Origin: Candidatus Gastranaerophilales bacterium
Lineage (GTDB): Bacteria > Cyanobacteriota > Vampirovibrionia > Gastranaerophilales > Gastranaerophilaceae
NCBI GenBank assembly: GCA_944324445.1
Contig: CALUWL010000013.1
Span: forward strand, 1-34,631
Reading direction: 5' to 3'
DNA length: 34,631 nt
The notes beneath the pieces were generated by a model. The model saw only the letters and a program-made list of their open reading frames with translations, did no database searches and was not told where the DNA came from. The translations under genes and the position numbers were made by a program. Of this stretch, positions 1 through 34,631 are shown piece by piece (the stretch's first letter is position 1; each line of letters opens with the position of its first letter).

Positions 1-90
1 TTAAAAAAGGAAATAGGATCCATGATTGAAAAGCTCAATGATGATGAGCTTGTATATGTGTATAAATATATAAAAACTTTTTTGTTGTAG
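1..90 (+). CDS. 3' end of an unidentified protein (partial)
   Basis: The frame is open from the first base and stops with TAG at 88-90, giving about 29 C-terminal residues ending in KYIKTFLL. The piece is charged and looks helical. An internal ATG at 22 has no clear ribosome-binding site, so this is more likely the end of a longer gene that begins outside the window. It runs tail to tail with the protease gene, with three bases between the stops and no visible terminator. The family cannot be named from this fragment. Confidence 0.45.
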   Translation, partial: LKKEIGSMIEKLNDDELVYVYKYIKTFLL

Positions 91-93
91 CTT

Positions 94-789
94 TTATTTT
101 ATTGCTGCCATTTTTTTATTGACTTTAGCAATAAAGTCAATTGCATAATTAGATGGAAGCGCAAAACCTATTCCAATATTAGAACGATTATTGTCAGGAT
201 TGTATATAGATTGATTAATTCCTATTATTTCACCTTTTAGATTTAACAATGGACCGCCGGAGCACCCTGGGTTAATTGCGGCATCAGTTTGAATTTTATT
301 TCTTTCGTAATCAATTCTTGAAATAATGCCTGTAGTTAAAGTATCTCTAAAACCGAAGGGACAACCTATAGTAAGAACTCGTTGTCCAACTTTAACTTCA
401 TCTGAATCTCCGAATTTTGCAAGTGGTAAGTCTTCTTTTGTATCTATTTTAATTAATGCTAAATCGTTTTTATTTTTTAGAACAGCTAAAACTTTGGCTG
501 TATAATTTCTTCCGCTATGTGTTGTAACGGTTATATTTCTTGCTTTTTCTATAACATGAGAACTGGTTAATATTATGCCGGATTTTGATATAATACACCC
601 TGTTCCGCCTGATGTTCCGTGGTCAATATCTGCTTCAATTGAAACAATAGAAGGAAGGGTTTTTTCATATATTTCAATGAAATTTTTTTCTTCGTTTGAT
701 GTATATTCGTATGAAAAGCCTGATAAATTTAAATTTAAAAATAGAAATAGCAATAAAAAAGCGAGTTTTGTTTTAAAATATTTGAACAT
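94..789 (-). CDS. HtrA/DegP-like trypsin-family serine protease without a PDZ domain
   Basis: This is a 231-aa secreted or membrane-anchored serine protease of the S1C (HtrA/Deg) type, probably for quality control or processing in the cell envelope. A hydrophobic N-terminal stretch (about residues 8-26) is a signal peptide or anchor. The catalytic triad is visible: His78 in TSSHVI, Asp109 in NDLALI and Ser177 in GCSGGP. Canonical HtrA enzymes have GNSGGP, so the residue before the nucleophile is Cys instead of Asn. The protein stops soon after the protease domain, with no PDZ domain, so it is a minimal Deg protease or a related single-domain form. The start is ATG at 789, preceded by AAGGAT at good spacing. 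It is divergent from the Ycf23 gene. The family is secure; the substrate is unknown. Confidence 0.85.
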   Translation of the reverse strand: MFKYFKTKLAFLLLFLFLNLNLSGFSYEYTSNEEKNFIEIYEKTLPSIVSIEADIDHGTSGGTGCIISKSGIILTSSHVIEKARNITVTTHSGRNYTAKVLAVLKNKNDLALIKIDTKEDLPLAKFGDSDEVKVGQRVLTIGCPFGFRDTLTTGIISRIDYERNKIQTDAAINPGCSGGPLLNLKGEIIGINQSIYNPDNNRSNIGIGFALPSNYAIDFIAKVNKKMAAIK

Positions 790-842
790 AATTTTATCCT
801 TAAATACGTATGAGATGTTAGCATGTTAAAATCGGGCTTTCA

Positions 843-871
843 TTGCACATAATGTTTAGTTGTGATAAAAT
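843..871 (+). promoter_or_regulatory. possible promoter of the Ycf23-like gene
   Basis: TTGCAC at 843-848 and TAAAAT at 866-871 are separated by 17 bases, ahead of the ATG at 902. The -10 is good but the -35 matches the consensus at only three positions, so this is tentative. Confidence 0.25.
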
Positions 872-901
872 TCAAGTGTACTAGAAAAAAGGAAAAATAA
901 G

Positions 902-1681
902 ATGGGAATCGAAGTTTTTAAAAAACATTTAAGGGAAAGAAGAGCAGTTAAAATTATTGCAGGTATTGACAATTATAACAAAGAAAACGTAGCAAAAGTT
1001 TGTAGAGCTGCACAAAATGGTCATGCAAGTGCTGTTGATATTGCTTGCGACAAAGAAATATTTGAAATTGCAAGAAAAAACACAAAATTACCGATTTTTG
1101 TTTCTTCAGTTCATCCTTTTGAACTTTTAAATGCGGTTCAATGGGGAGTTGATGCTATTGAAATAGGAAACTTCGATGCTTTGTATAAAAAAGGTCAAAG
1201 CTTCAGTGCTCAACAAGTTTATGACATAGTTCTTGAAACACTTGGTTTAGTAAGCAAATATGACGTGTTTACTTGTGTTACTATCCCGGGAAACATTGAT
1301 ATAGCTGAACAAATTGAATTGGCTAAAAAACTTGAAATTTTAGGAGTTGATTTAATTCAAACAGAAGGAATTAAAGTTGATACAACTTCAACAAATCCTT
1401 CTAAACATTTAATTAGTTACGCTGAAGCAACAATAGCTAATACTCTTGAATTAACCCAACATACAGCACTTCCAATTATGAGTGCTTCAGGAATAACTGC
1501 AAAAACAGCACCTTTGGCTTTTGCGGCAGGTGCAAGTGCAGTTGGGGTTGGTTCTGCAGTAAATAAACTTGATTCTGAGATTGCAATGAGCGCTACTGTT
1601 ATGTCAATAGTAAGCACAATAGCTCACAGAAATTCAATTAATAGAGAAATTGTAAGAACAGAAAGAGAACTTTTTGTATAA
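902..1681 (+). CDS. Ycf23/DUF561 family TIM-barrel protein
   Basis: This 259-aa protein resembles the Ycf23/DUF561 family, found in cyanobacteria and some plastid genomes and still without a firmly assigned reaction. It opens with FKKHLRERRAVKIIAGIDN and has the alternating strand-helix pattern of a TIM barrel. Glycine-rich turns typical of phosphate-binding barrels lie near the C-terminus (MSASGITAKTAP, then GASAVGVGSAVNK). No membrane segment or signal is seen, so it should be cytosolic. The start is ATG at 902 with AAAGGA upstream. It is monocistronic: a strong hairpin follows and the next gene is convergent. Together with the LdpA homologue at 30277 it points to a cyanobacterium-related host. 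The family call is fairly sure; the function is unknown. Confidence 0.8.
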   Translation: MGIEVFKKHLRERRAVKIIAGIDNYNKENVAKVCRAAQNGHASAVDIACDKEIFEIARKNTKLPIFVSSVHPFELLNAVQWGVDAIEIGNFDALYKKGQSFSAQQVYDIVLETLGLVSKYDVFTCVTIPGNIDIAEQIELAKKLEILGVDLIQTEGIKVDTTSTNPSKHLISYAEATIANTLELTQHTALPIMSASGITAKTAPLAFAAGASAVGVGSAVNKLDSEIAMSATVMSIVSTIAHRNSINREIVRTERELFV

Positions 1682-1699
1682 ATCGAAATTTATAGATAA

Positions 1700-1734
1700 T
1701 TTTAAAAGCCCTCTAAACAAGAGGGCTTTTAAAA
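1700..1734. terminator. bidirectional rho-independent terminator
   Basis: A 14-bp inverted repeat (arms 1700-1713 and 1721-1734, loop TAAACAA) has a GCCCTC/GAGGGC core flanked by A and T runs. It lies between convergent genes and can serve both strands. Confidence 0.85.
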
Positions 1735-1745
1735 TATTTTGTTGT

Positions 1746-3737
1746 TTAAATATTATCATGTACGGTAATATGTACGTCTTTGACTTCATCATTAGTAATT
1801 TTTGGTGCGTTATAAGTAGCTAAAATTTGTCCATTTATATGATATTTTTTTTCTATTTCAATTTTTTGTTCGGGTGAGGAAGCTATTAAACCGGTTTCTG
1901 TATTTATGCAATCTTGCGCATGTTTTCTTTCGAAATCTTCTAATTTAAATGTGCCGCTTGCAATTTTCATTGAAGTATCGTATAGAGCATTTAGCGAGCC
2001 GCAATCTGCCCAAGGTTCACTTGTGGGAACCGCGTATATTTTTTGTTCGCCTAAAGTATCTTTTGCTTTTTGAATTAATTCATCCGGTATATTTTCAGGT
2101 TCGTTATCAAGCAATTCTGCAAGCCCTGTTTTTAATTTTTGAATATCGTTTTCTTCGCTCAATAACTTAATAATCGGTAAATATTGTTTAGACCAATCTC
2201 GAGTTTCTTTTTTACCGGGTTTTGTTACAAAATAATCTTCAAACATATCCAGTACCTTGAACGCTTCATCAGATACCGCAAATTGGAAAGTATTTGTTAC
2301 GCACATACCATCTTTATCTGCATATCCTTCAGGAATTTGCGCAGGTTTTTCTTTGAAACCTTCGATTACATGGGTTTCAGGGTCGTATTTCATAATACCA
2401 AATGTATTAACACATTCTTGCGCTTTAACTTTTTTAGCAATCAAGACAATTGCAGCTTTACCTGAATCCATAATATTTTTTGCTTCAATTACTGCATTAG
2501 TCATTCTGCTTATAGAATCGTTTGGAAATATAATTGCAGATTTTCTTCCGTCTCTAACCATAGTGCTGTATAAGTCTGCGCTGAATTCTCCATTTCCTCG
2601 ATTAATGCCCTTATTCATATAAAATTTGATATTTTTTCCAATGCCAATCTTACCTTTGGAACAATCTAATAAGCCAGCTTTATGCAAAGTTACAAAAGTT
2701 GTTTCCATTGGAGTTAAGCCTGTTGCTGTTCTATAAATTCCTTTTGTAGATATAGCACCGTCTTTTGTTCCGTTAATTATTTTATCCGATATAGCATTTG
2801 CGTATTCCGAGCGTGAACCATAGCCTCCCGCCAACATCAATAATTGGACATCTTTTGCATTTGGCGCTGCCACAAATTGCGGCAGAACTATTTCTTCTGA
2901 ATCTATTTTTCTTACAAATTCTTTTATAGAAGCAATGTTTTCATTTATAAACCTGCCTTCTTGCATACCTATAATAACTTCTGTGCCTTCGCCAATTGAT
3001 GGCATAGTTTTATTTTTAACAACATCAATAGGGTTTAATTTAAAAGGTTTAAAGATATTTTTTTCTTGTTCTGCAGAAATAGTTAATTTTCCTTGAGATT
3101 CATCCTTTTTTTGTATTGTACCTGCATTTGTCATTAATACATTTCCATTATCGTTTAACACAGTAACAAAATTATCGCCCTTATTCCCTTTTGTATTAAT
3201 TACATGTATTTGCTCTTTTGTGCCTTGCCCTTTCTTATTAACGGGTGTAATAATTACCTTTACATCTTGAACAATTTGTTTGGAACGATCTGAATATAAA
3301 ATAGCGTCATCTCCACGTACAAACATTTCAAATAAATTATCTTGTGTATCTTTGAATACATTTGCTCCAATAGCTTTTGCCTGATTTCTAACAAATCTTG
3401 AACCAATCTTTGTGTTTGATTTTGCTGTATCTCCAGGAATTACTCTATCAGATTGTGTATCAAATAATAAACCTGTTATATCAATTGCTTCTCCGACCTT
3501 TTCATCGCCGCAAGTTATCATATCTTTAGTGTGCTCTTTTATGGCTACGCCGAGCGAAGCACCAAATTTTATTGTTCTGGCATAATCAAAATTATTCGCT
3601 TTAATTGTATCAAATGCTTTTTGGGAATTAGTTTCTTTGTTTATAATATAATTTTTACGATCTGATTTATATACATGATAATTTTGTAGTGGGTTTGAAT
3701 TTACTACTTCATGATTTTTTAATTTGGTAATTCTCAT
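1746..3737 (-). CDS. large nucleotidyltransferase-like protein with an unassigned N-terminal half
   Basis: This is a 663-aa protein. The C-terminal half (about residues 295-620) resembles sugar-1-phosphate nucleotidyltransferases such as glucose-1-phosphate adenylyltransferase: LAGGYGSR at about 302-309 matches the nucleotide-binding loop, PND at about 405-407 occupies the metal-binding position, FKEKP at about 461-465 matches the sugar-phosphate loop, and PWADCGS comes late. The signature is altered: the usual Thr after GGxGS is absent and LTPM replaces the usual LTxxRAKP-like segment. The first 290 residues match nothing I recognise. The start is ATG at 3737, with GAAAGG upstream; an upstream in-frame TTG at 3755 is less likely. 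It may make an NDP-sugar or may be a regulatory or scaffold protein on that fold. Confidence 0.65.
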   Translation of the reverse strand: MRITKLKNHEVVNSNPLQNYHVYKSDRKNYIINKETNSQKAFDTIKANNFDYARTIKFGASLGVAIKEHTKDMITCGDEKVGEAIDITGLLFDTQSDRVIPGDTAKSNTKIGSRFVRNQAKAIGANVFKDTQDNLFEMFVRGDDAILYSDRSKQIVQDVKVIITPVNKKGQGTKEQIHVINTKGNKGDNFVTVLNDNGNVLMTNAGTIQKKDESQGKLTISAEQEKNIFKPFKLNPIDVVKNKTMPSIGEGTEVIIGMQEGRFINENIASIKEFVRKIDSEEIVLPQFVAAPNAKDVQLLMLAGGYGSRSEYANAISDKIINGTKDGAISTKGIYRTATGLTPMETTFVTLHKAGLLDCSKGKIGIGKNIKFYMNKGINRGNGEFSADLYSTMVRDGRKSAIIFPNDSISRMTNAVIEAKNIMDSGKAAIVLIAKKVKAQECVNTFGIMKYDPETHVIEGFKEKPAQIPEGYADKDGMCVTNTFQFAVSDEAFKVLDMFEDYFVTKPGKKETRDWSKQYLPIIKLLSEENDIQKLKTGLAELLDNEPENIPDELIQKAKDTLGEQKIYAVPTSEPWADCGSLNALYDTSMKIASGTFKLEDFERKHAQDCINTETGLIASSPEQKIEIEKKYHINGQILATYNAPKITNDEVKDVHITVHDNI

Positions 3738-3856
3738 AATAAAATAACCTTTCAAACAACTAGTATTAACAACACAAATAAATTGTAAATAGATTTTATT
3801 ACATAAATCTAAAAATACAAGTAAGCTAATAAAAATAATTTGCGTCTGTATTGCTG

Positions 3857-3886
3857 TTGAATTTTACAAAATATATATGCTATACT
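3857..3886 (+). promoter_or_regulatory. promoter of dapB-asd-dapA
   Basis: TTGAAT (3857-3862), an 18-base spacer and TATACT (3881-3886) with an extended TGC element precede the operon. Transcription would begin near 3893, a short distance before AGGAGGT at 3904-3910. Confidence 0.5.
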
Positions 3887-3915
3887 ATACAAAAGTCTTA
3901 TTTAGGAGGTAAATT

Positions 3916-4701
3916 TTGATTAAACTCGCAGTAGTCGGAGCAAACGGCAAAATGGGGCAAGAAGTCGTTAAAATGGCGATTAACACTGAAGGTATTGAGC
4001 TTGTTTGTGCAATAGATAAATTGAACGTAGGGCAAAATGTGTATAATGATGTTTACATTGAAGGCGATATAAATTCTGCTCTTAAAATTCATAATGTTGA
4101 TGTTGTTGTTGATTTTACACAGCCATCTGTAATATTTGATAATATAAAAATTTATATGGAAAATAAAGTTAAATCAGTTATAGGAACAACAGGTTTAACT
4201 GAAAGTCAAATTGCTCAAATAGAAGAAATGTCTAAAAATAATAATACAGGTTGCATTATTGCTCCAAACTTTTCAATAGGTGCAATTTTAATGATGAAAT
4301 TCGCTGCTGAAGCATCTAAATATTTTTCAAATGCTGAAATTATTGAATATCATCATAATCAAAAAAAAGATGCTCCTTCAGGCACATCAATTAAAACTGC
4401 CCAATTAATGGCTAAAAATAATGACAATTTTAAAGCTGGTAATTGTGATGAAATTGAAACAATAAAAGGCGCAAGAGGCGGAAACTACAATATAGACGGC
4501 AAAGGAAACATACAAATTCATGCTGTTCGCATGCCCGGTTTTGTTGCTTCGCAGCAAGTTATTTTTGGTTCAGACGGACAAGTTTTAAAAATACACCATG
4601 ATACAATAAACAGAGAATGTTATATGTCAGGTGTTAAATTAGCTGTTGAAAATGTATTTGAAAATAACAATTTTGTATATGGATTGGAGAATATTCTATG
4701 A
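3916..4701 (+). CDS. dapB: 4-hydroxy-tetrahydrodipicolinate reductase
   Basis: DapB reduces 4-hydroxy-tetrahydrodipicolinate to tetrahydrodipicolinate with NAD(P)H, in cytosolic lysine and meso-diaminopimelate synthesis. The 261-aa protein has the N-terminal Rossmann motif GANGKMG (8-14), the GTTGL loop (90-94) and the active-site segment EYHHNQKKDAPSGT (144-157). By alignment to the E. coli enzyme, His146 and Lys150 are the likely catalytic residues. The start codon is TTG, supported by a strong AGGAGGT eight bases upstream and by exact agreement with the family N-terminus. The stop overlaps the asd start in ATGA, so translation is probably coupled. It is the first gene of dapB-asd-dapA. Confidence 0.96.
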   Translation: MIKLAVVGANGKMGQEVVKMAINTEGIELVCAIDKLNVGQNVYNDVYIEGDINSALKIHNVDVVVDFTQPSVIFDNIKIYMENKVKSVIGTTGLTESQIAQIEEMSKNNNTGCIIAPNFSIGAILMMKFAAEASKYFSNAEIIEYHHNQKKDAPSGTSIKTAQLMAKNNDNFKAGNCDEIETIKGARGGNYNIDGKGNIQIHAVRMPGFVASQQVIFGSDGQVLKIHHDTINRECYMSGVKLAVENVFENNNFVYGLENIL

Positions 4702-5720
4702 CAAAAAGATTGCCTAATATTGCTGTCTTGGGAGCAACCGGAGTTGTTGGAAGAGAAATTTTAAATATCTTAGAAGAAGAAAAAGTTGAGTATAATTCAA
4801 TTAAATTCTTGGCTTCTTCTCGTTCTGCCGGTTCTACTCTTGAATTCAAGGGTGAAAAACATACTGTTATTGAAGCAAAAGATGATGTTTTTGATGATAT
4901 TGATATTTGTTTAGCTTCAGCAGGCGGCGAAACAAGCAAACGTTTTGCTCCAGTTGCCGCTAAAAAAAATTGTGTTTTTATTGATAATTCTAGCGCTTAT
5001 AGAATGGATGATGATGTACCTCTTGTAATAGCGGGTGTTAATGATGATGACCTTAAAAAACATAAAGGTATAATATCTAATCCTAATTGTTCAACTTCGC
5101 AATTAATGTTGCCCCTAAAGGCTTTGCATGATAAATACAAAGTCAAAAGAATGATAGTATCCACTTATCAGGCTGTTTCAGGTGCAGGATTAAAGGCAAT
5201 AAATGAATTGACGGATAACACAAAGACTAATTTGGTCGGAATGCCATATGAGCCGTCTGCTTTTAAATATGAAATTGCATTTAATGTAATACCTCAAATT
5301 GATGTATTTTGTGAAAATGGTTACACAAAAGAAGAAATGAAGGTTACCAATGAGACAAGAAAAATTCTTCATCTGCCGGAAAGTGTTAAAATATCATGTA
5401 CTGCTGTAAGAGTGCCTGTTTATATTGGTCATTCTGAAGCTGTCAGCGTTGAATTTGAAGAAAATATAGATGCAAATTCAGCTCGTGAATTATTAAAAAA
5501 TACTTGGGGAGTTGAATTAAGGGACGATATTTCAACATATACCTATCCAACCCCTAAAGATGCTGCAGGCAAAAATCCTGTTTATGCCGGAAGAATAAGA
5601 AAATCAATAGCATTTGATAATGGGCTTGATTTTTTCTGTGTAGCTGATAATTTGCGTATTGGTGCAGCATTAAATACGGTTAGAATTGCGCAAAAAGTAA
5701 TTGAAATGAATTTATATTAA
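4698..5720 (+). CDS. asd: aspartate-semialdehyde dehydrogenase
   Basis: Asd makes aspartate semialdehyde from aspartyl phosphate with NADPH; this is the branch point to lysine/diaminopimelate, threonine and methionine. The 340-aa protein has the Rossmann motif GATGVVG (12-18), SAGGE (74-78), the catalytic Cys131 in NPNCSTSQL and the conserved GHSEAV with His245. The length is normal for the family. Its ATG overlaps the dapB stop by four bases, and dapA follows 12 bases after its own stop, so the three form one transcription unit. Nothing is missing or unusual. Confidence 0.96.
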   Translation: MTKRLPNIAVLGATGVVGREILNILEEEKVEYNSIKFLASSRSAGSTLEFKGEKHTVIEAKDDVFDDIDICLASAGGETSKRFAPVAAKKNCVFIDNSSAYRMDDDVPLVIAGVNDDDLKKHKGIISNPNCSTSQLMLPLKALHDKYKVKRMIVSTYQAVSGAGLKAINELTDNTKTNLVGMPYEPSAFKYEIAFNVIPQIDVFCENGYTKEEMKVTNETRKILHLPESVKISCTAVRVPVYIGHSEAVSVEFEENIDANSARELLKNTWGVELRDDISTYTYPTPKDAAGKNPVYAGRIRKSIAFDNGLDFFCVADNLRIGAALNTVRIAQKVIEMNLY

Positions 5721-5732
5721 AAGGAGAAACTT

Positions 5733-6638
5733 ATGGCATTAAGATATGATTTAGGTGAAGTAATTACGGCAATGGTTACGCCGTTTAATAAGGATAGGTC
5801 TGTTGATTATGTTTCTCTTGAAAAAGTTTCAAAACATTTGATTAGCCAAAGTACTGATGCTGTAGTAGTAGCGGGAACAACTGGTGAAAGCCCTACATTA
5901 ACTCATGATGAAGAGCATGAAATATTGTATTGCGTTAAATCAACGGTTTCCGGTCAGTGTAAAGTCATTATGGGAGCGGGTTCTAATTCAACTGACACTG
6001 CTGTTATGTCGTCAAAAAAAGCTCAAGAGCTTGGAGCTGATGCTATTTTATCAGTTGTTCCGTATTACAATAAACCATCTCAACAAGGTTTAAAAGAGCA
6101 TTTTGGTGCTATTGCAAAAAGTGTTGATTTGCCGATAATTTTATATAATATTCCAGGTAGATCTGTTATTGATATGGCTCCCGAAACAATAGCATTTTTG
6201 GCTAAGGAATACCCAAACATAGTGGCAGTTAAACAATCTAACGCTAATTTGGATTTAATTTCAGAAATTAAAATGTTAGCTCCAGATGATTTTGCTATTT
6301 ATTCAGGCGATGACAGCTTAACGTTGCCTATGTTATCTCTTGGAGCTCATGGTGTTGTATCTGTTGCATCACATGTTGTGGGAAGCGAAATTAAATCTAT
6401 GATTCATAATTTTAAATCAGGTCAAGTAATACCTGCTTCAAATATGCATAAGATATTATATCCTTTGTTTAAAAAGATATTTATGGCACCTAATCCAACA
6501 CCAATTAAAGCCTTATTATCAAAGCTTGGTATTATAGAAAATTATGTACGCAGGCCATTAGTTGAATTAGATGAACAGGCAAGATTGGAATTATTAGAAT
6601 GTTTAAATAAAGTTTTATCAAAAATTGAAAATCTATAA
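5733..6638 (+). CDS. dapA: 4-hydroxy-tetrahydrodipicolinate synthase
   Basis: DapA condenses pyruvate with aspartate semialdehyde to give 4-hydroxy-tetrahydrodipicolinate, the first committed step to lysine and diaminopimelate. The 301-aa TIM-barrel protein has AGTTGESPTL (47-56), Tyr138 in LYNIPGRS and the Schiff-base Lys167 in AVKQSN, all expected for a functional enzyme. The start is ATG at 5733 after AAAGGAGA. It ends the operon; its stop codon lies in the first bases of a terminator hairpin. Confidence 0.96.
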   Translation: MALRYDLGEVITAMVTPFNKDRSVDYVSLEKVSKHLISQSTDAVVVAGTTGESPTLTHDEEHEILYCVKSTVSGQCKVIMGAGSNSTDTAVMSSKKAQELGADAILSVVPYYNKPSQQGLKEHFGAIAKSVDLPIILYNIPGRSVIDMAPETIAFLAKEYPNIVAVKQSNANLDLISEIKMLAPDDFAIYSGDDSLTLPMLSLGAHGVVSVASHVVGSEIKSMIHNFKSGQVIPASNMHKILYPLFKKIFMAPNPTPIKALLSKLGIIENYVRRPLVELDEQARLELLECLNKVLSKIENL

Positions 6639-6670
6639 TTAAAAAGCCCTTAAATCAGGGCTTTTTAATT
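6637..6670 (+). terminator. terminator after dapA
   Basis: The arms AATTAAAAAGCCCT (6637-6650) and AGGGCTTTTTAATT (6657-6670) form a 14-bp stem with a six-base loop. It overlaps the dapA stop codon. Confidence 0.85.
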
Positions 6671-6714
6671 AACAAAAATTTACATAATTTATCTATACAA
6701 AATTCAAATTCTAT

Positions 6715-6743
6715 TTGTCATTAGAGCATGTTTTTGATAACAT
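6715..6743 (+). promoter_or_regulatory. promoter of ppdK
   Basis: TTGTCA at 6715-6720 and TAACAT at 6738-6743 are 17 bases apart. The predicted start near 6750 gives a leader of about 43 bases with GGAGG before the ATG at 6793. Confidence 0.45.
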
Positions 6744-6792
6744 TTTTCTAAATTGTGTTATTAGAAATATTAGAAAAATTGGAGGAATATTA

Positions 6793-9438
6793 ATGCAAAA
6801 ACGTGTATGGCTTTTTAGAGAAGGCAATGCGGATATGAGAAACCTCCTTGGCGGAAAAGGTGCAAATCTTGCTGAAATGACAAATTTGGGCTTGCCTGTT
6901 CCTCCGGGGTTAACCATCACAACCGAAGTTTGTATGGATTACATAAATAATGGCAACAAAATGCCAAATGGTTTAATGGATGAAGTTAAAGCAGCATTGG
7001 CTGATGTTGAAAATCAAACAGGTAAAAAATTTGGCGATACTCAAAACCCTCTTTTGGTTTCTGTTCGTTCAGGTGCTAGGGTTTCTATGCCTGGCATGAT
7101 GGAAACAATATTAAATCTTGGCTTAAATGATGAAACCGTCGAAGCAATGGTTAAATTAACAAATAATCCAAGATTTTGTTACGATAGCTACAGAAGATTT
7201 TTAACAATGTTTGGTTCTGTTGCTTGGGATATGGATAGACAAAAATATTTTGAATCTGAAGTTGAAAAAGTTAAAGCTCGTGAAGGCGTTAAGGAAGATA
7301 CTCAAGTTTCAGCTGAAGGTTGGAAATCGCTTATTCCTGTATATAAAAATGTTATTAAAGAAGTAACAGGAAAAGAATTCCCGCAAGATCCTTTTGTTCA
7401 ATTACAAGAAGCAATTGAAGCGGTTTTCCGTTCTTGGAATATACCTAGGGCTGTTGCGTATAGAACAATGAACAAAATTGATCATAATTTTGGAACAGCC
7501 GTAAATGTTCAAACAATGGTGTTTGGTAACATGGGAGATGACTGTGCTACAGGTGTTTCCTTTACAAGAAACCCTGCAACAGGTGAAAATAAATTCTACG
7601 GTGAGTATTTAACAAATGCTCAAGGTGAAGATGTTGTAGCAGGAATTAGAACTCCAAAACCAATTTCAGAACTTGAAGTTGAAATGCCTGACTTATATAA
7701 ACAATATGTTGATATTGCAAAAAAACTTGAAAACGGTTACAAAGATGTTCAAGATATGGAATTTACTATTGAAAAAGGTAAATTATATATCCTTCAAACA
7801 AGAAGCGGTAAAAGAACAGCTACAGCTGCTGTTAGAATAGCTGTTGAAATGGAAAAAGAAGGAATAATTACAAAAGAACGTGCAATTCAACTTGTTGATC
7901 CTTATGCAGTAAATCAAATTTTACTTCCTTGTTTTGATGAAGCTGCAATGAAAACAGCACACGTTGTAGCTCACGGTGTAAATGCATCTCCGGGTGCTGC
8001 TGTTGGTAAGATTGTATTTAACACTGATGAAGCAGCTGAACGTGGAGAAAAAGGCGAAAAAGTTATTTTAGTTAGAATAGAAACCTGCCCTGATGATATC
8101 CATGGTATGGCTGTTGCTCAAGGTGTTTTAACCCTTAGAGGCGGCGCTACATCACATGCTGCAGTTGTTGCAAAAGGTATGGGAAAACCTTGTGTTGCCG
8201 GTTGCGAAGATATGACAATTGACTTAGAAAAAGAAACATTAACAGGTGCAGACGGAACCGTATATCATAAGGATGACATCATTTCATTAGATGGCGGAAA
8301 AGGTCTTGTTATGGATGGTGCTGTTAAATTAGCTGATGCCAAAATTGATGACAACTTTAAAACATTCTTTAGCTGGGTAAATGAAATTAAAACAATGACA
8401 ATTGAAGCAAACGCTGATACCGTAAAAGACGTTGAAAACGCTCTTATGTTCCATGCCGAAGGTGTTGGTTTGTGTAGAACAGAACACATGTTTATGGATC
8501 CTGATAGACTTCCTTGGGTTCAAAAAATGATAATTGCAGGAACAAAAGAAGCTCGTGCAGAAGCTTTAAATAAATTGTTGCCTATGCAATATAAAGATTT
8601 TTATGGAATGTTTAAAGCTTTAGGTGAAAGACCTTTAACAATAAGACTTTTAGATCCTCCTTTACATGAATTTTTACCATCTAAAGAAGAGTTAATTGCT
8701 CAAGTTGCAGCAAAAAAAGTTTTAAAAGAAAACTACGCTGAAGAACAAGCATTATTAACAATTGTTGAAGGATTATCTGAATCAAACCCAATGATGGGGC
8801 TTCGTGGTTGCAGACTTGGTTTAACATATCCTGAAATTAACGAAATGCAAGTAAGAGCTATTTTTGAAGCTGCATGTGATGTTAAAAAAGAAGGAATTAA
8901 CGTAATGCCTTATGTTATGATTCCTTTAATCGGACATGTTAACGAATTAAAAACTGCAAAAGAAATTCTTGTTAAAGTAGCAAAAGACGTTATGCAAGAA
9001 AAAGGCGTTGAACTTGAATATAAATTTGGTACAATGATTGAGATTCCTCGTGCGGCAATAACAGCAGATGAAATTGCTCCTTATGCTGAATTTTTCTCAT
9101 TCGGAACAAATGACTTAACTCAAATGACATTTGGTTATTCAAGAGATGATGCCGAAGGCAAATTCTTGAAACGTTATGTTGAACAAAAAATTCTTCCGTA
9201 TAATCCGTTTGACACTCTTGACTTTAAAGGTGTCGGCGAATTAATTAAAATGGCTATGGAAAAAGGTAAATCTATTAACCCAAGCCTTATTGGCGGAATA
9301 TGCGGCGAGCACGGCGGAGATCCCGATAGTGTTAAATTTGCATATAGAATCGGTTTAAATTATGTTTCATGTTCTCCGTTTAGAATTCCACAAGCAGCTC
9401 TTGCAGCGGCTCAAGCGGTTATTGAAGCTAAAAAATAA
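6793..9438 (+). CDS. ppdK: pyruvate, phosphate dikinase
   Basis: PPDK interconverts ATP, pyruvate and phosphate with AMP, phosphoenolpyruvate and pyrophosphate. In anaerobes it serves gluconeogenesis or PPi-linked glycolysis. The 881-aa protein has all three parts: the N-terminal ATP-binding region (LLGGKGANLAEM, SVRSGARVSMPGMM), the central phosphohistidine domain with GGATSHAAVVAKGMG (phosphorylated His455 by motif), and the C-terminal PEP-binding barrel with GLCRTEHMF and GGICGEHGGDP (Cys837). Start: ATG at 6793 directly follows GGAGG and matches the family N-terminus; the 26 codons open upstream overlap the predicted promoter. It is monocistronic, flanked by terminators on both sides. Codon use looks cleaner and richer in GAA/GCT than its neighbours, which fits high expression. 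Confidence 0.97.
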   Translation: MQKRVWLFREGNADMRNLLGGKGANLAEMTNLGLPVPPGLTITTEVCMDYINNGNKMPNGLMDEVKAALADVENQTGKKFGDTQNPLLVSVRSGARVSMPGMMETILNLGLNDETVEAMVKLTNNPRFCYDSYRRFLTMFGSVAWDMDRQKYFESEVEKVKAREGVKEDTQVSAEGWKSLIPVYKNVIKEVTGKEFPQDPFVQLQEAIEAVFRSWNIPRAVAYRTMNKIDHNFGTAVNVQTMVFGNMGDDCATGVSFTRNPATGENKFYGEYLTNAQGEDVVAGIRTPKPISELEVEMPDLYKQYVDIAKKLENGYKDVQDMEFTIEKGKLYILQTRSGKRTATAAVRIAVEMEKEGIITKERAIQLVDPYAVNQILLPCFDEAAMKTAHVVAHGVNASPGAAVGKIVFNTDEAAERGEKGEKVILVRIETCPDDIHGMAVAQGVLTLRGGATSHAAVVAKGMGKPCVAGCEDMTIDLEKETLTGADGTVYHKDDIISLDGGKGLVMDGAVKLADAKIDDNFKTFFSWVNEIKTMTIEANADTVKDVENALMFHAEGVGLCRTEHMFMDPDRLPWVQKMIIAGTKEARAEALNKLLPMQYKDFYGMFKALGERPLTIRLLDPPLHEFLPSKEELIAQVAAKKVLKENYAEEQALLTIVEGLSESNPMMGLRGCRLGLTYPEINEMQVRAIFEAACDVKKEGINVMPYVMIPLIGHVNELKTAKEILVKVAKDVMQEKGVELEYKFGTMIEIPRAAITADEIAPYAEFFSFGTNDLTQMTFGYSRDDAEGKFLKRYVEQKILPYNPFDTLDFKGVGELIKMAMEKGKSINPSLIGGICGEHGGDPDSVKFAYRIGLNYVSCSPFRIPQAALAAAQAVIEAKK

Positions 9439-9454
9439 ATCAATTTAAAAATAC

Positions 9455-9489
9455 AAATTGCTCTTGCATTTTGCAAGAGCAATTTTTTT
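9455..9489 (+). terminator. terminator after ppdK
   Basis: The 14-bp stem AAATTGCTCTTGCA (9455-9468) / TGCAAGAGCAATTT (9472-9485) has a three-base loop and ends in a T run to 9489. Confidence 0.9.
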
Positions 9490-9512
9490 ATATGTTTTGT
9501 TTTGTATTGTGT

Positions 9513-10310
9513 ATGAAAATAGGAAATTATATTCAACCACTTCAATTTAAATCCTCTAACAGGGTAGTTTATCGTGATACTGTAACGGTCGATAAAAATT
9601 CTGATAATTCATCTAAAGTTAAGACTGTGCGTAGAGTGTTATATTCTAACTATACAAATTTCTTTAGAGATGATTTAGAGCGTTTTAATATGGGCTGGTT
9701 TGATTTTAGGGAATTCTTGGCTAAAACATTTAAAGATACACCAAAAGTAAATGTGTATGATTTTGCCTCATCTGATGGTTCTGAAGCTTATTCTTTAATA
9801 ATAAGTCTTATTGAAGAACTTGGAGAAGAGGAAGCTAAAAAATTTTTTCCTATAAAAGCTTATGATATTGATAAAGATATAATCCAAGAAGCAAAGAGCG
9901 GAAAAATTAACGGTGCAGAAGGAGATAGAGAGTCTATCAGCTGTAATACAAAAGGATATATTGATAAATATTTTACTGTAACAAAGGGTGATAACCCAAT
10001 GTATAAATGTTGTTACTTTTACCCAAAATCAAATATAAAAAACCTTGTAGAATTTGAACAGGCTGATATAGCAGATAAGATTGTTGATATAAATCCTAAA
10101 GATAGTATCGTGCTATGTAGAAATTTTTGGCCGTATTTAGATGAACAAAAAGGTAGTATATTATTTGATAAATTATGCAAAAAACTTGATAAAAGTTCTT
10201 TATTGGTTTTAGGTTCATTTGATTTGAGCAATTGTTTTTCTATGCGCGATATTCTAAAAGCAAATAATTATACAGAAGTGTATAAAAATACTTTTAAAAA
10301 AGCCTCTTAA
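9513..10310 (+). CDS. CheR-like SAM-dependent methyltransferase-fold protein
   Basis: This 265-aa protein resembles the catalytic domain of CheR-type methyltransferases. VYDFASSDGSEAYSL (82-96) sits where CheR has its Gly-rich SAM-binding motif next to EExYSLA. IKAYDIDKDII-EAKSG (114-126 region) matches the CheR segment around the acidic SAM ribose ligand, and IVLCRNFWPYL matches the late CheR motif around RN. The Gly pattern in motif I is weakened, so activity is uncertain. No chemotaxis gene is nearby. ATG at 9513 is chosen because the upstream in-frame TTG (9471) lies inside the ppdK terminator; there is no clear Shine-Dalgarno. The N-terminus (IQPLQFKSSNR) is polar and probably disordered. 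The target is unknown. Confidence 0.6.
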   Translation: MKIGNYIQPLQFKSSNRVVYRDTVTVDKNSDNSSKVKTVRRVLYSNYTNFFRDDLERFNMGWFDFREFLAKTFKDTPKVNVYDFASSDGSEAYSLIISLIEELGEEEAKKFFPIKAYDIDKDIIQEAKSGKINGAEGDRESISCNTKGYIDKYFTVTKGDNPMYKCCYFYPKSNIKNLVEFEQADIADKIVDINPKDSIVLCRNFWPYLDEQKGSILFDKLCKKLDKSSLLVLGSFDLSNCFSMRDILKANNYTEVYKNTFKKAS

Positions 10311-10356
10311 ATTAAAAATATATATGACAAATTTGCATTAATATATTATTTTATCT

Positions 10357-10362
10357 TATAAT
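10357..10362 (+). promoter_or_regulatory. -10 box of the TPR-trpS-pepT-dapF operon, leaderless arrangement
   Basis: A perfect TATAAT lies seven bases before the ATG at 10370, with a weak TTGCAT 18 bases further upstream (10333-10338). There is no Shine-Dalgarno sequence. Transcription would start at or next to the A of the ATG. Confidence 0.5.
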
Positions 10363-10369
10363 TTAGTTT

Positions 10370-12151
10370 ATGGAAAATGATAAACAATTAAATAATGCGC
10401 TTGAATTAATCAATTCGCAAGACTACACCGGCGCTAAAGCTTTACTCGAAAATATTGTAAAAAATAATCCGGATAATTTGGAAGCAATTAAAAATCTGGG
10501 ATTATGCGAAGTTAATTTAGATAGTCCTACTGATGCAATTAGATGTTTTGAAAAAGCAGTCGAATTAAAAAACGATGACGCAGTGAGTATATTTTATCTT
10601 GCAAGCTGCAAGGCAAAAATTGGTGAAAAAGAAGAAGCTATTAATTATTTTAAGAAAGTGCTAGAGCTTAGACCTGATTATATTGAAGTATATAAAAGTC
10701 TTGCAATGATTTATGTTGAATTTAATCAAGCACAAAGTGCTATAGAATTATTGCTGCAAGCTTTAAATAATCCTGAAATTCAACCTGACTATTCGATTTA
10801 TTATATATTGTCAACATCATATATGCTTATAAAAGATTACAATAATTCATCAAAATACCTAGAAAAAGCTTTAGAATTAAATCCTGAACATATAGCAATA
10901 GCAAATAGTCTTGCCGTTTCTTATATGAATACTAATAGATACACTGAGGCACTTGCTTTATTAAACAATACTTTTGCAAAAGATGATAAGAATTCTTTGA
11001 CTGCATATAATTTGGCAATGTGTTATCAATCGATGAATGATTTCAAGAACGCTTTAAAATATTTGCAAATTTCTTATCAGATTGAGCCATCTGTTACAAT
11101 GCTTGCAAGTTTGGCATCATGTGCTTTTAGTGCAGGTGAATATGCGCTAAGTGCGACATTGTATCAAAATCTTGTTATGGTGTATCCTAACAACGCAAGC
11201 TATAGACTTGCATACACTGAAGCTTTGGAAAATACCAAAAATTATAAAGAAGCGCTCGATAATGTTAATCAATTACTTATGGTTGATGAAAAAAACATAG
11301 GCCTTATTAAGAAGAAAGGTGCACTTTTAAGAAAATTAGGCTTTTTTGAAGAATCAATAGCAACATTTGAACAATTATTGAAGCGAGGCAAAATTGATGT
11401 CGAGGTTTATTATAATTTTGCATTTAACTATGTTGAGCTAAATGACTTTGATAAAGCTAGCGAAATGTTTAAAAAATGTATTACGCTTGAACCTAACAAT
11501 CCTTATGCGCACAAGGATTTAGGTGTTTTATATCTTAAGATGAATTGTTATGACTGGGCAATTGATGAAATGCTGCAGGCAATAAAATTGGAAGATGACG
11601 TAGCAGAATTTTATTATTCGTTAGGTGTATGCTATATGATGTTATCAAATATAGAAGATGCCATAATTGCATTTATAAAGGCAAATGAATTAGAACCTAA
11701 TGATGCGGATAATTGCGCTTATCTGGGTTATGCATATTTGCTTCAAAACAAAAGAGATGTTGCTTTTTCGTTTCTTGATAAAGCAATTAAACTTGCGCCT
11801 GATAATTTTCTTGCAAAGACATTTATTGCAAAATATTATTTTACTGATAAAAAATATGAAATCGCAAAACAATTTTTGTTGGATGCAATAGATATAATTA
11901 AAGATGATGAAACGCTAAATATGCTTGCTATTTGCTATATGAAAACAAATGAATTTGAAAATGCAATGGGTATATTTTCAAAATTGGTTGTAAAATATTC
12001 AAACAACCATATACTGCTTACAAATTTAGCTAAATGTGAGCTAAAATGCAATAAAAAATCAGAAGCAAAAGAACATTTAAGACAAGCTCTAATGATATTT
12101 GATGATTATGATGAGGCTTTAAAACTACTCGAGGAGATTAATAATGACTGA
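10370..12151 (+). CDS. tetratricopeptide-repeat protein
   Basis: This 593-aa protein consists almost entirely of tandem TPR units of about 34 residues, from the N-terminus (ALELINSQDYTGAKALLENI) to the C-terminus. Repeated elements include PNNPYAHKDLGVLYLKM and EDAIIAFIKANELEPND. TPR solenoids are protein-binding scaffolds; no catalytic domain, signal peptide or membrane segment is visible, so it should be cytosolic. The start is ATG at 10370, without a Shine-Dalgarno and with TATAAT seven bases upstream. The last eight bases overlap trpS, so it heads an operon with trpS, the M20 peptidase and dapF. The partner is unknown; the neighbours are housekeeping genes and give no clue. Confidence 0.88.
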   Translation: MENDKQLNNALELINSQDYTGAKALLENIVKNNPDNLEAIKNLGLCEVNLDSPTDAIRCFEKAVELKNDDAVSIFYLASCKAKIGEKEEAINYFKKVLELRPDYIEVYKSLAMIYVEFNQAQSAIELLLQALNNPEIQPDYSIYYILSTSYMLIKDYNNSSKYLEKALELNPEHIAIANSLAVSYMNTNRYTEALALLNNTFAKDDKNSLTAYNLAMCYQSMNDFKNALKYLQISYQIEPSVTMLASLASCAFSAGEYALSATLYQNLVMVYPNNASYRLAYTEALENTKNYKEALDNVNQLLMVDEKNIGLIKKKGALLRKLGFFEESIATFEQLLKRGKIDVEVYYNFAFNYVELNDFDKASEMFKKCITLEPNNPYAHKDLGVLYLKMNCYDWAIDEMLQAIKLEDDVAEFYYSLGVCYMMLSNIEDAIIAFIKANELEPNDADNCAYLGYAYLLQNKRDVAFSFLDKAIKLAPDNFLAKTFIAKYYFTDKKYEIAKQFLLDAIDIIKDDETLNMLAICYMKTNEFENAMGIFSKLVVKYSNNHILLTNLAKCELKCNKKSEAKEHLRQALMIFDDYDEALKLLEEINND

Positions 12152-13157
12152 AAATAAAAATCGCATAGTTTCGGGCATGCGCCCTACAGGAAAGCTCCAT
12201 TTAGGGCATTATTTCGGAGTTTTGAAAAACTGGGTTAATCTTCAGAAAGAGTTTGAAAGCTTCTTTTTTATAGCAGACTGGCATGCACTTACAACCAAAT
12301 ATAATCAAACTGATGATATGAAAAGAAATGTTGAAGATGTTCTTTTGGACTGGCTTGCATCCGGAATTGATCCAAACATTTCAACAATCTATTTACAATC
12401 TTTGGTTCCGGAAACTGCCCAATTACATATATATTTATCTATGATTACGCCGCAAAATTGGGTTGAGCGTGATCCTACGCTTAAGGATTTAGCTAAAATT
12501 ATGAAAGATAAACAAGAAAATATGTCCAATCTTTCGTATGGGCTTTTTGGATATCCCGTATTAATGTCGGCTGATATTATGCTTTTTAATTCAAATTTTG
12601 TGCCTGTTGGAATAGATCAGGTGGCACATGTGGAATTAACAAGAGACATTGCTCGTAGATTTAACAATATATATAATGTTGAATTATTTAATGAACCACA
12701 GCCTAAATTAACTCAAATTCCGCTTTTAAAAGGTCTTGACGGAAACAAAATGGGAAAATCTTTTAATAACGATATAAAAATTTCAGATACTGCTGAAATA
12801 ACAGAGAAAAAATTTAGAACTGCAATTACTGATAGAAACAGAATAAGAAGAGATGACAAAGGAGATCCTGATAATTGTGAAGTGGTTTATGATTATTGGA
12901 AAATATTTGGTTCAAAAGAAGAACAAGATGAAATTTGTGAAGGTTGCAAAATGGCAACAATTGGTTGTGCAGAATGCAAAAAAAGATTAACTGCAAAAAT
13001 AAACGAATACATGATGCCTATAAGGGAAAAAAGGTCAGAGCTTGAAAAACAACCTGATTATTTAAAAAATATTATCTATGAAGGTTCAAAAAAAGCTCAG
13101 CAAAAAGCAAAAGAAACTATTGATAAAGTTGAACAAGCGGTTAAAATGTATAAATAA
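12144..13157 (+). CDS. trpS: tryptophanyl-tRNA synthetase
   Basis: TrpRS charges tRNA-Trp with tryptophan in the cytosol. The 337-aa class I synthetase has the HIGH-type motif HLGH (19-22) after GMRPTGKL, the KMSKS-type motif KMGKS (202-206), and conserved family segments such as GYPVLMSADIMLF and VPVGIDQVAHVELTRDIARRF. A Cys-rich patch (CEGC, then GCAECKK) near residues 265-280 is seen in many TrpRS of this type. It starts inside the TPR gene with GAGGAG upstream, and the peptidase gene follows 13 bases after its stop. Confidence 0.96.
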   Translation: MTENKNRIVSGMRPTGKLHLGHYFGVLKNWVNLQKEFESFFFIADWHALTTKYNQTDDMKRNVEDVLLDWLASGIDPNISTIYLQSLVPETAQLHIYLSMITPQNWVERDPTLKDLAKIMKDKQENMSNLSYGLFGYPVLMSADIMLFNSNFVPVGIDQVAHVELTRDIARRFNNIYNVELFNEPQPKLTQIPLLKGLDGNKMGKSFNNDIKISDTAEITEKKFRTAITDRNRIRRDDKGDPDNCEVVYDYWKIFGSKEEQDEICEGCKMATIGCAECKKRLTAKINEYMMPIREKRSELEKQPDYLKNIIYEGSKKAQQKAKETIDKVEQAVKMYK

Positions 13158-13170
13158 GGAGTTTTATTTG

Positions 13171-14388
13171 ATGGATATAACAGAATTATTTTTGGAGCTT
13201 GCTAAAATACCTTCTCCAAGTTTGGGAGAAATAAATGTTTCAAATAAGATACTTGAATTAACTTATATAAATGGAATAAATGCATACTACGACGATTATC
13301 AAAATTTAATTATAAGAGTACCTGCAAATACTTCAGGAAAAGAACCCTTACTTTTATCTGCACATATGGATGTTGTTGGAAATAATTCTGAAGTTAACAT
13401 TCAAAAATCACCTGATGATAAGTTTTATATGACCGATGGTACAAGAACGCTTGGTGCTGATGATAAGGCAGGTGTTGCAGTTGCACTAAATTTAGCAATA
13501 TATTTAGCTAAAAACCCGGATATTAAACATGGCGGACTTGAAATCGTCTTAACTCGTGATGAAGAAACTAATATGACAGGTATTAACCATGTAAAATTCA
13601 ACGAGTTGGATAGTGAAAATGTATTGGTTTTGGATTCTGATATGCTTGGTAATTTTGAAATTGCAGGTGCAGGTTATACAAAACTTGATATTGAAGTTAC
13701 AGCTAAATTAGGCGGACATAGCGGAAATGATATTCAAGATAAAAAACGCTATAATGCAGCTAAATTAATTGCTGATTTAGTATCAAAATTACCAAACGGC
13801 GTATATAAAAAAGAAAACGGTTTTACAATTACATCTTGCAATTTAGGCTCAATTGTTGCAGGGGCAACAGATATAGGTATTGAAAGACTGTTGGATAAAA
13901 AAGAAATTGATAAACCCTATTCAAAAACACTTATTTCGCTTTGCGCTGATAATGTTATAAATACAAGTGCATATGCTCACTATTCTTTAAGAAGCTCAAA
14001 TAGAAAATACGAAGAAAAACTAATAGAAAAATTCCAAAAACAAATAGATAAGTTCAATAAAAAATATGGCGAATATGCTCATGCTGAATTAAAAACAAAG
14101 GTTCATATGCTGCCTTTTGAAAAATCTCCAAACCAAAAAATGGCACAAATTGCAAAAATTGCAGGTAAAAATATTGGCGTTGATGTAAAAGTTCAATCAT
14201 TTCATGCAGGCGCTGAAACTCATATATATGCAAATAAATTGAATAAAAATAATGTTAAATTCAAACCTGTTTTAGTGGGAGTTGCAAATATTTATTCTAT
14301 GCATTCTCCGAATGAAAAGGTTGAAATCGAAAGTCTTAAAAAAGGCTTTGAATTTGTAAAAGAAATTTTTATAGAATATAACAAATAA
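13171..14388 (+). CDS. M20 family metallopeptidase, tripeptidase (PepT)-like
   Basis: This is a 405-aa cytosolic zinc exopeptidase of the M20 family, most like PepT or related tripeptide/dipeptide aminopeptidases. Visible metal-site residues are His65 and Asp67 in SAHMDVV, Asp97 or Asp98 in GADDKAG, Glu131/Glu132 in RDEETN (general base and ligand), Asp155 or Asp157 in LDSD, and the late HAGAETHIYA. The dimerisation insert begins near GGHSGNDI. It would release amino acids from short peptides. The start is ATG at 13171, with AAGGAG upstream; the longer in-frame extension overlaps trpS and has no support. Third gene of the TPR-trpS-pepT-dapF unit. PepT specificity is likely but not certain within M20. 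Confidence 0.85.
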   Translation: MDITELFLELAKIPSPSLGEINVSNKILELTYINGINAYYDDYQNLIIRVPANTSGKEPLLLSAHMDVVGNNSEVNIQKSPDDKFYMTDGTRTLGADDKAGVAVALNLAIYLAKNPDIKHGGLEIVLTRDEETNMTGINHVKFNELDSENVLVLDSDMLGNFEIAGAGYTKLDIEVTAKLGGHSGNDIQDKKRYNAAKLIADLVSKLPNGVYKKENGFTITSCNLGSIVAGATDIGIERLLDKKEIDKPYSKTLISLCADNVINTSAYAHYSLRSSNRKYEEKLIEKFQKQIDKFNKKYGEYAHAELKTKVHMLPFEKSPNQKMAQIAKIAGKNIGVDVKVQSFHAGAETHIYANKLNKNNVKFKPVLVGVANIYSMHSPNEKVEIESLKKGFEFVKEIFIEYNK

Positions 14389-14396
14389 GGATGATT

Positions 14397-15191
14397 ATGG
14401 GGATTAAATTTGAAAAATGGCAAGGATTAGGAAATGATTTTGTAATATTGAAAGACGATATTGCAACCTCTGATTTAGCTATAAAAATGTGCGACAGAAA
14501 TTTTGGCGTTGGAGCTGACGGTTTATTTTGTCCTACAGAATCAAATGTGGCTGATATTGGTTGGAAATTTTTTAATTCAGATGGCACTATAGCTCAAATG
14601 TGCGGTAATGGGATAAGATGTTTTGCTAAATTTGCAAAAGAAAACAATTTGGTTAGCTCTTCAAAGTTCAGCGTTGAAACACTTGCTGGAATAATTAAAC
14701 CGGAAATATTGGAAAACGGAAATGTTTTAGTTGATATGGGAGAAGCTATACTAGAAGCGTCTAAAATCCCTGTTTTAGTTGATAATCCGCAAGATTTTGA
14801 AATACAAGGATATAGTGCAACAGCTGTTTCTATGGGAAATCCGCATTGTGTTATATATACAAATGAAGATAGTGAATATTTGGCTAAAGAAAAAGGTTCT
14901 TTAATTGAATTAGATCCGCTTTTTCCTCAAAAAACAAATGTGGAATTTGTTAATGTAATTTCTCAAAATAGAATAAAAATGAATGTTTGGGAAAGAGGCT
15001 GCGGGATAACTTTGGCTTGCGGAACAGGGGCTTGTGCAAGTGTTGTTGCAGGCGTTAAAAGAGGTTTAATTAATAATATATGCGATGTAGTTCTCCCCGG
15101 CGGCGTTCTGAACATCGAATATCATCAAACAGGGCATGTATTTATGTCCGGACCTGCTAAAAAGGTATTTGCAGGTGAATTTCAAATATAA
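14397..15191 (+). CDS. dapF: diaminopimelate epimerase
   Basis: DapF interconverts LL- and meso-diaminopimelate without a cofactor, using two cysteines as acid and base. Both are present in the 264-aa protein: Cys69 in MCGNGIRC and Cys208 in LACGTGAC. The family N-terminus FEKWQGLGNDFVI is intact. ATG at 14397 is chosen over ATG at 14391 because AAGGA at 14387-14391 gives correct spacing only to the second. Eight bases separate it from the M20 peptidase, so it is the last gene of that operon. It acts after the steps of dapB-asd-dapA; note that Ddh (25491-26468) can also make meso-diaminopimelate. Confidence 0.95.
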   Translation: MGIKFEKWQGLGNDFVILKDDIATSDLAIKMCDRNFGVGADGLFCPTESNVADIGWKFFNSDGTIAQMCGNGIRCFAKFAKENNLVSSSKFSVETLAGIIKPEILENGNVLVDMGEAILEASKIPVLVDNPQDFEIQGYSATAVSMGNPHCVIYTNEDSEYLAKEKGSLIELDPLFPQKTNVEFVNVISQNRIKMNVWERGCGITLACGTGACASVVAGVKRGLINNICDVVLPGGVLNIEYHQTGHVFMSGPAKKVFAGEFQI

Positions 15192-15225
15192 AAATTAATT
15201 AAACTTTACCAAAATAAATTTTTTC

Positions 15226-15254
15226 TTGTTTGTAAAATATGTTTATGCTAATAT
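15226..15254 (+). promoter_or_regulatory. promoter of rpsF-ssb-rpsR
   Basis: TTGTTT (15226-15231), 17 bases, then TAATAT (15249-15254) with an extended TGC element. The leader of about 27 bases ends in AAAGGAGA before the ATG at 15289. I see no room for an S6:S18-binding leader structure. Confidence 0.55.
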
Positions 15255-15288
15255 CAGCGTATATTATACAATCACCAAAGGAGAAAGA

Positions 15289-15579
15289 ATGAAAAAATAC
15301 GATTTATTTACAATAATTAAACCTAATTTAGATAACGATGATGCTGATAAAGTTGTTAATCGCGTAGAAGAAATTGTTAAAAATTTAGGCGGCGAAGTTA
15401 TTGAAGCAGATAAAATGGGAAGAAAAAAACTTGCTTATGAAGTTGCCGGTTTTACAGATGGCTTTATGGTAAATCAAGTTGTTACAGTTCCGGCTGATAA
15501 AATCGACGAACTAAAAAGACAATTAAGATTAAATGATTCTATCATTCGTGTTATGTTTACAACAAAGGAATGCGCATAA
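15289..15579 (+). CDS. rpsF: 30S ribosomal protein S6
   Basis: S6 binds 16S rRNA as a pair with S18 in the platform of the small subunit. The 96-aa protein has the family start MKKYDLFTIIKPNL and the conserved DKMGRKKLAYEV segment. The start is ATG at 15289, with AAAGGAGA upstream; the longer frame begins inside the -35 region. The stop abuts the ssb start, and the gene order rpsF-ssb-rpsR is the classic bacterial one. Confidence 0.95.
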   Translation: MKKYDLFTIIKPNLDNDDADKVVNRVEEIVKNLGGEVIEADKMGRKKLAYEVAGFTDGFMVNQVVTVPADKIDELKRQLRLNDSIIRVMFTTKECA

Positions 15580-15987
15580 ATGACTTTAGCTAAAGCTTTT
15601 GTTACGGGAACAGTTGTAAAAGCACCCGAAAAAAGATTTACACAAAATGATATGGCTATAGCAGGTTTTACGTTAAATATTGATAAAAACAATGAAACTT
15701 TGCTTAGAATTATTGCATTCGGACAATTGGCAGATACTGTAGCTTCCACTGTTAATGTTGGTGATAATGTCGCAGTAGAAGGTAAATTGCAAGTAAATAC
15801 ATATAAACTTCCTGATGGAAAAGATAAAAAAGTGTATGAAATAAGCGCTAATTTTGTTGAAAAAATGTCAGGTGTATCAAGTCCTGTTTCTGCTCAAAAT
15901 CCTGCAAATCAAGAAGATAGCGTTGTTTCATTTAATCAGGATGAAATTGCTCAAGATTTAATTGATGAAGATGAAATTCCGTTTTAA
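15580..15987 (+). CDS. ssb: single-stranded DNA-binding protein
   Basis: SSB coats single-stranded DNA in replication, repair and recombination and recruits partners through its C-terminal tip. The 135-aa protein has an N-terminal OB fold (about 1-105; GTVVKAPEKRFTQNDMAIAGFTL) and a short acidic tail ending in DEDEIPF, the protein-interaction tip. It starts immediately after the rpsF stop, and its Shine-Dalgarno (AAGGA) lies inside rpsF, so the two are translationally linked. The linker is short compared with E. coli SSB. Confidence 0.95.
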   Translation: MTLAKAFVTGTVVKAPEKRFTQNDMAIAGFTLNIDKNNETLLRIIAFGQLADTVASTVNVGDNVAVEGKLQVNTYKLPDGKDKKVYEISANFVEKMSGVSSPVSAQNPANQEDSVVSFNQDEIAQDLIDEDEIPF

Positions 15988-16040
15988 TTAAAATAATTTC
16001 ATCGGTCGAATAAAAAACTAGAAAAGGAAAATATTTTAAA

Positions 16041-16274
16041 ATGGCAAAAGATTTAAAAGATGTAAAAAAGAAAAAGAATTGCACATTCTGTAATGATAAA
16101 ATCGATTGTTTGGATTTTAAAGATGTATCTAAATTAAAAAGATTTTTATCAGAATCAGGTAAAATTCTTCCAAGAAGAATAACAGGTACTTGTGCAAAAC
16201 ACCAAAGAATGTTATCTAATGCAGTTAAAAAAGCAAGAGAAGCTTCTTTGATGGCTTATGTGTTTGAAAATTAA
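16041..16274 (+). CDS. rpsR: 30S ribosomal protein S18, cysteine-containing form
   Basis: S18 pairs with S6 on the small subunit platform. The 77-aa protein has the family core [21 protein letters not shown]. Cys14, Cys17, Cys51 and His54 (CxxC and CxxH) suggest the zinc-binding (C+) form rather than the Cys-free paralogue; Cys23 is an extra cysteine. The start is ATG at 16041 after AAAAGGAAAA. It ends the rpsF operon before a strong terminator. Confidence 0.95.
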
Positions 16275-16297
16275 TATTTAAGTTGATTTAATCAATA

Positions 16298-16326
16298 AAA
16301 AAAGCAGGCATTTTGCCTGCTTTTTT
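16298..16326 (+). terminator. terminator after rpsR
   Basis: AAAAAAGCAGGCA (16298-16310) pairs with TGCCTGCTTTTTT (16314-16326) across a three-base loop. Confidence 0.9.
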
Positions 16327-16360
16327 GGTTATGTTAACTTTTGTAACGAATTACATTAAG

Positions 16361-16387
16361 TTGGCAATTTTTAAATTGATATATACT
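16361..16387 (+). promoter_or_regulatory. possible promoter in the rpsR-acpS gap
   Basis: TTGGCA (16361-16366) and TATACT (16382-16387) each match consensus at five positions, but the spacer is only 15 bases. It would drive the gene-free stretch that ends in the terminator at 16503. Confidence 0.3.
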
Positions 16388-16393
16388 TTATAT

Positions 16394-16533
16394 ATATGTA
16401 AGACATAAATACCTCCCCCCTACAAGCAAAAGCTTTAACACACAAAACACACTAACTAACACACTAACCTTTTCTACACGAGAATCAAGCAAAAAGATTT
16501 TCAAAGCCCCTCAAAAATTGAGGGCTTTTTTTT
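16394..16533 (+). ncRNA. candidate small RNA (unrecognised)
   Basis: The 281 bases between rpsR and acpS hold no plausible gene, yet contain a possible promoter and, about 115 bases later, a separate terminator not needed by rpsR. The stretch between is C- and A-rich and poor in G: CCTCCCCCC at 16412-16420, a four-base-pair hairpin at 16424-16435, and three copies of AACACAC (16437, 16446, 16458), the last two inside an 11-base direct repeat. Such a G-poor single-stranded body with a CCUCC element and an intrinsic terminator is what an antisense regulator of ribosome-binding sites could look like. It matches no RNA family I recognise. Ends are approximate. Confidence 0.3.
16503..16533 (+). 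terminator. terminator upstream of acpS
   Basis: AAAGCCCCTCAA (16503-16514) pairs with TTGAGGGCTTT (16518-16528) with one bulged C, followed by a T run to 16533. It is the second terminator after rpsR, about 200 bases downstream of the first. Confidence 0.75.
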
Positions 16534-16540
16534 GATTTTA

Positions 16541-16549
16541 TGTTAGTAT
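16541..16549 (+). promoter_or_regulatory. extended -10 of acpS, leaderless arrangement
   Basis: TGTTAGTAT forms an extended -10 that ends six bases before the ATG at 16556. No Shine-Dalgarno and no clear -35 are present. Confidence 0.4.
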
Positions 16550-16555
16550 GGTTTT

Positions 16556-16897
16556 ATGTTATCGATTGGTGTAGATATTGAAGATATATCAAGGTTTAGA
16601 GATAAAAATATTGAGTTTTTGAAAAAAATTTTTACCTCAAATGAACTTGATTATTGCTTTAAAAATAAAAATTATGAACAGCATCTTTGTGCCAGATTTT
16701 GCGCAAAAGAAGCTGTTATTAAGGCTTTATCTGCATTAACCAGTAAAAAGCCTGCTTTTCTTGAAATAGAAATTTTAAAAAAAAATAATGGTGCACCTTA
16801 TATAAATATATTATCGGATGAATTCAAAAATTATGAATTTTTATTATCGATTTCGCACGAAAAAGACAAGGCTGTTGCTTTTGTTGTTGTAAAATAA
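16556..16897 (+). CDS. acpS: holo-[acyl-carrier-protein] synthase
   Basis: AcpS transfers 4'-phosphopantetheine from CoA to acyl carrier protein, activating fatty-acid synthesis. The 113-aa protein has the two family signatures: GVDIEDISRF (5-14, metal ligand Asp7) and RFCAKEAVIKAL (47-58, Glu52), plus SISHEKDKAVAFVV at the C-terminus. Length is typical. There is no Shine-Dalgarno before ATG 16556, and an extended -10 lies just upstream, so it may be translated from a leaderless mRNA. A 65-aa gene follows closely, preceded by its own AAGGAGA. Confidence 0.92.
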   Translation: MLSIGVDIEDISRFRDKNIEFLKKIFTSNELDYCFKNKNYEQHLCARFCAKEAVIKALSALTSKKPAFLEIEILKKNNGAPYINILSDEFKNYEFLLSISHEKDKAVAFVVVK

Positions 16898-16916
16898 TAA
16901 AAAAGGAGAAAGAAGT

Positions 16917-17114
16917 ATGTATAATGTTTATGTGAAAAAACAAGGCTCTTATAACCCTGATTTAATGGGGGAATATTCAAATATTAATGATGCTGTAAAA
17001 TTTGCTAATGATTTAAAGGCAAAAGATGAAACCATAAGTTATACTATTGAAGAAACTACCGGACATTTTGATAGTTATGGTGAACCTTTAGTAAATGTAG
17101 TTAAAAGAGGATAA
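16917..17114 (+). CDS. small protein of unknown function, 65 aa
   Basis: I do not recognise this protein. It is a 65-residue soluble polypeptide with a beta-alpha-beta look: MYNVYVKKQ, then a helix NDAVKFANDLKAK, then strands SYTIEETTG and LVNVVKR. There are no cysteines, membrane segment or signal. A strong AAAGGAGAAAGAAG precedes the ATG, and a terminator follows the stop directly, so it is a real expressed gene, probably cotranscribed with acpS 19 bases upstream. The link to AcpS is positional only. Confidence 0.75.
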   Translation: MYNVYVKKQGSYNPDLMGEYSNINDAVKFANDLKAKDETISYTIEETTGHFDSYGEPLVNVVKRG

Positions 17115-17124
17115 TTTTTATAGT

Positions 17125-17159
17125 ATAAAAAAGCCCCTTTTTAAAGGGGCTTTTTTTAT
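17125..17159. terminator. bidirectional terminator between the 65-aa gene and rpsA
   Basis: A long stem of A-run, GCCCCTTT / AAAGGGGC and T-run with a two-base loop. It is nearly symmetric and serves both convergent transcripts. Confidence 0.9.
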
Positions 17160-17165
17160 GATTTC

Positions 17166-18233
17166 TTATTTTTGAATATCTTTCATAGATAGGCCGATTC
17201 TGTGTTCTTGAGGAGTGAATTTTTTAATTAAAACTTCAACTTCATCGCCTAAATTAAACATAGAGTTGATATTTACTTGACCATCGCCTATTTCTGATGA
17301 AGGTAATAAGGCTTCAACTCCGGGGTAAATGTTAATAAATGCGCCAAAAGAAGTGATTTTATTAATTGTGCCTTTTATAACATCACCTTCTTTAAATTTA
17401 TCAACGATTTCTTCCCAAGGATTAGCACCCATTCTTTTTAATGAAAGAGAAATACGTTTTAGATCTTCATCTATTTTAATAATTTTTACTTCGATTTTTT
17501 GACCTAATTGTATAACATCGGAAGGATGTTTGATTCTTTCCCAAGAAATTTCAGAAATTGGCAATAATCCATCAATACCTTCGATATCAACAAATGCGCC
17601 AAAATCAGCTATTCTTACAACTTCACCTTCAACAATTTGATCAACTGCTAAACGTGATATGATTTCGTCTGCAACCATTTCTCTTTGTTGAGTATATACT
17701 TGTCTTTGAGATAATATAAGTTTATTTTTCTTAGGATCTGCTTCAAGAATTTTGACTTCAATTTCTTGGCCAACTTGCATTTCAGAAGGTGCACCTGTTC
17801 TTAGTTGGCTTGATGGGATGAATCCTCTTAAGCCTTCGATTTCAGCTATTAAACCACCTTTAACTGAAGATAAAACTTTTGCCATAACCGTTTCGTTTGC
17901 ACTTTTAAGATCAGCAAGTTTTTGCCAAGCTTGAGCACAAGAAACTTTCTTTAATGATAAAATTGCAACTTCATCATCTTCTTCGTCTTTAATTATGTAG
18001 AATTCTTTTTCATCCCATAATTTAACTATTTCATCAACATTTTTATCCGCAAAATTTGAAATTTCACGATTTGGAAGAAAAGCTTCGGTTTTAGCTCCTA
18101 TATCAACTAAAAATCCGTCTTTTTCTTTTTTTACAACGACGCCTTTTACAACGTCAGCTACGTTAATTTTGTAGGTGTAAGAATTTAAAAGCAATTTTTC
18201 AAATTCTTCATTTGACATAGTTTCGTTTGTCAT
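17166..18233 (-). CDS. rpsA: 30S ribosomal protein S1 (four S1 domains)
   Basis: S1-type protein that binds mRNA at the ribosome during initiation. The 355-aa protein has four S1/OB domains at about residues 25-97, 112-178, 198-268 and 282-352; the last two are the best conserved (GEVVRIADFGAFVDI; GTINKITSFGAFINI). This is shorter than the six-domain E. coli protein, as in many cyanobacteria and Firmicutes. The start is ATG at 18233, preceded by AAAGGAT. It lies 12 bases after ispH on the same strand. In several Firmicutes ispH and rpsA are adjacent or fused, so this pairing is known and ancient. Confidence 0.92.
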   Translation of the reverse strand: MTNETMSNEEFEKLLLNSYTYKINVADVVKGVVVKKEKDGFLVDIGAKTEAFLPNREISNFADKNVDEIVKLWDEKEFYIIKDEEDDEVAILSLKKVSCAQAWQKLADLKSANETVMAKVLSSVKGGLIAEIEGLRGFIPSSQLRTGAPSEMQVGQEIEVKILEADPKKNKLILSQRQVYTQQREMVADEIISRLAVDQIVEGEVVRIADFGAFVDIEGIDGLLPISEISWERIKHPSDVIQLGQKIEVKIIKIDEDLKRISLSLKRMGANPWEEIVDKFKEGDVIKGTINKITSFGAFINIYPGVEALLPSSEIGDGQVNINSMFNLGDEVEVLIKKFTPQEHRIGLSMKDIQK

Positions 18234-18245
18234 TTTTTATCCTTT

Positions 18246-19121
18246 CTATATTGTTTCTAATTTTTTAATTACAGCATTTATAATTGAATCAGGAGTGCTC
18301 GCTCCTGCGGTTACTCCGATGTTATTGGAGGTTTTAATGATGTTGTTAAAACTATCTAATTCATCTTGATGTTCAATGTGAATAGTCTTTGTTATTTGGG
18401 TTAAGATTTCTGCTAAGTGGGTCGTATTTGCACTCTTTTTTGAACCTACTACAACCATTAAATCAGATTCTTGTGCTAATTTTTTTGCTTCGTTTTGTCT
18501 GAGTGAAGTAGAAGGACAAATTGTGTTTTCAACTTTTAAAATTTTACAAATTTTAGATAAATAATCAACAACTTCAAAAAGATATTCTTTGGTTTGAGTT
18601 GTCTGAAGAACCAGCCCTACTTTTTTTGCAGATTTAATAGTGTTTTCTATTGCTTTAAGTGCTTCTATATCCTTTGCGACATATACATTGTTTGGATTTA
18701 TGGCACACATCTTGGCATTTGCGCAAATCGCTTTGACTTCAGGATGTTCTTTTCTTCCTAAAATAATTACAAAGTAGTCATTTTGAGCAAGTTCCATTGC
18801 CTTATTTTGGACTTTTTTTACGTCAAAACATGTTAAATCAACAAGTTCATATCCTTTTTCTTGAACTTGTTTAAATATGTCATCACTTTCACCATGACTT
18901 CTAATTATACAAATCCCTTCGCCTTTTTCAGGTAAAGTATCAATTGTTTTAATACCTAAATCATTTAATTCTGAAATTACATGAGAATTGTGAATTAATT
19001 CGCCCAAAACAGAGATAACCTTGTCAGGATTTTCATATTTTAATTTTTTTGTAGTGTCTACGGCTCTTTTTACGCCGTAGCAAAAGCCTGCATTTTTGGC
19101 TAATCTTATATTTTTATTAAT
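18246..19121 (-). CDS. ispH: 4-hydroxy-3-methylbut-2-enyl diphosphate reductase, apparent ATT start
   Basis: IspH (LytB) is the [4Fe-4S] enzyme that makes IPP and DMAPP in the last step of the MEP isoprenoid pathway. Cluster ligands are Cys14 (AGFCYG), Cys98 (LTC) and Cys202 (NTIC). Substrate residues are His44, His76 and His126, with Glu128 in HPE. The usual TCPxV is TCFDV here. The only in-frame TTG (19007) would delete 38 residues including Cys14 and AGFCYGVKRA. The frame is open back to a TGA just before 19140 and contains no ATG, GTG or TTG there. ATT at 19121 gives MNKNIRLAKNAGFCYG, the expected family N-terminus, with AAAAGGA 12 bases upstream. The result is 291 aa, the normal length. 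A frameshift or sequence error cannot be excluded. Confidence 0.85.
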   Translation of the reverse strand: MNKNIRLAKNAGFCYGVKRAVDTTKKLKYENPDKVISVLGELIHNSHVISELNDLGIKTIDTLPEKGEGICIIRSHGESDDIFKQVQEKGYELVDLTCFDVKKVQNKAMELAQNDYFVIILGRKEHPEVKAICANAKMCAINPNNVYVAKDIEALKAIENTIKSAKKVGLVLQTTQTKEYLFEVVDYLSKICKILKVENTICPSTSLRQNEAKKLAQESDLMVVVGSKKSANTTHLAEILTQITKTIHIEHQDELDSFNNIIKTSNNIGVTAGASTPDSIINAVIKKLETI

Positions 19122-19233
19122 GGCTTTGAACCATCCTTTTCAATAGAGTCAATATTTAAAAATATTGCTAATTTTATTTAAACATAAATATTTTTTTAGT
19201 ACAATATAAAAGTAAAATATTTATGGAGCATTT

Positions 19234-19866
19234 ATGGATTTTATACAAAAGGGTACCAAAGAAGATATTTTATATTGGTCTAAAAGACTCTATCAAAAGG
19301 GCATGTCGCCTGCTACAAGTGGAAATATTTCTGTAAAAACAAAAGATGGAATTCTGATTTCAGGCAGCGGGGTTTGTCTAAATGATATGGATGAAAATGA
19401 TATAGTTTTAATGGATTACAACGGTAATCTTTTGAATGGTAATAAAAAACCCTCGAGCGAAAAAATTATGCATTCTGAAATTTATACAAGAAGAGACGAT
19501 GTAAATGCTATAATACATTGTCATTGTCCTTTGATAACAGCTTTTGCTGTTGCAGGAAAAGTAATCAACAAAACAATTTTGCCTGATTTTGCGCTTTTAT
19601 TTGGCGAAATTCCTATTGTTCCGTACTTTTGTCCTTCAAGTATCGAACTTGCAACAACTGTTGGTGAATATTTTGAAAAATATTCTGCCGTTTTGTTAAA
19701 AAATCACGGTGTTGTGATTGGCGCTGATAGTCTGCAAAATGCTTTTTACAAGCTTGAATTTTTAAGAAGTTATGTTGAAACATATTTTGGAGCCGAAGTT
19801 TTAGGTGGAGCAAAGAGGCTAACAAAAAAGGATATTTTAGAAGTTAAACAAGTATACAAAAAATAA
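19234..19866 (+). CDS. class II aldolase/adducin family protein (fuculose-phosphate aldolase-like)
   Basis: This 210-aa zinc aldolase fold resembles L-fuculose-1-phosphate and ribulose-phosphate aldolases/epimerases. Metal ligands are visible: the HCH pair in IIHCHCP (about 92-98) and the later His in LLKNHGVV. The acidic catalytic residue is likely the Glu of SSEKIMHSEIY, and SGNIS (30-34) is the phosphate-binding segment. Start ATG 19234 has GGAG eight bases upstream. It is followed 11 bases later by thiC and clearly cotranscribed with it. ThiC releases 5'-deoxyadenosine, and fuculose-type aldolases act in the DHAP shunt that salvages it, so a salvage role is possible. The substrate cannot be read from the sequence. 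Confidence 0.82.
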   Translation: MDFIQKGTKEDILYWSKRLYQKGMSPATSGNISVKTKDGILISGSGVCLNDMDENDIVLMDYNGNLLNGNKKPSSEKIMHSEIYTRRDDVNAIIHCHCPLITAFAVAGKVINKTILPDFALLFGEIPIVPYFCPSSIELATTVGEYFEKYSAVLLKNHGVVIGADSLQNAFYKLEFLRSYVETYFGAEVLGGAKRLTKKDILEVKQVYKK

Positions 19867-19877
19867 CAGGAGATATA

Positions 19878-21155
19878 ATGACTACACAAATAATTGAAGC
19901 AAAACAAGGTGCAATAACAGATGAAATGTATCAAGTTGCACGAATGGAAAATGTTGATGTTGAATATATAAGGCAAAAAGTTGCTCAGGGTAGAATTGTA
20001 ATCTTGAAAAATAATAAAAGAACAGATTCTATTCCGGTTGCAGTTGGAGAAGGTTTAAAAGTTAAAATTAATGCAAATATCGGCACGTCAAATGAAAAAT
20101 CGACAATTGATCAGGAATTGGATAAAGTAAGGGTAATAGAACAAGCGGGTGCAGATGTTTTAATGGATTTATCAACTGGAAATTATGTTGATGAAACTCG
20201 TCAAGCTATTTTAAGTGCTACAAGATTGCCGGTAGGAACTGTTCCAATGTATCAAGCAGGCAAAGAAGCTCTGGATGAATTTAAAAGCATAGCTAAATTA
20301 AGTAAAGATAAACTATTCTCTGATATAGAAAAACAATGTTCAGATGGGGTTGATTTTATTACTGTGCATTGTGGTGTAACAAAATTCGTAATTGATCAGT
20401 TGGAAAAACAAAAACGCCTAACAGGAATTGTATCAAGAGGCGGAGCTATGCTTGCATGTTGGATTAAAGCAACAGGAAACGAAAATCCTTTATATGAATA
20501 TTATGATGAATTACTTGATATTGTTAAACCTTATGATGTAACTTTATCACTTGGCGACGGTTTAAGACCGGGGTGCACTGCGGATGCTGGTGATAGAGCG
20601 CAGGTAGCAGAAACCATTGTTTTGGGTGAACTTGTTAAAAGAGCACGAGAAGCTGGGGTTCAGGCTATGGTTGAAGGCCCCGGACATGTTCCACTTAATA
20701 AAATTCCATCTATGATAAAAACTATTAAGGAATTGACCGACTATGCGCCTTTATATGTTTTAGGACCTCTTGCATGTGATTGCGCCCCCGGATACGACCA
20801 TATAACATCAGCTATTGGCGGAACTTTAGCAGCTTATCATGGGGCAGATTTTTTGTGCTATGTTACTCCGGCTGAACACATAGGACTTCCAAACTCGGCA
20901 CAAGTCAAAGAAGGTATAATCACAGCGAAAATTGCGGCACACTGCGCGGATTTAGCCAGAGGAAATGCTGATGCTATAAAGAAAAACTATGAAATATCCA
21001 AAGCTAGAGTTGAATTAGATTGGAAAAAACAAATTGAAAATTCTCTTGATAAGACAGTTTTTGACGGTGTAACTCTTGCTAAAGAAGGAAAGCCTTGTAC
21101 AATGTGCGGATCATATTGTTCTATGAAACTTTTCAGAAAACATTTTGGTGAATAA
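19878..21155 (+). CDS. thiC: phosphomethylpyrimidine synthase ThiC (short form)
   Basis: ThiC is a radical-SAM enzyme that rearranges aminoimidazole ribotide to hydroxymethylpyrimidine phosphate for thiamine. The 425-aa protein lacks the long N-terminal domain of plant and proteobacterial ThiC. Conserved core segments are intact: NANIGTS, STGNY, VEGPGHVPL, GPLACDCAPGYDHI and YVTPAEHIGLP. The C-terminal cluster motif is Cys407-x2-Cys410-x3-Cys414 (CTMCGSYC) rather than the classical Cx2Cx4C. It follows the class II aldolase by 11 bases with AGGAGA before the ATG. No TPP riboswitch is apparent upstream. A benzimidazole-synthase paralogue (BzaF/BzaA-like) is the main alternative. Confidence 0.9.
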   Translation: MTTQIIEAKQGAITDEMYQVARMENVDVEYIRQKVAQGRIVILKNNKRTDSIPVAVGEGLKVKINANIGTSNEKSTIDQELDKVRVIEQAGADVLMDLSTGNYVDETRQAILSATRLPVGTVPMYQAGKEALDEFKSIAKLSKDKLFSDIEKQCSDGVDFITVHCGVTKFVIDQLEKQKRLTGIVSRGGAMLACWIKATGNENPLYEYYDELLDIVKPYDVTLSLGDGLRPGCTADAGDRAQVAETIVLGELVKRAREAGVQAMVEGPGHVPLNKIPSMIKTIKELTDYAPLYVLGPLACDCAPGYDHITSAIGGTLAAYHGADFLCYVTPAEHIGLPNSAQVKEGIITAKIAAHCADLARGNADAIKKNYEISKARVELDWKKQIENSLDKTVFDGVTLAKEGKPCTMCGSYCSMKLFRKHFGE

Positions 21156-21177
21156 TATTTAAAATTTAAAAATAAAA

Positions 21178-21206
21178 TTGACTGACAAAACTACTTACAA
21201 TATAAT
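21178..21206 (+). promoter_or_regulatory. strong promoter with a leaderless start for the 83-aa gene
   Basis: TTGACT (21178-21183), exactly 17 bases, then TATAAT (21201-21206). The ATG at 21213 begins seven bases after the -10 box, where transcription itself should begin. No Shine-Dalgarno exists. Confidence 0.65.
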
Positions 21207-21212
21207 TACTTT

Positions 21213-21464
21213 ATGCAACCACTAATTTCTGTTGAAAATGTTGAAAAAACAATTAATGAGGTTACCGCAGACATTTCGGCTTGGCGAAAGAGCATGATTC
21301 ATTACATTAAAGATGAAAATCCGGAACTGAACACTGCCATCATTGAGTTGTCTCAAAAAACAGGATTAGATCCAAAAGCATTGGCAACAGGCGCTTATGT
21401 TACTTATAAACTATTGGAAAATGAAAACAATACAGATGATGAGTTTGTTTTTAATGAAGAATAA
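21213..21464 (+). CDS. small acidic protein of unknown function, 83 aa
   Basis: I do not recognise this protein. The 83 residues are mostly helical and acidic, with a basic stretch SAWRKSMIHYIKD (about 22-34) and an acidic tail NENNTDDEFVFNEE. The segment LSQKTGLDPKALATGAYVTYKLL looks like a small helical domain. No cysteine pair, membrane span or signal is present. A near-consensus promoter ends six bases before its ATG, so it is probably well expressed from a leaderless mRNA. It is followed by the kinase-like gene on the same strand 35 bases later. Confidence 0.75.
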   Translation: MQPLISVENVEKTINEVTADISAWRKSMIHYIKDENPELNTAIIELSQKTGLDPKALATGAYVTYKLLENENNTDDEFVFNEE

Positions 21465-21493
21465 TTGGAAATTTTAATACAACAGGTTAATAA
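21465..21493 (+). promoter_or_regulatory. possible promoter of the uridine-kinase-like gene
   Basis: TTGGAA (21465-21470), 17 bases and TAATAA (21488-21493) end six bases before the ATG at 21500; no Shine-Dalgarno is visible. It repeats the geometry seen at 21178-21213, but the boxes are weaker. Confidence 0.3.
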
Positions 21494-21499
21494 TATATT

Positions 21500-22351
21500 A
21501 TGAGTCAACTTAGTAAAAGTGAAATTGAACAAGCAAAAAAAATAGCATTTATGCAGATGGTATCTCAAATTCTTGAAAATATAAGAAGTGTAATTGCGCA
21601 TGATAGAAAGCAAAAACAACCTTTAATATTAAGAATAAATGAAGCTTTTATATTCAATATTGCAAGAAAAGCAATTGTTGAAAAAGATTCAACTTTTTTG
21701 ATGTCTATAGCAGGAGAAAGTGCTTCAGGCAAAACGACTTTAGTTAAAAATGCTGCAAAGGCTTGTGTAAAATCGGATACAAATAATGTTTATACGGTTG
21801 TTTGTTGTGATGATTATTACAAAGATGCTTCAGTAGAACTTACTGCAGCAGGAAGCTATGAAAAACTTTTTGAAACAGGTTTTAGCTTTGATACACCTGA
21901 TGCAATTGATTTAGCTTTAATGAAGGAACATTTAATAAAATTAAAACAAGGAGAAGAAATATATTCTCCGTTGTATAATTTTGTAACCTGTGAAAGCAAA
22001 AAAGATACAGTGTTAAAAACCCCTGCTAAATTAATCTTAAATGAAGGATTATATGTTCTTCATGAAAGCTTGAGAGATATAATCGATGTTAAAATTTATG
22101 TTTATACACCTTTTGAAGTGATTAAAGACAGATGGTTTGCTCGTGCTACAAGCAGAGGAAAGACCGGTTTAGCAGCACAAATGCAATTCCACGATGTAAA
22201 TCAAACGGCATTTAGACATATAAGACCAACTATGGATATAGCAGATGTTGTAATTAATGGTATGACATCACAAGAATATATTGAAGATTTTATTCAAGAA
22301 CTAATAAATGCTATTATGGATGTTACCAAAAAACACAAACATCAATTATAG
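21500..22351 (+). CDS. uridine kinase/phosphoribulokinase-family P-loop kinase
   Basis: This 283-aa protein has a Walker A loop GESASGKT (72-79), then CCDDYYKD (103-109), where uridine kinases have the substrate-contacting DDFY-like motif, and LNEGLYVLHESLRDIIDVKIYV in place of the usual VEGxxxxxxxxLRxLxDxKIFV. RWFARATSRGKTG resembles the lid region RxxxRDxxxRG. It therefore belongs to the uridine kinase/PRK superfamily. The first 65 residues are a helical extension before the kinase fold. The substrate could be uridine/cytidine or another small hydroxylated molecule; the sequence does not decide. There is no Shine-Dalgarno, and a possible promoter lies close to the ATG. Confidence 0.75.
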   Translation: MSQLSKSEIEQAKKIAFMQMVSQILENIRSVIAHDRKQKQPLILRINEAFIFNIARKAIVEKDSTFLMSIAGESASGKTTLVKNAAKACVKSDTNNVYTVVCCDDYYKDASVELTAAGSYEKLFETGFSFDTPDAIDLALMKEHLIKLKQGEEIYSPLYNFVTCESKKDTVLKTPAKLILNEGLYVLHESLRDIIDVKIYVYTPFEVIKDRWFARATSRGKTGLAAQMQFHDVNQTAFRHIRPTMDIADVVINGMTSQEYIEDFIQELINAIMDVTKKHKHQL

Positions 22352-22354
22352 TTC

Positions 22355-22382
22355 TTGACAAAATATATTTATATAATATTAT
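22355..22382 (+). promoter_or_regulatory. promoter of tRNA-Gln
   Basis: Consensus TTGACA (22355-22360), 16 bases, then TATTAT (22377-22382), with the mature tRNA beginning 14 bases later. Confidence 0.6.
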
Positions 22383-22395
22383 TATAAGTGCCTGT

Positions 22396-22468
22396 TGGGG
22401 CGTCGCCAAGTGGTAAGGCACCTGGTTTTGGTCCAGGCATTTCGGAGGTTCGAATCCTTCCGCCCCAG
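22396..22468 (+). tRNA. tRNA-Gln (anticodon UUG)
   Basis: A complete cloverleaf can be folded. The acceptor arms TGGGGCG (22396-22402) and CGCCCCA (22461-22467) pair over seven bases, followed by discriminator G. The anticodon stem CCTGG/CCAGG encloses TTTTGGT, giving anticodon TTG. The T arm carries GTTCGAATC. CCA is not encoded. It has its own promoter and a hairpin just downstream. Confidence 0.97.
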
Positions 22469-22475
22469 ATTTTAC

Positions 22476-22495
22476 AAGCTCTCTTTTGAGAGCTT
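22476..22495 (+). terminator. terminator after tRNA-Gln
   Basis: AAGCTCTC (22476-22483) and GAGAGCTT (22488-22495) form an 8-bp stem with a TTTT loop; the following tract is T-rich but broken. Confidence 0.65.
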
Positions 22496-22496
22496 C

Positions 22497-22519
22497 TTAT
22501 TTATTTATTTATTTATTTA
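22497..22519. repeat. TTAT tetranucleotide run
   Basis: Five consecutive TTAT units followed by a partial unit, immediately after the tRNA terminator, in an AT-rich gap. It could vary in length between strains. No gene reads through it. Confidence 0.7.
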
Positions 22520-22612
22520 CTAATTTACTATTAAAATGTACTATTGTCTTGTATAATCATGTTATATCTTTTGATTATTTGATAATATTATAACGGTAGG
22601 AAAGGCAAACAA

Positions 22613-23551
22613 ATGAAAAACAATACTTTATTGTTTATAAGCACTCATTTGATAAACAAGGCAGTTATAAGTGAATATACAAAGTTATCAAAAGTTTCTA
22701 ATTGCGATTGTTTGCTTGTTATAGATAATACAAAGTTGCAACTACCTATAAATAACGACTGCAGGGTGCAAAAATTAACATTTTACGAAAAAGAAATAGA
22801 TTGTTTTTTGTTTGATGAAGATTTAAATAATAGCCTCAAATTACCCATGCTTGCAGCTCAAGCAAGCCAAGCAACTTTTGGCGATGTAATGTGGTCCAAT
22901 GCGGATTATCGTTTTATATATGTTAAAAAATATTTTCCAAACTATGATTACTATTGGCAATTTGATTACGATATATTTTGCAACGGAAAATCATACGAAA
23001 CCTTTATTAATAAATATCAACACAAAAAAGATGATTTATTAATATGCGGATTTAATAAAATTAACAAAGATACTGATTGGTGCTGGGCAAAAGATATAGA
23101 TTGGATTTACAAAGACACGCAACTGTATGGTTCTTTTTTTCCAATATGCAGATTGAGTAAAAATGCAATAGATTTTCTTTATCAAAAACGAATAGAATAT
23201 GGAAAATTGTACAAAAATTTAAACAACAACAAACAAAAATGGCCGTTATGTGAACTTTTTGTCCCAGTTGAACTTGCTAATAACAATTTTTCTTGTTCAG
23301 CAATAAATGAAAATACCATTCATTTACAAAACTACAATCTTAATGAAGACAGATTATTCGAAAATCCCGATGATAGATTATATCATCCTGTAAAATCTAA
23401 CATTGAAAACTTAAATAATGAAGTCAAATCAGATAAAATAAAATACAATTTTTTTCAAAAACTTTTTTCATTTCGTAACAGATATGAAAATTCAGTAAAA
23501 ATTAAAACTATATATTTATTATTTTTTAAAATTAGTTTTAAATGCAAATAA
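22613..23551 (+). CDS. putative glycosyltransferase-like protein
   Basis: This 312-aa cytosolic protein looks like a GT-A-type sugar transferase, without a clear family match. Supporting features are the N-terminal strand pattern, DYYWQFDYDIF (112-122) with a DxD-type metal motif at 118-120, and a later WPLCELFVPV segment. The C-terminus carries a short basic, hydrophobic tail (LLFFKISFKCK, about 302-312) that resembles the tail of the 31223-32572 protein. The start is ATG at 22613 after GGAAAGG. It stands alone, between the tRNA and a convergent gene, not in the sugar cluster. Function is inferred from weak motifs. Confidence 0.55.
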   Translation: MKNNTLLFISTHLINKAVISEYTKLSKVSNCDCLLVIDNTKLQLPINNDCRVQKLTFYEKEIDCFLFDEDLNNSLKLPMLAAQASQATFGDVMWSNADYRFIYVKKYFPNYDYYWQFDYDIFCNGKSYETFINKYQHKKDDLLICGFNKINKDTDWCWAKDIDWIYKDTQLYGSFFPICRLSKNAIDFLYQKRIEYGKLYKNLNNNKQKWPLCELFVPVELANNNFSCSAINENTIHLQNYNLNEDRLFENPDDRLYHPVKSNIENLNNEVKSDKIKYNFFQKLFSFRNRYENSVKIKTIYLLFFKISFKCK

Positions 23552-23573
23552 AACAAGTTTTCATAAAGAAATT

Positions 23574-24401
23574 TTATTTACACTCATCAATTACCTGACC
23601 AAATATAAGCCTTATCATTCCGCATTTTTTTCTTAAAGTCTTTCTTATTCCGCAAGTAATTGCATTAATATTTTCTGTTATGCCGTCAACATTATTTGTT
23701 GTTGAATTAATGGCAGGTACTAAAACTTGATTAGCGTCTGTTAGCATATTGGTTACATTTTGACTAGATGTTTCTATATTTGAAATAGTATTAGTCAGTG
23801 TTTCTTCATTTATTGAATTATCAATTTTTTCAGTCATATTTTCAATATTTTTAGTTGTATTAACAATATTTTTTCTGCTCGATGACAATGTAGAATTTAT
23901 TGTATTTAGTATATCAGATAAGGTTTGAGCAGCTTCAGAAAGATTTTGGGTTGTTTTAATAAGATTTTCTCTTATTGCTTCAATACTTTCAGGATTTTGA
24001 CCTGCCAAAAATACATCCATATCAGATGTAATATATCCCTCTAAAATATCGTAATTAGAAATTAATTTATTTGAAGGATTTTTGGGATAAATAAATTCTA
24101 AAAAATCTTTTTCTTTGTTATCTTTTTTTTCTTTTTTTAGAAAAACCTTTGTATTAATTGGAAGCATTAATTTGTTTGGGTACAGGATTAATTTAATTAA
24201 TGTATGTTTACCGTCTGAACTATGCTTTTTGCCTGTGGTTTTACCTATTACAATCCCTTTATAGTAAACCGGAATGTTACTGTGCAGAGGTCTTAATTCT
24301 TTAAATTTGGCAAATAAATGCATACAAATAAATTGCCTGAATATAAAATAACCTAAAAGAAAAATTAAAATAGTTGTAAAAATTAATATTATTTTTTTCA
24401 T
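23574..24401 (-). CDS. MCE/MlaD-family membrane-anchored protein
   Basis: MlaD-type proteins bind lipid in the envelope as part of ABC transport systems moving phospholipids between membranes. This 275-aa protein has one N-terminal membrane segment (about 3-21) and then an MCE domain: FKELRPLHSNIPVYYKGIVIGK is the family signature around the first conserved turn. A long polar helical region follows (about 130-250), rich in Asn/Thr/Ser with repeating NTI-N spacing, typical of MCE tails. No permease or ATPase gene is adjacent. ATG 24401 is chosen over the upstream TTG at 24443 because the MKKIILIFTT membrane segment begins there and a -10-like TATTAT (24408-24413) lies six bases upstream. There is no Shine-Dalgarno. 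Confidence 0.75.
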   Translation of the reverse strand: MKKIILIFTTILIFLLGYFIFRQFICMHLFAKFKELRPLHSNIPVYYKGIVIGKTTGKKHSSDGKHTLIKLILYPNKLMLPINTKVFLKKEKKDNKEKDFLEFIYPKNPSNKLISNYDILEGYITSDMDVFLAGQNPESIEAIRENLIKTTQNLSEAAQTLSDILNTINSTLSSSRKNIVNTTKNIENMTEKIDNSINEETLTNTISNIETSSQNVTNMLTDANQVLVPAINSTTNNVDGITENINAITCGIRKTLRKKCGMIRLIFGQVIDECK

Positions 24402-24407
24402 ATTTAA

Positions 24408-24413
24408 ATAATA
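24408..24413 (-). promoter_or_regulatory. possible -10 box of the MCE gene, leaderless arrangement
   Basis: On the minus strand TATTAT is followed by six bases and the ATG at 24401. No convincing -35 is found at the expected distance. Confidence 0.3.
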
Positions 24414-24459
24414 TTTAAGATTATAAAAAATAAAATCAGACAAAAGAGTATTATACTAA

Positions 24460-24488
24460 TTGAAATCATATTTTAAAAATGTTATAAT
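24460..24488 (+). promoter_or_regulatory. promoter of the SprA-related/SGNH pair
   Basis: TTGAAA (24460-24465), 17 bases, TATAAT (24483-24488). The leader is short and contains GGAGGT at 24501-24506 before ATG 24511. The boxes overlap the apparent upstream extension of the reading frame, which argues against an earlier start. Confidence 0.65.
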
Positions 24489-24510
24489 ATGGATGGCTGT
24501 GGAGGTCATA

Positions 24511-24876
24511 ATGTTAGGAAATGTTGGCTCTTATTTAAATTTTAAAAAAAATATTATAGCAAAATCAGAAGCAAAAATTAGACAGCATGAGCAGGCTCAT
24601 AAGTCGGCAGCTGGGCCTCTTGCAGGTGCAATAGTGATTGAGAGAAATTCGGAAGGTATACCAACTGGCGGCCATGTAGAAATTAAAATGCCGGTTTTAA
24701 ATCCTGATAATCCAGAAGAGACAATTGGTCAAGCTAAGACAGTTATAAAATCTGCACTTGCTCCCGCTGATCCTTCAGAACAGGATATTAAAGTGGCAAA
24801 TGAAGCAAAGAAAATTTTATTAACCGCTCAAAGAATTAAATTAAATCCTGAGCATAAATTGGACTACATGGCATAA
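24511..24876 (+). CDS. SprA-related small protein with an HExxH motif
   Basis: This 121-aa protein matches the SprA-related family of putative zinc metalloproteins. HEQAH (26-30) gives a zincin-type motif. GGHVEIKMPVLNPDNPEETIGQAKTV and KSALAPADPSEQD-VANEA are the family's typical downstream segments. The canonical extra ligand is not obvious, so catalytic activity is unproven. ATG at 24511 is strongly supported by GGAGGT and by the promoter upstream. Its stop overlaps the SGNH hydrolase start by one base, so the two are translationally coupled. Unlike many relatives it has no long N-terminal domain. Confidence 0.8.
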   Translation: MLGNVGSYLNFKKNIIAKSEAKIRQHEQAHKSAAGPLAGAIVIERNSEGIPTGGHVEIKMPVLNPDNPEETIGQAKTVIKSALAPADPSEQDIKVANEAKKILLTAQRIKLNPEHKLDYMA

Positions 24877-25484
24877 TGAAAAAAGTTTTATGCTTTGGAG
24901 ATAGTAATGTTTTTGGTTTTAACCCCAAAGATAACTCCAGATACTCAGACAATATCCGCTGGAGCGGACTTTTAAAAAAATATTTTTCAGGTTCAATAGA
25001 AATTATTGAAGCAGGCTGCAATAATAGAGTAACTTTTGATAACGGTTCTATAGATTGCAGCGGCATTGTAAGTTTGCAAAAACTATCAATCAGGGATTTT
25101 TTTGGCGTAATTTTTCTTATCGGAATAAATGATTTACAAAAAATTTATAAACTAAATAAAGACGATATATTTAAAAATTTATGCAATTTAATTGAATTAG
25201 TAAAAGTGCAATCGCCTGAAATTAAAATTTTAATGCTTTCGCCTGCCAAGATTAATAAAAACATATTAAATAGTTATTTTTCAACATTATTTGACGAATC
25301 GTCAATTAAAAAATCTGAAAATATTATTGAAATTTTTAAAAAATGCAAATTAAAATATAATTTTGATTTAATTGATTTAAATGAATACACAACAACCTCA
25401 AACATTGACGGTTTGCATTTTGACATTGAAAATCACCGTAAAATATTTGAGGTTGTTAAAAATCACATTAAAAGCTGGATTTAA
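24876..25484 (+). CDS. SGNH/GDSL-type hydrolase
   Basis: This is a 202-aa esterase or lipase of the SGNH fold. Block I is FGDSN with nucleophile Ser10, the oxyanion Asn85 is in IGIND, and the catalytic pair Asp178/His181 is in DGLHFD. The usual Gly of block II is hard to place (AGCNNRV, 46-52). There is no signal peptide, so the protein is cytosolic or the substrate is internal. Substrate candidates include acetylated sugars or short acyl esters. It overlaps the SprA-related gene by one base (TAATG), so the two probably form one operon. It ends six bases before the convergent ddh gene, without a hairpin. Confidence 0.85.
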   Translation: MKKVLCFGDSNVFGFNPKDNSRYSDNIRWSGLLKKYFSGSIEIIEAGCNNRVTFDNGSIDCSGIVSLQKLSIRDFFGVIFLIGINDLQKIYKLNKDDIFKNLCNLIELVKVQSPEIKILMLSPAKINKNILNSYFSTLFDESSIKKSENIIEIFKKCKLKYNFDLIDLNEYTTTSNIDGLHFDIENHRKIFEVVKNHIKSWI

Positions 25485-25490
25485 ATTATC

Positions 25491-26468
25491 CTATAGCATA
25501 GTTTTTCTAATTTCTTCGTCAGATTTATTTATTAGATACTTAGGAGCAATATCGAATACTGTTTTGCATCCGCAAATACCTTCTTTGTTTAGTTTGAATG
25601 CTGCTCTTGCGTATGAAACCAGAACGCTTGATGTAAATTCAGGATTTGAATCAAGTTTTAGAGCATATTCTATAATATGATTTGTTCCTTCACTTGTTTT
25701 TCCGCTTCTTAAAACAAAACCACCGTGAGGAATTGCAGAATGGTTTTTAATTAGTTCTTCTTCTGATATGAAATGAACCGTTGTGTCATAATCGGCAAAA
25801 TAATTCGGCATAGTTTTAATTTCATGTTCGATTTGAGTTTTGTCTGCGCCGTTTTCAGCCACAACAAAACATTCTCTTGTGTGTTTTTCGCGAGTTGAAA
25901 GTTGAGGATTTTTACCTTCTCTAACTGCTTTTAGCGCACTTTCAACTGGAATTGTATATTGTTTAGCATCTTTCACGCCTTTTATTCTTCTTATTGCATC
26001 GCTATGTCCTTGGCTTACGCCTTTTCCCCAAAAAGTATAGTCTGATCCATCAGGTAAAATTGCGTTAGCGTATAATCTGTTTAGAGAAAATAGTCCAGGA
26101 TCCCAGCCGACTGAAATAATTCCGATTTTTCCAGATTTTTTGGCTGCCTTATCTACGTTTTCAAAATGCTCAGGGATTTTAGCATGTGTATCAAAACTAT
26201 CTATTACGTTAAACATTTCAGCGTATTTTGGGGTTTGAACGGGTAAATCCGTAGCGCTACCCCCGCAAATAATAAGAACATCTATTTTATCCTTGTAATT
26301 TTCAATTTCATTAATTGAAATTACTTGTGCTGTTTTAGTTGCTATTGTTAGTGATTCAGGGTTTCTTCTTGTGAAAACAGAAACAAGTTCCATGTCATCA
26401 TTCTTCAAAATTGCTTTTTCTACGCCTTTTCCAAGGTTTCCGTAACCCAAAATGCCGATTTTAATCAT
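25491..26468 (-). CDS. ddh: meso-diaminopimelate D-dehydrogenase
   Basis: Ddh forms meso-diaminopimelate directly from tetrahydrodipicolinate, ammonia and NADPH, bypassing the succinyl or acetyl steps and DapF. The 325-aa protein has the N-terminal Rossmann motif GILGYGNLGKGVE, SVFTRRNPE in the NADP-binding region, DSFDTHAKIPEH, and the family block SVGWDPGLFSLNRLYANAILPDG. HGGFVLRSG and a C-terminal SSVLVSYARAA are also typical. ATG at 26468 follows AAGGAG at good spacing and gives the family N-terminus MIKIGILG; the in-frame upstream ATG at 26474 is too close to the Shine-Dalgarno. It has its own promoter and lies far from both dap loci. Confidence 0.93.
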   Translation of the reverse strand: MIKIGILGYGNLGKGVEKAILKNDDMELVSVFTRRNPESLTIATKTAQVISINEIENYKDKIDVLIICGGSATDLPVQTPKYAEMFNVIDSFDTHAKIPEHFENVDKAAKKSGKIGIISVGWDPGLFSLNRLYANAILPDGSDYTFWGKGVSQGHSDAIRRIKGVKDAKQYTIPVESALKAVREGKNPQLSTREKHTRECFVVAENGADKTQIEHEIKTMPNYFADYDTTVHFISEEELIKNHSAIPHGGFVLRSGKTSEGTNHIIEYALKLDSNPEFTSSVLVSYARAAFKLNKEGICGCKTVFDIAPKYLINKSDEEIRKTML

Positions 26469-26494
26469 TGTCATGCTCCTTTTTTTTGTTTTAA

Positions 26495-26523
26495 ATATTA
26501 GCATATTTTTTAAAATCCTGCAA
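26495..26523 (-). promoter_or_regulatory. promoter of ddh
   Basis: On the minus strand TTGCAG (26523-26518), 17 bases and TAATAT (26500-26495) with an extended TGC element lie upstream of AAGGAG and the ATG at 26468. Confidence 0.45.
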
Positions 26524-26528
26524 AAAAT

Positions 26529-26556
26529 TTTACAAAAACTTTATTTGAATTATAAT
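26529..26556 (+). promoter_or_regulatory. promoter of the cation exporter gene
   Basis: TTTACA (26529-26534), 16 bases, TATAAT (26551-26556), then CGGAG before the ATG at 26586. It is divergent from the ddh promoter, the two being separated by five bases. Confidence 0.5.
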
Positions 26557-26585
26557 GTTTGTGAATAGAAATCGGAGTATTAAAA

Positions 26586-27248
26586 ATGGAAACAAATAAA
26601 AATAAAATCTTGTTTGTAATAATTCTAACCATTCTTACCATGGTTGGCGAGATATTATTTGGATTTCTAACAAATTCTATGGCATTATTAGCGGACGGTT
26701 TTCACATGGGAACACATGCTTTTGCATTGGGATTAACTTATATTGCGTATTATTTTTGTCAAAAATATTTAAATAGTGATAAATTTAAATGTGGTACAGA
26801 TAAAATAAAGGATTTAGCAGGCTATACAAGTTCTTTATTTTTGGGAATAAGCGGAATTTTGATAATTTATGAATCAGTTGAAAGACTTTTTCATCCTTTA
26901 GAAATAAGTTTTATGCAGGCTATGATTGTTGTTGTCATCGGACTTGTTATAAATTTAATAAGTATAATCATTATGGATTTTGATCATTTTCATAATCACA
27001 TACACAACCATCTTCATGAACACAAAAAAACTGACAATAATTTTAAATCGGCTTATCTGCATATCTTAGCAGACTTGCTTACTTCAGTGTGTGCTTTTTT
27101 TGCACTTCTTTTTGCAAAATTCTTTGGATGGGTGCTTTTGGATCCTGTTATAGGAATTTTAGGCGGTATTATTATCATTAAATGGGCTATCGGATTAATT
27201 AAATCTACAACAATAAGTTTGTTGGATATTAATGTTGAAAATAAGTAA
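26586..27248 (+). CDS. cation diffusion facilitator exporter, DmeF-like, without C-terminal domain
   Basis: This is a 220-aa inner-membrane metal/proton antiporter of the CDF family. About six membrane helices are evident. The transport-site residues are Asp37, His40 and His44 in LADGFHMGTH and His159/Asp163 in HILAD. The first motif resembles the DmeF (cobalt/nickel) subgroup more than zinc-type ZitB. A His-rich cytoplasmic loop (DHFHNHIHNHLHEH, 133-146) could bind metal. The protein ends soon after the sixth helix (SLLDINVENK), so the cytoplasmic dimerisation domain of typical 300-aa members is missing; the stop is clean with no sign of a frameshift. The metal is not certain. Confidence 0.88.
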   Translation: METNKNKILFVIILTILTMVGEILFGFLTNSMALLADGFHMGTHAFALGLTYIAYYFCQKYLNSDKFKCGTDKIKDLAGYTSSLFLGISGILIIYESVERLFHPLEISFMQAMIVVVIGLVINLISIIIMDFDHFHNHIHNHLHEHKKTDNNFKSAYLHILADLLTSVCAFFALLFAKFFGWVLLDPVIGILGGIIIIKWAIGLIKSTTISLLDINVENK

Positions 27249-27252
27249 TTTT

Positions 27253-28845
27253 TTAAATATTTTGCATTGTAGTTATATTATCGAAATATAAAGATTTAGT
27301 TATTGAAGTAATATGAATAATATTTGAAATTTTTTCGAGCTCCTTTTTTATTATTTTGTTGCATGTATCAAATTCTTCCGGGCTAGAATTTAATATATAT
27401 TGATTTTGAGTATAGTTTTCTGATAAATTTCTTACAAAGCCATCTAAACCAGCTATTGTAACTTTTTTTACACCGACTGATATTAATACTTTTAAAAATA
27501 TTAAAGCCGTATTGTCATACAATGGAGAATTATTAATATATTTTGCATAACAAATTTTTAAAGAGTTGTTAGGTTCTTTTTCGACAATATTGGATGTTAT
27601 TATGGATTTAACTTTAAAATCAAATTGCAAGTACCGTTTAGCATTAGAAATAAAGACTACGTCAACCGGAAATTTATTCTGATTTATGTTTAAAGAAAAT
27701 ATAAACGGATTATTATTTTTGATATATTCATCAATTTTAGTTTTTTCTTTTTCTATACTTTTTCCAGGTGCAAGTATTAAAATTTCCCTATTTATGATGC
27801 TATCTTTTATGAATTTTATTGTTGCAGTATCATCTACAAAATTGCTTTGATATTCTAAATATAATTCTCTTATCAAATCTTTATTGAAGGTTGCTTTATT
27901 TTCCTGAGGTATGCTTTTTAAAATAGAATCTGTTGCTTCTACGGTAATTGTTTGTTTGTCAACTAGATAGGCAGCATAATTAGGGTGGCAAGAATTTATC
28001 GCAGCAAGATAATATGGAACAGAATATCCCCAAGGCGTAACTGCAAAAATTTTTGCAACATATTCATCTATAATTTTTAATATATTCAATAAATTATAAT
28101 TTTTGCCATAAATAGCATTTAGATGATTTGCCATAAGTTCAGTCGGAAGATTTCCAGCCCCCCGACCCATTCCAAAGACACATGTATCAATAATCAATTG
28201 TCTTTGCATATTTTCCTTTATTATCGATTGAGCATTAGAAAAAGAAAGCTGCAGATTATTATGAGAATGAAAACAAAGCACAATACCTTTATCTAAGAAG
28301 TTGTCAATGGTTCTTGTGTATTCTAATAGTTTTTTTTCATTTAATACCCCCATAGAATCCACAATAGAAAAACCGAATGGTTTTATTTTGTTTATTTCAT
28401 CAACCAAGCTAACAATTTCTTTAAGGCTATATTGATCTATAAAAGTAGGATTGATAAAAACTTTATACCCTTTTTTTATAAGCTCTCTTGCATATTTTAG
28501 AGCACCCTCTTTTTGCGGTTTTTTATATATAAGCCTGATAATTGAAAGCAGATTACTATTATAATCTGGAACTTTTTCTATAGGGAACTTCCCGTATGTA
28601 ATCATAGCAACTGCGCGATTTTTATCTGCATTTTCAGGTAGATAATCGTTAATTCTTTCAATTGAATTAAAAATACTTTTATTGTTATTTGTATTGCATT
28701 CTTCTAAAAATCCGCACTCAATATAATCAACGCCGGATAAATATAATTCATTTAGAATAAATTTAATTCCGTTTTCAGTGAAATTCCAATCGTTAATATA
28801 CCCGCCATCTCTTAGGGTGCAATCTAAAATACTGATTTTATTCAT
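27253..28845 (-). CDS. HMGL-like aldolase fused to a second Rossmann-like domain
   Basis: This is a 530-aa two-domain protein. Residues 1-290 are a TIM-barrel aldolase of the HMGL/4-hydroxy-2-oxovalerate aldolase type: DCTLRDGGY (8-16; Asp8, Arg12 and Asp13 expected in catalysis and metal binding), HSHNN with ligands His193 and His195, and GMGRGAGN (225-232). Residues about 352-530 form a separate domain with LILAPGKSI (356-364), DVVFISN and VTIAGLDGF, resembling the MptE-like/DUF115 region found in flagellin-modifying Maf proteins; it could be a transferase. ATG 28845 overlaps the CMP-sugar synthetase by eight bases and gives the family N-terminus. Last gene of the sugar operon. It may build the carbon skeleton of the CMP-activated sugar; that is inference. 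Confidence 0.75.
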   Translation of the reverse strand: MNKISILDCTLRDGGYINDWNFTENGIKFILNELYLSGVDYIECGFLEECNTNNNKSIFNSIERINDYLPENADKNRAVAMITYGKFPIEKVPDYNSNLLSIIRLIYKKPQKEGALKYARELIKKGYKVFINPTFIDQYSLKEIVSLVDEINKIKPFGFSIVDSMGVLNEKKLLEYTRTIDNFLDKGIVLCFHSHNNLQLSFSNAQSIIKENMQRQLIIDTCVFGMGRGAGNLPTELMANHLNAIYGKNYNLLNILKIIDEYVAKIFAVTPWGYSVPYYLAAINSCHPNYAAYLVDKQTITVEATDSILKSIPQENKATFNKDLIRELYLEYQSNFVDDTATIKFIKDSIINREILILAPGKSIEKEKTKIDEYIKNNNPFIFSLNINQNKFPVDVVFISNAKRYLQFDFKVKSIITSNIVEKEPNNSLKICYAKYINNSPLYDNTALIFLKVLISVGVKKVTIAGLDGFVRNLSENYTQNQYILNSSPEEFDTCNKIIKKELEKISNIIHITSITKSLYFDNITTMQNI

Positions 28846-29509
28846 TTGTTTTTCCAAGTACATACTTTTTATACATAAATTCTGCAAATTCAAAATCAAT
28901 TTCATAATCTATATCAGTTGCTTCTATATCTGAAATTGGATAAATATACGGTTTATCAGAAACAACATTTGCGGATTTAATCATTTGTTCTCTGGATAAA
29001 ATATTAACCGCAAAATTTAGACCTAAAATATTAGGCAAATCTTGGCTGCGAGGCATTTTTGCAACTTCGTAGTTAATTGGTTTGTTATCAAGCCACATAA
29101 ATTCTTTTATATTGTGCGCAGAATTAATTGAATGATATTCATCTTTTATTTCGAAAAAATTATCTATCATTTTTACAATAGTTTCATCCTTTATTAAAGG
29201 ATTGGTAACTGTGCAATGTATTATATAGTCGCTATCGCAATTTTCAGCTTGATTTTTATATACTTCATTAATAGAAACTGAATTAGACGCAAAATAATCA
29301 TCTCTTTTTACAACGGTAGCACCTAAGTTTTTTGCAATTTCCAACATCTCGTCAGAATTAGAATTAACAATTACATCGTCAATTTCTTTAATTCTTTTAA
29401 GTTGTTTGATTTTAATTGCAAGAAGTGAATCTCCCGCAAACGGTCTGATGTTTTTGTTTTTTACTCTTGTAGAACCTGAACGCACAGGTATAATTGCTTT
29501 TAGTGTCAT
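28838..29509 (-). CDS. CMP-sugar synthetase, acylneuraminate cytidylyltransferase family
   Basis: This 223-aa enzyme transfers CMP from CTP to a 2-keto sugar acid such as sialic, pseudaminic, legionaminic or Kdo-like acids. The CTP-binding signature IPVRSGSTRVKNKN (7-20) is intact, followed by the expected TNPL (about 97-103 region), RSQD, and late acidic residues DIEATDIDYEIDFEFAE for metal and sugar binding. The family fixes the chemistry but not the sugar. The start is ATG at 29509 after GAGGT. The HAD phosphatase gene ends seven bases upstream and the aldolase overlaps downstream, so the three are one unit. Confidence 0.9.
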   Translation of the reverse strand: MTLKAIIPVRSGSTRVKNKNIRPFAGDSLLAIKIKQLKRIKEIDDVIVNSNSDEMLEIAKNLGATVVKRDDYFASNSVSINEVYKNQAENCDSDYIIHCTVTNPLIKDETIVKMIDNFFEIKDEYHSINSAHNIKEFMWLDNKPINYEVAKMPRSQDLPNILGLNFAVNILSREQMIKSANVVSDKPYIYPISDIEATDIDYEIDFEFAEFMYKKYVLGKTNE

Positions 29510-29516
29510 ATTTACC

Positions 29517-30272
29517 TCAAATACATTTTATTTCACTTAAATTATTTATTGAATATTTGGAATACTTTTGTAATTCTTTAATAGAAATCTGACCTGTTGC
29601 AACAAGCAATGCTGCTTTAACAGAAGCATTTTGCGCCATTTCATAGTCCATTTTAGCGTCACCTATGCATATTACTTCATCTTTATTTAAATTATTTTGT
29701 TTTAATGCTTCAATCAGTGGCATGCCTGTTTTTTTAGGTGCGCTAAAATCGTTTTTTCCGTATATTTTATTAAAATACTTATCCAAATTAAACTTTTTTA
29801 AACAAGTAATTGCGTTTTCTTTCGTATCTGAAGTTATTAAAATTTGGTTAATATCATTTTTAAAAAATAATTTTATAGTATCTTCAACATAAGGTAAAAT
29901 CTGTACATAATCTATTGCTTCATCTTTAAATTCTTCATGTACATCATTAAATATTTGATTATTGGTTGTTTTACCTGAATCAATACCCATACCTAACAAG
30001 CCCTCGTGCAAGATTTCTAGAACTTCATCTCTGGATAAAAGTGCAATCGGGCCTTTTTCCATTAATTTTTGCGTTTTTAAATCAAAACCCATTAAAGCAC
30101 ATATTTTGTCTAAGTAATCTTTATTTACATTGTATGTATCGATTATTTTTTTGCTTCGGCGCTTTATTATCTCCCCCCAATAGCAATTTGAATCAATTAT
30201 TGTACCATCTTTATCCCATACAATTGTTTTTATATTTTTGATGATATTGCCGTCATTTAAAAGTATATCCAT
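29517..30272 (-). CDS. HAD-superfamily phosphatase
   Basis: This is a 251-aa cytosolic phosphatase of the HAD fold. Motif I is DKDGT (Asp20 nucleophile, Asp22), motif II TSD in LITSD, motif III the Lys of PKKTG, and motif IV GDAKMDYEMA. A helical cap lies between motifs I and II (about 30-125), typical of the phosphoglycolate phosphatase-like C1 group. Neighbours suggest that it dephosphorylates a sugar-acid phosphate before CMP activation, in the role of KdsC or Neu9P phosphatase, but that is inference. The start is ATG at 30272 with AGGAT upstream; the LdpA-like gene ends four bases before it. Confidence 0.87.
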   Translation of the reverse strand: MDILLNDGNIIKNIKTIVWDKDGTIIDSNCYWGEIIKRRSKKIIDTYNVNKDYLDKICALMGFDLKTQKLMEKGPIALLSRDEVLEILHEGLLGMGIDSGKTTNNQIFNDVHEEFKDEAIDYVQILPYVEDTIKLFFKNDINQILITSDTKENAITCLKKFNLDKYFNKIYGKNDFSAPKKTGMPLIEALKQNNLNKDEVICIGDAKMDYEMAQNASVKAALLVATGQISIKELQKYSKYSINNLSEIKCI

Positions 30273-30276
30273 TATC

Positions 30277-31230
30277 CTAACCCACTGTATTTACTAAATT
30301 TTTTGCTACAATAAGTGCTTTATTAAATTCTTCTTTATTTGATAAAAAATTCTCTTTTGAAATATAATCTTTAACTATTTTTCTTGCATAACTTCCTATT
30401 GCAACACCTGAAACGTCAACATTGCACAAATTAGCAAACTCCATTGTTTTTGAATTAGTTCCGCCGGACATAATTACAGGACAATTTATGTCTGATTTTA
30501 TAATTATATCAGCACAAGCAACAGCTTGCAGGGTTGTATTATAATCATCTTTTCCGCCGGACATAGGGGCGCCATCTGCTTGTATCATTACCCTATTTGG
30601 GCATTTATCTATCATTTTTTTTAGCTGAGATATTAAATCTTTATTTGAAAAAATTGATCTATCTGTACAAATACTTAAAATTCCATTAAAATTAGTGCAA
30701 AGATAATCCCATTTTTCATTAATATCATCAATATCATTTGAAATAATATGAAATTCTATACAATCGCAATCGTTTTTAATTTCAGGTAAAAAATCTTTCC
30801 ATTCAGACGACTTATAATATCTTTCGATTGCATTTTTGGGGCAATTATTTAAACATTTAGCGCAACCTATGCATTTTTTTTCATCAATTAAAATTAATTC
30901 TTCAATTAAAAAAATTGCATTTTGGATACAATCAGCTAAACATTTTTTGCATTTAACACATTTATCATTTAGTATTTTGCATTTTGATAAATGCGGGTCA
31001 TTTTTTCCTCCTACGCTTATACATAAAAAACAATCATCTTTACCTGATAACCTAAATCCTTTTTTAGCAGCTAAGATTGCTTCCTTGCTTGCATTAATAT
31101 CAAAAAAACGACATCCTGCAGCAGAATATAGTGCAGTTAACTTTGTTATTTCTTCATAATTTTCATTATTTGCGCCGAGAATTAATTTAAAACACTTTTT
31201 TTCTTTAAGAAAAGACGATAAATTATTCAA
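30277..31230 (-). CDS. LdpA-like protein with two 4Fe-4S clusters
   Basis: This 317-aa protein resembles cyanobacterial LdpA, known in Synechococcus as an iron-sulfur protein that affects the circadian clock through redox. The N-terminus (FKLILGANNENYEEITKL, then AGCRFFDINASKEAILAAK) and QADGAPMSGG near 220 match the family. Two ferredoxin motifs follow: Cys91-94-97-101 and Cys120-123-126-130 (CX2CX2CX3C twice). The frame begins with TTG at 31230, whose codon overlaps the previous stop; GGGGAAG precedes it, so translation is coupled. Here it sits in a sugar operon, between a glycosyltransferase-like gene and the HAD phosphatase, so a metabolic rather than clock role is likely. No clock gene is seen nearby. 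Confidence 0.8.
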   Translation of the reverse strand: MNNLSSFLKEKKCFKLILGANNENYEEITKLTALYSAAGCRFFDINASKEAILAAKKGFRLSGKDDCFLCISVGGKNDPHLSKCKILNDKCVKCKKCLADCIQNAIFLIEELILIDEKKCIGCAKCLNNCPKNAIERYYKSSEWKDFLPEIKNDCDCIEFHIISNDIDDINEKWDYLCTNFNGILSICTDRSIFSNKDLISQLKKMIDKCPNRVMIQADGAPMSGGKDDYNTTLQAVACADIIIKSDINCPVIMSGGTNSKTMEFANLCNVDVSGVAIGSYARKIVKDYISKENFLSNKEEFNKALIVAKNLVNTVG

Positions 31231-32572
31231 AACTTCCCCTTCTTGTTTTAAAACTGATTTTTATACCAAATAATCTAATTGTAATTTTATTACAGTTATC
31301 CAAATAAACTCTTTTTATAGAAAAAAGTTTGTTGTAGCCCATTTTCTCTGTTACATTATCAATAATATGATTAATTATGATGTCTATATTGTCATTTTTA
31401 CTGTAAAAATCAAAGGTTAGGCCGTTTTTAGAATAGTTTTTATATAGTTTATTAAAATAATCAGAATAAAAATATTTTTTTCTTAAACTTACACCAAGCA
31501 CATAGTAGTAAGTTAAAAGCCAATATATCGCTGCATTATAATCTTTTTTCGGGGAGTTTAAAGCTTCTTTAATATTATCTATGCTTCCATCAATTAAATC
31601 GCCATGACATGCGCAATATTTAATATTTCTACAATCAAATAATAAGGATTGTATAGGCATTGATAGGCTAATACCTGATAATATTGCATCAACATTCGGA
31701 TAAAAATAGTATGATGGAACTTGTTTTTTAAAATAATATTGTGCAAATATCATATTCGGATATTTTGAAATAAATTCATCATAATTTTTCTTATCAGATA
31801 AAAAATTCCCGCATGCATGTTCAGTTATTATAACTGCGTAGTTTTTAGGTACTTTAGATAGTATGCTGTCATAAAATGTTGCATAATCATTAAACTTTAA
31901 ATCTGTATTACAGTTTAAAATGCTTGACGGGAAAAATAATATTTTTTTATATTTTTTTCTTAATTTTTTAATTTCATTTTTTATTGGATTTTTGCGTTGA
32001 ATTATTTTTATTAAGCTTTTCTTTAATTTATTAATTTGGTCATATTGTTTTTTTGATATTTTAAAATTTATTATTTCATTGTGAAATTTGTTTAAGAAAC
32101 TGTCTTTATAAAAATTCAAAGGTTCATATGTAAAGCTATCAGGGAAGGGTGATCTCGAAAAAATTCCACACTCTCTCAAAAACACTAGAGAATTGGGATA
32201 CATCTTTCTTAGTAGTTTTGAATCCCATACAGTATAGCATATAATAACATCGGGCTTGTATCCTTCAGTTTTGGTTTTAATTAAATCAATATATCTATCA
32301 ATAGCATCTTTTGAGCCATTTAAATTAGAGAAAATTTCAAATTCATCTTCATTACCTATGGCTTCATGTAATTCTTCTTTAGTTATATGGTATGTTTTAA
32401 TCTTGGAAAAAATTTCAGTATTTTTTATTTCTTTTGCAATTTTATCGCCATAATGAAGGTATCTAATTTCGTTATTGTATGATATACTATCCAAAAAATC
32501 CATGCCACATGCATATTTTGCAACGGAAAAACAATCGGGTGTTCGATTTGTATAATATAATAATATCTTCAT
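31223..32572 (-). CDS. putative polysaccharide-related glycosyltransferase
   Basis: This is a 449-aa cytosolic protein. No family is certain. Near 140 it has FLRECGIFSRSPFPDSFTYEP, followed by a helical basic region (about 180-215) and a GT-B-like second half (KILFFPSSIL, YAVIITEHACG, VDAILSGISLSMPIQSLLF) in the order strand, helix, strand seen in KpsC/KpsS-like and related capsule enzymes. The tail LFGIKISFK (434-442) is a short hydrophobic-basic segment like that of the 22613-23551 protein. ATG 32572 has GGAAAT upstream; the extra upstream TTG is the weaker choice. It overlaps the LdpA-like gene by eight bases and lies in the same operon. Confidence 0.55.
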   Translation of the reverse strand: MKILLYYTNRTPDCFSVAKYACGMDFLDSISYNNEIRYLHYGDKIAKEIKNTEIFSKIKTYHITKEELHEAIGNEDEFEIFSNLNGSKDAIDRYIDLIKTKTEGYKPDVIICYTVWDSKLLRKMYPNSLVFLRECGIFSRSPFPDSFTYEPLNFYKDSFLNKFHNEIINFKISKKQYDQINKLKKSLIKIIQRKNPIKNEIKKLRKKYKKILFFPSSILNCNTDLKFNDYATFYDSILSKVPKNYAVIITEHACGNFLSDKKNYDEFISKYPNMIFAQYYFKKQVPSYYFYPNVDAILSGISLSMPIQSLLFDCRNIKYCACHGDLIDGSIDNIKEALNSPKKDYNAAIYWLLTYYYVLGVSLRKKYFYSDYFNKLYKNYSKNGLTFDFYSKNDNIDIIINHIIDNVTEKMGYNKLFSIKRVYLDNCNKITIRLFGIKISFKTRRGSFE

Positions 32573-32633
32573 TTTTATTTCCAACAGTTTTATTATAAGA
32601 ATTGTACAATAAAATTTCTCTTTTGAAAATTTT

Positions 32634-33467
32634 TTATATTATTTCATTTATTGCCTTTTGAAAATTGTATTTTAAAGTAAAATTTATATCATATTTTAAT
32701 TTTTTATTATCTCCAATAATTTTTAAAGGTTCTATTGTTTTTTCTTTTTTTAAAATTAAAAGATTTTCTTTATTCATTTGTTTTGCAATTTCATAAGCAA
32801 AATCACCCAGCGATATTCCTTTTGCTGTTGAGATGTTAACTATACCTGTGATGTTGCTATCAAGGAAACTTACAAATGCTGCTGCTATATCTTTTGTATA
32901 CATATAATCTTTAATTAGCTGCGAACATTTTATTTCAACAGGAATGTTATTTTTTAAATTGTTAATTATGTAAGGAGTGAGCCTGTTTGGATGCTCGTTT
33001 GAACCGAAAACGTAAAATATTCTTCCCCAGCCAAAATCAAAACCCAGTTTTTCTGATAATTCAAATCCTTTTTCCATTAATTTAACTTTTGATTTAGCAT
33101 AAAGCGTTACGGGGTTTAATTCGTCTGTTTCTTTAAGGGGTTCATCTTTAAATTTATATTCAAAGCAAGTTCCTGCAAATACTGCCTTTTTTCCGCCATT
33201 TTCGCCAAAATATTTAAGTAAATTAATTCCTGCAATCAAATATTTATTATTTATTTCGGATTCAAGATACCCTTTTTTAGTGTCCCATGCAAAATGCAAT
33301 AGGTGAGTAGGTTTATGTAGCTTTAAAAAATCTTTAATTGAATTTTCGCTAAATAAATCGCAATTATCTCGATTTAGATAAATTATTTCAAATCCGCTTT
33401 CTTTAAGCGGGTAGATTGCTTGTTGACCAATAAGACCACTTGCTCCTGTTAAAACTACTTTTTTCAT
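32634..33467 (-). CDS. NAD-dependent epimerase/dehydratase (extended SDR)
   Basis: This 277-aa sugar-nucleotide-type oxidoreductase has the Rossmann motif TGASGLIG (7-14) and the catalytic YAKSK (Tyr123, Lys127). The Ser/Thr of the triad is likely Thr100 in FAGTCFEY. The tail is shorter than in many 310-350 aa members. The exact reaction (4- or 5-epimerisation, dehydration or reduction) cannot be read. The start is ATG at 33467, after GAGGT at suitable spacing. It is the first gene of the sugar cluster, 61 bases before the glycosyltransferase-like gene and 63 bases after the M16 peptidase on the same strand. Confidence 0.85.
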   Translation of the reverse strand: MKKVVLTGASGLIGQQAIYPLKESGFEIIYLNRDNCDLFSENSIKDFLKLHKPTHLLHFAWDTKKGYLESEINNKYLIAGINLLKYFGENGGKKAVFAGTCFEYKFKDEPLKETDELNPVTLYAKSKVKLMEKGFELSEKLGFDFGWGRIFYVFGSNEHPNRLTPYIINNLKNNIPVEIKCSQLIKDYMYTKDIAAAFVSFLDSNITGIVNISTAKGISLGDFAYEIAKQMNKENLLILKKEKTIEPLKIIGDNKKLKYDINFTLKYNFQKAINEII

Positions 33468-33530
33468 TGTAAAACCTCTAACCTTGCAATTTTTATTTTA
33501 AAAGGTTTTATAGAAAAAGTAAAATAATTA

Positions 33531-34631
33531 TTATGCCAGTTGAACATTACCTAATGTTTTCAGGTAATCCATTTGATTTTTAATGGTGTCTTCGCTTGCA
33601 AGAATGGAAACTGTAGGATTGTAAGAGAATATGTAATTTGCAGCTTTTAAAATATCTTCTTTTGTAACTTTATCCAAAGCTTCTAAGTATCTATCTATTC
33701 TTTTTAAACCGTAAGGTTCTTCTATATTTATCGCAAGTAAATTTGTTTCAATCTCCGGATCTTGCATTTGCCCTATAACATTTTGCCTTAATTTCATTTT
33801 TGCTGCTTGTAATTCGTCATCTGAAACAAGTTCGCTGCACAACTTGTCTGTGTGTTTTTGGAATCCATCCAGTGATTTTTGTACATTATCGAAACTTTGA
33901 ACATTCTGGTCTTTATGATCCGTTGTAGTTTGAATGCCTAAAGTTAAAATACCCGTATTTTCAAATGATTGAATTGTTGAATAGACGCTATATGCTAAAT
34001 TTTGTTTTTCTCTTAGGTCGCTAAACAATCTTGAATTTGGACTGCCGCCTAAAATTGTGTTAACTATTTCAAATTTAACTTCGTCATCTATATTACCTGA
34101 CATAGGAAACTTATAGGATTTATATATTTGAGCTTGATTTAAAACATCAGTATCACAAATTACATTTGCTTCGGGGTTTGGTTTAAATATTCTTGTTAAT
34201 TTTGGGGTAGAATCTTTAAACTTGATGTTTGATAAACTTTGATTGTTAATTATTTGATTTTTTATGTTTGGATAGCGGCTAAAAGGAGCTGTTGCAACAA
34301 AATTTGATGAAGCACTAGCTAAAAGTTCATTATAAAATTCTTTAACTTCATCAAGCGTGAGTTCATCAATTGTATCTAGCATTTGTTTTCTTGTCGGAAA
34401 ATGTCCGGGAAATGTTTTATCTAATAAGTTTGACTCCGCATCTTTTTGACTGGAGATAAGAAAATCTTTGACATATCTTTTTGCTTTTTCAAAATCATTT
34501 TGTGTTAATTTGGGATGAAACATTAATTCAGAAATTAAAGATAATGCTTTTTCTGTGCTTTCAGGTAAGCAATTAGCATTTATTTGAATTCTTTTGCCGT
34601 TGACATTTATATCTGTATCAATTCCGTTTAA
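33531..34631 (-). CDS. M16 (pitrilysin-like) zinc peptidase, C-terminal part (5' end outside window)
   Basis: The frame is open to the window edge, so the first part of the gene is missing; 366 codons are visible. The visible part starts in the domain-linking region (NGIDTDINVNGKRIQINANC) and includes helices typical of the M16 fold, then the C-terminal half-domain with VNTILGGSPNSRLFSDLREKQNLAYSVYS (about residues 195-225). This matches the conserved SRLFxxLREKxGLAY element of processing-peptidase-like proteins. The N-terminal HxxEH zinc motif would lie upstream of the window, so catalysis cannot be judged. The role in peptide or protein turnover is by family. It is the first gene of a minus-strand run and could share a transcript with the sugar cluster. 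Confidence 0.88.
   Translation of the reverse strand, partial: LNGIDTDINVNGKRIQINANCLPESTEKALSLISELMFHPKLTQNDFEKAKRYVKDFLISSQKDAESNLLDKTFPGHFPTRKQMLDTIDELTLDEVKEFYNELLASASSNFVATAPFSRYPNIKNQIINNQSLSNIKFKDSTPKLTRIFKPNPEANVICDTDVLNQAQIYKSYKFPMSGNIDDEVKFEIVNTILGGSPNSRLFSDLREKQNLAYSVYSTIQSFENTGILTLGIQTTTDHKDQNVQSFDNVQKSLDGFQKHTDKLCSELVSDDELQAAKMKLRQNVIGQMQDPEIETNLLAINIEEPYGLKRIDRYLEALDKVTKEDILKAANYIFSYNPTVSILASEDTIKNQMDYLKTLGNVQLA

Follow-up and report, generated by a model that had tools for sequence, protein, structure and literature searches.

The gene cluster described here is probably one case of a widespread bacterial module that produces a CMP-activated 2-keto-3-deoxy (ulosonic-type) sugar acid. 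Its core consists of a two-domain aldolase, a CMP-sugar synthetase and a HAD-family phosphatase, and the association of these three genes across bacterial genomes is strong.

Gene content and organization

The window, i.e., the whole stretch of 34,631 nucleotides that was analysed, is contig C13 of a Candidatus Gastranaerophilales genome of 1.8 Mb (97% complete). The original prediction had described a tightly packed cluster of six genes with no NeuB or KdsA gene in the window, and this description held in each respect. Specifically, ORF and Pfam evidence placed all six genes on the minus strand, neighbouring genes are spaced at -68 to +49 bp, and neither PF03102 nor PF00793 has a match on the contig. 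The cluster comprises the following genes:

33467-32634, minus strand: epimerase gene, NAD-dependent sugar epimerase/dehydratase (short SDR); Epimerase PF01370, 85.0 bits
32584-31223, minus strand: glycosyltransferase-like gene (GTx); no significant Pfam, NCBIfam or PHROGs family
31230-30277, minus strand: LdpA-like 2x[4Fe-4S] protein; LdpA_C, 62.8 bits, with ferredoxin motifs
30272-29517, minus strand: HAD phosphatase of the DKDG..YW subfamily; HAD_2, 84.4 bits
29509-28838, minus strand: CMP-sugar synthetase, a NeuA/PseF-like cytidylyltransferase; CTP_transf_3 PF02348, 85.2 bits
28905-27253 as listed (likely start 28845), minus strand: two-domain aldolase; HMGL-like PF00682, 61.6 bits

The listed start of the aldolase gives a 68-bp overlap with the synthetase gene, and a start at 28845 gives an overlap of 8 bp and a protein of 530 aa. 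Since relatives begin at the residue matching Met21, sequence comparison makes 28845 the likely true start. The epimerase has a syntenic homologue (63% identical) in locus L059. Two loci of the same genus (L208 and L209) possess the gene order M16-LdpA-CDF-DAPDH with the other cluster genes absent, suggesting that the set was assembled in the source genome.

The synthetase is a member of the CTP_transf_3 family by both the PF02348 cut-off and its NeuA-type motifs, and NeuA structures align along its length, with both the PRxQD motif and the Asp-rich C-terminal motif covered. Its scores lie below the cut-offs of the more specific PseF model (81.1 versus 205.7 bits) and kdsB equivalog (31.0 versus 155.2 bits). 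In the HAD protein, the catalytic residues Asp20, Asp22, Asp205 and Asp209 are conserved, and the enzyme is 33-42% identical to LdpA-adjacent HADs in four other loci (L201, L202, L203 and L212). Relatives of GTx were found in only two of the 146 genomes of the order (L230 and L231). In each case they lie a short distance downstream of a gene for a CMP-sugar synthetase, directly adjoining it in L230 and within the same gene run in L231. This proximity makes GTx a candidate transferase for the CMP-activated product. These relatives came from the order search only; phmmer of GTx against the loci collected by then returned no relative, and a PHROGs search gave no useful match.

Anatomy of the two-domain aldolase

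The aldolase begins with a DmpG-type HMGL barrel (approximately residues 24-290), followed by linker helices and a C-terminal sialyltransferase/MptE-like domain (approximately residues 356-550). AlphaFold modelled the full-length protein with confidence (pLDDT 90.4), and a model of the C-terminal domain alone reached 90.3. The second domain does not appear in the original description of the gene.

Its PF00682 score, set against a gathering score of 29, places the N-terminal domain among the HMGL-like/DRE-TIM metalloaldolases, and both the N-terminal Arg-Asp and the HxH metal ligands by which DRE-TIM enzymes are recognized are present. All 51 relatives compared share the metal and enolate residues Arg32, Asp33, His213, His215 and Asn217, and two family members (L057 and L058) carry LREAP in place of LRDGG. 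The closest solved relative is PDB 3dxi (E 4e-25), a structural-genomics entry for the N-terminal domain of the putative aldolase BVU_2661 of Bacteroides vulgatus; the C-terminal domain is missing from this entry, and no functional report on it was found. DmpG-type aldolases come next; among solved aldolases with an established function, 4-hydroxy-2-oxovalerate aldolase is the nearest. With DmpG and BphI, the module aldolase shares the fold, the Asp/His/His metal site and the enolate-binding Arg. Unlike these enzymes, it has no acetaldehyde dehydrogenase partner, as no acylating acetaldehyde dehydrogenase occurs among its neighbours in the window, and it possesses an extra sialyltransferase-fold domain, a glycan context and a score of only 57.1 bits against the DmpG equivalog TIGR03217 (cut-off 286). 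A further difference is Tyr36, likewise invariant among the 51 relatives, at the position of the DmpG catalytic His. No assayed enzyme of this aldolase family was found in the open-access literature.

The C-terminal domain is predicted, from its model, to have the GT42/GT29 sialyltransferase fold. In plain Foldseek, MptE was the only match at E<0.001 and was followed by Rossmann proteins. Structural re-alignment and a profile search set the sialyltransferase group apart: re-alignment gave Z scores of 11.6 for MptE, 11.3 for CstII, 10.2 for CstI and 7.0-8.7 for mammalian sialyltransferases, with unrelated folds starting near 5 and SteA also well above other folds, and the profile search against the PDB ranked CstI/CstII (GT42) and MptE first. 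The likeness to CstI/CstII and MptE-like proteins extends to fold (Z 10-11.6) and GxGPS/GxDGY-type motifs, whereas identity is just 14-17% and the module domain is fused to an aldolase. In the profile alignment with CstII, which is weak, no conserved His was seen. The MptE-like family PF01973 has no match in the window's domain; 21 of 44 relatives match at E<0.1, and the homologue in L201 passes the Pfam cut-off (36.2 versus 34.6). A PHROGs search with the domain gave no useful match.

Conservation of the module within the order and across phyla

Among 146 genomes of the order, 112 held an aldolase match. Two-domain aldolases directly adjoin a cytidylyltransferase gene in 20 of the 21 loci first collected and in 22 of 26 overall, the latter count adding L224 and L225 (with) and L201-L203 (without). 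The corresponding figure for one-domain relatives in the order is 2 of 22, and as a control, a cytidylyltransferase adjoins only 12 of 411 unrelated ORFs taken from these loci. In the reverse test, the 146 genomes of the order contained 13 homologues of the window synthetase with at least 49% identity, and every one of them is adjacent to a two-domain aldolase. In a 96-row tree offering nine independent pairs, the C-terminal domain and the synthetase were gained or lost together in approximately six and opposed in almost none (sign test p ~0.03). The nearest relative of the window, L059, occupies the same genomic site and has neither the domain nor the synthetase.

The original prediction had proposed a survey of genomes for co-occurrence of the aldolase, CMP synthetase and HAD genes without neuB or kdsA. 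In a contig survey of about 85,000 species genomes, yielding at least 80 loci, the module was indeed kept across phyla, including in genomes with no NeuB, KdsA or NanA above cut-off. Among the matches listed, two-domain aldolases also occur in Pseudomonadota, Bacteroidota, Bacillota, Omnitrophota and Verrucomicrobiota, so that with the source order they span at least six phyla. Again among the matches listed, 63 of 72 two-domain aldolases have a cytidylyltransferase gene no more than 3.5 kb away on the same strand (within 100 bp in 46 of those 63), a HAD gene lies within 3.5 kb of 46 of 72, and one of nine one-domain relatives in this wider survey has a nearby synthetase. Most of the exceptions involve the end of a contig, a fusion, a Pelagibacter locus or an ORF extended in error; two-domain aldolases without an adjacent synthetase were recorded in L044 and L201-L203 and in the Pelagibacter loci L107, L108 and L127.

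Gene order within the module differs among phyla though adjacency recurs, and in L135 the aldolase is fused to a KdsB-like synthetase. The synthetase of many relatives is likewise KdsB-like. For example, plasmids of Leisingera carry aldolase-KdsB-HAD sets within glycan clusters, with an aldolase 24% identical to that of the window. In several loci, such as L132, a GT29 sialyltransferase-family gene sits directly downstream of the aldolase, cytidylyltransferase and HAD genes. Finally, four modules (L088, L090, L109 and L121) also include an HpaI-type pyruvate aldolase, which could perform the condensation instead; the source genome has no HpaI aldolase.

Proposed pathway

From these gene sets we infer the donor, acceptor, product, order and direction of the steps, as well as a role for the C-terminal domain. 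The DmpG-like, metal-dependent HMGL aldolase would form a carbon-carbon bond, most likely by joining a pyruvate enolate to an aldehyde that derives from a sugar and is probably phosphorylated. Phosphate would then be removed from the condensation product by the HAD enzyme, the NeuA/PseF-like (elsewhere KdsB-like) cytidylyltransferase would make the CMP-sugar, and a glycosyltransferase would place the activated sugar on a surface glycan. For the C-terminal domain, the likeliest role is to handle the CMP-sugar or some related nucleotide, whether by transferring it or by binding and channelling it. Points against the scheme include the Tyr in place of the DmpG catalytic His, the LREAP motif of L057 and L058 and the two-domain aldolases with no adjacent synthetase. 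In addition, one-domain relatives work in other contexts, so the substrate cannot be read from the aldolase fold by itself.

Parts of this scheme resemble established routes. Like the CMP-sialic, legionaminic and pseudaminic acid pathways, the module has a NeuA/PseF-type cytidylyltransferase, a setting in a glycan cluster, a likely CMP-activated acid as product and, near some of its loci, sialyltransferase-family genes. It differs from them in having an HMGL/DmpG-type aldolase at the position of the synthase in a cluster without NeuB, a separate HAD and, in many relatives, a KdsB-like synthetase. The CMP-Kdo pathway (KdsD-KdsA-KdsC-KdsB) follows the same logic of condensation, phosphatase and cytidylyltransferase, and its KdsB is the type of synthetase found in many relatives; in contrast, the module lacks KdsA and its HAD comes from another subfamily, and the source genome has a separate KdsA and KdsB.

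A bolder reading, which we regard as possible though doubtful, is that sugar-acid synthases include a third family, represented by this aldolase and having no relation to NeuB or KdsA. In at least six phyla it would use a divalent metal and probably pyruvate rather than PEP to make a CMP-activated ulosonic acid that is hitherto unknown. The C-terminal domain would then render the protein bifunctional, a synthase joined to a CMP-sugar-handling, and possibly transferring, enzyme.

Alternative explanations

The original prediction of an alternative aldolase route would have been undermined by a neuB or kdsA gene elsewhere that supplies the substrate, and both genes are present in the source genome: contig C12 encodes NeuB (289 aa) with a KdsC-like HAD after it, and contig C50 encodes KdsA. 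The claim that these synthases are lacking therefore fails at the level of the genome. It is conceivable that one of them feeds the window synthetase and that the aldolase acts on a side chain of the same glycan or on another sugar, and a strong NeuB match in 27 of the 45 module genomes surveyed is consistent with this. We nevertheless consider it unlikely. NeuB and KdsA lie far from the cluster, and the genome has three CMP-sugar synthetases in all; KdsA and NeuB have obvious candidate partners in the other two, KdsB on contig C21 and a second NeuA-like enzyme on contig C41. The only NanA match in the genome is the window's DapA, far below cut-off. Module genomes that have NeuB usually encode it away from the module, or within the locus alongside an additional synthetase of its own, and the window-type synthetase is tied to the aldolase and not to NeuB. 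Moreover, 18 of the 45 module genomes have no credible NeuB, and among these, KdsA and NanA above cut-off are also absent from Rossellomorea aquimaris and from Bacillus, Rikenellaceae and Bacilli MAGs, the three MAGs being possibly incomplete. R. aquimaris (L095) encodes a complete aldolase-synthetase-phosphatase module, and its single convincing CMP-sugar synthetase is the module's own. The proposed aldolase route thus draws support from the conserved module, the genomes free of NeuB, KdsA and NanA and the reverse test, and is weakened by the KdsA and NeuB of the source genome.

The aldolase might also run in the opposite direction, cleaving a sugar acid or keto acid, with the module salvaging or remodelling CMP-sugars. 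DmpG-type enzymes are physiologically cleaving aldolases, which lends this idea some weight. It is nonetheless quite improbable, as the neighbours are polysaccharide synthesis genes (flippase, Wzz and glycosyltransferases), no sugar uptake or catabolic genes were seen in the loci examined, the synthetase directly adjoins the aldolase, and the presence of a HAD points to an intermediate that carries phosphate. Claisen-type chemistry, in which the HMGL domain would join an acyl-CoA to a 2-keto acid in the manner of citramalate or isopropylmalate synthase and a non-sugar acid would be CMP-activated, was thought less likely and is given a very low probability. Claisen enzymes belong to the same superfamily and the aldolase has weaker matches to homocitrate and isopropylmalate synthase models, but its best matches among models and structures are to 4-hydroxy-2-oxovalerate aldolases and 3dxi, and the motif is LRDGGY rather than the LRDGEQ typical of Claisen enzymes. 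As for the possibility that the genes share no pathway and are neighbours through chance or local reshuffling among glycan genes, the apparent assembly of the set in this genome would fit; the recurrence of adjacency in at least six phyla with differing gene orders, the fusion and the low control rate rule out chance adjacency for practical purposes, leaving this explanation barely credible.

Significance

NeuB or KdsA genes generally serve as the basis for predicting CMP-activated sugars in bacteria. If the proposed condensation route is correct, many marine, gut and Gram-positive bacteria carry acidic surface sugars overlooked by genome annotation, and sugar-acid biosynthesis gains a new carbon-carbon bond-forming step, the structural-genomics aldolase family of 3dxi a function, and sugar-acid production a ready aldolase. 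Gram-positive cases without NeuB, KdsA and NanA make the question directly testable. Searches of open-access papers on the module and on LdpA found no description of this gene combination, and the module is apparently undescribed, although subscription journals may contain an earlier report.

The LdpA-like protein

Cyanobacterial LdpA is described as an iron-sulfur redox sensor of the clock whose mode of action on CikA is unknown (PMC13421787). The window's LdpA-like protein passes the LdpA_C model and scores 110.4 bits against NCBIfam NF045992, below the cut-off of 450; phmmer against the PDB gave ferredoxin matches only. All 146 genomes of the order encode LdpA. Given this universality, and its position between M16 and CDF-DAPDH in genomes of the same genus, LdpA is not a marker of the pathway, and its candidacy as a dedicated pathway enzyme is weakened, while a link to the aldolase and HAD persists elsewhere. 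Specifically, LdpA is accompanied by a related HAD and by a two-domain aldolase in L201-L203 and, in other phyla, in L109 and L121, with whose module members the window protein shares eight conserved Cys and 36-40% identity. Judging from these comparisons, LdpA is a resident gene of the window locus that has also been recruited to aldolase/HAD operons elsewhere.

Conservation and linkage of the LdpA-like gene

The LdpA-like gene (30277-31230 in the window) was found in all 146 genomes of the order, and in many cases, other phyla included (loci L109 and L121), it is linked to aldolase and/or HAD genes. To our knowledge, LdpA is otherwise known only from the cyanobacterial clock, and this linkage provides a metabolic lead for the clock protein.

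Other loci

Loci of related gene content (coordinates within each locus)
L201, 4092-10045: operon LdpA-HAD-two-domain aldolase-HpaI aldolase-TPP enzyme
L202, 6118-12109: same operon
L203, 6205-12147: same operon
L135, 1184-2896: aldolase domain fused to KdsB-like cytidylyltransferase (570 aa)
L057, 6842-8464: two-domain aldolase, LREAP where others have LRDGG
L058, 7044-8666: two-domain aldolase, same substitution
L230, 896-8443: CMP synthetase plus a homologue of the glycosyltransferase-like protein (GTx); HpaI aldolase and TPP enzyme close by
L231, 1877-9098: same gene set
L008, 8198-9570: short NeuB (289 aa) paired with KdsC-like HAD, surrounded by TPR genes

CMP synthetase is absent from the L201-L203 operons, which possibly serve a branched or higher-carbon sugar pathway. 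Upstream of the L203 operon lie CDP-sugar-synthesis-like genes (nucleotidyltransferase, dehydratase, DegT/RfbH-like). No HMGL aldolase occurs in the listed L230 and L231 intervals, and their gene set may represent another aldolase-to-CMP route.

The L135 fusion lacks the sialyltransferase-fold domain. In L057 and L058, LREAP places Glu at the metal-site Asp, and these aldolases, perhaps altered or inactive, nonetheless still adjoin synthetase and HAD. In L046 (G135:C5), a single locus encodes a pair of two-domain aldolases together with four homologues of the CMP synthetase. Every CMP synthetase gene is far from the L008 pair.

Short motifs of the FSIKN..HKV..LGIK type recur in similar versions in L045 and L077, at the start of many of the glycan genes there, and the proteins of 22613-23551 (..IYLLFFKISFKCK) and 31223-32584 (GTx; ..TIRLFGIKISFKTR) share similar hydrophobic C-terminal tails.
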